The translations under genes were made by a program, and so were the position numbers. This document shows positions 1 through 64,000 of a DNA stretch of 64,000 nucleotides, in pieces. Source of the DNA: Norana najaformis (taxonomy: Eukaryota > Annelida > Clitellata > Crassiclitellata > Hormogastridae); contig OZ029915.1 in the NCBI GenBank assembly GCA_964023275.1, positions 38,009,073-38,073,072 on the forward strand. Reading direction: 5' to 3'. Below the pieces are notes generated by a model that had not been told where the DNA came from, did not search any database, and saw nothing but the letters and a program-made list of their open reading frames with translations. The number at the start of each line of letters is the position of its first letter. The first letter of the stretch is position 1.

Positions 1-2130
1 CTTTTACAAGGCACTACAGCCAGCCTACATGATCCCATCTATCATTTTCTACCTCTAGAATTCAACATGATCCCTATTTTAACAATGGGTTACCCACTTG
101 TCATTTATATTGACCTGCGATTCTCTAAAATTCCTGAAAAGCGAAACTCATTTTCTGACACCACAGCAGTCTTATCTCTAGCATCTTTCAAACACTATGA
201 GGTGCTCAGCATAATTCTAGCATAACTTAAAATATGCATGGTAAAACTACGTATGGTAAAACTATGCATGGTAAAACTATGCATGGTAAAACTAAGCACA
301 GTAAAAAATTGCTATCAATCTTATGAACACAATGAGTCAACATAATTCTCAGCAACCATGATTTTCTCATCTACGAACAAGGAGTTACATAGATCAAACA
401 AAACATTACTGCTCATGCATATTCTTTGAACTCATGTACACCGCACTTTTTTCAGCCTCGGCTGTGCTACGGCACTATATAAATCATCTTATTATTAAAT
501 AAGCCAAAATGCCTCACATATTATATTGAGTACACACTGCACAAGCCATCACTCTGAAATTCGTTTACTAATACAAAGAAGGACTGCTTTTATCCTGAAA
601 TAGCTCTCAAATATTCTACATGATAAGGAGGACAAACTGGTCCACTTTTATAAAATTACTCAGCAGATCTTGTGCATTTGATCAGTCTTGGACAAAGTTA
701 TTTGTACAGCTGCTAGTCATCAAACAATTTGCAATGCACCGGCCCAGCATCAAGGACTTTGGGATTTGTTGCTTGATGACTCAGAACCCATGAAAGGAAA
801 ATTCAGTTGTTCCCTATGTTCCAGTGCAAAGTACAGGAGATCACCCCAAAAGCAGTTTCATGTGTTTGGAAAAGCTTGAGATGCAGGTTAATCAAAATCA
901 ATAAAGAGATCATAAGTAACAAAGGATAAGCAGGAGAAAAATGCAAAATGAAGGTCTGAGGAAAACAGGCTATTCTGAAGGGGCAGTCTACAAAATGCAA
1001 TACGTCACTCTTTGAAATTAATGGAAACAAGAAAGAAGCCCAGGCTTATGCGGATCTTCAAATTCAGTCGCAGAAAATAAGCGAAGAGAATTTTTCTCTT
1101 TGCACAACAAAGAGACAAAGGTACTTTCAAAATGAGATTGAGAGTGGCAAGTTAGGACTATGAGCCAAACACAATAAAAATTAAATTTTATGAAGGTGTT
1201 TCAGCCTGTCTTACTCTGGACGGTGGCTCGTTTCCACGAAGTCACTTTAAATTTTAAAATACTTGAATGCTTTAAAAATTTTATACCATTCTTTCGTAAA
1301 TGATAGTTAAACGCACTGAATATTATTCGTTTCTTACCTCCGCGTTTCATATTTGACATTACTGAAGGCAGTCGAGAAAATCTGTTCCTTTCAAGTGGTA
1401 TACCAAGAATAGCAGTAAACGTCAATTCGAAACCTCCCAAACGCTAAATCGCCTAAAAATGGATGCCGGTAGCCGAACTCTAAATCCTAAATTAGTAACT
1501 ACTTTACATCCTCATTTCTGGAGGCTCACCCAACCGGTACATTCAATACAATATCGTTATTACAAATTAATGATCTCAGACAAGGGAAATGTCAAACGTC
1601 TTGCTAGGTAATCCTAAACATCTAATCTGTAACTTAGCATATCCGCAATCTGCATGTGAAAACTTAACATCTCTTCTTCAAAGTACAGCCCAAAATTTCA
1701 TTCAACGGAAACGGAACTACAAGGGAATCCCCCAACGGGAATTCCACATTGATCTATAAATAGCTTCGGTCGTCAGCGACGTGACTGGTTATTTGACGAA
1801 AAATATCGGGATACCGAGGGGAATAAGTGGAATTCACTAACCTCTAGCAATTACTTTCACACCCACGTGTGTGTTTTCCCTCGGTGCGATTGTAAAATTT
1901 CTTCGATCTGCGTCAGACTGATTCATTTGCCCAAAATGTATGTGGCGCTTAGAAATTTCAGAGAGTTTTGTAATGCAGTGCAACGCAATTCCAAAATTTC
2001 TCGGCGCCACACAAAAATTTGCGTCGGAGAGATCTGCTTATATGCTGGAGCTATATCAAATCATGTCCTCAAGCTAGGTTGTTGGGTCAGCTTCGATGCC
2101 AGGTCCGATGCCGGGTGTTAAGGAGACTAC
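1..2130. other. Intergenic, no gene recognised
   Basis: AT-rich sequence with only short ORFs that lack recognisable domains. The one clear structure is the 15-bp tandem repeat near 234-308. Around 1925-2050 and 2515-2560 there are weak matches to the reverse complement of the family A LINE 3' end (for example the stretch 2520-2555), so very old repeat remnants are likely. Confidence 0.5.
234..308. repeat. 15-bp tandem repeat, about 5 copies
   Basis: The unit ATGCATGGTAAAACT is repeated about five times head to tail. The first copies are near-perfect and the last one is degenerate. It is a minisatellite; no coding or regulatory meaning is evident. Confidence 0.85.
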
Positions 2131-2247
2131 TGATCTTGATTTGGCATCGAATCTGACCCTTCCTGTCTATCGATTTGTTTTGACAGAGCACCTGTGAATA
2201 AGCTAGTTCCCGCTAGTTTCAGCGACTTAGCTTTCTTTGGGTAAGGC
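2131..2247 (+). mobile_element. Family A LINE 3'-end fragment
   Basis: Diverged and truncated copy of the family A LINE 3' region. It retains the blocks corresponding to GATCTTGACCTGG, CTATCGATTTTGTTTTGA, GCGCCTGTGAATAAGCT and CGACTTAGCTTTC, and stops before the GATTAC tail. Confidence 0.7.
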
Positions 2248-2607
2248 CTACGTATCAGGTCCTGCTGGTACATACGCGAAGGCTCTAATTGTGAAATGTA
2301 GGAATGATAACATAGAAGTGATCATGCTATAGCATCAAATATTAGCCTAGTGTTACAAGGTTTGAAGTCTAGTTAAAACAGTTAGTTCTTAATAAGAAGA
2401 CAGACAACTGATCTACACGACGTTCAGACAATTCCCGACTATGCCAACCATAGTCATAACTTAGTCAAATCTAGTCAGAAACGCTCCTTAATGTGGGCCC
2501 TAAATGTAATCCCGAAACCTCCGAAATTTCTCATCGACACAAAAGCCGCGTCACGATTTTACATTTTATATCTGTAAAACCGTTCAGCTATTTGATATCT
2601 TGCTTCG

Positions 2608-2735
2608 TGCATACACACACATATACACACACATATACACACACACATACATATATAGGCATATATATATAGGTATATACGCGCGCACACCTACACCCCC
2701 ACTACACATAAACACCCACACACACATTCGTGGAT
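2608..2735. repeat. CA/TA-rich microsatellite
   Basis: Mixed (ACACACAT)n, (TATA)n and (CACA)n simple sequence. The ORFs overlapping it are low-complexity artefacts. Confidence 0.85.
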
Positions 2736-3187
2736 TAACGAAACCAGAGTACATTAATTTACATATATTTATGGCCGGCTGGTGTTTATGTGTCTCATTT
2801 CATTTGGATAAAATGGTTCGTCAGTTGCGAAATTTGCTCGATCATTCTCGTATGTTCGGACTTCTACTGCATCTAAATCTGCATTTGCGAGTTTTTTCCT
2901 GAGTCTGCTGCGCATTTTGTGCATTTTGAATGTAGGCCTATTTGTTTAGGCCTACATATGACGGAAGCCTGACCTCCTGTTTGAATTGGTCGACCTGTAA
3001 CATGTAGACTTGTTTCCCGTTTGGACAGTAGTGTCGAGCTTCTATATGCATTCAGTGTTGCTAGAAACATGGTTTTGCATCCTTGTAATAAGAAATTGCT
3101 CCAAACTTCCAGCTGAGGTAGCTGCAGAGCGGCTTGTGGTATCCCTTACAACGACGTTTCTTTGGATGCACGTTGAACCCATAGCTA

Positions 3188-3240
3188 CATGTACACGAAT
3201 TTATATAGCGACCGTATGTCCTTGACCCTGCTCATTTTTC
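3188..3240 (+). repeat. Short interspersed repeat (SIR), partial copy
   Basis: Partial copy of a short repeat seen at least seven times in this window. The shared core reads TATATAGCGACC...TATG...CTTGACCCTGCTCATTTTTC. Other copies start near 15060, 17816, 18633, 23708, 33650 and 60598. Confidence 0.65.
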
Positions 3241-3295
3241 TCGCTTAGTGCGTTAGACACCGGGGCGATGGAATTTATTGATTACAGTAATAATG

Positions 3296-5639
<2,344 letters not shown>

Positions 5640-6390
5640 CGACTCTATAACAAGAAGAAGAGGAGAACAGTCTCTTAAGATAGCCGTGAGGCAGTCATAG
5701 GTATGTTGTTAGTAAATGCATGTTTTAGACTGAGCACGTGAGGGCGGATATTGGATGAAGGACAAAAGAAGTAGAGGAACGGAGGAAGATCGTTCCAGAT
5801 TTGATGTGCAGTATGGTATATGGATCGGTTAGAGAACTTTAGATGCGTAGTTACTAGGGGACGGGCAAGAGTGAAGTAAGGGGATGAACAGGTAGAACGG
5901 GGTGATTGGATGGCAGATTTTGCGAAGACAAGTAAGTTGGGAGTATTGCAAAGAGTTATAAATATGAAAAAAATTGAAATGAACGCTTTCGGGAATTTTC
6001 AGCAAGTGGATAGATTTAAGGATAGGAGTGATGTGGTGCAGCTGGGTAGTCCTGGTGACAGCTCGGACAAGTAAATTTTGGATGAGTTGAAGACATTTAA
6101 TTTAAGTGGACGTTCAAGGGAAATTTAAAACTTCAAGGTTAAAGCAGATGGAATTACAGCAGTTCAGTTTGGGGTGGACAATACGGGTGGCGGTGGTAGA
6201 GGTAAGTTTCAAACTGAGCACAGATCGAATACGGCGAAGGTCTCGAATATGAATGAAACAGGTGCGCAGAAGGTTGGAGACGTGATTTTAAAACGAGAGA
6301 TGTGGACCAAAGGTGACTGCTACGCTGGTGCCCTGCCATATTATACTGCCCAGCGCTCTTTGACATATGCTCAGCGTTTGCATGAAATGC
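5640..6390 (-). mobile_element. LINE ORF2 C-terminal fragment, degenerate
   Basis: Read on the minus strand with frame shifts, the sequence gives peptides such as HITPILKSIHLLKIP and YCTSNLERSSSVP. The first aligns well with HITPVFKSIHWLKIP in the long LINE at 55372-58230 (near 57635). The upstream part resembles that element's IVHAKFHYCNS segment. It is the region after the reverse transcriptase, probably from a related LINE lineage, and is broken by stops and frameshifts. No intact protein remains. Confidence 0.65.
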
Positions 6391-6514
6391 AATGATTTAT
6401 TTATTTGAAAATAAAGTATTTTATCAAGTATTTTATAACTACTATTTTATATTACTAGGTCAAATACTCAAAATATCTATTTTAAGTAAAAGTCGAAATA
6501 CTTTTATTACACTG

Positions 6515-6650
6515 TGAATGAAAAACTAAGGGAAAGAAAATTTCAGGAAGACCAAGGAATATGCTGTTGGGCTGGATGATGGATAAAGGAAGAAGACTGG
6601 GCTACAAAGACGTCAAGACGTCAAGGAGATGACACAGAACCTCTAGGAGT
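6515..6650 (+). mobile_element. LINE C-terminal remnant
   Basis: In one forward frame the sequence gives GKKISGRPRNMLLGWM followed by LGYKDVK. This matches the GKR.PGRP..RW.D..E..G type tail common at the C-terminus of RTE/R1-like and related LINE polyproteins. Short and degenerate; the clade is uncertain. Confidence 0.5.
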
Positions 6651-8254
6651 GACGTCGTTGGATTCTTGGACCTGCCTAAGGGCAGAACACCGAAGAAGTA
6701 TTTTTAAAATACTGTCCATCCCTCTCCAGTCTCTGACTTATCAGTATTGTCTTGCTCTAGCTCCAACGAATAGGCCTAGGTCTACTTTAATTCTCTTGTC
6801 TTGGTTAAGTAAAGTTCGTGTCTGGACTTATGGAGACTTGTATAAACTCCCTTTTAGGACTAGTCTGTACCAGACTTGGTCAGACCAAGGCACAGGTCTA
6901 ATTTGCCAAAAACGTGCTGGACCACAAGGCCAGTCAATACTGAACTGGAATAAGCGCATCTGGAATAAACCAAATTGCCGTGGCTGACGCAAACGATCTT
7001 ATCGCCCGGCCTCTGCGTAGCCGGTAAACATCTGAGGTGCAAAAGTGATATCATATCTGGACCAAATGGTCCCCTCCACACCTCCGAAAATGTATTCAAG
7101 GTCAAGGGGCGAACTTCGATATCATCATCTTCGTTTTCTTCATCTTCTTCTTCTTGCGTCATTATCGTTATCATCTCTGGGCATTGCCGTTTCCACTGCG
7201 CGTTGTTACTCAATGAGCTCACCTGTTTTTAGCGCAAAAAATTCTCAATTTCTTCGAAACCAAGCTAAGAGTTGTTTCAGTGTGGACGTAGGCCTATATA
7301 TCCGATATGTCATATATATACCTATGGACCATTATATATAGACTATTCACATTGGGCAACAGGTGCGTTTTCCTGAGACAGCTGACTGAGCATATTCCTG
7401 TTACATCGATCCTATCCACGTATATGTATAAAATTATATATCACATTGCAGTTGTAAACAAAGTAGGCCTAGCATAGTGTTTAGTATAGCCTATCTATAT
7501 GCTATCTGTAGTGCTAGTGTGTAGGCCTATATTCAGACAAATATGTATATAGCATGTTAGTTAGGCCGAATAATATATTGGCCGGTTATCCAGTTCAAAG
7601 TGAATTCTATTTATCTATACGGTGGAGTCTCTACCGATTTATTCCCGACGTACATGAGGAGTAGACCTTCATCCAATACCAGACGAATAGCTGCTTCTTC
7701 AGCAGTTTAGAACAGATCTAGGCCAAAACCAATTAGCGCATTTGAGTTTGGCTTACAGGGTTTAACTGGCACCGTCAAAATGCAGTGTCAGGCACACGGT
7801 AACCCTACAGATTATACAAGTAGACTTCTTAGGCCTCCGAGAGAGCAACGATGAAAGCAGCTTGACTTCTTCCCCCATGCACACTATATCTGTCTTATTC
7901 CGAAAAAAGACTTAGGCCTGCGTTAATTTTTGCACCTTATAACCAAGATTCTGGCAGCCACGTTCGTTGGACCCCCGATTAGGGTTAGACCCCCAATTAG
8001 TTTACATCGGTGGCACAATGCGTGGCCGTGGTTAGCCCAGCGAACGCAGCTTTATGGGGAGTTAGGTATGTTTAGTTTTTTGGATTATACGGGATTACGA
8101 CACTGCAGTAGTGCAGCACTATATTGCTAACACTAACTCTTATCCTACCCACAGCTGGACATTCTGATTGCATGCGAAAGGAGGGTTCCTAGACTCCTGG
8201 AGGATCATGTTGCCCACCCATTCGGTTATGGCTAGAAAAGTACGAGGAATATAT
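6651..8254. other. Intergenic, no gene recognised
   Basis: No ORF with recognisable domains. A CTTCTT/TCATC-rich tract near 7120-7175 gives serine-rich artefact ORFs. TAGGCCTA-like palindromes are frequent between about 6770 and 7570. Confidence 0.45.
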
Positions 8255-8344
8255 ATGTATGCATGTATGTATGTATGTATGTATGTATGTATGTATGTAT
8301 GTATGTATGTATGTATGTATGTATGTATGTATGTATGTATGTAT
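8255..8344. repeat. (GTAT)n microsatellite
   Basis: About 90 bp of perfect GTAT tetranucleotide repeat. Overlapping ORFs encoding Met-Tyr-Val-Cys or Tyr-Ile-His-Thr repeats are artefacts. Confidence 0.97.
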
Positions 8345-9480
8345 CTTCGAATGTTGCTGATAAATTCAGTTGCCTTTGAAATGCACATGTTACAGAATCT
8401 TATACTGTCTTTCTGGTGTAAGTTAGCTGTGTGGACGGCTTTCATAGTCTGTCGTCAGTGGCTTCCAGGCATCTAACATAGGTGGGCCATGACATAGTTT
8501 GCACCGCATTTGGTCTATGGTCTGCTCTATGATCTATGGTCTACGTCGGCGATACGTTGATATCGTACGAGCGTTGAGGTCCCAGTTAGTGGCACGCAGA
8601 GAACAGGCTTCAGTGATTGGAGGCAGCAGCTGCATGCTAAGTGGAAACCGAAGAACTCTTTCAATCAGCTTTCCATTCCTAAAGACTCGATAACCGAGTG
8701 CGCTGTTTGCTTTTCATCAAGGGTAATTAAGCAAAAGAGAATGAGGTATATGACTAACACAGTCTATTGCAATGCATGTTTAGCCAGATAGAGGAAGCGT
8801 AGACTGTGATGCACGAGGTAGTACTATTAGAGAATTAGAGAATTATTTAGGTAGGACTATTAGAGAAATAGTCTACTGTAATATTGTGTGCTTTAATGAG
8901 GTACTATAAGAGCTCGCACAGGAAAGGTCTTTAATATGCCCGTAAGGTATAACATTGGAAAGAAGTACTGTAATAAAGTTGATAATAAAGTTGGCTATCA
9001 GAGAGAGTCCAATAATTAAGTTTTTATTGGAATTAGGAAGGCAGTCATATCGAAGTTGATGGCTTCCAAGGTCGCGCAAACTTTGGCCATGCGATCAATG
9101 TCGACTTCACATGATGGACATGCAACTTGAATCTGGGTTGCAGAGGTGAAAATCTGACTCGATGGCGACTCGGCCATCGGTCCATCTCATTTGCTTTACG
9201 CGATTCTTATCACTAATAAGTGGGCCTACATAAGAACAAAATTATATGGCATATTATGGATGCATTTCTTAACAATTCATAAACCTTGCATAATACTGAT
9301 ATGAACTCAGTTACTGATAACGAACTCCGTAGATCTAAGACTGTAGGTTCGAGTGTTTTTGTTTCATCTATGGTTTTGTAGGCCTTTTGTAGGCTTATTC
9401 GAGAGACACAGTGAAACACTACGAAACTAAGTGAGAGTGGCTTCAACGGAAGTCAAGATCCGCTACTGGAGTCCCAGAGA
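8345..9480. other. Intergenic / possible 5' region of the 9481 gene
   Basis: No recognisable exon. The last few hundred bases lead directly into the ATG at 9481 and may include its 5' untranslated region. I see no promoter element I would defend. Confidence 0.4.
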
Positions 9481-10464
9481 ATGACGACAAGGTCAAAGGA
9501 GAAATCCCCGGTGGTATCGCTGACCAACTATAATGCCTTCTCCGTCTTGCAGAGTCAAAAGACCAGCCTGGACAGAGCAAAGAGAAACATCTCGGCAGGC
9601 ATCGAGGTCGACCAGAAGCTTCTCTACAGAAGATTTCAGCGGCTGCTGAATCAGACGAGGCTGAGACAGGCGCAGATGGTTGGCAATCGGACCCTGGAGC
9701 GTAAGCTACGGAAGGAGCGACTCAACCGGATGGAAGGAAGAGCGGCACTGGGATGCGACTCAGAGTGGAACGAACTGGAAAAAGTCCTTCACAGAACCCA
9801 CCTAATAGACCTCGAGGGCGAATTAACAGTACGAATGGGAAGATCAGGACTTCGGGGTCCTGGTCTGATGAGAAAACACTCCTCTGCTCCTCCGTCTGCA
9901 TGGATGTCCAGCAAGACAAATTCGGCTCTCTCAAGCACAGAGCCTGTTGAACTGAAAACCGTTCGCTGCAGACCAGCCGCTCTTTTCAGCGATGATACAG
10001 TAGGACATGGGAAAATCAACAACAGCGACCATGAGGTTCTGAACAGCGAACTCGACATTAATGAAGGAGAACACTCGAAACTGCACAGAGTGCACTCCAT
10101 CCTGGTAAGCAACGCACCCAACGGACATCCATCGACCATCAGACGACAGATGACTTCCTTTGCCATTCCTCATCAGATCCAAAGCCTTCCTACTTGTTTC
10201 AGCCACTGCCTAAGTCCCGGGACCACCGAAGAAGACATGAAACAAGCCAATGGGAAATCGCCGTCGATCGAGCTGAGGCTGAAGAGAGTTCGAGAAGCAA
10301 CGGAGGACTGCCTTCGAAGAGTTCACGGGTTCTACGCAAAACTCGGCGATTGTTCAGACGGTTCGGCCTTCGATTACTACGCAAGAAGGTTCTCGATGGA
10401 TGCGACGAATAAGGGCTTTTCGGTTGACCCACCAGCGCCTTTTTGCCACCAACAGACGGACTAA
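9481..10464 (+). CDS. Intronless ORF, 327 residues, function unknown
   Basis: An uninterrupted 327-codon ORF in otherwise AT-rich DNA, with balanced codon use and higher GC than its flanks, so a real gene is likely. I do not recognise the family. The N-terminal third is strongly basic: residues about 45-85 (including RRFQRLLNQTRLRQAQM and LERKLRKERLNRME) look like amphipathic helix or coiled coil. The middle (about 120-250) is Ser/Pro/His-rich and probably disordered. The C-terminal part (about 270-310) has another helical charged stretch ending in FDYYARRFSMD. I see no signal peptide, membrane segment or zinc motif. The start is the first ATG (context GAGAATGA). The gene could be a lineage-restricted single-exon gene or a retrocopy. 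It lies about 2.9 kb from the convergent potassium channel gene. Confidence 0.6.
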   Translation: MTTRSKEKSPVVSLTNYNAFSVLQSQKTSLDRAKRNISAGIEVDQKLLYRRFQRLLNQTRLRQAQMVGNRTLERKLRKERLNRMEGRAALGCDSEWNELEKVLHRTHLIDLEGELTVRMGRSGLRGPGLMRKHSSAPPSAWMSSKTNSALSSTEPVELKTVRCRPAALFSDDTVGHGKINNSDHEVLNSELDINEGEHSKLHRVHSILVSNAPNGHPSTIRRQMTSFAIPHQIQSLPTCFSHCLSPGTTEEDMKQANGKSPSIELRLKRVREATEDCLRRVHGFYAKLGDCSDGSAFDYYARRFSMDATNKGFSVDPPAPFCHQQTD

Positions 10465-11570
10465 CTTGCAGTATGGAAAGTGATTGATCACATTGCAACA
10501 ATCACACCCTGGGACCGTGAAGCTACTTCGCAGAACATTTAGGCTATTGAGACTAAAGCAAACCAATATTCATAAGGACTAAAATCATATTAAAATTGCA
10601 GAACCCGGTTTCTAAGCGTTTCTATCTCATACATAGGCCCTACGTATTTGACGATAAAAGCAGCTTGAAAACAGCTCATTAACTTGCATCGTGTAACCTT
10701 CAACTAAAGCAAACCGGTTGTGATCATAAATGCACGCTATGATGTAACTCGACATCGATGATAAAGCCGAGCAGCAAACACTAAATTCTGCAGGCTCGTT
10801 TTATTGCTTTTATTCTACTTCGTATCGAAGTGTTCGTGTTTGATGTTGGTCCATCAAACGCAGCGCCAATGTAATTGCATATCATGCAGCTCTATGACAA
10901 GCTTACGGACTTCATCCACGGAAGCAACAGCTGTGTATATATAACAATATACAACTGCTTTTTATGTGTTCCTACATGTGTTTTGAAAACGGCCACCCAT
11001 GCAGAACAGAAGGCTCTCAAGACGTTAAGAAGTACCTATTTCCATCGACCTTTTAGTATAAATCTCGTATAGGCCTACGTAGCCAAATATTACATCAGTG
11101 AACGCTGATGTTGTAGCTCTTCTACAGACATTTCATAGGCAATACGATTCCGGGAACTGATACACCTGTGCCGAGGGAAGTTCGTCTTCAAAAGTATTTT
11201 TAAGTAAACCACTCCTTTTTATTGAGGTATAACATACGGGTGCGTTTTTAATGCCACATCGGCATCAGAATAAAAATAAAGGAGGATACGCAAACGAAAA
11301 GATGTGTGTTATGTTTATATATAAACCAGGTATATTACATCAGATTAGCTTTTTTCGGACTCAGCCTACACACGACGTCCATGTGTCTTATTTGATCGAG
11401 AAGTACCTCAGATCAAAAGTGTCTCCAGGTGTTTCTCAAAAACAACTAAGCCTACGAAAAAAACTATGGATATTAATAGCTACAAATTTAAAGCTACTGC
11501 ATCATATTTAAAGCAGATCACAATTAGAGATTTAAAGTTACTGCATCATAATTAAGGCAGATAAATCATA
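10465..11570. other. 3' flank of the 9481 gene, otherwise unassigned
   Basis: Probably contains the 3' untranslated region of the preceding ORF. No canonical AATAAA was seen close to the stop codon. No other exon or repeat was recognised. Confidence 0.35.
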
Positions 11571-11770
11571 ATCGTAATCTCGAGATTTCTACAGCACCCA
11601 ACGAAAGCCACGTCACGGGGACCAGCTTATTCACAGGAGCTCAGTCAAAAGCAAATCGATAGACAAAGTGTTCGGTTCCAGGTCAAGATCCAAAAGTCAG
11701 ACAGAGTGGCGGCTACGGTGAGTGATGGTTGGGATTGGAGCGGAGAGAGAGATAAGAAGAAGAAGAAGAA
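11571..11770 (-). mobile_element. Family A LINE 3'-end copy (minus strand)
   Basis: Reverse complement of the family A 3' end. On the plus strand it begins with the inverted tail AATCGTAATCTCGAGATTTC, followed by the complement of the GCGCCTGTGAATAAGCTGG and TGACCTGGAACCGAAC blocks. It is 5'-truncated in the region before the conserved tail. Confidence 0.85.
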
Positions 11771-12204
11771 ATGTGCAAAGCTCTTTCTGTTACACGATCG
11801 TGCAGACTATAGGATTTACAGTTTATATTACTTCAGGTTGAAGTACTGTAGGCTTCAACTTTTATTCTTTTCCTATTTTCATAGGCCGCATGAAGTTCAC
11901 GCGTGTGTCTAAATTTTACAGAATAAATGCTTATTCTTCTTCAGGTATTGATCTGTGATAAATCACTTTCCTCTACTGAAAATAATAAATTAGAAAAGGA
12001 AACGCATCTGCCAACTTCTTCTTATCAAATTTATGCAAATGAAGTCAAAATTTAAAATAGGAAATACTTCATCGCACGAACACAAACTATCATTAGCCTA
12101 GTCCTTGTCAGTCTGTCAATTTCGGAATCTGAATCACATTTACACACAACTGCTACAGCAAACCTTTTCCATATGGGCCTTCTTTATTATTTGTAGGCCT
12201 AGTT

Positions 12205-12309
<105 letters not shown>

Positions 12310-12844
12310 GTATGTCTGAAGTATTATAATGCTTTTGAAATGAGTGAGACAAAGGTGTAACTTTGATCTAGAAAGTGGTGGGTGCCAATTGCTCCCCCTG
12401 CTCTCTCTTTTGGCATACCAATTTCTTTTAGGGTACCAATGTTTTCCTTCCCCTCCCATTTTGCGCATTAATTGTTTAACTAATGGTATGAAAAGTCAAT
12501 GGAAAATTGTATTATTATACTAAACTTTGCATTGCTTATTCGCGATATGCAAAAGTGCTGGGTACAGTACCCTAGTCCCAAAACCTGGGGGCATGGATAC
12601 CTCTTACTACCCCCTAAATTATGTCTAGGGAGTGAGTTTTGTTCTATTAAATTGCATCGGGATGTTTGGGCAATTTCTAGTCAAAGTCCACGCTTTAATG
12701 TCAGATATGAAGTCATCAGCCTTATCTCTGTCCAAATCATGATGTCGATCAATAGTAATACAACCAGCAAATCCCTCTGACTTAGAGCGGCATAACGTCT
12801 AAAGCTTTTACTGTAAAAGATGCTAATAATGCTGTAAGTATCCT

Positions 12845-12909
12845 ATCCTGTTTCTTCTTCTTCCCTTATTTATCCTGCAGATCCAATTCCAACACCAGCC
12901 ACCGTAGCC

Positions 12910-12974
<65 letters not shown>

Positions 12975-13118
12975 CCACTTGGAGCTTGACCTGGAACCGA
13001 ACCCTTCTTGCCTATCGATTTTGTTTTCACTGAGCGCCTGTGAAGTAGCTCGTTCCCGCGACTTAGCTTTCTTCGGGCGTTGTAGAAATCTCAAGTTTAC
13101 GATACGATTACGATTCAG
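12845..13118 (+). mobile_element. Family A LINE 3' copy with expanded (GCCT)n
   Basis: The copy contains CACCGTAGCCG, then a (GCCT)n microsatellite at about 12907-12975, then TGACCTGGAACCGAACCC, CTATCGATTTTG, GCGCCTGTGAAG and an imperfect GATTACGATT tail. The GCCT tract is an expansion of the single GTCTGCCTGCCT-like segment seen in other copies. It ends about 225 bp downstream of the potassium channel stop codon. Confidence 0.85.
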
Positions 13119-13343
13119 TAAAACTGGCATAGGAAACAGTAGACTAGAATTGCATAGAGCACCGCATGCATCCACGACTTCATGTTGTTTCCCAAATTTA
13201 AAACTAGGCCTCGATGTTCTATTGAACAGTTAGTTGTCCACGCGCACTGACGTTTTATCTGAAATTACTCTACCATTGTTTAGGCTACTTTGACATTGTA
13301 CTCGACTCGAAGACATCAGTGGGTCTTCAGATATCGCGCTCTC

Positions 13344-14639
13344 TCAGGCGCTGATATAGCCTCGTCCGCTCTCGTGTCTGTAGAAATTGTTAAAATTTGC
13401 GACAACGACTGGCACCGGAAGTGCTATGGTCAGGACACCGGCAATGACGCAGAACGTGCCGACGAGTTTGCCCCAGACTCCCACAGGAACGATGTCCCCG
13501 TACCCGACAGTAGTCATGGTCACAATGGCCCACCAGAATGAGTCTGGGATTGAAGTCATTTTCGACCCGGTCTGGCCAGCCTCGGCGTAGTAGGCGGCGG
13601 AGCTGAAGATGATCATGGCAATGATGAGGAAGAAGAAGAACATGCCGAGTTCCCTGAGGCTTGTCTTGATCGTCAGACCAAGGATCCGAAGTCCCTGCGA
13701 ATGTTTCGAGAGCTTGAAGATTCGAAAGACGCGAAGAACGCGGATGAAGATGAACGATCCGCTTTTCTTCGCCTTCTCGCAGTTGCCCTCCGTCTGCTGG
13801 ATCGCCAGAATGATGAAGAACGGCAGGATGGCCAGCAGATCGAAGATATTCATGATGTTCTTGGCAAAGACCGGTTTCGACGGACAGGCAATCAGACGCA
13901 GGGTGAACTCAACGGTGAACCAGGCAACGCAGATCGACTCAGTGATGAAGAACGGATCCAGGTAGTTTGGGCGGAAGAAGTACGTCTTGCCTTGGTCGGT
14001 CGTCGTGTTCAGGCAGATGTCTCGCTCGAAGGCAGGCAGAGTCTCCAGACAGAAGTTGATTATCGAGACGATGATACAGGCAACGGATGCAATTGCAAAG
14101 ACCTTCGCTGATACGGAACTGTCCGGTTCTTCACAGAACAGCCACAGTGATCGCTGCCATATCGTCTTCGGCAACTGTCGCCTCTTCTCAACCACGAACC
14201 CTTCCTTCTCTTTGTACTCGCGAATCGTGTTTTCGCCCAGCTGGTAGAACTCCAGTTCTTCGAGAAACACGTCTTCCGGAACTTCGAGCGGCCTGCGCAG
14301 TCTTCCGCCACTCTGGTAGAAGTAGAGAATGGCCTGAAAGGACGGACGGTGGCGATCGAGGAAGAACTCGTTGCGACGACTGTCCCAGAACTGGCTTCGC
14401 TTTATCGGGTCTCCAAGAAGAGTCCCCGGAAACCGGTTCAGGGTTCGAAGCTGGGTTTCGAACCGCAGTCCGCTGATGTTGAGAATAACGCGTCGACACC
14501 CGATTCTCCGGCAGTCATGCGTCTCGCCTGGGTCGAGTTCGATGTCAGCAAATTCCAGCAAGGTCTGCGGACCCTGGGAATCGCTGGCATGAATGACTGC
14601 GAGATTATCCTCCGTTTCGTATTTACTGAAAAAGGACAC
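13344..14639 (-). CDS. Shaker-type (Kv1-like) voltage-gated potassium channel, intronless
   Basis: A 431-residue alpha subunit of a tetrameric plasma-membrane voltage-gated K+ channel. Domains in order: T1 tetramerisation domain (about 48-148, starting RVILNISGLRFETQL), S1 (178-199), S2 (230-251), S3 (261-282), S4 (294-312), S5 (331-352), pore with selectivity filter TVGYGD (377-382), and S6 with the PVP hinge (408-410). An N-glycosylation sequon (N211-T-T) lies in the S1-S2 loop. The S4 charges are R300, R303, R306, K309 and K312. The position aligning with Shaker R362 (the first gating charge) is I297. The protein ends only about 14 residues after S6, with no PDZ-binding tail, shorter than typical Kv1 proteins (about 500 or more residues). 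No donor site is evident before the stop. The ORF is uninterrupted, consistent with an intronless Kv1 gene. Confidence 0.95.
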   Translation of the reverse strand: MSFFSKYETEDNLAVIHASDSQGPQTLLEFADIELDPGETHDCRRIGCRRVILNISGLRFETQLRTLNRFPGTLLGDPIKRSQFWDSRRNEFFLDRHRPSFQAILYFYQSGGRLRRPLEVPEDVFLEELEFYQLGENTIREYKEKEGFVVEKRRQLPKTIWQRSLWLFCEEPDSSVSAKVFAIASVACIIVSIINFCLETLPAFERDICLNTTTDQGKTYFFRPNYLDPFFITESICVAWFTVEFTLRLIACPSKPVFAKNIMNIFDLLAILPFFIILAIQQTEGNCEKAKKSGSFIFIRVLRVFRIFKLSKHSQGLRILGLTIKTSLRELGMFFFFLIIAMIIFSSAAYYAEAGQTGSKMTSIPDSFWWAIVTMTTVGYGDIVPVGVWGKLVGTFCVIAGVLTIALPVPVVVANFNNFYRHESGRGYISA

Positions 14640-15059
14640 TCGAAATTGATCAACGTATTGTGATTTTTTTAAAGGTAGCCTAAAGCAAATGTAACGCTTT
14701 ATTTAGGTCAATACAGCAAGAAGCCATTTGAGATTCTGTATGTTTCGGCACATTTCATTTCTTATTAACTCCGACTCCTATAAGCAGGGATGATTGGATC
14801 TTTTAGTTATAGCATTCAACTTGCTTCCACATTTCCTTATATTAATCAAAAACCATAACCTAGTAAACACTATTATATATTGTTAAAAATCAATTCATGC
14901 ATATATATTATAGCTTTTAGTCAAATCTCAGCTGCTTCACAACACCTCGATTTTGAGTGAGTCTGTTTTTCCTCTTCTATCAGGCAATTAGAGCACAATT
15001 TTGTTTAATATTAGTTGCTTATTATTGATTTGTAGAGGCGTCTAAGCCTTTACAGTCAA
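14640..15059. other. 5' flank of the potassium channel gene
   Basis: AT-rich sequence upstream of the minus-strand ATG. Regulatory elements or non-coding 5' exons may lie here, but none can be shown from the sequence. Confidence 0.35.
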
Positions 15060-15222
15060 GTGTCCGTATCGTTAAGGGCATGTCCGTAGACCGGGATCTT
15101 AAATAGCGTGGTGCCTATTCAAACGGGCAGTTTTGGTGAAGGCCCTCACCCGATCAATTAATTGCAAAATAAGCAGGGTCAAGGCCATAGGGTCTCTATA
15201 GAAAACGTGTACATTTACATGT
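15060..15222 (-). repeat. Short interspersed repeat (SIR), near-complete copy
   Basis: Minus-orientation copy of the short repeat. On the plus strand it runs from GACCGGGATCTTAAATAGCG through CAAACGGGCAG, CTCACCCGATCAATTAATTG and AGCAGGGTCAAGGCCATA to GTGTACATTTACAT. It is the same unit, in the same order, as 60598-60752. Confidence 0.75.
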
Positions 15223-17815
15223 TACATCTGTCTATTTGTTGCGAATAGAAACTCCACTTACTCTTTCCAAGTCCTAGGTGTCGTATCAGTATGACTTCCC
15301 ATTCCCCATCCCGGAAGCAACCAGGGCGGTAAATGTCTGTTGGCAAACGTCGAAAGAGCAAACATTTAGAAAAAGTAGTCTTAAGCAACTGATGCAAACA
15401 TATCCACAACAGTGCTCAACAGTTCAACCGCTAAAACCCATCCCATCGATAAAATCGAAGATCAACCGAACATATTTCCTACTAAAATTGGCAGCCAATC
15501 AGAAGCAGTTTGCATGCAACAGCCATGTCTGATCGCTAAACGAACGGACTCCTCCAATCTGCCTCTGCGACTGGATAAGCGGAAACCGGTTAACGGGCAA
15601 AGCAGCAACAGAAAGGTGATTATCCAGCGCACCGAAGACGTAAATAACGAGTTCCGGCTTCCAATACAAACTCTCGATCACAAATCCGAGGCTGTTAAGT
15701 ACTAATGAACGAACACGGAAAATACATTCCGACTCCGAATATCAACAACAGGCCGAAATCGTTCATATATAAGAACCGAGGCCTTCGTTCTACAAGTCAT
15801 CGCTAGAACTTAATTGCTTAACCGCATTCGCTCCTAGATTGCACTTTATCGGTTCGCCCACTATAGGCATTTGCTGCTGCGATTCGCTAACAGCTCTCGC
15901 GTGTATTGGAACGAGAAAGCCGACTTAAAAGGCTCGAATAAAGCGCTCACAGATAAATCGTACAATCATTTCTGACTCTTAGGCCGGCAACAATCGGGAA
16001 CGTATGATCCTCCGGTCGGCTCTGGAATCCTTCGATTAGAGACTGTGGCCAACCCCCGTCCATCTAATATCAGCCAGAACTTGCGATGCCTAAACAGACG
16101 CAGTGTTCGGCTCTGACAGCCGCTGCGTTCCGCCCTGTTCCTCGGCCCCGTCCGACTTCAAGAAAACATTATCGCTAAGACGCAAGGGCTTTTGGTCTAT
16201 CAATGCACAATGCAACCGAAATGCGTTCCAAAAATTATTGTTGTTCCTTACGCTATGACCGGAGGCTTGGAGTTGAGTAGTCCTGCCAGAAATACGATCG
16301 GGATAAAAGACACGAGGATTGTGCAAAATATCTGGGTCAATGAAAGCATATGAAGCATGCAGGCTTTAAGGGGAAGCCGTCTCGTTAATAATTCCATTTA
16401 GACAACAGTATTACCTGTTCTAGTTCTTAAACATTAACGAAAATACAACTTTCTGTCTGCACGGATTGCATGTGTGTCAACGAACTTTCTAAGTTGTCGA
16501 TCGATCAGGCTTCGAACCGTTGAATCGCCCGATTCGTAGCGTAGTGTTAACTCGAGGAAAGACACAAGCCTTTGATTTTCGTATGTATAATCATTGAAAG
16601 GAACAATTCAATCCCAATATTTATTGAGTCACAGATATACAAGTTTCTACACGCATGACTCTATCGACGACATTTGTAACTAAAACTAGTACACGGCAGA
16701 CTACCGCTACAGAATATTTTTTCTTGCTCTCTAAACAAGGCATTTGCGATCGTTTTATAGGCTCTTTCACGCTACGACAGTAGACTGGTTCGGACTAGTC
16801 TACACTGGCCCATTACTCATCGTAACGTAAGCGCGTTGTTTCGCGTGAGCGCCTCCGTGATGAATGCGCGCCAGTCGACGTCATACCACCCCAATGCTTT
16901 GCAGCTAGACGCACCCAGCAGCCATATGCACGTGATCAACGGGTGTACAAACAAGTCAACAATGAATGATCGGTTTGACGTGGAAAATTCCGCGGTGCGC
17001 TAACTAACCAGTCATGAACACCTCAGTAGCCTAATGACGTCGTGGGAAATTCGAATATAAATGTGCACTTAAAATCTGCTGACTCAGTTCACAACATGAT
17101 AATGATTATCACGATAATAATCATCATAGCGTTCATCATAATGATCATCTCATGAACAACATCATGAATAGCATCGCTATCGCCATCAGCTTTATCATCG
17201 TCAACAGCATCTACGGCATCAAACAGTTATCAATATTAAAGTCATCGATCTCATCGTCATCCTCAGCAGCAGCAGCACCATCATCAACGTCGTCGTCGTA
17301 AAATGACAAATGAAAAGACGACTCTAAAAAACTCATAAGAACTTCAGAAGTGTGGTCGTTGAATCCTTCATCTGAAGTGAAAATATGACCATAGCAATTC
17401 AAAAATAGATCAAGCTTTTACACCTTCCAATTTGCATTATCACCCATTTACGATCATTGAAGGACAGCGGGCAGAATTGGCCCAGATAGATTGTTTGTCT
17501 GTGGTACCCATCCACTACTAACAGCGCTCGGCATTCCTTAACTGCAGTGCACTTGCCAGGGTCGTATCCAAATCGTCAAGCCTCACAACGGCATCATCAC
17601 TTCATCATATGATCATATAATTACAGCATCATATCATCATAACATCACAACATAATCGTTGTTGTCATCATCGTATGGCCCAAAATGTGTAGCTATGCAG
17701 TCATTATTCTCAATCAGCTGTAGGCCTGTAGGCCTACTATCGTTTCCGCTTCAGTTAGCCATGACTGTTTGACCTGTCATATTTTCCGGTTGTAATTCTG
17801 TCTTTGTATGTGTGC
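15223..17815. other. Intergenic, no gene recognised
   Basis: Several short ORFs occur (about 15278-15705 and 16090-16326) but none has a domain or exon signature I recognise. The stretch about 17095-17310 is rich in ATCATC/CATCAT trinucleotides and gives an acidic artefact ORF. Confidence 0.45.
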
Positions 17816-17965
17816 AAAAGTAAATGTACATGTTTTATATAGCGACCATATGGCCTCGACCCTGCTCATTCTTCAGTGAATGAATCGGGTGAGATCCTTC
17901 ACCGCCGCTGCCCGTTTGAATGGGCGCCACACCATTTAAAGTCGCCGTGTACATACCGTGCTAGC
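17816..17965 (+). repeat. Short interspersed repeat (SIR), near-complete copy
   Basis: Plus-orientation copy: TAAATGTACATGTTTTATAT, AGCGACCATATGGCCTCGAC, CCTGCTCATTCTTCAGTGAA, GGTGAGATCCTTCACC and CCCGTTTGAATGGGCGCC. Together with the inverted copies it defines a repeat of about 150-180 bp. Confidence 0.8.
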
Positions 17966-19689
17966 CCGAGATTAAAATCTCTGAAATAAGCCACGATCGC
18001 TGTATGAACCGGCATCCTCACGCATAGAGGCACTTAGACGCACGCTTTAATCAATGTAGCTATCCAGGCAGTATGTGTGTGTGACTGTCGATGCATTGAG
18101 GCCTACTCCTGATCTGTTCGTGCCTGTTGATGTCTTTCCGAAACCGAACAAAACCGCACAGAACAAAACAGACTAGGACATTCGAGTAACCGACGAAATG
18201 TCTCAGCACTTCGTTAAAACTCCTTTCATTAGAACGAAATGGAAAGTCTGCGAATTGGCCTCTTGCTGCTGCCAGCTGCGTGCAAGCGCTTGAACACTGT
18301 GTTATTTATGATACGCAATGCATGGCCTGCAGTTGTACAATTAAACTGTGTCGACCCACGCTTACTGAGAATATTCGTAGCTCACGTGAGATTAGGTCTA
18401 CTAAAAGCTCTTGAAACAATTTTTAAACAACGTAATTGTTAAACAAGTCCGATAGGCTGCATAAAATAAAAGCCGATGTACTTTTATCGTAAGTAACATT
18501 TCACAGAAAAATACGATAGCCTATAGTGTGATCAGTTGTTTGTTGCAGAGATTATACCGGATCTATTTGCGCTGGCTTCTGTCCTTCACCACTCCGAAGA
18601 GGAATAGCAGAGCAGTCTTGGCTAAATAAAAGTAAATGTTCACGGTTTTATATAGCGACCGTAATACAGACCGAAGCGAAGATCGACACGTTACGTCAAC
18701 GTAATACGATAGCTCGTATACAGATTTTGTTCAACCTGCCGCTTCAAATACAATGGGAAAGGAAGGCCTATGGTAAAGTCTGCAAAGATTATGTGAATAT
18801 ACTCGTCGACCTTTATGCAAATGCTCGATGAGAAATAACTAAAGAATATTTTAGCTTGTCTTAATGTCCAGTGCATTGTGGCACATATCCTCATGCAAAC
18901 TAAAGATCTGCATGATATTCCCACCTTTATGAAATGCGCATATCGGTCGATTCTGCAACAGAAGACTGCATGTGTAGGGGGTGCCAAATTCGCCAGGAAG
19001 TCCATTAATATGATTGATTGCTAGAGACGGAATCGTCTGGCTGCTTAAAGGCCTGCAACTCTTCCCACAGAATTGCGCAGCTAATATGGAGCAACCGACT
19101 GAAGGTGTTCGGACAAAGTAAAAGATTATTGAGAACCAATGTGCTCGCAGGACTGTGGGCTTATCGTATAGTAACGGCGCGTGTATATGCATTAACTTAG
19201 CATGTGTGCATTAGGACTGTGTATATAGGCCTAGGCATGAGGTGTACATAGACTAAGGTATAAGCCAAAGCTCTATATACGCAACATGCTTGAATAGGCG
19301 CGATCAAACTAGGCTGCATGCATACGAAGATGCAGAGAAGAAGCGTTAGATCGCACCTGGTGTAGTGCGCCAGGGAGATAAGTTTTCCAGATGTGAAGCC
19401 AGTTCTGCAAACTGTTCGCGCCGGAAGACGCAGTGTGTGTAGCCTATCCCGAATCGCGCATCTCTGTAATGTGCGGATATATGAGCCTAACAGACAGCTA
19501 AGCGGCCTCTGCAACTCCGTTGCCCCTCTGCTGAAGAGGCTATCAGGACAAGTCATAGGTTTTCGTCGGAACTGCTCTGCACTGAGGTTCACCGTAGCTA
19601 AAAATACGGGGTCAAAGTCCAGAGGCCACACATGTAGCTTGAATGAAGATTAAACTCTGCGTCACGGGGAAACAGAGGAGATGCCGATT

Positions 19690-19766
<77 letters not shown>

Positions 19767-20202
19767 ACTCAAGTTTTTTACGCATTTCGTTTATTTTCTT
19801 AAATTTGTAGTCATTATCTAATGAGTTATCGACAAGTATCATTGAACGGTATTTATACTTAGCAAGGCTGAAATGAGGACTTGTCCCAATATCTGTATTC
19901 ACAGTGATTGTCTCCGAAGAGTCTCGAACTTTCGCAATCTTTTTTGTGTGCAATTAGCCTGTAGACGTGTCACGTAGTCTGTCTGCATAGCACTCGGAGC
20001 ATAGCATTCGGAGCATAGCATTCGGAATTAACATCATAAGCAGTGCAATAGGCCTGTCGTCAGGATCGTTGACATATACATATGGAGCGTGACCCAAATT
20101 ATGATTCTGATTTTGAACTCTTCCTAGAATGGCTGAAAAGATTCTACTATAAACACCGGCGATCACCTGCTTGATAGTCTTCTTAGCTTAATACCTAGAT
20201 TC
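17966..20202. other. Intergenic, no gene recognised
   Basis: Apart from a 30-bp SIR remnant near 18633-18662 (TAAATGTTCACGGTTTTATA) and the TA microsatellite at 19692-19765, no domain-bearing ORF or convincing exon is visible. Confidence 0.45.
19692..19765. repeat. (TA)n microsatellite
   Basis: About 72 bp of pure TA dinucleotide repeat. Confidence 0.97.
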
Positions 20203-20431
20203 CTCTATCCTGACACCCCTCCTTCCTCAAATCTATAATCTCTGCTCCAATCCCAAACACCACCTACCATAGCTGCCACGCTTCTGTCTGCCTGACTTTT
20301 GGATCTTGACCTGGAACCGAACCCTTTTTACCTCTCGATTTTGTTTTGACTGAGCGCCTGTAAATAAGCTGGTTCCTCTGACTTGGCTTTCGTTGGGTGC
20401 TCTAGAAATCTCGAGATTACGATTACGATTC
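20203..20431 (+). mobile_element. Family A LINE 3'-end copy
   Basis: A 5'-truncated copy with the polypyrimidine-rich stretch (TCCTGACACCCCTCCTTCCT), TGACCTGGAACCGAACCC, the ATCGATTTTG-like block, GCGCCTGTAAATAAGCTGG and the tail GATTACGATTACGATTC. Confidence 0.9.
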
Positions 20432-22215
20432 TTCAACTACTCGCCTGTTCCTTCTAAGATCTATCTCCTTTGAGACAACTGCTCTTCGTAAGCTTACCAG
20501 TTTCAAATGATCATCCGCAGCAGAAATGCATTGATGTATATCTGTATAATCTATGTCTGTATCTCTAGCATATCATTGTCTTTATATGCAAGCATTCGGC
20601 TTTTTTCGGTTAGCTTTTTAATCTTTTAGCTGACGAAGCTGCGTAATCAATTAAGGAATTGTGATAAATCAGAAGAAGGCGCAGTGATTAGAACTCGTAT
20701 GTTTTAGCAAGATCTCTTTGATACTTTGAAATGTCTTGGACATATATAAATCTGTAAACTACACATCTAGCCTATATGTAGCCTAATCAGAGAGTAATTA
20801 TTTTATTTTCTGTCGTGGTCAAACTACACTTCCCATTCTTCCTGCTTCAGTCTCACTCATTAGAGGCCCAAAATTGATTTGCTGGAGTAGGAAATCTATT
20901 CAATTTGGGTAGAGGTGGGCGTTTTATACAAATATTTGGGTGGCTTAAATCACAGTATGCCTTTCATAGATATTATAGCTTTTGCCCCTTGATTTTAAAG
21001 TGTTTACTTAAGTTTTGTCCGATTTTGAATAAAAAATCTTACTATCTGGCCTTTTAAAATTGAAGGCGTAAATTTACACAGAAAGTCTAATACAAAGAGG
21101 ATCTTTTCGAGGAATGAAAGACAAAGATGCCTCCTCTGTATTACCTAAGGTTTAAGATTTCATCAACTGCTGTTCAACCTCACCGTCTCACCTGATTGTT
21201 CGCGAATTCATAAAGCCGCCAACAGTTTACCGCTGTTCAAAAATAAAAGAAGCACACAAATAGGCTATGTATGCGTTAGCTCGACCATGCCAAAGTCCAA
21301 ATGACCATGCCAAATGACCTAAGTCTCGATATAATCTGTTCGTCAGCACAGTGACCCGTCGATGGCCGTGAGTCAGTCGCCCTACAGATCTCGTATGCAC
21401 CAGAGGTGCCTCGAATTTCCTCATAGCATCTCCTATTGGTTGTCGGAGTGGCATCGTTGACTTACGGAGCACTTGTTTGGATCCGGTTTACTTTGGTAAC
21501 CTGCTCAGAAGGGGAAGAAGACAGGCGGCCGACCAGCGCATCTTAATGGGGAAAACATCTGTAAAAGTTACACAGCTAAGATATTTATACAACTGTTTAC
21601 TCTGGATGCGCAGTTTGCGGAGGCCAGCAGAGCTGACTGTGGATGGAGCCAGCAACGGATGTGTGTCAGCTGTGTAGGTGAGCGAGTGGCTTGAAGGTTG
21701 GGTGGTGGGCAGGAGAAGCAGAACCCGTGGTGCGGTGTGTTTGGTAGATGATTCAGCTGGAGTGTAGGGCCTACGGAATGGACACGTTGCCTGTCTATGG
21801 TCCAGGGTCAGATTTAACCAGGTTATGAGTTGGTGGTAACCAGGTTATGATGAGTAAGACCTCCGGGCAGGAACGAAACTTCATGGAGAAGAGATATTAT
21901 CTTCAGTGGGAATCAAAGTTTCCCTGCTTCTTACAGAACGCACCTCTTTGGATCTGTTAGCCATAACCTCAGCGTCTTTGAGAGATTTATACGACGCTTC
22001 ATAAATATCTATACATATATAAATAAATATATACATACATATTTATACATATGTAAATATATATACTTAGGCCTACATACGCCCTGTTACAAATGAGCTA
22101 TTTATGACCTTACTTAGCGAACTGCATGCCTGACCTTGGAGGCGGGTACGAAGTTGTGTACGGCGAAGAAGGAGGCCGACAATTATATGATCCATCACAC
22201 GAACTCACCAACACT
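20432..22215. other. Intergenic, no gene recognised
   Basis: No recognisable exon or repeat. The ORF at about 21477-21677 has no domain I know. Confidence 0.4.
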
Positions 22216-22508
22216 TCACCTCTTGCAATTACTGCGCTAGTCTTTCACTCAAACTGAAAACATTACTTTTCCAAAAATCTTATCCTGATTCTTCCTCTTC
22301 CCGTTATCGCTCTTCTCGCTTCAATTTCAAGCACCATCCATCGTAGCCGTCTGACTGCACCTGCCTGACCTCTGGATCCTGACCTGGAACCGAACCCTTT
22401 TGCCTATCGATTTTGTTTTGACTGAGCGCCTGAGAATAAGCTGGTTCCTGAGACTTAGCTTTCGTTGGGCGTTGTAGAAATCTCGAGATTACGATTACGA
22501 TTACGATT
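22216..22508 (+). mobile_element. Family A LINE 3'-end copy
   Basis: A longer 5'-truncated copy. It starts in the last codons of ORF2 (TTGCAATT...CTTTCACTCAAACTGAAAAC, as in the long element near 57945), then runs through the polypyrimidine stretch and TGACCTGGAACCGAACCC to a four-unit GATTAC tail. Confidence 0.92.
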
Positions 22509-22788
22509 AGGCTTATGCATAAAGGGTCCAGTCAGTTGCAAAGTTCAAAGTAAATTTAGAGCGACTTTAGCGGCATGTATGCACAAGGGCGTCGATAGAG
22601 AGGGCCAGATCCAAGGTACCATGCCTGGTACCATGCGCTCACTCGAAAATCTGATAGCCAGGTGTCCTTTTGGCCTCCCAGCTTAATTAATTCCACAGAT
22701 TCCAATTTTTGTATTAGCAAATTCAGATTTGCTAAAAGTGTTGAAGGCCTGCTGGAAAAAGAATCTAAAAATAAGTATAGGCCTAATA

Positions 22789-22819
<31 letters not shown>

Positions 22820-23001
22820 AAAAATTTTCATCCGGATAATTTTTCAGCTCCCTGAGGGATCATAAATACCTCGGGGCATAAAAAATAATAATTTAATATA
22901 TAATAATAAAAATCTAAAAATAAGTGTAGGCCTAAAGTCTGGAAACGGCGGCGGAAAGCAAATGATTATTGCTGACTAAAAGAAAGATCATCAGAAATTT
23001 T

Positions 23002-23351
23002 GCTAATTAATTTGGCGCTCGAGTTTTAATGCGAAAATTTCTAACAAGCAGGACGTCAATTTCTTAAAAGCGAATTTAATTACGGCTTTGCTTATTTGCT
23101 AATAAATATTTGTACAGATCACCTTTACCCCCCCCCCTCCCTTCCGGGGGCTGCAATTGGAGGCCGGCGTTTAAAAGAGACCATTGCGTTTATTTGCACA
23201 AATCGTAACTTTTTACGCCGTTCAGCTGTTGGGATACAGCGCTTAAAGGTTTTGTACATATAAGAGAACATACATGTATGTAGGCATGTAAATGACGTTC
23301 GAAAATAGCTAATTAATTTGGCGCTCGAGTTTTAATGCGAAAATTTCTAAC
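23002..23351. repeat. Pair of perfect 44-bp direct repeats
   Basis: The 44 bases at 23002-23045 recur exactly at 23308-23351, beginning GCTAATTAATTTGGCGCTCG and ending AAAATTTCTAAC. The 306-bp spacing and sharp edges suggest a repeat-end pair or a local duplication. Confidence 0.85.
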
Positions 23352-23707
23352 GGCAATAAACGCCTACTAGAATACCGCGTAGGCCTAATTGCCGAGATGT
23401 AACCTAAATGTAGGGCATAAGCTTAAATGTAATGTAGCCTAAATGTTGTGTAAATCGACGAAAATTTTCAGCGACACAAATCTAGCTGTGTCAGAAAGAC
23501 CAGCTCAAAATAGGCGCTATATCAATTCATATTCGCAAGAGTCAAACTAATGTTGGATGAATTTTGGCTTAAAGCCTCTGCATCTCCAGCGTCTTTGTTT
23601 CATAGACTCACCGCATCATTTAACTTTAACCGGTCACCGATGCGTACGTAGTCCTTTGCTTCCTTTATAACCGGCAGTTATGATTTGCAATTAGGCCTAT
23701 ATAGTAA

Positions 23708-23820
23708 TTTTTATAGCGGTGGTGAGGATCTCATCCAATAAATTAATTGAAAAATTAGCAAGGCTGAAGCCACATGGTCGCTATAGAAAAGAGTTAACTT
23801 TATATTTACATTTATTAGTT
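23708..23820 (-). repeat. Short interspersed repeat (SIR), partial copy
   Basis: Inverted copy showing GGTGAGGATCTCATCC, AATTAATTGAAAAATTAGCA, CACATGGTCGCTATAGAAAA and the terminal TATTTACAT. Confidence 0.65.
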
Positions 23821-24058
23821 CTATTATGTTTGCTAAGTGAATACCTTATGATATGCGCAGCAAAAGTTGTAACATTGGAAGCCCAACGGAATGCAGCATA
23901 AAGGCGTATTTCAGAACCAGTCTCGCAGGAAGTTATGTTGTCAGCCGTGACGTGAGAGTATGACACAAAACACATTCGTAAATAAATGTCTGACTGTTGT
24001 CATTTCTTCTAAATAGTAATTTTTCTGACTAGAAAGTTTCAAACAGTCGCTGACTATA

Positions 24059-27000
24059 ATGTCGCAGTTTGGCAGGTATCCCTCGAATACATCGACACTC
24101 CAGCAGAGCCCGAGCCAGAGTCCAGTGCCGTCAAGCCCTATGTCTTCTATGATGTCGGGACCAAACTTCGGCAGTCGACCACAGTCTCCAACCCCAAAAT
24201 CAGCGAATGCTAAACGACAGAAATTTCTTAGGCGTTTAGTCAAATTCCGTCAGATGGACTTTGAATACGCCTTTTGGCAGATGCTTTATCTCTTCATTTC
24301 CCCTCAGAAAGTGTGAGTCGATCCTGCACTTCTTATGTGGCGATTGGGCTATTTCTCAGACAGTATCAGTGTACTGAATATGTACACGAGGTAGGGCAGA
24401 ACAGTGGAGTCTTTGCAGTATTAACTGTTTCGGGAAATAATCTTTTGCAGTGTGAACAGACTTTTTTAAAATGCCATCGAGAATGTTATGGTACTTGTGG
24501 ATTAAATCAGTTTAAGTTATTTGGTTTTCTGTGGGCTACGTGTTTTTGGATCTGCCATTTTCAGAAGAACAACAGTAAACTCTTCTGGCCGTTTTCTTAA
24601 GCTCTTCCTCTTCCAGAAGAGGGAGAGAACTCTCCTGAAATTACGTTAGAAGAAGACATATTTGTTTTTATTATATATAAGCAAAGTTTTAAATAACCAT
24701 CATAAATCTCCAGAAATATGTAAAATTGGCAAAAATTACATTTTGTGATTGCTGCAGATAGTGGCAAATGAATAAGTGATGATAAAAGCACAGATGTAAA
24801 TATTGGTATTGCATTAAAAATACAGTACACTGTATTTGTACCACCAGTTGAACAGACCATAAAGATGTGACTTTAGCTGATAACCTTGAATGATGTCAAA
24901 CAGGACATTACAGATTTCCAAGAGTTGAGTTTCTGGGACGATGATGTATTGATTGATAAGGCGCATTTAGCCTAAGTCACTGAAAATGGATGTGAGATGA
25001 CTATCACCCCTATTGGGTGATAGTGCTGTAATGGTCTTCCTGACAGGCTTATAATGGGACTGCGACTTCCCAGGAGCACATGGTGCCAGGGCACTGTAAA
25101 CAGACTTTTGAGGCTCATCTCTAAAGTAGGCTCTTGAGTCTAGGTCATTCCTGAACTTGATACAGTTGGAATGCTCTTTTGCCTGTCTTCAGTTACATGA
25201 GGAGTTTGGCAGCACAGTTGTAGACATACTGAGCTGGCACGTCTTGAACATTATCTGTTCTGCGATTGAGCACAGTTGTAGACATACTGAGCTGGCACGT
25301 CTTGAGCATTGTCTGTTCTGCGATTGAGCACAGTTGTAGACATACTGAGCTGGCATGTCTTGAACATTGTCTGTTCTGCGATTGCAGCATTCTTCTGACA
25401 TGGGCATGATATAGCGGAGACCCGTTTACATGCGACCCATTTACACGCTAATCAGCTTAACTCACAATTACACCATGGCTTCTGATGATGCCTATTTAAC
25501 ATTCAGGAAGTGTTAATATATAATCTATGCTAATAAATTTTGATATCATTTACTTCTCATTTATTTGATTTAAAGTGGGAAACATTTCTTTTGAGAAATG
25601 TGTTTTTTTGCATTTCTAGCTGAAACTAGTACTTTTCAAACTTTCTGTTATTTAATGGATGTTAATGTTTTTTCTTAGATTGTGCATTTGAATTTTTTAT
25701 TTTTGCAAAGCACCGTTAACAGATAGATCTACCATTTTTGGATACTGCGACTACTTATATATACATGCACGCCCGCAACTCCGCACATAAAATACGCAAT
25801 TTTACATGCTTATATAGATATCATACAATATTTCAGCATGGTCCAGTTAGCGCATGGTCTGTTAACATGCATGCTTCATGTCCTAATATCCATGCTTAAA
25901 CTGGTATCCACTTGTGTATCTATTAAGATACGAAATTCAGATAAATTAACACTTATGCCTGGGATGTTGATAAATAGTGGAGATGAAGATGAGTGCCTTA
26001 ACTGTGTTGCTGTTACTTACATGATATAGGATTTTTACTTGTGTCCTGTTTTGTTGAATTACTGAAGTGAATATATCTAATAATGCAGTAAAAATACATC
26101 ATAATTCATGTGTTTTTCTTATACAGATACAGAAATTTTGGTTACAGGAAGCGTAAGTAGTTTGATTTTATTGGAACTTTCATGTGGCCTCAAATACTGA
26201 ACAAAGTTTGTAAGTTTAGAAATACATTTTTATGTCCAGTGCATGTGTAATATTTGGCAAAGAAGTGATTATACTTTGAGTCAAGTAATGAATAGCTCTG
26301 AATTAAAAAACAGATTAACAGCTGTTTACAGAGAAGCAGCTGTTCAGAACTTCGATCTCCAGTAGGTGTAAAAAAACAAATTTTGCCTTATGTCATCTGT
26401 AAACCAGTGATTTTGAATTTGTAGCAGAGTTGTAGTGAATAGCAGTTTTAACAGTTCAGCTGAATATAAATACTAAATATGAATAGTTTGACAATGGAAG
26501 CAGTAGGACTTAAAGAATGTTGGGGTATTGGTGAGGGTGGGAATCTGTCAGTTAATGATTTGGCATTAGACTTGTGCTGTTTAACTGCTTCTAAAGTAAG
26601 AGAGTTTCTTTTCAGTGTTTAAGTATTGGAGGAATAAATCAGCTAATATGTCAGTAAATTGTCAACGTTAAATATAACGCAACTTTTATTTTTCCTAGTT
26701 GTTGTATAACAACTTTTATTGTGCATTCACTATTCATACTTGTTGTCAGAGCACCAATTTGCCGATATGTTGAATGCTAGTATGTATTCAGAGCAGCTTT
26801 ACTGCTATGCTGAATGCTAGTATATATTAAAGCAACTTTCAGATCTGAAGGAAGTCAAATACAAAATTTGTGCAGTTCTAATTCATGAGAGAATTAGATT
26901 GTTGATAATAGAGCATAATATCTATGGGAACAAGCATACATCTGATTCAGATGAACGAATTTTGTTTTTGTATGATGTAGAAACAAAAGATCAATGGGCA

Positions 27001-30000
27001 AGAGATGATCCTGCATTCTTAGTCTTGGTGGCATTTTGGTTGGTAGGTAAGTGGTTTCAGTAATGGCAACAGTCTTACAACTACTTGTATGTATATATGT
27101 ATATTATTAATTAATAACTAATGTCATGCCAATGTCTGATGCACAAGGCATCAACCGATGGTGCACCAAAACCAACCCACAGTCAGGTCAACATCCAGAA
27201 GATCCTTGTAAAAGACAGAGAGGCAACCTATGATGGATAAGCAAGTTTAAAAAGGTAAGTCTTAAGTTAAGAACGAAATGACACAAGATACTGAGCAGAA
27301 TGAACAGACACAAGGAGAGAGTTCAAAACCTGGGCTCAGAAACCGAAGAAGCCCATTCACCAAGAACAGTTCTTGTCTTAGATATTACCAGAGAAATGAA
27401 AAAATCACAGTACTGACAGAAATAGGTTTACCATGGTGCTATCATAAAGATAGTTCATTAGCGCTCAACTGCAGTCCACTGTTGTGCATTTCAAATTAGC
27501 ATCTTATTTTCAGTACATCATAACTTTCTGTTTTCATAACAACATATTCAACATACATAATGTAATAATAACACTGGCCAACACACAATTTGTTGCCTCA
27601 AATGTTAGAACTGTTTCTGGGTATATTTGACCTGCTGATTCCAGAAAAGGCACCAGTTTTCTCCCAGCAGGTCTAGTTTTCGAGATATAGAACATTATGC
27701 CATATACCAGTCCTTGCCTCTGCTCGCCCATAAGACATAAGGCTATAGCTATAATTATGTAGTGCTCAATTTATTATGTGATACACTAAATAAACATAAT
27801 AATACAAATATTTAAAAGAAAATGGTAGTACCTGAAACTGTACTTATATGATACCAAACAGAACAAGTTTGTTATAAAAATTTCAAGTCATTCGACACCG
27901 AAGAAGCTCCTTTTGTACGATTTCTGAGTGTGGCATCTGCCGGAACAATCGCGCATAATATTCCAGCAATAGTCTGCCATCATGTGTGCATCCCATCTTC
28001 CTTGATATCGATTTTCCATTGTTTTGATGTCTTGGTGAAATCTTTCACCTTGCTCTTCGCTGAAGTCACCAAGATTCTCTGGAAAGCGATCTAAGTGACT
28101 GTGGAGATAATGGACTTTAATGCTCATGTTGCAGCCAAGCTTGTTGAAATGAAGAAGCATATCCTCTACTAGTTGTGCATAATTGTCTGCCTTCTTGTTG
28201 CCAAGAAAATTTTTAGTTACAAGAACAAAGGAAGACCAGGCACAAGATTCGATTTCATTCATTGATGGTATGAAAAGTGGGTCATTCATAAGTTGCCTGA
28301 TCTGTGGACCATCGAAGATTCCAGCCTTCAATTTTTCCATTGTAATTCCTGGTAACTTGTGTACTATGTATTCGAAGCATGAACCTTCTTTATTCAAAGC
28401 CCTGACAAATTGTTTCATCAGGCCTAGCTTTATATGTAGTGGTGGCAGTATGATCCTATCTCGTGCCACCAAAGATTCCTTGATTACATTTTGAGCTCCA
28501 ACCACCATGTCTTTCCTCGAAGGCCAATCTTTTCTTGTCCAATGTTCATGCTTGGCTCTACTGTCCCAAAGACACAAAAAGCAGGGATACTTTGTGTAGC
28601 CACTTTGTTGACCAAGGAGGAAATTTACCATCTTCAAGTCTACACAAATTACCCATTGATGTTCTTTGTATTTTATCTTTTCCAGTACTAAAGAGATGGC
28701 ATTGTACTCTTCTTTCATCCTGGTGGAGTGACCGATTGGAATAGAACCAAATTTGTTGCCGTTATTTAAAAGCACACATTTCAGACTACGTTTTGAACTG
28801 TCGATAAAAAGACGCCACTCATCTGGGCTGTAATCCGACAGACCAATTTTCTTCAATAAGTTGCTGATGTCATTACAGAATACTAGGTTGTTGTCTTCGG
28901 TAAAGAATGGCAGCAAATCCTTTTCTCTGTTTCTATAAATTGTAATTTTCGTTCCAGGCTGAAGTGCATTCTTTTCCTTTAGTCTGGACGCAAGCAATTC
29001 AGAGGACTCTTTGGAAAGATTTAAGTCCCTGATCAGATCACTCAACTCTTTTTGGTCAAAACGTTCACTGTGTGAAGTTGATTGGAAATCACTGTCACTG
29101 CCCCCACTTTCTTCACTTTCGTCATCTTGTCCGATATTGGACATGCAAGTCTCATCGTCTGAGAGCTGAGGTAGTTCGCGAAAAGGTGGAACTGGTACAA
29201 TATCCGAATGCTGAACAGGTCTCCTGGCTGAAGGTATATCAGGGTAAGACAACTTGTGACGATTATTTCGATTGATGCCTATGATATTAACCATACAAAA
29301 GTAACAGTCGTCGAAGTGGTTTATCTGTTCCCTCCAAACCATCGGTACACCAAATTTCAGGCAGCTTCTCTTTCCAATTGTCCAGTGGCGCAATTGTTCA
29401 ATACAAGTTTTGCATACTGTATGAGGAGCCCATTGCTTATCTTGATCTCCAAGTTTGACACCAAAATAACCTACATATGCTCTTTTTACAAACTCAGAAA
29501 TCGGTTTCCTGTTTGCTTTCAGTGTGTATTCCCCACAAATGTAGCAGAATATGTCTGGATGGTTAATGCAGCTCCGTCTGGAAGTAGCCATAACCTTAAG
29601 GATGTTCGCATCTGAGGAATTAAATGACTAACCTAAAAAATAGTAAGAACATGTAGTTATTTAATGCTCACATTCACAGATTGTTCTTGCGACCAACTCT
29701 TAATATGCCCTAAGACGACTGCGGCTGCTCTAGCTTTCAGGAGGCGGTTTATATAGGCTATAAATGCTGACTTCAGCATAATCTATTTACATAGTTCGAA
29801 ACCATGAAACGCTGTATAAGCACAAATAAATTCTAAATGAGGCCATGAATTTAGTGCTGAGTAAGCTGTAGGCTACGGAATAGTTATTTCGTTGAATCAG
29901 CAATATCTCAGCACGCGGCAAGATATGCTGATTTTACATTATAAGGATGTAGGCATTATATGAATCAGCAGGAATTATAATTAGCCATAAATAAAGCTTA

Positions 30001-33000
30001 TTATGACATTTTAGTTTTGCCAAAGACATCGTTTAAAGAGTGGACTGGGTTTTCTTTACAAAATCGACGATATCTGAGAAACTAGACCTGATGCACTCAA
30101 TCCAATGACATTTTCTGAATCAGCGCCCAAAATTACCCCAAGAACAGGTCTAAAACCGAAGGCAACAAGAAAAAAAAATTTTTCTGTTGGCCAGTGTAAT
30201 CTAGTATCTATCTTCATCATTTGTTACTAGTCTTATCGTGTCTTGTCTTTAACCGTATTTGATCTGAAGTTGAGCCGCACCTTGAACCATCCATCTCCTG
30301 ATGTTTCTGTCTTCAGTAGTCTGCTGTAATCGACTCATAGATAATCCTGTCTAAGACCTTATGTTCTCACTCCAGGATGTTTGTGGTCTTCCATGTGCTT
30401 GCAATCCAGATATTATACCCTGCATTATTTCTATCTCTAAACAGTCTCCATTTTTCCTCATAATATGACCAAAGTATGTCAACTTCCTTGACTTGATGTT
30501 ACTTAACAGTTGATGTTCCATGCTGGTTTGTTCCAGTACCCATTCATTGGTTTTCCTTGTCATCCAAGTAACCTTGATAACCAATTTCGAATTTCAAACG
30601 ACTGTACCAAGTCCTTAGCCTATATACCTAGACCATATTCGTGTGCTTGATTTTAGAGTTTAAAGTCTGTTTATGTGCTCAAGGATATTAAGAAATGAAA
30701 GACTAATATTGTTAATAAATTCCTTTTATGGAATTACTTCCATGTGTTAAATTATGTTTATACTCTAATGTTTTTTTTGTAGTATCATCTATCGGTTTTG
30801 CCGTTGTGCTCAAACTGCATTTTGTTGCTTTTCTGAAGTTTCTGTTGTGGGTTGTATTTGTTGATTACATTGGTGTTGGACTGCTGATAGCCTCTGCTCT
30901 CTGGTAAGTTTTTTGAGAATCTGGTATGGTAAATTATGCATTATGGGTGAAATTTTTCCTAAGAAACATTTTTTTACAAGCAGAAGATTAAAACAGAGAA
31001 TACAAAGCATTTAACTGAATTTATTAAAAATCACTTCCACTTATAAAACACAATTTTGAATTAAACACAGTTTTTCAGATCTAACAGCCTACATTCCAAA
31101 AGGCAATTCATAATTTTAGTAACCTTTTCATGTCCAATAATGCCTGTGGCATATACACAGCTACATAAACATGGACTGAAATTTTGGTCGCAAAATACCG
31201 TTTCAGTTTAACGTGGCCCTCGCCATAACGCTATGCTTGACATGGGTCCCAAATCCTGTGTTATAGCGAGGGGCAGTGTATCCATTGATGCAAGAGAAAG
31301 ATCTTGACTGCAGACTGATGTTTAAATAGCATCTGATCAGTTTCAGATGTGATCAGAAAAACATAGTATAGGCAGTGTGTCTTATCTGAGTATGTTTTCT
31401 TATTTTGGTAGTTTACCATGTGAATGTGCCTTTACTTGTTTGTCCTGTTTAGGTGGATTGCCAACCGGTATCTGATTATCCAGCCTCCGAGAGGGCAGGA
31501 TGTTGAATGGGGATACTGTTTTGACATTCATCTGAATGCTTTCTTTCCACTTCTGATGATACTTCATCTCTTCCAACTGCCGTTCCTCAATGGTATGTTT
31601 TATGATTGTGTGACGCTCTCTAATTTGGAGCTGCATCCATGACAGGGAGATTGTGTAATGTATAAGATATGCTGTCTAACAGTTCACATCAACATAAGCC
31701 CTGCAAATACAGCTGTAACTGATCATTATTTATTTCTTTTTCCTCTCATAACCTTTTGTTTATTTTTTCTCTACACAACTGGCCACAAAGCGACACAGGT
31801 TTACCTGTGCTTCCTGTTATCTGTCTCAATCTCATCATTCATTCATATCATTTCTCAAATTCAGTAATGTAACACAATCTCCATTTGTCAGTTTCTCTGG
31901 ATTCTTCTGATCTGTTGCGATGTGTCCGGAGGTGTTTCGCTTAATTTAAACTGAAGTTTGAAAGCATTATGTCTTGAATTCTCATTGCTGACACTGTGAA
32001 GATACTTTGTCTATGAAGATGATTGTTCTGAATTATGTGAATAAGGGAGTGTGTTCTGAGATTGGTACATTCAACTTCTTTGTCTTTTCATTACTAGCAG
32101 TATGTGATTATATGATTTGTTTAGAATAGTATTAGTTGATCTTTGTCACCAAGAATGTTTCACAAAATTGTGTGCTGCAATAATGCTTTATTACTTTTAT
32201 TATTTGTTGTGTGTGTTTAGCTTTCATACGAAATGACTCGTACCCGTATTTAGCAGGCTTTGTTGGCAACACTTTGTGGTTGGTTGCTGTGGGTTACTAC
32301 ATTTACATCACCTTTCTTGGCTACAGCTGTAAGTACTGACTATGTTTTCATATGTGGTACTAACTACATTTTTATATGTGGTTATGATTAATGAATTCCA
32401 GTGTCTTTAGCTTGCCTGACTATACAGCTAAATAGGATAATGTAATGTAATTCAGCCAACTGATTTGACTTTGTGATTTTAATTTGTAACAGCCGTATGC
32501 CTTGTCTGTTTTTATGCATTTACAAAAGTTATCAAAACAGGTTTCAAATGATTACTGTGCATTACTACATTTGTCATGTACAGTGATAGAGTAGAAGAAT
32601 GCTAGTATATATAGTTAGATTGTATATAAGTTAGTATAAGTTAGTATATAAGGGTTAGATTGCATTGTTTCCATTGGTAGTTTATTTTTGAAAAATAGCC
32701 ATTTCTAATCTAGCCCTGAAAATTTTCAGGAATTCTGTATGGCATGTGAAGACCTCATTTCAAACAAATTCTGCAAATAAGAGTTTCAACAAAGAGCAAA
32801 TATAAAAAAGTTTTACAAGGTGATAGATTATTGAAAAATAACCTATATACTGAAGAAATAATCAAGTACCATTTTCTGTATTTGTTTCAGCATTACCTTT
32901 CCTGAAGAAGACACAAGTTATGCTGTATCCATTAACATTTGTTTTTATCATCTACATCATCTCGGTGATTGCTGGATGGAACTTCAGCCGAGCACTGTGT

Positions 33001-33027
33001 TACTTCTATTCCTTCCGAGTGTTCTGA
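24059..33027 (+). CDS. UNC-50/GMH1-family Golgi membrane protein, 7 exons, complete
   Basis: Coding exons are 24059-24312, 26127-26152 (a 26-nt microexon), 26981-27046, 30783-30903, 31453-31592, 32221-32328 and 32891-33027. All introns are GT-AG, phases match throughout, and the join is 852 nt (283 residues plus stop). UNC-50 proteins are polytopic Golgi/ER membrane proteins; C. elegans UNC-50 is needed for nicotinic receptor trafficking. Residues 1-48 are Ser/Pro-rich and disordered. Family signatures follow: RQMDFEYAFWQMLYLFISPQ (64-83), QWARDDPAFL (98-107), DVEWGYCFDIHLNAFFPLL (172-190), NTLWLVAVGYYIY (219-231), FLGYSSLPFLK (234-244) and GWNFSRALC (267-275). Five hydrophobic segments lie near 104-125, 131-157, 185-201, 213-238 and 248-266. 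Length fits the family (about 260) plus a longer N-terminus. Intron 3 (27047-30782) hosts a transposon and a LINE fragment. Confidence 0.96.
25212..25385. repeat. 58-bp tandem repeat, 3 copies, in unc-50 intron 1
   Basis: Three head-to-tail copies of a 58-bp unit start at 25212, 25270 and 25328. Each begins GCACAGTTGTAGACATACTG and ends CTGTTCTGCGATTGA, with only one to three substitutions. It is a young minisatellite; the overlapping minus-strand ORFs are periodic artefacts. Confidence 0.93.
27572..30196 (-). mobile_element. DNA transposon with CACTGG ends, nested in unc-50 intron 3
   Basis: The two ends share a perfect 12-bp terminal inverted repeat CACTGGCCAACA (27572-27583 and the complement at 30185-30196). 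Both are flanked directly by TAA (27569-27571 and 30197-30199), a 3-bp target duplication. The inverted similarity extends about 115-130 bp inward with gaps: both arms contain TTGTTGCCT, TTAGA.CTGTT.TTGGGTA, GCTGATTC and AGGTCTAGTTT...AGATAT, ending near 27688 on the left and 30069 on the right. The 2625-bp unit holds a single 567-codon ORF on the minus strand. CAC ends with a 3-bp duplication are typical of the CMC (EnSpm/CACTA) group. The element lies antisense to the host gene. Confidence 0.85.
27888..29591 (-). CDS. Putative RAG1/Transib/CMC-like DDE transposase, intact ORF
   Basis: An uninterrupted 567-residue ORF. The N-terminus has paired cysteines (C16-x2-C19, then VCKTC and CYFC motifs within about the first 100 residues), likely a zinc-binding DNA-recognition domain. 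An acidic serine-rich linker follows (about 140-175). The core fits a DDE fold: D264 in FIDSSKRSLKCVLL (first strand), D318 in WVICVDLK, a CxxC pair at C337/C340 (YPCFLC), the helix PPLHIKLGLMKQFV, H494-x4-H499 in HYLHSH, and glutamates in FSEEQGERFHQ (E512, E513, E516). CxxC between the second Asp and the Glu, plus Hx4H just before the Glu, is the zinc arrangement known in RAG1 and CMC transposases. Catalytic assignments are my inference. Near-identical uncharacterised proteins are, as I recall, multicopy in arthropod and cnidarian genomes. The intact frame suggests recent activity. Confidence 0.75.
   Translation of the reverse strand: MATSRRSCINHPDIFCYICGEYTLKANRKPISEFVKRAYVGYFGVKLGDQDKQWAPHTVCKTCIEQLRHWTIGKRSCLKFGVPMVWREQINHFDDCYFCMVNIIGINRNNRHKLSYPDIPSARRPVQHSDIVPVPPFRELPQLSDDETCMSNIGQDDESEESGGSDSDFQSTSHSERFDQKELSDLIRDLNLSKESSELLASRLKEKNALQPGTKITIYRNREKDLLPFFTEDNNLVFCNDISNLLKKIGLSDYSPDEWRLFIDSSKRSLKCVLLNNGNKFGSIPIGHSTRMKEEYNAISLVLEKIKYKEHQWVICVDLKMVNFLLGQQSGYTKYPCFLCLWDSRAKHEHWTRKDWPSRKDMVVGAQNVIKESLVARDRIILPPLHIKLGLMKQFVRALNKEGSCFEYIVHKLPGITMEKLKAGIFDGPQIRQLMNDPLFIPSMNEIESCAWSSFVLVTKNFLGNKKADNYAQLVEDMLLHFNKLGCNMSIKVHYLHSHLDRFPENLGDFSEEQGERFHQDIKTMENRYQGRWDAHMMADYCWNIMRDCSGRCHTQKSYKRSFFGVE
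30240..30600 (-). mobile_element. LINE ORF2 C-terminal fragment in unc-50 intron 3
   Basis: The minus strand gives TNEWVLEQTSMEHQLLSNIKSRKLTYFGHIMRKNG and GRPQTSWSENIRS in one frame. This is the KLKYFGHIMR...GRPR..W.DNI segment conserved at the end of many RTE-like and related LINE polyproteins. The adjoining sequence towards 30240 continues the similarity with stops. It is dead and lies just outside the DNA transposon, so intron 3 has received at least two insertions. Confidence 0.75.
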
Positions 33028-33355
33028 TCAATACTTCGAAGATTCTGGACTGACAGCAAGAGAACTGGATCTTGCGGTTATTGTATAGAGCTGACTGTAG
33101 AAATTGTGTTTATTGTTTGGATGGGAAAGGTGTTTTTGATATAAACGTTGAAAATACTGTTGGTAATGTATAACTGTTTTGGTCCATAATTGCAGTAATG
33201 ACAGACTGGCTGTAATTGCTGAATTTATTTAACAAAAAATAATCGACTTTCATCAAGCTTAATATTACAAGCAAATTTCCCTCTAATTTGTTTCGTTGTG
33301 TGTGCACTGGGCTGCCACATGAGCATTTGGGGCCTGCACTCCAACTCATGCAAGA

Positions 33356-33466
33356 TTGCACATCTGTTAGGCCTAAATTAAAAGGCTATAAAATCGTGTT
33401 GTATAAAAAGATAACAGACAAAGATAAAGTTAAACTTCTATTAAAGTGTCTCATATGTGTTCATGT
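33356..33466. repeat. Segment duplicated at 36733-36815
   Basis: Both copies begin TGCACATCT.TTAGGCCTAA and share GATAAAGTTAAACTTCTATT then AAAGT.TCTCATATGT. The second copy lacks about 40 internal bases and has a short insertion near its end. It is either a low-copy interspersed repeat or a local duplication of the unc-50 3' region. Confidence 0.8.
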
Positions 33467-33649
33467 GATTGGTAGTGAGCATACACATCATCTATGTTGA
33501 TTTTTGACCAAAATTCTAAAGAATCTTGGTTCTTATCAGACAATCCAGGTGGTCAAGCTGAAGTTATACTTTGTTGCCTTCATTGCATTCACAGGCTGAA
33601 ACTATGCTCATACTTAATTTGCACTAGATGCTGGGAAGGTGGCACATAC

Positions 33650-33775
33650 ATAAAATGGCACCCATTCAACTGGGCAGAAGTGGTGAAGGATCTCACCTGA
33701 TAAATTCATTGAAAAATTAGCAGGGTCAGGGCCATATGGTTGATATATAAAACCATGTACATTTACATCTGTGAA
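33650..33775 (-). repeat. Short interspersed repeat (SIR), near-complete copy
   Basis: Inverted copy with GGCACCCATTCAACTGGGCA, GGTGAAGGATCTCACCTGAT, CATTGAAAAATTAGCAGGGT, GGCCATATGG and TGTACATTTACAT, in the same order as 15060-15222 and 60598-60752. Confidence 0.8.
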
Positions 33776-34500
33776 TTGTGCTATCTTACTTAGTTCTTCA
33801 TTCTCCAAGATATGGGACACTACATTATGAAATATCAGGAACATTCTTGTCTTAAATTTCTCGATCACAGTACAGTTCTAGATACTGTTTGAAAGCCTTG
33901 TATTTGTAGTCAGTTTTATCAAATAGTTTACGGTGCATTACTGCTAATCTAGCAATCTCGGTTTGGCCAGCATAATAGCACTTTGCATCTGCTAACACAC
34001 ATAATTCACACACCTTCCATTCTAGCAGCTCGTCTTCTGGAAATCTGCAATCCAAGTAGTTGCAGACTCAATTGGCGAACAGCTCTTTAACAGCATTACT
34101 CTAGCGTACACACTCTCTGAGGCACTGTGAACTGAATTTAACAGTTCTAGCTTTTGCTAAGTGATTTACTTCAACTGACATCAACAGCAGTTGTAGACAA
34201 TTTTACAGAGGTCAGACAACTCTTCAAGATGGCGTTTAGAATGGTTCATGCAACATGATGCTGCAGAATCGTTCAGTGATTCAGCCAATACTTGAACACG
34301 GGGTAGTTGTTTTCAGTCACCTGTTCTTTACAATACTTGAGCAGTACACTGTTTATGAAGAGCGCAGTCAGCCTTAGAACTGTGTGTAATGAAGTATCCA
34401 TTATATAGAGACTGGAGGTCAGAGTTCAGAAAGCCCCATTCATGATGCTCAGAGCACGAGCATTAGCTGGAACTGGTGGCCAGCTCAGTTACCCAGTGTA

Positions 34501-37059
34501 TTATGTGGGCCAGATGAATATGACTGTACGTCTTGGTGAACGCTTTACGATCTAGGCTGGCATGCCATATGGTTTGGAAGCATGGAGATTGGAAACGTTG
34601 TTTTGGCCTTCTGAACAGAGTAGGCTAAATGTGCCAGCGGCTGTAACAATGAGCTAAATTCACTTTCGAAATAATGTGAACATTGACAAAATATTTGGTG
34701 CACCAGCAAAAATAGTTGTGCATGACATGCTATCCTGAAAAGTTGTGCACATGCTGCAGCTTAGAGAGAACATTGACACAACCAGTATTGATGTGGTTGC
34801 AATGTTTCAAAGAGTTTTTTAAATTTTATTTTATTTTGTAAATATTGCTTAATTTTTGCTCAGATGCACAAGGCAGGAAACCAGAATTTTTGCACGGTAC
34901 AAACTGTACAATCCCTGTCTGTGGGATGTTGCTTGTAAGAAGGGGTGTATCATAGAAAACTAAATTAGGGCTGCAAAGCTGGCTGTACTATAAGACCAGC
35001 TACAGTTACACTTTGTCCACTTTATTTTGTGCAGCTCTGCATATCATGATGAAGTTGATGACTATTAATACACTTGTGACCTACATTGTTTTTGTTTTAC
35101 TTATCTCATTATTTTATTGTTGTTCAGAACGTTCTTTCCTGTGTGTAGGCTACCTTTCACCCGCTGGGATTGTCTACGTAGGACGTCTGCAAAAAGTACC
35201 TACCTTGGAACCCTCCCTTCCCTTGTCCCAAGTTAGAATTACCCTCTCCACTGGGAACGTCCGTACATCATGGTTAACTGTGCTAGAGGGTGGAGTATTT
35301 TTAATACTTCCGTGTCGAGCAGAGACTTTATATTATAATAATAATTATACATGTATGACGGTTCCTGTCCGCTGGTATCCGGTCCGAGTATTACGACTGC
35401 AGACTAAAGAAAACCAGTCTCTGTCCAATATGCATCATAGGCCTACTTGAAGCTCCGTAGCCACTATCCAGTGACATGTACACAACGCATGATACAGATG
35501 CCACAGGTCGTAGGCTACTCCAAGCAAAGTTCTAGTGAATGATCCAGCGCAGTAATGAATGTCTGCTCTCTGACTGAAGTTGATGTTCTATAATTAAATA
35601 ACTAGGAACCAAATTTAGATGAGGTTGTCCCACTAGGCATAGCCCCTTGTCCACACTTGGATGACTCCTCCCACCCACTCTGAGTACGCCCTAAATGGAC
35701 CTCTGTTACAGTTATTACCAATAAGTATATATTAGCTTACTTGGATCATTTGGGTTCCCAAGTACTGATACTTGGAAGTAGTTTTGTTTTCTCGGAAAAC
35801 TTAGATCTGCCATTTATGAATTTAGAATTTATAGGCCTGTTTATTTTAATCCTGCTGGACATGATCTGTTAGGAATAAACAGCTGTTTCAAAAGATGTGT
35901 GCAAGATTTCTGATAGGGGTACGCTGAACGAGCTGAAACTAAGCAATTTAGGGCAGAATATTACTATGGGAGGACGAGCACTTGGGGTTAGGGAGAAAGT
36001 CAGTAAGGGGCTAGGATTGCTACACAACTTTCACAAGGGTCCAGAGATAAGCAGTTTGGAAGTTCAGTACGTACTATAGCAGGACTAGAAGAGTAGGTAA
36101 TGAAAAATACAAGACACAGAATGCAGTCTCGTATTAATACCCTTACGGACGGTCGTTAATAGGGGCCTACCTGATGCCCGAGGGCGCTGGACCTCCATTT
36201 GTGTATTTGGTGTCGGAGCTATAAGCTTATGCAATGCCTTTCTCCCGGGTTTTCTCAGGCTTCGTTTTTATATTTGATTTGGTTCTCAGTAAAAGATCCA
36301 TAAGCGTAGGAATTGTGGTCTCTACCCTTTGGATTGAGCACTTCAGTATTTCATAGCCACTAGTAGAAGATTGTACGCCTATGTGTATCAGCTGGAGGCA
36401 GGTTCACGGCATTCGTCAGAAATTTGCAAACAGTATGACCAGTTTAGAGTTTGCCAATTGGATCCTACAGGCATTTTCTTGTGTAGACTAAAATTTTAAC
36501 ACGGATATGTTTTCAACCTTTTTTTAAAAACAAAACACCAAACAGACTATGAGATATGCGTTCTAGCATAGACTCATGGATTTCTCTTCTAAACGGCTTG
36601 TTGAGGGTTGGTGTAGGCCAACAACTGAGCAGAGTCGCCATTCCTCTAGAAACAACAAAATCAGAACGAGAGTGAAATCATACTGAGTTGAATTTGTGTA
36701 TGTTACAATTTACACTTAAAAACGTGAATTTTGCACATCTATTAGGCCTAAATTAAAAGATAAAGTTAAACTTCTATTAAAGTATCTCATATGTAGGCCC
36801 CTATGTCTTCATGTGTAGACCTACATATAGGCCTAATCACGCAAACAAGACATCACTGTAGGTAGTCGAGTCACTTACGTAGCATACAGCATGCTTACTA
36901 TAGGCTTACACACTGCAAGCTAATTAAATCAAGTCATCCTGGATTATCACGCATTCAACCTAAATACGTAATCTAATCCAACTTTGCCACGGTACACACA
37001 CTCACGTCAGGTAGCCTATAGCAGCTAGAGTCATAATGTATGTAGGTCTAGTGTAAAGT
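34501..37059. other. Intergenic, no gene recognised
   Basis: A 145-codon ORF at about 35013-35450 has one hydrophobic stretch but no recognisable domain. The stretch 36733-36815 duplicates part of 33356-33466. Nothing else could be supported. Confidence 0.4.
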
Positions 37060-37145
37060 GCCGGAATTTCTCAGTGCCACAAAAGGCTGCGTCACGGAGA
37101 CCATCTTGTTCACTGGCGCTTATATTCAAAACAAATCCCCAAAAG
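37060..37145 (-). mobile_element. Family A-like LINE 3' remnant (minus strand)
   Basis: The reverse complement contains diverged versions of ATTTTGTTTTGACTGAGCGCC, GAATAAGCTGGTCTCCGTGAC and ACTGTAGAAATCTCGG. It lacks the GATTAC tail and is older than the other copies. Confidence 0.6.
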
Positions 37146-37405
37146 TCTGGTTGTTGGGTTCGTTTCAGTGCTAATGTCGAAATTCAGAGAGATCGAGCCA
37201 AGCCAGAACCACCCGGACAGCCACGTTTGTTTGGACCCATAGCGAAGCACCAGTTTCTTCCAGTGAAACAAAAGGTTCAGTTGGGAAGTTTAGCTTAAAA
37301 CGCGTCCTTTTAATTAGCGGTTACATGCAAATTAATATTACCACCTGAGGAATTTCAGTTACTTTGTGACAACAGCCTATGTTGGCCTACCTTGCACGGC
37401 CGGTT

Positions 37406-37602
37406 TTATGGCAAGAAGACCGCCACATGGTTTTCGATCGGCCTTCTACAGCCTAGACATATCCTTGGTCTAGGTTGTCTCTCGAAGCAGTCTCTGCACA
37501 GAGTCAGATGATTACATGGCATCAGACATATGGTCGGTGGATTGCTTCGGCACATCATACATTTACTGATCGCCTCCAAGTAGTCGCAGAGTCGATTCTT
37601 AA
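37406..37602 (-). CDS. RING-type zinc finger, terminal exon
   Basis: On the minus strand an acceptor (GTGCTTTTAG, immediately above 37602) opens a frame that runs to a stop at 37406. It encodes an LxDYLEAIS-like lead-in and then CMMCRSNPPTICLMPCNHLT, LCRDCF and ICLGCRRPI. The CxxC, C-x-H, CxxC and CxxC spacing is that of a C3HC4 RING domain placed at the extreme C-terminus, as in many E3 ubiquitin ligases. Upstream exons were not identified, so the full protein is unknown. A second RING-like terminal exon lies at 47055-47294 on the same strand, so this may be a small local family. Confidence 0.65.
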
Positions 37603-38024
37603 CTAAAAGCACATAAACTATAACATAATTTTAGACAACGCCATATTTATGCTTCACGGTTCTGTCTAAAAGTAATACTGATATAAATAGACCTACTTGT
37701 CAAATGTAGTGCCAGCGACTGCGTGTAATAGGCCTATTCTTAACAGTAAGTTGCGAACTCTTCAACAATGCTCTCCGTTGTCCATTATTTGGAATTTTTT
37801 GCCTTGCTCGTCTGTACCAAAACCTGACAGTCATGTTTTTTCGTGCATTATAGCGTCCATCTGCAACAATCCTCTTCTAAAAGTCCGAACTGATCCGCCA
37901 GGAACAGCTTAAAATTAAAACTCGCGTCTGTTTGGGTCTGTCTAATATCCGTATTCCAGTGACATTGAGAAATTTTTGCAGGCGCTTTATCAGATGCCAA
38001 ATATACCAATTTCATACGTATATA

Positions 38025-38120
38025 CATACATATACACATACATATTACATGTATACATACATAGTATATACACGCATACATCCATACATATACACATACA
38101 CACATACATATATGCATACA
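38025..38120. repeat. CATA-rich microsatellite
   Basis: Imperfect (CATA)n / (ACAT)n simple repeat adjoining the left inverted array of the 38121-43719 segment. The adjoining ORFs on both strands are artefacts. Confidence 0.9.
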
Positions 38121-38967
38121 CTCTGTAAGAAAAAGTGTAGACCACTTTGTCTACATCTAATGTTGAGCGGATTTTGCAACACTAATGTGGATGTTTGTGC
38201 AACAAAGTGTGGACATTTTTGTGCAACACTAAGTGTAGCAAAAAATATGCAACACTCAATGTGGATTTTTAATGCAACACCAACGTGGACTAATATTTCT
38301 TCTTTAAAGGAGGCATAAATTTGTTGCTAGAAAATGGATCTTTTAGTATGTTAATATAAGGCAAACACAAACATGTCACAAAATATGCAGTTTATATAGT
38401 TAAACTGTTACTGCCATTCAGAGACACCCAAAGTGACCCCGAATTTGACGTAAGTACAATGTCCGATTTCAGAAATATCCTAGACGACAGTATGTGGCTC
38501 GAAATTTTTGGAGTCAGCTTGACAGTCCAAATCTATAGGTTTACGGATTAAGCACATGGAAAATACTGGTCGCTCGATGCAGTGAATTTCGTATACGCAT
38601 GAATGAAATAATCGAAACCAGTGAAGCACACGATTTCGGTTGACTCAGTAAAGTCAGCAGAAACGGACTCGAACGGAAAATGTCTCTTAAATTTTAATAT
38701 CTGACTGAACAAACGGTTTAAATCCCGGCTGAAATAAACATTTTTTAGCATTAGATTTTGTGGTAATCGTAAACGCTTATATGAGCCGCCAGCGAGATGC
38801 CGACCCGATAGCACCATTCACCAATTGTATAGCCAGTTTCATGACTTCATGTCCTATGCGCAACGAGCTTGATTTTTCCGACTTCTGAACAATGGTGCTC
38901 TTTCATGTGTCAGTTAATTTTTGTTTTCTATGATTTTGGTGTTTTCTGCGTTAAGTAAAGATGTTCA

Positions 38968-39117
38968 CTTTTGGATCTTGACCTGGAACCGGAGCCTTTT
39001 TGCCTATCGATTTTGTTTTGACTGAGCGCCTGTGAATAAGCTGGTCTCCGCGGCACGGCTTTCGTTGGGCACTGTAGAAATCTCGGAATTACGATTACGA
39101 TTACGATACATGATGCA
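38968..39117 (+). mobile_element. Family A LINE 3'-end copy
   Basis: A very short 5'-truncated copy: TTTTGGATCTTGACCTGGAA, CTATCGATTTTGTTTTGACT, GAGCGCCTGTGAATAAGCTG, then a tail of three GATTAC units. The SINE that follows inserted just beyond its tail. Confidence 0.9.
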
Positions 39118-39128
39118 TATTCATTTTA

Positions 39129-39418
39129 GATAGATAGATAGATTCCACCATGGGTTCAACGCCCGTAGGTGCCGGTACTGATCTCCGGTTTCAATGCCAT
39201 CAGTCCTTAGGTGGCCACTAGTGACCATACATCGGCGGTAGATGGCAAGTCTTACCCGCCGAACCCAAGGTTATCTACGCAGTGAAACTGCTACTCATTT
39301 TACTACTGCCCTCTGGCGAGTAGCGGCTGAGTCGACCTTTATGGGGCAAGCGGGATTCGATCCCGCTTCCTTCCGCTCTTCGTGCCAGCGTGTTACCAAT
39401 CGGCCACCGAACCGCCCC
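39129..39418 (-). mobile_element. tRNA-derived SINE, full length with 11-bp target duplications
   Basis: On the minus strand the element starts with a tRNA-like head of about 77 nt (39418 down to 39342). It has a 5' GGGGC that pairs with GCCCC near the 3' end of the head, an A-box-like TGGCCGATTGG, a B-box GGATCGAATCC, and a T-arm stem GCGGG/CCCGC. A body of about 200 nt follows, ending in a (ATCT)n tail (39129-39142). Perfect direct repeats TATTCATTTTA at 39118-39128 and 39419-39429 are the target duplication. Such elements are copied by RNA polymerase III and moved by LINE machinery. The intact flanks suggest a young insertion. Confidence 0.92.
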
Positions 39419-39988
39419 TATTCATTTTACAGTAGAATAATATGACGTCATGCAGACGGGCGTATCTGCCGCAATCTGTCGTTTTCGTTTTAGCCACGCG
39501 TGGTCCGGCGCGAAGTTTCGTTCTTTTGTGTTTGGTGCTCGCCGGATTGAAAGCAAAACTATTTAACCGTAATTCTTATTCTGTTTTTCTTCAGATTTAT
39601 GTTATTGTGTTTTTAAAATGTTTGTTACATATGTGACATTTGCGAGCCATTTTACCCACTTTTCAGAGCCCGTTTGCAAAGACAATAATGTTGGCGAGCT
39701 GCGAATCCATGTGCCTTGTAGGCCGTGCAAAGTTCTTTCCGTAAACTATTCAATCTGTTTCTTCACATTGTAAGGTCTCATATAAAACCCATGGTGCATA
39801 TAGTTTCCAGATCTCCAGTAGGCGTTAGAATGGAATGTGAAGGTAGTTCAGGGACTGTTGACCCAAATCATTCCAGTATGGCTGAAATTAATCCCAAACC
39901 TGATGTGTGATTTGCGTGATAAGGGTATTGTGAAATAGAGACCACTAAAACCTTTCTTTCAATATCATGTAGCTCTGCCTCAAATACC

Positions 39989-40242
39989 GGCATACTTATA
40001 GTATCGGGGACCGTTAAGTAAATAAACATGGATTCTAATGCTTGGTGTTTAAAAAGGGTTGGGGTAAAAGTAAGGGTTATTGCGGCTTTGTAAATTTTTA
40101 ATAACGTTTAATTGATGTTTGCAAATAGTGCTTAGCTTGGAGAAAGTCATTTTAGCAGAAACTACAACCAATCACAGTAGGCAGAAGCCAGGCCGAAAGC
40201 CTCGTCCCAAATTAGAGCGGTCCCCGATACTATAAGTATGCC
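39989..40242. mobile_element. MITE-like element with perfect 25-bp inverted ends
   Basis: The 25 bases at 39989-40013 (GGCATACTTATAGTATCGGG, then GACCG) are exactly inverted at 40218-40242. The 254-bp unit has no ORF. If the TA within GGCATACTTA is the duplicated target, the terminal repeat starts CTTATAGTATCGGGGACCG, as in TA-targeting Tc1/mariner-like elements. That boundary is uncertain because the match continues four bases outward. Confidence 0.8.
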
Positions 40243-40339
40243 CAAAAACCTTGTCTTTATTTTGTTTAGGCATGATATTACAATTAAAGACGTGATTTTG
40301 AAATACAAATTTTTTTACCGTTGTATTTAGACAAGACCG

Positions 40340-42340
40340 GCCAGGTAAAGAGGAGAAGTTTGCAATGGCTAGATCCATTACAGACTCATTTCCAGTTTTC
40401 CGTGATGTAAGTACTATTTAGGACAGTTTTTACCTTGCTGCTCTTTGATTTAATTTTTGTTTTCTACTTTATCCTAGAAGGTTATAGCTTACTTATCTTA
40501 ATCTGTCAATTTCAAGTTTTTCAAAACACTGAAGAGGTTGCTCATTTCATTTTTTAATGTGGCAAGTGCTTGGTGAGGCATATGGGGCATAGAATACAAT
40601 GGGAGATAATACTTATGGTATTGAAAGCGATTGAAGAGGAGAGGAAGTTGGGAGTGAATATGTCCAAGACTGCAAAACCTTAACATTGGCAATACTTCCA
40701 TGAACACATTACTTTTTTGCACGTTACAGAAATTTCTTCTGTACTGTTTCACAGGAGAGGTTCTGTAATCCAGTGTCGCATACAGGTCATCTTGAAGCAT
40801 CCATTCGATCCAGGCGGTCAAGAAATCCCTTATTAAAAACGCTGTGGACTCATCCACATAAAGCTGGGTTAGTTGTTTTCCTTTTTAAAATAAAATTAGG
40901 GGTGCATATTACATGCATTGCCATTCAACCTGAACTGCTGCTGGAGGACAGTGTGTAGTGCTTTGTGAAGTTTCAGTAGAGTGGTGCTAAATGTCTTCTC
41001 AACTACTGACTTGTGTAGTTTTTAAAATCTCAATTGCAGTTGTATGTGTAAGGTTAGATGGTAAAAAGAAAGGGTAAGATATGGTAAAGTGAAAAGGACA
41101 TTTTTATAGCAGCTTTTAACAGGCTGGGAGTCTTGCTTTTCTTTCAGTTACATCCATCACTTGAATTTCAGCAGATGAAGGGAAGGATACTAACTTTAGC
41201 TGCTTTTCTTTCAGTTACACAGAGCATGTTTTTAAAATGCCAAAGGCCAGTTGCACTTACTAGTCAGTTGCTGCAAATGGCAATTAGGCAATTTGTGATG
41301 CTTATTTCTCAAGCATGACTGTGTTGTTTTAGATTGGAGAGGAATTTTGGCTGTAACCTCTGCTGAAAAGTCGTTGACTGTTGAATTTCAGCAGATGAAG
41401 GAAAGGATACTAAATTTAGCCGCTTCATCGACTTTAACTCGGGACCTTCTTAACAACATTACTAAAGACTATGATGAAGGTATGTTGATGTCTCAGTTCC
41501 TTTTAAAGTTGATAAATGTTGCCATTTGCAATGTAGCATGCTTTTTAGTCTCTTTTAGTCTATCCTGAGTTAGTTGGCATGTTACTGTGTTTTAAGACAT
41601 ACTTGTCATTTCTGCGCTGATCCAGTTCACAATGCATTGGCCATTCTTTGGATGAGTATTCTTTCACATGCTACCTGTTTCTTGGTTGTATGCTCTGTTT
41701 TATTCATTGCAGCTGAAGTTAGCATTTTATTGCTTCTTGTAAGTTACAAACTCATCGTGCCTTGGTTTACACCCATTTAGAAATTTATGCCGGCATATCC
41801 ATTGAGAAGTTAATAAAAGGGGCTATTTATTTCTAGAGTTTTACTTACCACACTGCATCCAAGAGAGATTGAAGAAAATATTTAACAAAGTGAATCTTTC
41901 AATTTTTTAAAATAAATACAGATTAATACAGTATAAGATTTTACTTTATCAATAATCTGATAATTTACATTATAAGTAATTGACCCTGGCTGAGCACCAA
42001 ATTCCATGTGTTGCTTCAATTGCTGTATATTGTGGCATGTGTGGACCTGGTTTCTAGTTGGCCAGACTACTGATATTCACTTTTCAAAGGTATCACGATG
42101 AAAGATCTAAAAAAACTTAATTGATTTCCAAATTCCATGACAAGGGCCATGACAAATACTGCTTACCAACACAATATCCCTGCATTACAGTCACTGCACT
42201 GGCTTTGAACAACCTTAAAATATGATTTTGTAATTTTGCTCTTGTCTCTGTAGGATGAAACAGTGGACGGTGCACTTGAGAGAATGGCCGACGAAGGGAA
42301 CCTCAGCCAGCTCTATTTCGAATACAGAATACTTGTTATG
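40340..42340 (+). other. Possible exons of an unrecognised gene
   Basis: Several forward segments look exon-like: 40365-40406 (ATG start, encoding ARSITDSFPVFRD, then GTAAGT), 40755-40867 (after TTCACAG, phase-compatible with the first), 41391-41479 (after TTTCAG, encoding QMKERILNLAASSTLTRDLL, then GTATGT) and a coding-like stretch from about 42254 (ETVDGALERMADEGNLSQLY). The phases of the later pieces do not join cleanly, and I recognise no family. A 50-bp stretch around the third segment is duplicated at 41161-41210. These could be pieces of a real gene, a pseudogene or chance. Confidence 0.25.
41161..41430. repeat. About 50-bp direct repeat
   Basis: The stretch 41161-41210 (TTGAATTTCAGCAGATGAAG...) recurs at 41381-41430 with about four differences. 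It includes a potential splice acceptor and the start of an exon-like frame, so it could be a partial exon duplication. Confidence 0.75.
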
Positions 42341-42351
42341 TGAAGATGGAT

Positions 42352-42775
42352 ATCGCGGCAGCTACATTGGCTGCCTGTCAGCTCCAGAATCGCTTACAAG
42401 ATAGCTCTCCTCACACGCAAGACTCTCTCGACCAATCAACCAGCTTACCTGTCATCATCCTTACATCGCTACCTACCATCCAGGTCTCTGCGATCAGCTA
42501 CACAAAACCTTCTGTCTTTCCCTGACATCCGAGACTTTCGGTCTGATTTCTCACGACGCGGCTTCAGCAACTCAGCACCAGCCATTTGGAATAGCGTTCC
42601 TGTTTACATTACTCACGACAATATCTCGCTAGACACATTCGTAAAGCGGCTAAAGACCTATCTGTATCGTCTTGCTTTTGTTGTCTGACATGTAACCCAC
42701 CCACACCTACGATTCCTCGCTCAGTCGATGGACATATGGCGTGTTAACAAATGCATTACTTACTTACTTACTTTG
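42352..42775 (+). mobile_element. LINE ORF2 C-terminus with (TTAC)n tail, second family
   Basis: A frame from about 42352 to the stop at 42686-42688 encodes QLHWLPVSSRIAYKIALLTR, then LSTNQPAYL, YLPSRSLRSATQNLL, SAPAIWNSVP and LDTFVKRLKTYLY. This is the conserved region after the reverse transcriptase of CR1/L2-type LINEs. It is followed by about 60 bp of untranslated sequence and a TTAC microsatellite near 42757-42772, the usual 3' end of such elements. The preserved frame suggests it is fairly young. The tail and protein differ from family A. Confidence 0.88.
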
Positions 42776-43719
42776 CAGTGATCTCCAATAAGCATCATAC
42801 TATATAATAGTGACATTCATTTTACTACCTCAAATGGACCAACTTCTTTAGTTACAGTCACTGACCAATTCTGTTATGTGCAACTAGTCATCCTATCAAC
42901 AACCATCGAGTCCTCTGATTGGATTGTAGAAAAAGTTTCTTATATTGATTACTTGCTATCTTAAGGTTTCGGCATTTATTACTTTTAACTGTTTACCATG
43001 TTCATTGATTGATGCTTTGTTTTTAAGCTTTGTGAACTGTGAAAACCCTTAATTTGTGATTAAAAGTTGTCATTTAACCTAATAAATTGTAGTTAATGAT
43101 TTGCTTATTATGTAATGAGTTCAGCACGTTAGTACGTCCATGTAGTAATAATTATACATCGTGTGTAAACATTGCTGCATATAGGTAGATACAACAGTAA
43201 ATCAATGCAGAAAACGTATAACATAACTGTACATGCAGCTCCACAAATGTAGCAAATTCCAATCTATAAATTTAGCTCCTAAACCACTAAAATGTATTTG
43301 CAGCACCACATAAATGTGGACACGACCGCTACATAAATGTAGAGATGCCACAACACAAGTGTAGACATTACTAGTACATAAATGTAGAGATGCTGCAACA
43401 CAAATGTAGACATTATTAGTACCTAAATGTAGATTCCGCACTACATAAATGTAGACATTATTAGTACATAAATGTAGATGGAGAACTACATAAATGTAGA
43501 CATTCTTGCTACATAAATGTAGCCAAAATGCAACACTGATGTAGACCTCGCTCTCTACAAAAGTGTTGCAATTTGTGTCTACACTAGTGTAGACTGCCGG
43601 CTCGTCTACAAAAAGTGTTGCATAGAGGTCCACACATTGCCGATGAGCCAGACCTCAACATTAAGTGTTGCATAGAAGTCTACACTTGTAGACCGATTCT
43701 CTACACTATTTTTAAGAGA

Positions 43720-45049
43720 GCATACATATAAAAATTAAGCCGTATAAATGAACACTTTCAGATCATTCATTTTCTACCAATGTCATGCATTGGATTTGCG
43801 CAAATCAAATGAGTTTTTATAGAAACTGGTTGCAAATTTCTTAGCTGCAAAAAAGGAAACAACTTTATGGTAGATCTGGAGATTGACACATGTTGTGGCA
43901 CTTTGCAAAAAGCCCTGGCTATCTCTTTGCAAGTCTTACACGTTTTTGAAAATTAAACATGGAAACAAACGAGCAGGGCCTACCTGTCATGTTCACATTC
44001 GGGCTATCGAGCAATATTTCCATCTCTTCCACTGACGGGACTGGATGTGGGTTGCTAACCAGGAAATCCAACAGATCGTTTTCATTTGGCAACGCCTCAT
44101 TGCCAGATTCTGCAGGAATATCTTAATAAATTGCATCAGAAGAAAAGAGCAATCCCTAATCATTACCTTCTATAGAATTATGCCGAGAAACGAGGTGGAG
44201 ACCATAATTTTCTTAACCATTTCACAACCTTAGCACTATTAAATTAAACTAGAATCACTGAGCATCACAGTAAGTAGGGAGATACTAATAAGTGTGCAGG
44301 CAGAAGATATGCATTCTAATCTATTTTAATTAGATGACGGCTTTCATAGAAAAGCAGAAGCTGCTATTTCTTGACCTGAACAGGAAAATGACAACTAATG
44401 AAGTCGGGTAGGTTTATTTCATTGGAAGTCTTACTTTGTAACTTTCAATTCAGAGGAGTGCGGAAGTCGAAGCCCGATATACAAGTTCCAATTTGGATGT
44501 CCTTGACTAAGTGTTCATCATTTGTACGTGTTTCTATTTTGACCAATCACGTTTTACTAGAAAAATACTGATGACAGGCTAAAAAATTATTTTGCTGAGT
44601 AGGCCTATAGCCTAAAAATTATGGTTGGATAGGCTTCTGTCTACATGACTCTTAAATATTTAAGAACCTTTGCTAATTTCAAAAGCTGCCAACGACCTAA
44701 TTATAGGCGAAATGCACACTCACCCAGCTGAATAAGATGAATGGCTCTCCTTACTGTGCTTTCTAGAAATCCCATGTCAAGAAATCCTTGTACAAGAACT
44801 ACAAATAATAATAGTAAGAATTTAATAACAAGAATTTAATAGTAATAATTTAATAGTAATAATTTAGCATCATGAACAGCAAAAATAATAATAGGTCTAA
44901 CAATAAAATGCAGCCTTCCTGAGCACTTTCCCTCCGCGAAAAATGTACGAGGTCTACCCGACCCAGACACTTCAATTTCTCCGAAGCGTTTTTTAAACCT
45001 GCAGGATTTTATGTATCTCGGGTAAAATAATAACAACAGTATAATAATT
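43720..45049. other. Intergenic, no gene recognised
   Basis: AT-rich sequence without recognisable domains. AATAATAATTT-type simple sequence appears near 44800-44870. Confidence 0.4.
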
Positions 45050-45160
45050 ATAATAGTAGTAGTAGTTTTGTAATGGTAGTAACAGTAGTGGTGGTCGTGG
45101 CGGTTATAGTATTATTAGTAGTATAGTAGTAGTGGTAGTAGTAGTAATAGTAACAATGAT
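45050..45160. repeat. (AGT)n-type trinucleotide-rich tract
   Basis: Imperfect AGT/GGT trinucleotide repeat of about 110 bp. Confidence 0.8.
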
Positions 45161-45469
45161 TGGTCATTAATAATGGCCAAACAACCATAAGAAAGAGATT
45201 GTGGCAGCCCACAGCTCGTCGCTACCACCTACAGTCGGAGAACCAGTATTAACAAAGCGGAGTGCCTGGAACAGACACCTGATCGAACACAACAAAGTGG
45301 TGGTCTGGGTTTTGTTTGTCAAACCTCTCAACCATGCAAAGTTGGCGCAATGTCATCGCCTCAATCTGTTGACTGAGCAGCCAGCAGTAAACATGGGCCA
45401 GAATTTGGAAAGGTGGTTCAAAATGGCAATTGTGACGCAGAACTATTCCTCTCAAATGAATTTTTAAGA

Positions 45470-46500
45470 TGCCTAGAAATAGTGATGAAAGTCATTCAGA
45501 GCAATGGCAGTGAAACATCATTACAAAGAGCGATTATAAACAACTTATGATTTGCAGATGATGTAGATCTCATAGGGGGAACTTGTGAGTCATTGCAGAC
45601 GAGTGTTTCACAGGGCAGGGTAGGATGGCAAATTGAAGACAATATAGCAAAACAAAAATATTGCCTATGGGGAGAGAAAACATTGAGAGAAACAACATAA
45701 TAGAACATCATGTAGAAAATGTGAAAGTTTGTCAATCTGAGAAGCCTTAGAACATGTGACAATGACGGCTCATAGCATAGAAGAGACGAATAGCAAAAGC
45801 AAAAAGAGTAATGATAGGATTTAACACTGTGTAAAAGTAAAACAAGCTGTGCTACCGAGTTGAAAATAATGAAAACATGCATCATCGGCATTGCTTTGTA
45901 AGCCTGTGAAAGATGGACATGAAAGAAGAACGACGTTGAAAAGCTATTGGCTTTTGAAATGAGCTGCTTCAGAAGAATACTACATCTAATAGATCGTTAC
46001 TGTGTAGGAATCTTGAGCAACTCCTTCACTCACAATTGCTTAGCGCCATCGGTTGATGCTTTGTCATTAGATAGTGGTGTTCACTAAATGCAGAAATAAT
46101 AATAATAACTGAGCTGTGCACAGAAAATAAATAATGAACATCAAAGAAAGAAGGCTGAACAGGAAAGTAGACCCGATACAAGTTATCATCACTTATGGAA
46201 CTGGGTCTCTTTGGTGACATGTAGGATGAATGATTTCATTAAGACCAAAAGAATTATTTTGGGAATTACGGACGGCAAATCAAGAAGAGGAAGACATTTC
46301 AGAGAACGATTCCACGATATAGAAGACTGGTGCCAACCTAACATTCACAACTTGACCCCAGCAGCAGGTGACAGATGAGAAGCGTGGAGGGAAGCGATTA
46401 AGTCTGCAGTGGACACCTGTGGACTTTCAGGCCATGGACACAGATGATGATGATGATGATGATGATAATGACGGTGATGATGATGATGAGGATGACGCTG
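45470..46500 (+). mobile_element. Degenerate non-LTR retrotransposon ending in (GAT)n
   Basis: Forward frames with stops give INNLxFADDVDLIGGTCESL near 45536-45595, the reverse transcriptase catalytic A/V-DD block. RRIAKAKRVMIGFN follows near 45790. KKNDVEKLLAFEMSCFRRIL near 45925-45985 is the ACEKWT.KK.....KL.AFEM.C.RR.L segment typical of RTE-like LINEs. FHDIEDWCQPNIHNL and GLSGHGHR lie near 46310-46440. It ends in a GAT microsatellite (46441-46495). No intact frame remains. Confidence 0.8.
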
Positions 46501-47054
46501 AGGAACAGCTCTAATATATTAAACAAGCTGGAAACCAATAATAGTGAAGTGTCTGTTAAATCATTCACCAATAATGGCTGAAACAATTTCTTTTCTTCGT
46601 TGTGGATGATATGATTAATGGCATCGCTTAATTGCTCCTGTTAATGATCATATTTAAAATTTTCCAAACATCATACAAATTGTTTTAATGGTATTCTAAT
46701 TTACTATTAAAATCATTTTCCTCAGTGCTTTTAATCTAGAGGTAAGTTTATTTCATGCTTGATACGATAGATAGCATATATCATATATTATATATTTTAT
46801 ATTAAATATTTTATATAGCATTATTATACCCTGCAGTTTGTTCTCGCCAGTCGTCATGGTCAGCAGAAAGGGAATGTCAAGATCTTTCAGCAATTTTGCT
46901 AAACAAATGTAAAAAAATATTCATTTATGGAACAGCACGCCTGTGCATAGGCCAAGCATTTTTAATGTAGATATATAAGCTATAATTTTCGTTAAAACGC
47001 ACAGTAATAGACGGGCATTGTTCTAGATAAAACAGCGATGCAAAATACATAAAA

Positions 47055-47294
47055 TCAAAAGCATTTCTGTATTAACTGTGAACATTTATAACGCTTGTTC
47101 TCACATGAATGGAATTCCACTGGAAATCTTTTAACGACAACACCGCGACACAGCACGCATGCCAGACTTCCTGGCGGGAAACAAGCTGTGCAGCATCCAA
47201 AATGACGACACATTGTTGTGGCCACACTACGCCATCCCTTGAAGCAGATGACGCATCGGAGCGCTCTTATTACACCTTTATGAAACATAAACAA
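47055..47294 (-). CDS. RING-like zinc finger, terminal exon
   Basis: The minus-strand frame encodes ALRCVICFKGW, TTMCRHFGCCTACF and LACVLCRGVVVKRF before a stop. The CxxC, C-x-H, CxxC, CxxC order matches a RING finger at a protein C-terminus, like the exon at 37406-37602 but with a longer tail (about 20 residues, lysine and cysteine-rich). The 5' boundary is uncertain: plausible acceptors lie near 47275-47290. No upstream exon was identified. Role unknown beyond possible ubiquitin ligase activity. Confidence 0.5.
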   Translation of the reverse strand: MFMFHKGVIRALRCVICFKGWRSVATTMCRHFGCCTACFPPGSLACVLCRGVVVKRFPVEFHSCENKRYKCSQLIQKCF

Positions 47295-48289
47295 TTAGCA
47301 TTAAGAGGCGGTCTTTAAATAAGCGTTCCTAATAACTTACCTGCTACAGTCTGACACGTATATGACGATGGGACACTTTTAGACATGAATTGCCTGGTAT
47401 TGTGACCACTGAAACCTGCAGTCAAGCAGTAGACCTAACACAAATGTGAGTATTGTTATATATAGGCCTAGTGACAATTAGGAAATCGTAGTAAATCTAG
47501 TTAGCAATTTGACTATGGGTAATTCTTATTTTATACATGCGCGTTCTGGTCGAAAGCACCCTTTAATCGACTCTGCAACTTAATAGCCTTATCAGTTCTT
47601 AAAACGAGCCCATAAAAGAAATTTTTGCGAAAATGTAGGTCTATTTCGATAATAGGAATGTCAAATTATAATCTTGCAGTTATTGGGATAGGAACGAGTG
47701 CAGGAAATACTGGTTGCTGATGCAGAATAACCGAGTTAAGAATATTGATAAAGCGACTGAGTTGCAGTTTCGAATAATCGTAGAGGGCCTAATCGTATGC
47801 CAGATTATTTTTGCAATCAACTGCATAATTTTTCCCAATATCTTCCATTTAAGCCATTGTTCGATAGATGTACAACATAGGCTCTGTTAAGTTTTTTCCA
47901 ACTGATGAAAGTTACGCATTATACTATGCTGCTTATTTACAAGCGTTTGTAGGCCTACGTATAGATTGAAAGTCCGTTGAATTTGTGGATTCTTTTTGGA
48001 GTAAGCGGTAAAAGTTCTTAGTAGACTGCAATTAGACATAGATGGATCAAGAATTATTATCTGATAGTAGGAGACTTGCTGATTGCTTGCTGTATTCTAG
48101 AAGCAGTCAGATCTTGGTTCACTGCTTCTCTCCTCTGCCGATTTGCTGGAATGTCACGCGGGTAAACCGCATCATCTGAATCGAGTGGTCCATAGTTGAA
48201 GCCTGCTGCTGCTCCTTGGTCATCACCCGACGGCCCTTGACAGATTATTTTTAAGGCAGTAAACACTGTTGTCAACAATATTTGCTTTG

Positions 48290-48520
48290 TTTATACGTAT
48301 GTATGTGTTTGTTTATGTGTGTATGCATGTGTGTAAGTGTGATTGTATGTATGTATGTTTGTATGTATGTGTATGTATGTGTATGCATATATGTATGTTT
48401 GTATGCATGTATGTATGTATGTTTGTGTGTATGCATGTATATGTATATGTGTGTACGTATGTGTGCATGTATATATTTACGTGTGCATGTACGTATGTAT
48501 GCATGTATCTAGACACCTAA
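48290..48520. repeat. GTAT/GTGT-rich microsatellite
   Basis: About 230 bp of imperfect (GTAT)n with GTGT and GCAT variants. Cys/Tyr/Val-rich ORFs here are artefacts. Confidence 0.92.
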
Positions 48521-49529
48521 TATGTGTACCTATAACACATCAGAAAGTATCTCTGACGCGATGTGAATTGCAAAGCTTCTGTGGCCAAATTGAATCATTT
48601 GCTGTAAAATGTTTTCGTATATGGTTTGCCTCTACTAAATTGCCATTGTTAAATTTGAAATAAGTGTTCCGTTCTGTGGAGTAGATTTTACAGAAGGAGC
48701 AATCAGTTATTCAAATTTTTAACTAACAAATACTACCGACAAGCGTCACTACTGCAAGTGATGTTATGAGAGTTGCGGGGGTAGTAGAAGAAAAGAATTC
48801 GTTATCTGCCTTTCTCTACAACCCCGCTGTGGTAATGGGTTCCACTCGATTATATCATTAGATCATCTTGGAACAGGTATGAAGTCTGCTACTGATGAAG
48901 CTCCTTTAGACTCTTGTACTCTCACCAGCAAGTACACACACGTTGGGCCAATATTTGAGCAATGTTGTTCCGAATCACGCTAATGTAAAACAGTGCCCTA
49001 TATGACACACATCGTCTTTCATAGTAAAGCCTCGTTAAATAAACTAATATTATCACCAACGTGGCTATTTTAATGAATCAGGACACAATTTCCGAAAGAG
49101 GTGACCTATGGCCGTTGACTTACAACAGCATGTATAAGGCACTTATAGCTCTAATCTAATCCAATGATTTATGTAGCGCCGTTATAATTATTCACAAGAA
49201 AATCAATGGTTCCTTCAAGTTAAACTGTAAACAAACGTCACAAGCCTTTGGAGAAGCTCGGTCAAAATTTAATAGATCCTTACGCTACAAAAAATTCTAA
49301 AGTTCTAAAAGTTTCAAGTGTGTGAGCCTATATATAAATTGGCGTAAAACTGACATCGGAGACAAATTGCTAACTGACGACTGTTAACACATGCTGAGAC
49401 AGATATAGGCGCATCCCTTGCGTCAACTTTATAAAGTTGCTTTCATCCAGTAAAGTTATAAGTTGAAACTTTTAATGCGACAGTTGCCTCGCACAACAAT
49501 TACTGGCCACAATCTACCGTCAACAATAG

Positions 49530-49808
49530 ACCTCTTGCAATCTCTGCACAGGTCTTTCACTCAAAACTGAAAACAGTCCTCTTCCACCAATCTTATCGTG
49601 ATCCCTCCACTTCCCTTATGTCTATCGCCACTCAAATTCTAATCACCATCTAACGTCTGCCTGTCTGACCCTTAGTTTTTGACCTGGAACCGAATCTGAC
49701 TTTACCTGCCTATTGATTCATTTTGACTATGCGCCTGTGAATAAGCTGGTTCTCGCGACTAAACTTTTTTGAGTGGTGTGGAAATGTCGAGATTATGATT
49801 ATGGTTTG
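49530..49808 (+). mobile_element. Family A LINE 3'-end copy
   Basis: Starts in the end of ORF2 (CTCTTGCAATCTCTGCACAG, TCACTCAAAACTGAAAACAG). It continues through the polypyrimidine stretch and TGACCTGGAACCGAATCT to a diverged tail (GATTATGATTATGG). It abuts the segmental duplication that begins near 49846. Confidence 0.88.
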
Positions 49809-50006
49809 CTATTAAAAGTTCCCCAAAGAATACTGTGTCGAAATTGAAGATTCTTGCTGAGACTTGACGAAGGACATAATCAGTCATTCACACTCTTCGC
49901 TGACATTGATATTCAATCGCATTTTCTCTTGGAGTCGGAAACCAAATCACGTAGTTTTCGTGGGCGTCAGTTCAGTGTAGTTTATGTATTCACAATTAAA
50001 GGGGGC

Positions 50007-50323
50007 TTAAGAATTATGATAAAGCACATGACGATGATACTTGCCGAATGACTGCATCAAAGAAGTTTGAGGATGCTGGCCCAATGGAATGGCACGAGAG
50101 GCACTCACAGCATCCGATTCCAATAGTTCAGGCTCAAGGATGGAACCTGTTTCGGATTCTGTCCTCTGGGATTCAGCCGCAACTAAGCCTGACGAACATT
50201 GTGGAGAGCAGAAGCGATGGTCTAAGTGCGCCTTTTCGTGGTCAAGTGGCGAGTTGAAACCACACGCAAGACATCGCCACCCTTTCATGGCTGGCACCAG
50301 TCGTTCACGTTGCTCCAGCTTTT
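50007..50323 (-). CDS. Zinc-finger-like exon, copy A
   Basis: The minus strand has an acceptor-like ATATTCAG directly above 50323. It is followed by an open frame to a stop at 50007, with lead-in LEQRERLVPAMKG, then WRCLACGFNSPLDH and HRFCSPQCSSG. The C-x2-C, H, C-x3-C residues could bind zinc. The remainder is Ser/Glu-rich, ending GKYHRHVLYHNS. I do not recognise the family and found no partner exon. Conservation of the frame, the acceptor and the cysteines in all three copies argues that it is or was coding. Confidence 0.45.
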
Positions 50324-51078
50324 CTGAATATCATAATAAAAATCTAAAAGAATTAGGTCTCTGCAAAAGGCCGCATTCAGAGAGAGTCTACTTTCAGCTT
50401 ACTTGCAGATTTTAGGCTTAGTTCATTCAAAAGAACATAAATTGTCTGAGTACAGTCTTGATTAACCGTTTGTTGCTCGGTGTACCATCGGTTGAATTCT
50501 TATTTAATAGGAACCGGTGTCACAGAAGGCGTGGAAGAAGTAACTGAACTCGTTTTGAAACTCGTAAATGTCACTGAGAGCTGCTACTTAACTCCTAGTT
50601 GACAGAGGTAGATCTTTGTCTTGGTCCTAGTTGACAGAGGCAGATCTTTGTCTTGGACAAGCAGTTTAGTGGTGCGGAAAAATGGGGCATTTTCAACAAA
50701 TGGAAGTCGATAGAATTTGGTCCCATATAATTATCTCAATTGACTAATCAGGCATATGCTTATATGGGTCGTAGCTCTTTTTGTGACCAAGATAAAAAGC
50801 CAATGGTTAGAAGATGAGAAGGGTTCGGTCCTGAGCCTGAAAACATTCTTAGTGTTTTGGAGACTTATGCTCGGTTGTTCTGTCGTTATTTGACGAAAAT
50901 TCTCTTTTCTTTGGGTAAGCTTCTTTCTGAGACTTGACGAAGGACAGAATCAATCATTCAAACTCTTAATTGACAATGACATTCAATCGCGTTTTCTCTT
51001 GGTGTCGGAAAGCAAATCACGCATAGTCTTCGTGGGCGTCAGTTCAGTGTAGTTTATGTATTCACAATTAAAGGGGGC

Positions 51079-51389
51079 TTAAGAATTATAATAAGGCATA
51101 TGACGATGATACTTGCCGTATAACGAAGAAGTTTGATGAAGCTGGCCCAATGGAATGGCAGGCGAGCCACTCACAGCACCCGATTCCAACTGTCCTGGCC
51201 CAGGGATGGAACCTGTTTCGGATGCTGTCCTCTGGGTTTCATCCACAACTAAGCCTGACAAACATTGTGGAGCGCAGACGCGATGCACAGTCAGCGACAT
51301 TGTGTGGTCGAGTGGCGAGTTGAAACCACACGCAAGACATCGCCACCCTGTCATCGTTGGCACCAGTCGCTCACGTTGCTCCAGATTTC
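51079..51389 (-). CDS. Zinc-finger-like exon, copy B (diverged)
   Basis: The acceptor-like CATCCAG lies directly above 51389. The frame keeps WRCLACGFNSPLDH, the histidine, C-x3-C (VCAPQC) and the C-terminal GKYHRHM.Y.NS. It differs at about a third of positions from copies A and C and is two residues shorter without a frameshift. The pattern, with cysteines and aromatic residues kept and linker residues changed, looks like protein-level constraint. Confidence 0.45.
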
Positions 51390-51633
51390 CTGGATGTCAC
51401 AAAAATCTTTGAAGATAAGACCTGTGCAAAAGGCCGTATTCAGAGACAGTCTACTTTCAGGTTACTTGCAACTATAGCCTTAGCTCATTCAAAAGACCTT
51501 AAATTGTCTGAGTACAGTCTTGGTTAACCTTTTCTTGCTCGTTGTGCCATTTGTTGAATTCTTATTTAATAGGAACCAGGGCCACAGAAGGCGTCAGTTC
51601 AGTGTAGTTTATGTATTCACAATTAAAGGGGAC

Positions 51634-51950
51634 TTAAGAATTATGATAAAGCATATGACGATGATACTTGCCGAATGACTGCATCAAAGAAGTTTGAGGA
51701 TGCTGGCCCAATGGAATGGCACGAGAGGCACTCACAGCATCCGATTCCAATAGTTCAGGCTCAAGGATGGAACCTGTTTCGGATTCTGTCCTCTGGGATT
51801 CAGCCGCAACTAAGCCTGACGAACATTGTGGAGAGCAGAAGCGATGGTCTAAGTGCGCCTTTTCGTGGTCGAGTGGCGAGTTGAAACCACACGCAAGACA
51901 TCGCCACCCTTTCATGGCTGGCACCAGTCGTTCACGTTGCTCCAGCTTTT
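51634..51950 (-). CDS. Zinc-finger-like exon, copy C
   Basis: From the conserved start MPAMKG it differs from copy A by a single residue (Val to Met in KYHRHMLYHNS). The same acceptor-like ATATTCAG precedes it at 51951. The near-identity to copy A, with copy B between them, points to a recent duplication or gene conversion between the outer units. Confidence 0.45.
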
Positions 51951-52441
51951 CTGAATATCATAATAAAAATCTAAAAGAATTAAGTCTCTGCAAAAGGCCG
52001 CATTCAGAGAGAGTCTACTTTCAGCTTACTTGCAGATTTTAGGCTTAGTTCATTCAAAAGAATATAAACTGTCTGAGTACAGTCTTGATTAACCGTTTGT
52101 TGCTCGGTGTACCATAGGTTGAATTCTTATTTAATAGGAACCGGTGCCACAGAAGGCGTGGAAGAAGTAATGGAACTCGTTTTGAAACTCGTAAATGTCA
52201 CTGAGATCTGCTACTTAACTCCTAGTTGACAGAGGCAGATCTTTGTCTTGGACAAGCAGTTTAGTGGTGCAGAAAAATGGGGCATGCATGGGACGTAGCT
52301 CTTTTGTGATCAAGAGAAAAAGCCAATGGTTAGAGGATAAGAAGGATTCGGTCCTGAGCCTGAGAACATTGTTGGGGTTTTGGAGACTAAGGTTCAGTTG
52401 CTCCGTCGGTATTTGACGAAAATTTTCTTTTCCTTGAGTAA

Positions 52442-55371
52442 ATTGCACTTCCTTTAAAATGCATTGAACTAATACTATTTAAACCAGAAAAAAACATTAA
52501 TCTTCACTTATCTTGGAAACGAACATCTCAGACAAAAAATTTGCTGCGATTCTAAAATGATTTTTTGAAAATTGATCCAAATTTTTAACGTATTGGCCAA
52601 TTAAAATATGTTATGGACCGACAAATTGGACGTCTTAGTCCTTTTTAATATCACCCATTTTGCTATTATTACAGACATTTTCTTGATTTTTGCCGAAAAT
52701 TTTTTTAAACAGCGAAATGATTGTCTTTATGTGAAGATTTACTTAATTTCCAACCAATAGAAGTCACTAGAAGTTAGTCGCATATAATTATCTCAATTAA
52801 GCAATTAGGCATATGTTTACATGATGTCCAGAAAAAAGAAATCCCAAGAAAAATTACAATTATAGCTTAAGTATAGTTTAAAAACTGTTAATACATTTTA
52901 AACATCTATTTGCCTTCGTATTTTATGTAGGAAATATTCCCGTTGATCGGGACAGTATAGGCCCCCATGTAGCTATCCTGTCTTTTTTAATCGCGTTTGT
53001 ATTTGTTGAACTAAGATGAGAATAGCTTACTTACCTACTTAGCTAGTGTAAAGAAGTTTAGTGTAGCTTGTTTGTAGTGGTAGATTTGTGTACAGAGGTT
53101 GTAGATACATTTTAAACATCTATTTGCCTTTTGTAGGCAGGTCAGCGTATGAGATTAATAGCTCGACTATAGAACATGGCCAGCTTAAGTAAAGTCCAGC
53201 TTTAAAGTAGGAACATGGGCTTAATGAATCGTATGGTGTGTGCCACATCAGCATGGCGGATCTGGTATGACAGAGCAAATTTCAAAATTGAACAATGGCC
53301 GATGTCACAAAGCAGCAGGTGTTTATAATGGAGAGTTAGCATTGGACAAGCGCAAGTCAGCGAAAACGGTTGTCAGCCATTAAAAACCAAACGAATGAAG
53401 ATGCGGAAAAAAGATGCATCCTGTATTAAATCGTTGGATACTTTCCTTGGTACATGTCGCTGTGAAACATGTAGAAAAGCCTTCTAAAATCTGTTTTGTG
53501 ATCGAACGTTAGGTTAAGTTCCGGTACACCCCAATACATGTTAAGTTCCGGTTCACCCCAATACATAGTAGATTACAAGCATATAATATCTTGAAAGTTT
53601 CACTGGAAATTTTCACAAAATTTATTAAATTTTTCAATATTTAAATTCGATCGAATTTTTATTAGAAGTATCCTAAGTCGAAAAGAACTTCGAAAGAATT
53701 TCGAACTTAGCTGTGTCAATGAACTGAAGCGCGCAATTGCAATTTTACGAGAAAGAGGCAAGGGAACTTCAAAACTTCACGAGAAAGATGGCGAGAAAGA
53801 TGGCGAACATCCTTCTACTCTCTGTAGCTGTCTATGTCTGACGTCAGGTTGGAGAGCGTTTTTGGTGAAGTGCGACTAGTACGATACTTCGAGAATAACG
53901 TTTCATCTCAGAAACCGAAGCCAGGAATGTCAAAAGCTCATCAGGCTGGAAGAGGGAAGATATTAAATTTTATTTGTCTCTATTAATTGATTTAGTTAGA
54001 ATAATAGCTGCCTGAATAGACGTAGAACGATATAGGTTTAATTACATCATATGAACTGAACCATACTATCTTGACTATTAGTTATCATCTAAAATTAAAC
54101 CCGTTTAAACTTTACTGTTAGTTTTGAAAGAGCCATCATTTTATCAAGACCAAATTCGTTTAATTTGAAATTGATATGAAAAGTACTAGGGATAGATGTA
54201 TACTGACTGAAGTGTTAGTCATTTGCGTACACCCTTTCCCAAAGACTTACCACCGAAAGCGTTTTCACGCCCTCTATGGATTGTGATGCAAGTTACAATC
54301 TGCCAGTAAGGTAAATATTACGAAGAGTGCAACCGGTAGTAGTCCGAAAGGACTGCTACATATGTTAAGTTCCGGTACACCCCAGTGCATAGTAGATTAG
54401 GCCTACAAGCATATAATATCTTGAAAGTTTTATTGGAAATTTTCACAAAATTTATTAAATTTTACAATATTTAAATTTCACTGCTCATCACTAGGTAGGT
54501 CTAATATAAAATTGGACCAAATGAAGGAAGAGTAGACCTAATCACCGTAGAAAGGTTAGGTCCATGGCAATCTAGCTCGCTCATTATAAATACATTTCCC
54601 GTGTTTACTGGAAACTGGTGTGTTATGCTTTTTTCCTTTGCAGATGATCTACTCGAAGCATCTGTTAACAAGTGACATTTGGCTCAACAAAGTAGGCCTA
54701 CACCTGCAACCACAGAAAAATGTAATACCACTGGACTCACCTAAAACGTCGCGTATCCAAAGTATTAAATTATTTACTATTTCGGACTTTAGCAGTTAGG
54801 CCTACTAATTTCGCAGTCCTGTGTACTCAGCGCGGCTTTAATCAACGCAATGAAATGAAAATGTCACACAGATTTCCGCACAGCGCATGCGTGGGCTTCA
54901 TGGTTAACCACGACTGCTATCGTTCCCCCTGGGTTTTTTGCAGCTTATGTCATCCGACATTATGTCAGCAGGCAGCCACAAACAAACGCGCGAAAAACAA
55001 TGCTACACAATCTCACGCACAATAACCAGATAAAACCATTAAGCTTACAGGCTTAATAGGATACATGCAAAAAACTAAGCAGTCTAGGCATATGTATATA
55101 GGCCTATAATGCGAGTATTTAAAAGTGATTAAATTTATATAATATATGAAACAGACTATAATATTATTCGCATATATATCCACACGTACTTGTACATATA
55201 CACACGTATATTTGCAAATAAACTGCATTATATCTAATAATCAGCGAAAACCACGTAGACTATAGACTAAACGCAACCTAATTAGGCCTGTGTGCCTACA
55301 CGATATGCTTTTGTACGACTACGCCTTCAAATTGTCGGTACACTACGGATAACAGTTACTCGACAAGCATT
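52442..55371. other. Intergenic with direct repeats, no gene recognised
   Basis: AT-rich sequence. A 25-bp stretch TACATTTTAAACATCTATTT... occurs at 52892-52916 and 53106-53130. A longer direct repeat pair is at 53514-53647 and 54365-54477 (listed separately). No recognisable coding exon. Confidence 0.45.
53514..54477. repeat. Direct repeats of about 115-130 bp, 850 bp apart
   Basis: Both copies begin TTAAGTTCCGGTACACCCCA and include ATAGTAGATTA, CAAGCATATAATATCTTGAA and AAATTTTCACAAAATTTATT. The first copy also contains an internal duplication of TTAAGTTCCGG.TCACCCC. The intervening segment has no recognised coding. The layout is compatible with two terminal repeats of a small element or with a local duplication. 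Confidence 0.75.
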
Positions 55372-56952
55372 ATGACATTGCTTCCTCACACAAATCTTAC
55401 GGTCTTTAATTTATATCGCCCTCTGTCCTCCTCCTCATATTCAAGTCCTCCATCGGTCTTTCTGAAAGAATTTACAACCCTTCTTTCCACTGCATCCACC
55501 ATACCTCATGAATTCCTGATTACAGATGACTTTAATAACTTATACATGTTGATAATCCCTCTGATACATTCGCTTCTGAAGTCCTCACCCAACTAACTTG
55601 GTTCAGCATGTCAATTTTCCTACCCACACTCACAATCACACACTTGATTTCATTATCACATCATCATTTTCCAGTTTATCACATAAAATATCTTTTTCTT
55701 TCGACACGCCTTCTGATCATTATCCCATTTTTACACGCCTTAACACTCAACCTAATCCACGCTCTGATCCTGTCTTTCATTCTTTTCGTCGCATTAGTTC
55801 AATAAATATTGAAGCCTTCATACAAGATGTATAATGTTCAAACCTTGTTTTAAATTTATCTGCCTCCCTTTATGAACTTCTGTCTTGGTACAACAGCACT
55901 CTTTCCATGATTCTCGACAAACATGCACCTATTATTACTAAATCCAATTTTCACTCTACAATTCCCTGGTACAATTCCTATCTTCAAGCCTTCAAATCTT
56001 TCTGGCGACACCTAGAGCGTGCTTACAAGCGCACCCGTGATCATCAACTTCTGTCTGCCCATAAATCTGCTACAAATAAATACCATCATCTTCTAGCTAC
56101 AGCTAAAAAGACACTTTACTCATCACTAGGCCGCTCCCGATCCTCTAGCCCTCGCCTTTTCTGGAAAACCAATAATCAACTCCTCCATCGGAACTGCCCC
56201 AGTCCGCTTCCAAATTCTCTTCCATCCTCTCCGGTATCCAACTCCATTTGTTCCTTCTTTTCGGACAAAATAGTACCATCGGTTTTTCTTTTCAATCTCT
56301 CTTTTCCATAACCTCCAACAATCCAGCTATTGATGCCTCCTCTTCCATTTATGACCGCCTACATTCCCTACCTCGATCCTCACTATCTGCTTTTCAACCA
56401 ACACCAGAAACCGAAATATTAAATCTGCTAAAACCTCTTTCAAACAGACAATGCGAACTTGTATATACCTAACTCCTTACTGAAAGACTGCGCATCTGAC
56501 CTAGTTCCAATCATTTCCAAAATAGTCAACCTCTTCTTGTTACTGGTAATTTTCCCATTCGTTTCAAATACTCCTCTGTTATCCCTCTTCTCAAGAAACC
56601 ATCACTTGACAAAGAAATCTTTTCAAACTACCGGCTTATTTCGAACCTGCTTTCAACTCCAAATTAACTGAAAGGATTGTCCTTTCCAGGATCAGTGACT
56701 ATCTAGTTACAACTTCACTCCTAAATCCTGCCAGTCTGGTTTTGTTAAACGCCACTCGACTGAAACCCTACTCACTTCTCTCTACAAAATGTTTTTTCTG
56801 CCATCTCTCACCAACAAGTCTCTTGCTTCTGTCTCCTTGATATTTCAGCAGCCTTTGACATCATCGACAACAAAATCTTACTCATAAGACTTTCATCCTG
56901 GTTCGGTTATACTGACACTGCTTTCCTCTGGATACAATCGTATCTCTCCACC

Positions 56953-56989
<37 letters not shown>

Positions 56990-58230
56990 AAAATATTGGA
57001 AACCTCATCCCAGTCATGCCCTTTCACAGGGCTCTGTTCTTGGACATCTTCTGTTTATCCTCTACACTACCCCACTCAGGTCACTCATAAAAGCAAGCAA
57101 TGTCGATCATCACTTCAATGCTGATGACACTTAACTGTTCATCTCTTTCTCTGCGAACTGTTTCAACTACTTCATAGATCTTCTCTTCGTACGGTTACAC
57201 AGATCTCCTTCTTGATGACATCTAATCTCCTGTGCTTGAACTCATCCAAAACCGAATTCATACTTAAAGGTATATGCGACCATTCTTAAAAATTTCAATT
57301 TCCTCTATCTCTCTAAGCCTGGAATCTGCCTCAGCACACACCTTTTACAATAACTCTTCTGTCCGCAACTTAGGTGTGATCTTCGACCAAATCCTAAGTT
57401 TCTCTGATCGGATTACCCATCTCTCCCGCTCTTGCTTCATGCAATTCGTGACTTTGGCGGAATCGTCCTATGCTTGACTTTAAAACTGCATCAACCATCG
57501 CCACATCCATAGTCCATGCTAAATTTCACTATTGCAACTCACTTTTCCTGGAACATAGGCTCCACCCGAATAAGCAGCCTTCAAGTCATTCAGATTGCTC
57601 TTGCTCGTGCTGTCACCAAAACTCCCTAAAACACCAGCACATCACTCCTGTTTTTAAATCAATTCACTGGCTTAAAATACCTGCACGAATCGAGTACAAA
57701 GTCCTATCAATAGCTCAAACATATTCCAATCCTCCCACCTCTCCTATCTTCGGAAGTTATTTACAATCCAAACACTCCGCTCAACATGTTCCTCTTCTGC
57801 CCTAACACTTCTCCGCCCTCCCGTCACCTCGTCCTTAAAATTTGGTAATCGCTTCGTAGCCATAGCTGCCCCACCAATCTGGAGTAATCTCCCCAGAACT
57901 GTGACAGTAATCTGACCCATCATACAAATTCATCTATGCTCCCCCTTGCAATTTCTGCATTGGCCTTTCACTCAAAACTGAAAACATTCCTCTTTCACAG
58001 ATCCAATCCTGACTCTCCTTTCCCCTATCTCTCTTTCCGCTCAAATCCCAACATCATCCACCGTAGCTGTTACCCCATCTCTCTCTCTCTCTCTCTCTGC
58101 CTGACTTTTCGATCTTGACCTGGAACCGAATCCTTTTGCCTATCGATTTTGTTTTGACTGAGTGCTTGGTCCCCGTGACATGGCTTTCGTTGGGCACTGT
58201 AGAAATCTCGGGATTACGATTACGATTATG
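55372..58230 (+). pseudogene. Family A LINE (CR1/L2-like), long copy, ORF2 broken
   Basis: A 5'-truncated non-LTR retrotransposon of about 2.86 kb. In order: endonuclease pieces (FNLYRPLSSSS, ITDDFNN near 55530, then VNFPTHTHNHTLDFII and SDHYPIF near 55710-55730); a linker (SFWRHLERAYKRTRDHQLL near 56005); reverse transcriptase pieces (DISAAFDIID near 56845, FNADDT near 57115, followed at once by a stop); and the C-terminal region (HITPVFKSIHWLKIPARIEY near 57640, IAAPPIWSNLP near 57865, FHSKLKTFLFHR near 57968). These lie in different frames separated by stops, so it is inactive. A (CT)n tract at about 56957-56988 interrupts the RT. The 3' end is the conserved family A tail with GATTACGATTACGATTATG. 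Confidence 0.93.
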
Positions 58231-58261
58231 TGAATCTGTTCGCTGAAAAGCCTGATCTATA

Positions 58262-58672
58262 GAACATTTAAAATAGGCAAAGGTAGGCCGAGAAGAAAGC
58301 GGCAGACCCGTGGTCTCGTTGCAAAAATTAATGAAAATGAAGATGCTGCTGAATTACTAAAACGTATGGATATAAAAGTCGACATAATACTTACTATTTG
58401 AATTAGTTGTTGAAAACCTAGATCTTGTTGTTCCAATTGTACTTTTGCTATAATGGCAAACTAACGATGTTTAACTTCAGCGCTGTCGATTTCGGTTTCT
58501 CAGAAATTTCCTCCAAAAATCCGCCGGCCTATAAATATATATTCCGAGAAACAGAGAAAGAATTATTCTAAAATTAGGCCTACATGGATATGTGTAATGC
58601 AATGATAATGATGACGATGAAGACAACGAGACAAAGACGACAACGAAGATAATGATGTTGATAGTACTAAAA
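58262..58672 (+). other. Unassigned, possible repeat remnant
   Basis: Near 58262-58400 a forward frame gives KGRPRRKRQTRGLVAKINEN and EDAAELLKRMDIKVD, which looks protein-like, but I cannot place it. The rest is low-complexity AT-rich sequence. Confidence 0.25.
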
Positions 58673-58710
<38 letters not shown>

Positions 58711-58735
58711 CATGATCATGATCATGATCATGATG
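58673..58735. repeat. (GAT)n followed by palindromic (GATCAT)n
   Basis: About 38 bp of ATG/GAT trinucleotides pass directly into repeated ATGATC/GATCAT, a self-complementary hexamer able to form a hairpin. Confidence 0.95.
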
Positions 58736-59219
58736 ACCAATTGCTGCTCAAAGGCCTTTGCTCACACGCTGAACTTCAAATTCTTACTGATCAGAGTTGG
58801 GATAAGGCATATTTGGTTGTCAGAAATGAGGGCCAGGGTATACGATGCTTGTCCTCCATGCCCTTCCTGCCATCTTGGCTTCAGCCGCAGACACCGCGAT
58901 ATCAGAATGTCGTGAATGCCTCTACACGGTGTGTGAGCGTTTCCTGTTGACAATACCACAGTAGCACGTTCTTCAGTGACCCTCTGGTTAATAATCCCGG
59001 AATGGGTGTAGTAACAGCTGCTTATGTTATCAAAATGTTTCCTGAATGACCCGGACGACTAAGGTAATCGTGTTTCTTTGTAGTTGACCCTTGAAAGGGC
59101 TTCCCGTCGAGGTCCATAACACAGCATAACAAGGGTATAAGTGGCTCAGAAGAAATGTAATCTGTGTTAGAATCAATGCAAAATTAACCAGAAATGCTTA
59201 ATGGCCAATCGGTTTTGGC
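58736..59219. other. Intergenic, no gene recognised
   Basis: Short ORFs without recognisable domains. Confidence 0.35.
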
Positions 59220-60180
59220 TTCTTCGTAAAAGCTGAGATAGTGCCCATCGTACTATTATTAAAACTATTCCACAAGTCTACAACTTTAGCACTGAAGAAT
59301 TTCTGTCCTAATGTTCGTTTCGGTTGCTTAAATAATTTGTCTGTGGCTTCGAGTCGCCTTGTTCGGTGCTAATTCAAAGAGTCTCTGCCACAGCGCTATT
59401 TTTTTCCACTGGTGATCCAATAAGCTTCAATTAGATCTCCTATGTTTCTCCTTCTGTTGTTACCCCACATCTTTTCAACCTTTCCTCATAGGCCTTTACA
59501 ATCCCAAATCATTGAGGTCGCTCTCCTCTTCACATTCTCCAGTTATTCTATGACATGTTTCAGATATAAATGCCATAACTGGATACAGTGTCATTGCCGC
59601 ATCAACACATTGCCTTGAAGGTCCCTTTCATCCTCTCTAACTCTCTCATTACTTTACCTCATTTCATATACAAACTCTTTGTTTCTCTTTTATTGTTAAC
59701 GGCCTTTGTTGCCATTAGATTTCATTAAACTGATGGTCTCATCAGTGACCATGGTCCCATCAGTGATCCCCATAGGCATCACCGAGCATTTTTCCAAATT
59801 AAAAAGCAACTGCCAGTCCTTTGACCATTTGTACATTCTTTTTAGATCCTCCCACAGTATCTCCACTTCTTCTTCGTCAGCCACTGCTCTGCAGAGTTTG
59901 TATCATCCGCAGTTAGAAATTTTGGATAACATTCTATCATCAATATCGTTAATAAAAATCATGAACATCAGTGGCCTAAGCTCTGATCTTGTGACACTCC
60001 CCTTTTCGGTCTTATCCAGCCAGAATGTTTGTCTCCTCTGCTTATCTTCTGCCTCCTGTTTGACAACCTGCTCTGAATCCATGCTAACACCTGCTCACTA
60101 ATCCTACATGCTTGCAACTTTATCACCAGTCTAACATAGGTATTTTAGAAATGCCTTGACAAAATCTATATAAATGCGAC
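59220..60180 (-). pseudogene. CR1-like LINE reverse transcriptase fragment
   Basis: Read on the minus strand with frame changes: QDQSLG/LMFMIFINDIDDRML (the RT segment before the catalytic motif, near 59930-60000), ADEEEVEILWEDLKRMYKWS and KDWQLLFNLEKCSVMPMG (59760-59885), then ERLKRCGVTT and KFFSAKVVDLWNSF nearer 59290-59480. These are the RT palm and C-terminal blocks of CR1-type LINEs. Multiple stops and frameshifts show it is dead. It lies in the opposite orientation to the family A copies on either side. Confidence 0.82.
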
Positions 60181-60189
60181 CACAGGTTA

Positions 60190-60465
60190 TCTTTCATCCA
60201 TCTTTTCTCTTTCACGTCCCTCTTTCACATATCCTATCCTGACACCCCTTCTTCCTTTTATTTCTCTTTCCCCTCCAATCCCAAACACCACACACCGTAG
60301 CTGCCAATCCGTCTCTCTGCCTGACTTTTTGATCTTTTTCCGGAACCGAACTCTTTTGCCTCTCGATTTTGTGTTGACTGAGCGCCTGTGAATAAGCTGA
60401 TCCCCTTGACGTGACTTTCTTGGGGCCCTGTAGAAATCTCGGAATTACAGTTACGATTATGGTTT
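60190..60465 (+). mobile_element. Family A LINE 3'-end copy
   Basis: A 5'-truncated copy with TATCCTGACACCCCTTCTTC, CCCAAACACCACACACCGTA, a CTCGATTTTG block, GAGCGCCTGTGAATAAGCTG and an imperfect tail (ATTACAGTTACGATTATGG). Confidence 0.9.
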
Positions 60466-60597
60466 TCATAAACCTCTTAAAAAAATTCTAACAGATTGTC
60501 AAACATGAACGACCTCTTTTAAATCCATGTTGACTCTTGGTGCAATCAGTTATTCAAATTTTTACCTAACAAATACCTTTGATTTGAATTTCGGGCT

Positions 60598-60752
60598 AAC
60601 ACGGTCGTACATGGGGACCTTAAATGGCGTGGCGCTCATACAAACGGCCAGCGGTGATGAAGGATCTCACTGAAAGGATTCATTGAAAAATAGCAGGGGT
60701 CGAGGCCATATGGTCGTCATAGAAAAACGTGTCCATTTTACATATACATTTC
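60598..60752 (-). repeat. Short interspersed repeat (SIR), near-complete copy
   Basis: Inverted copy: TACATGGGGACCTTAAATGG, CGTGGCGCTCATACAAACGG, GATGAAGGATCTCACTG, GGCCATATGGTCGTCATAGA and TTACATATACAT. Confidence 0.8.
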
Positions 60753-61849
60753 ATGACAAGCTTTATTACAGCGTATGAGAGTTGCTTATATCATGAGGTC
60801 CGGTGGGCAGTGTGTTTCTCCTTCGACTCAAGTGGGTGTTTTGAAGACTTTATTTATGCGCAAATCACGTGCCGACTAATATTTACCTCTATTTTAACGG
60901 CACTTAAGAGTCTCCTTGAAATTGTTTTGCAACTGAACTACTGTACGCTCTATAAACTGTCTCATATTACTATTATTTATTCTACATTACATACATTAAC
61001 TGCAGAGTTGTTCGAATCAGTCACACACAGGTTGTATAAACACATGCAGATCGACCATCAAACTGTTTTCTGCATAATTCATTATTCGTTACGACGACCA
61101 TTGCTTCATGCATTGCATTGGCATTTTTTTAGTAGTTAAAATGCTCAAACAATAAAAAACATCACTAGTAGCGCTTCAAATAACCGAACACCATGATAGT
61201 AAGCCCCATAATTTGTGATATAATCGTAATAATTCCCTTAAAATTATCATAGAAACTCTTTCAATCTTAGTATACGCATGAAGCGATTTAAAACCCATGC
61301 GTTTCGACTTCAAGCAGTTGAAGGCCTAATATCGAGGAAAAGAACTTGACTTCAGCTAATTCGATCGTTATGATGTCCTGCGAGTTGATCGGACTCCATG
61401 TCTTCCACTAGTTGTTCGTCTATTGGAAAGGACAAGACAGATCTTTTTCGCACCTCTAGTCTTATCAAGACTGTATATAAACTGTAAAAATATGACATAA
61501 AGATTACTTAAACGGAACCACCACCCATCCACTCGCCACACCCACCAATCAACTCACCCACGCCCACAATCCCATCCATCTACCTATTATCTTTCTTTTT
61601 TGAACCTGTACTGAATATAGGATGCTTATGCACTTCTCATAATAAAGTCAAGTTTGTAAGGCTATATTTTCTTATTTCTATGATGCCAAGATTACGGGCA
61701 GTTAACATTATAGTAACCCCTTGACATATGAGATAGGACTGGCTTGTAAAGTTACACATAAAACCTCAATGATTCTAATCCTAATCACGAATTTGTATAG
61801 TACAGATTCAATAGAAACTGCTTAGAGGTGCTATTGACCTAACATACCA
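60753..61849. other. Intergenic, no gene recognised
   Basis: A 136-codon ORF at about 60729-61139 overlaps the repeat edge and has no recognisable domain. Otherwise AT-rich sequence. Confidence 0.4.
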
Positions 61850-62240
61850 AGGCCACAATAAAAAGAACGTGCTTCAAGTGCTCACGGAAATCAGGCAGAG
61901 AAAGACCAAGCAGTTCATGTCGTAGGTTATTAGTAAACTATTCCAGAAAGATAGACCGACTGCAGCAAAGCTTCGATGCTGGACTTTGGAATTTCGGGCC
62001 AGTGGGTTAACTACGTTACCTTGCGCAGCAGCAGGGCAAGGGATCTGCAGCCAGGTCTCGATGAGACCGAGACACATAGCTCCCTAAGATAAGATGGAAC
62101 ACAGCCTGCAAGAAAATTGTGAATAAGCAGTAAGATTTTAAACTCCATACGTTTGGCATAGGCAACAAATGTGCAATTCCTCCTGCAGAAGCTGTGGGTA
62201 TATGTCCAAACTTAGCTATACCACCAATCAAACTAACCGC
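61850..62240 (-). mobile_element. LINE ORF2 C-terminal remnant
   Basis: The minus strand gives HRSFAAVGLSFWNSL, matching the R.FS.A.P..WNSLP block of CR1/L2-type LINE C-termini. After a one-base shift LGLSLPDFREHLKHVLF follows, matching the ...F...LKT.LF block. The flanking upstream part is degenerate. Dead fragment; family not determined. Confidence 0.55.
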
Positions 62241-62991
62241 AGCATTAATATAGATTGAAGTCGAAATGCCTACACATAGAATGGGAGACAGCCACGTTGA
62301 TTGGGCCCAAAGCGGGCCCGCATCATGCCCTTGTTGGCAGCTGGTGGCCAGCTATGGCTTCAGTGTGGACCGACGAACTTGGCTATCAGATTTTTCAAAA
62401 TCTTTTCCACTGAGTTTCTCTAGCTGCTTCATCTGGGCTTAATATACTTCTTAAAAGCCAGTTTCGCTAATGCTATAATGCGGGTGTACCTGCTCTTGTA
62501 GAATAAGTAATGGTGAGTGCAGTAGTTGCCATGTTTATACTGAAATACGTAACCTCTCTGGCTCTCCGCCGGGGAAGATTAAGCATGTTGCTAATGCGAA
62601 ATTTTGCATTTTATTGACAACTATGATTATCGATGATATCTCTGTTTTTTCTAAATCGGCGTCATTGTAATACAAAATAATAGCTTCCGTTGAAATGAAC
62701 TATATATAGACGCCAATTTTACTATGTAAACAACCTCTATCAAATCTGCCCCCTCTGCCTGTTCTTGTTCTACTTTTGAACAAAATATGCTCCGGGTAAA
62801 CTCCAAGCAAGCTGAACGCTGTGGAATACGCCATAAAATGTTAGAGTAGTGCGTTTATCTAGCAGAGCTATTTATAGGCACTACGTGATATATACACTTG
62901 AAGTTCATGCTTGCATCTACAGATCCATTTGGCTTCCAAACTTAGATTTCGAATCCAACTCCGACAGACATATTAAACCACGTAACCTTAC
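62241..62991. other. Intergenic or intronic to the putative SLC46-like gene
   Basis: If the exon at 62992-63148 belongs to a minus-strand gene, this is its following intron and possibly a last exon. I could not identify that exon. Confidence 0.3.
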
Positions 62992-63148
62992 CAGACGATG
63001 GCACTTCCTGTCGCATAAAACGCAGCCATGACAAGGAAGACGAAACCAGTTGAAATGAAAAGGGTGGCAGAATAAACAGAATTGAATATCGTTGTTCCTA
63101 TGATGCCACAAACAACCTCCACGCAAGCAATCGCTCCGAATATGGCTC
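62992..63148 (-). CDS. Putative SLC46/PCFT-like MFS transporter exon
   Basis: On the minus strand an acceptor (GTATGCGTTCAG, above 63148) and a donor (CGTCTG|GTAAGG, at 62991-62992) bracket a 157-nt open segment. It encodes GAIFGAIACVEVVCGIIGTT, then IFNSVYSATLFISTGFVFLV and a final hydrophobic stretch to AIVW. Two membrane helices joined by F-N-x-x-Y-S-A-T are characteristic of the last two helices of SLC46-family solute carriers (proton-coupled folate transporter and relatives). The minus-strand ORF at about 63202-63362 (KKLRCKRPIRSYLFGLVFVL) could be the central-loop and TM7 exon of such a protein. However, it sits only about 55 bp away in an incompatible phase and would skip helices 8-10. 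The locus may therefore be a broken or partial copy, or that ORF may be unrelated. Confidence 0.5.
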
Positions 63149-64000
63149 CTGAACGCATACAATCAATAACAACGACGTTTCAAAAAGAAATCAAATTTGA
63201 AATAATTATCATTACTGTTGTCATTAACGTTAACACGAACACTAGTCCAAATAGATAACTTCTTATGGGTCTCTTACACCTAAGCTTTTTCATTCCATCA
63301 ATAATGGCCAACGACGCCTTGTGAAATCGGCATTGTCTAACCCTCAGAGGCTTTATCTCCATACACTCTACCTAGCGGATTGCCAAATGCCATGAGATGT
63401 CTTCCTACCCACGATAAACAAAAAGCAGCGGGAAGGAGGCAGAAAATAAAGCCTAAATTGAAAGCGCACGTTAATTTAAACTGTAAACACGCCTTCATGT
63501 AAAAGACTACCGCATTCTAACAACCACGAGTGTTACGAATTGGTTGAGCTAATTAGACCAAACTGAAAGGCGTCGGCACGGTTCTGTGCGTGCAGGACAA
63601 CATTTGATGGAGCCAAGTAAGAAAAATGGGACTTTACCCCAGAAACTTTTGTGACCTTCCTGTCATTGAGACTTAGACGAGCTTTTCCAAGTTTTATACC
63701 GCACGCTCTTTGGTGGATGACTTAATCTGTCCTTCCAAGCAAGCACTCAACCTTTTAACCAATCCGGAAAAGTTAGGCACAAAATTTTTTAACCTTCAGT
63801 TCAAATGGTACAGGCTAAAAGCACCATGGTTCCACTTGAAAAAGATTACACCTACTCCAGATGAAGCTGATTTCGGCGATTAAAGGATGCAAAGGCTAAG
63901 TAAGGACTGCAAATGCAATTACCCTATCGGTTTCGGACTCGGGTGTGCCGAGTTCTTTATTTATGCACCACTAAATCATTATTCAGAACGACGCAGATGA
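63149..64000. other. Unassigned, possible upstream part of the SLC46-like locus
   Basis: Contains the minus-strand ORF near 63180-63362 mentioned under the adjacent exon, and a hydrophobic minus-strand stretch near 63390-63470. No other exon could be supported before the window ends. Confidence 0.3.

Follow-up and report, generated by a model that had tools for sequence, protein, structure and literature searches.

Chapaev3 transposons are the best-described counterparts of the element that we analyse here. PMC4079192 gives Chapaev3 elements 5'-CAC...GTG-3' ends and a 3-bp TWA target site duplication (TSD) between A and T, and this A/T-flanked duplication is stated for all Chapaev3 elements examined. 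The same text names C(2)C, LH and H(4)H as Chapaev motifs, describes most Chapaev3 elements as single-exon, and reports 556 residues for the Garfield transposase of silkworm. PMC4411706 places Chapaev3, Transib and RAG1 in one superfamily, describes a RAG1-like N-terminal zinc domain ("Chapa") in Chapaev3, and gives 5-bp duplications as typical of Transibs. We consider it highly probable that the present locus holds a cut-and-paste DNA transposon, autonomous and belonging to the Chapaev3 sublineage of Chapaev within the CMC group, this assignment being a match to published trait descriptions rather than to Chapaev3 reference sequences.

Structure of the element and its genomic copies

The element spans positions 27572..30196 (2,625 bp) of the window, by which we mean the whole stretch of 64,000 nt that was analysed. 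It is bounded by exact 12-bp inverted ends, with CACTGGCCAACA at 27572..27583 on the + strand and its counterpart at 30185..30196 on the - strand, which reads TGTTGGCCAGTG on the + strand; these ends form a perfect inverted pair that has no further occurrence in the window. The left subterminal arm (27584..27705, +) is imperfectly inverted to approximately 30060-30184, and the right arm occupies 30060..30184 (-), the inner limits of both being approximate. A gapped alignment of the outermost 320 bases at either end, the 12-bp ends included, scores 85; 300 shuffles average 27 and reach at most 55. The perfect ends and imperfect arms described in an earlier note on this DNA are both present, as is the TAA that it placed on either flank (27569..27571, preceded by A, and 30197..30199, followed by T), giving the insertion context A-TAA-T. 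A literature search for the end sequence returned no relevant title among the matches listed.

Searching the genome for the exact 12-mer ends, as the earlier note had suggested, gives 1561 + 1295 = 2,856 occurrences, compared to 13 + 12 = 25 for the reversed control. Among the first 100 places listed, 74 make 37 inward-facing pairs, 36 of which were fetched as copies with ends identical to those of the window element; the remaining pair (L045, in a tandem array and with partial sequence) stands outside every count. These other copies share the boundaries of the window element, with 34 of the 36 measuring 2,600-2,632 bp and two being shorter (2,321 and 1,884 bp), and the 567-codon open reading frame (ORF) is retained in 15. 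Mean pairwise divergence is 0.86% (37 copies). Moreover, all 77 scored transposase matches in the genome lack stops at 99-100% identity, 76 of them spanning residues 1-566 and one residues 2-566, although these are a non-random sample because they are the best-scoring of 6,401 first-look candidates. We estimate that the genome holds hundreds to about 1000 similar copies with terminal inverted repeats (TIRs) and TSDs. A family of Chapaev3 type has thus recently burst to high copy number, with many copies keeping an open transposase frame.

The 3-bp duplication is perfect in 34 of the 36 fetched copies, L010 and L016 being without a matching TSD. The duplicated triplet is TAA or TTA in 22 of the 36 and another triplet in 12. 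At the 34 non-duplicate sites, exact A-TWA-T is seen 21 times (chance is 0.67% per site), with A at -1 in 31 cases and T at +1 in 32, so that the preference is strong but not absolute, whereas the silkworm element is described in PMC4079192 as always flanked by A and T. A longer palindromic target was considered and discarded, since beyond A-TWA-T there is merely a weak bias five bases off the duplication (0.24-0.28 bits). The window also contains, outside the element, a paralogous empty site for the L040 copy (56204..57166, - strand), with which the joined flanks of that copy align over 978 columns at 78%. A single TCA lies at the junction, and three bases were therefore duplicated on insertion.

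The transposase

A single open frame of 567 codons plus stop lies at 27888..29591 on the - strand, antisense to unc-50. The uninterrupted frame, and the residues D264, D318, C337, C340, H494, H499 and SEEQGE at 511-516 to which the earlier note had drawn attention, are all found as it described them. Conservation was scored over rows consisting of related-family copies aligned to the transposase, and all of the following motifs are on the - strand. The candidate first catalytic Asp, D264 (WRLFIDSS; 28800..28802), is kept in 5/5 rows with a residue there, and the candidate second, D318 (VDLK; 28638..28640), is kept in 4/5, the exception being a frame-broken copy. The C(2)C motif C337-x2-C340 (28572..28583) is conserved in 7/7 and 8/8 rows, respectively, and the His of the LH motif L385-H386 (28434..28439) in 5/7. 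In the H(4)H motif H494-x4-H499 (28095..28112), H494 is present in 9/10 rows, H499 in 10/10 and H497 in 7/10. The segment SEEQGE (28044..28061), which contains the third acidic residue, has E513 in 8/10 rows, E512 in 5/10 and E516 in 10/10, the last figure arising by construction because the loci were picked with a pattern containing G-E-R-F-H-Q-D. Judged from the alignment, the third acidic residue is ambiguous and could be either E513 or E516. A single-sequence structure model has a pLDDT of 34.6, and the strand order around residues 258-316 carries no weight at such confidence.

The N-terminal zinc region C16xxC19 ... C60xxC63 ... H92 ... C96xxC99 (29295..29546, - strand) is a candidate Chapa domain, and its cysteines are conserved in all 4-6 related-family rows that cover them. 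No Pfam family matches the transposase above cut-off; for the N-terminal zinc region the zf-AD (E=0.0028) and DZR_2 (E=0.0042) matches are both below it, and an N-terminal fragment of RAG1 matches zf-AD similarly weakly (E=0.002). Matches to 'ZapG-like', FYVE, RING and DZR_2 were discounted as being below cut-off.

Comparison with Chapaev3 and other transposases

The element resembles Chapaev3 (Merrow, Garfield and Conan; Repbase Chapaev3), as PMC4079192 and PMC4411706 describe it, in its A-TWA-T target and 3-bp duplication, in the C(2)C, LH and H(4)H motifs, in having a single frame for 567 residues compared to 556 in Garfield, and in a Cys-rich N-terminus. It also has the 5'-CAC...GTG-3' termini, as do its copies, which were located through these ends. 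It differs from described Chapaev3 elements in its family-level sequence, its own 12-bp ends and its length, and we take it to be a further member of this already known kind. In the earlier note, a TAA duplication combined with a large zinc region at the N-terminus was thought to be a possible sign of a distinct lineage; we reject this proposal because both are published Chapaev3 traits (PMC4079192, PMC4411706), and the supposed novelty is answered by this match.

The alternative that survives best is that the element belongs to a separate CMC/RAG1 (CMCT) superfamily that has converged on the ends, target and motif spacing of Chapaev3. The CMCT group has several lineages, with TSDs of 2-5 bp and mostly CA..TG ends (PMC12730594), and the trait-based nature of our assignment leaves room for such convergence. 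Nevertheless, we regard it as improbable given that the A-TWA-T target stated for all Chapaev3 elements examined in PMC4079192 is seen here, and that transposase length, single frame, motif set and Cys-rich N-terminus fit the published description as well. The remaining CMC groups are distinguished by their target sites. Chapaev sensu stricto has a 4-bp TSD and that of Mirage is TA; for these two and for EnSpm/CACTA, either the length of the TSD or the target is unlike that of our element, although all three have the CMC motif set (PMC12730594) and CAC ends also occur in Chapaev (PMC4079192) and EnSpm (PMC12730594).

That the element is instead Transib/RAG1-like (TransibSU/ProtoRAG) seems to us scarcely credible. 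The best RAG1 profile match, weak at a probability of 0.3%, does align D318 and C337xxC340 with the catalytic D-x18-CxxC of RAG1, and this D-x18-C-x2-C spacing is common to both proteins. In addition, RAG1, Transib and TransibSU share with our transposase a C(2)C and an H(3-4)H motif, placed after the second Asp and before the Glu (PMC12730594). The 3-bp TSD, seen in the copies and at the empty site, is in conflict with the 5 bp of Transib and RAG1, no RAG1 chain in the PDB matches the transposase in phmmer or hmmsearch, and the ORF list contains no second ORF above 119 codons within the element. Nothing convincing was found for RAG1 by BLASTP, and the element also differs from RAG1 in lacking a RING match above cut-off. 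Smith-Waterman scores are equalled by 30/1000 shuffles for the N-terminus against RAG1 81-260 (in an unexpected register) and by 77/500 for the N-terminus against whole RAG1, and are reached by 41/300 for the core and 61/500 for the C-terminus. The hhalign comparison of the N-terminus with RAG1 is in register and scores 19.1 (probability 2.9%); the best shuffles score 19.8 and 24.3 (two sets, 60 shuffles each). Sequence and profile scores are therefore not clear of shuffles, and direct similarity to RAG1 is unconvincing. The earlier claim of a CMC/RAG1-group transposon is supported by the ends, TSD, target, motif set and empty site. We regard a PDB profile match to 2g1e (E 1.6) as a chance hit. 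Finally, the length and integrity of the ORF might suggest a gene of the host, or a transposase that has been domesticated, and not part of a mobile element; this is contradicted by the many copies with TIRs and TSDs together with the empty site, and can be practically discounted.

Our preferred reading, that of a Chapaev3 transposon, suggests a mechanism in which the 567-residue transposase would bind the 12-bp ends and the subterminal arms, probably through the zinc region at its N-terminus together with adjacent segments. A putative DDE active site (D264, D318 and E513 or E516), in a zinc-containing RNase H-like core for which C337/C340 and H494/H499 are the predicted zinc ligands, would excise the element. 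Its insertion at an A-TWA-T target would involve joining to the two strands at points three bases apart, which would produce the 3-bp duplication. Catalysis, zinc binding, N-terminal DNA binding and transposon activity are all inferred.

Related families and genomic setting

Two abundant relatives in the same genome have 48.4% and 48.5% amino acid identity to the transposase, and both retain D, D, C(2)C and H(4)H; several decayed relatives also carry the motifs. The ends of the abundant relatives are CACTGG; ten right ends were located, seven of them followed by TTAT or TAAT. Among relative copies with both ends visible, the 3-bp flanks match in L084 and L087 and mismatch in L074, L080 and L083. 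Putative relatives at 27 loci in viral and prokaryote contig collections were judged to be chance, no tblastn match being better than E 0.4 when the loci were searched together.

Being young and rich in open copies, the family offers a practical subject for studying this branch because PMC4411706 groups Chapaev3 with Transib and RAG1 and assigns to it the RAG1-like Chapa domain. We tentatively suggest, as a possibility that we hold to be rather unlikely in its entirety, that this is a native and currently active Chapaev3 transposon coexisting with two sister families, and a usable source for the study of a Chapa-domain transposase. If so, biochemical and structural work could test whether the N-terminal zinc region of RAG1 goes back to a transposon domain that served in DNA binding or regulation.

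The element lies between + strand exons of UNC-50, of which the closest on either side ends at about 27045 and starts at about 30767, respectively; they were placed with a query that we take to represent the UNC-50 sequence. The location claimed earlier, intron 3 of unc-50, thus holds as to its position between UNC-50 exons, with the intron number being 2 or 3 according to where a short stretch of UNC-50 falls. The left flank bears a dispersed repeat, 27132-27328 matching the flank of the L030 copy at 79%.

Identity of the element and its transposase

By match to published trait descriptions, the element at 27572-30196 of the window is a known kind of DNA transposon, a member of a young and numerous Chapaev3-type family. 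The element is real as the earlier note described it, in that its 12-bp ends are exact inverted copies, TAA is present on either side in the context A-TAA-T, and the residues named there are all present in a single 567-codon ORF on the minus strand. Inverted similarity extends past these 12 bp, the gapped alignment score being 85 (12-bp ends included) compared with at most 55 in 300 shuffles. Plus-strand UNC-50 exons flank the element, with the nearest matches ending at about 27045 and starting at about 30767, and the transposase is therefore antisense to the UNC-50 gene. Elsewhere in the window, a 431-codon open frame on the minus strand (13344-14639) resembles, by eye, a Shaker-type voltage-gated potassium channel.

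Chapaev elements are described with CAC...GTG termini and the motifs C(2)C, LH, and H(4)H; the description of Chapaev3 adds a TWA duplication (W being A or T) between A and T and genes that are mostly single-exon, and the silkworm member Garfield encodes 556 residues in two exons (PMC4079192). The Chapa domain of Chapaev3 is a complex zinc finger that also occurs at the RAG1 N-terminus (PMC4411706), and Chapaev3 is a sublineage of Chapaev, placed with RAG1 in the CMCT clade, with C(2)C and H(3-4)H in common (PMC12730594). It had been suggested that the element might represent a distinct lineage, but every feature singled out in its favor already appears in the Chapaev3, Chapaev, or CMCT traits listed there (PMC4079192, PMC4411706, PMC12730594).

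Conservation was scored on 20 aligned rows of whole proteins and stop-free pieces, several of them from the same family so that the counts are not independent, with denominators giving the rows that have a residue at the position. Asp-264 is kept in 5/5 rows and Asp-318 in 4/5, the exception being a frame-broken copy. The corresponding counts are 7/7 for Cys-337, 8/8 for Cys-340, 5/7 for His-386, 9/10 for His-494, 7/10 for His-497, and 10/10 for His-499. Glu-513 is kept in 8/10 rows and Glu-512 in 5/10; the 10/10 for Glu-516 is uninformative because the search pattern contains this residue. On these alignments the third acidic residue is likely to be Glu-513 or Glu-516, and unlikely to be Glu-512.

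Comparisons with RAG1 and the predicted fold

BLASTP and phmmer gave no match to RAG1, and RAG1 was likewise absent from the matches when PDB sequences were searched with the whole protein, its N-terminus, or the 20-row profile. In four Smith-Waterman comparisons, the score against RAG1 was reached by 30/1000, 77/500, 41/300, and 61/500 shuffles. The N-terminal 135 residues (E 0.0028) and a RAG1 N-terminal fragment verified against PDB 21wb, 9jpu, and 6oem (E 0.002) both match Pfam zf-AD weakly, below the cut-off, over nearly the same stretch of the profile. In an hhalign alignment of the N-terminus, two CxxC pairs and a VxMxW segment fall in register with RAG1 at a score of 19.1 and a probability of 2.9%, whereas shuffle controls (60 each) reach 24.3 with the cysteines held in place and 19.8 without. 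The best core match, a weak one, aligns D318-x18-CxxC with an identical spacing in RAG1 (score 20.0, probability 0.3%). None of these comparisons is convincing alone, and the registers are suggestive rather than proof. A single-sequence structure model of the transposase has a mean pLDDT of 34.6; the motifs and the literature point to a putative RNase H fold.

Copies in the genome

The proposed boundaries recur in the 608 Mb (17 contigs) searched, the 12-mer end being found 1561 times forward and 1295 times in reverse, whereas its reversed control gives 13 and 12. Of the places listed, the first 100 include 74 that make up 37 inward-facing pairs, 36 of which were fetched as our copy sample; the 37th (2,584 bp, in a tandem array and partly covered by locus L045) enters no count. 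Should the paired fraction of 74% apply genome-wide, the genome would hold roughly 1000 two-ended copies, a figure extrapolated from the beginning of a single contig. Copy length is 2,600-2,632 bp in 34/36 fetched copies, the other two being shorter, and the 567-codon ORF is retained in 15/36. Mean pairwise divergence is 0.86% over 37 copies, including that in the window. A protein search of the genome gave 6,401 first-look candidates, and all 77 that were scored, which are the best-scoring rather than a random sample, are stop-free at 99-100% identity. Relative to the column majority, first and second codon positions each show 0.38% substitutions, third positions 0.47%, and sequence outside the ORF 0.52%. 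Selection has thus left little trace, as would fit a recent burst.

Two arrangements of copies were also observed. L045:1-10000 carries one element end four times in direct orientation at a spacing of about 2.3-2.4 kb, which looks like a tandem array that takes in flanking DNA also found beside L017. At L005:1501-1530, a copy adjoins 14 bp of another copy's end with TAA between them, as if it had inserted into, or been left beside, an earlier terminus.

Target sites

A 3-bp duplication like that in the window is perfect in 34/36 fetched copies (12 TAA, 10 TTA, and 12 other triplets); L010 and L016 have no matching 3-bp duplication. Target preference was evaluated on 34 sites, namely the fetched copies without L010, L016, and L022, plus the window copy; L022 was left out because its flanks are the same as those of L021. 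The duplication is preceded by A at 31/34 sites and followed by T at 32/34, and exact A-TWA-T occurs at 21/34, whereas flank composition predicts 0.67% per site. The joined flanks of L040 match the minus strand of the window (57166-56204) through the junction at 78% over 978 alignment columns. This empty site has a single TCA at the junction and L040 has TCA on each side, so that insertion duplicated three bases in this copy. Window 56204-57166 is a dispersed repeat of about 1 kb, 78% related to the L040 flanks. Shorter junction-spanning matches (73-80%) exist for the flanks of L021 and L022. These two loci lie 25 kb apart and have the same duplication and flanks that are 95-99% identical, which probably reflects segmental duplication rather than two insertions.

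Related families in the same genome

Relatives were sought with degenerate GERFHQD patterns, the codons of which were picked to miss most of the element's own family. The two patterns gave 1,094 and 331 genome matches, compared with 0 for reversed controls, and 10 and 7 places were fetched; one of the 7, L089, belongs to the element's own family in mutated form. Two abundant related families have ORFs of 562 (L073) and 557 (L087) residues, each intact in one or more of the fetched copies, with 48.4% and 48.5% identity, respectively, to the element's protein and 51.8% to one another. Several further related families, older and decayed, coexist in this genome. The termini of the L073 and L087 families are CACTGGTCAACA/CACTGGACAACA and CACTGGATCACA. 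Only one end was found for L073 and L081, and at L074, L080, and L083, where both ends are visible, the flanks do not match. TTAT or TAAT directly follows 7/10 right ends of related families found by pattern, and matching TTA duplications are present at L084 and L087, where both ends are visible.
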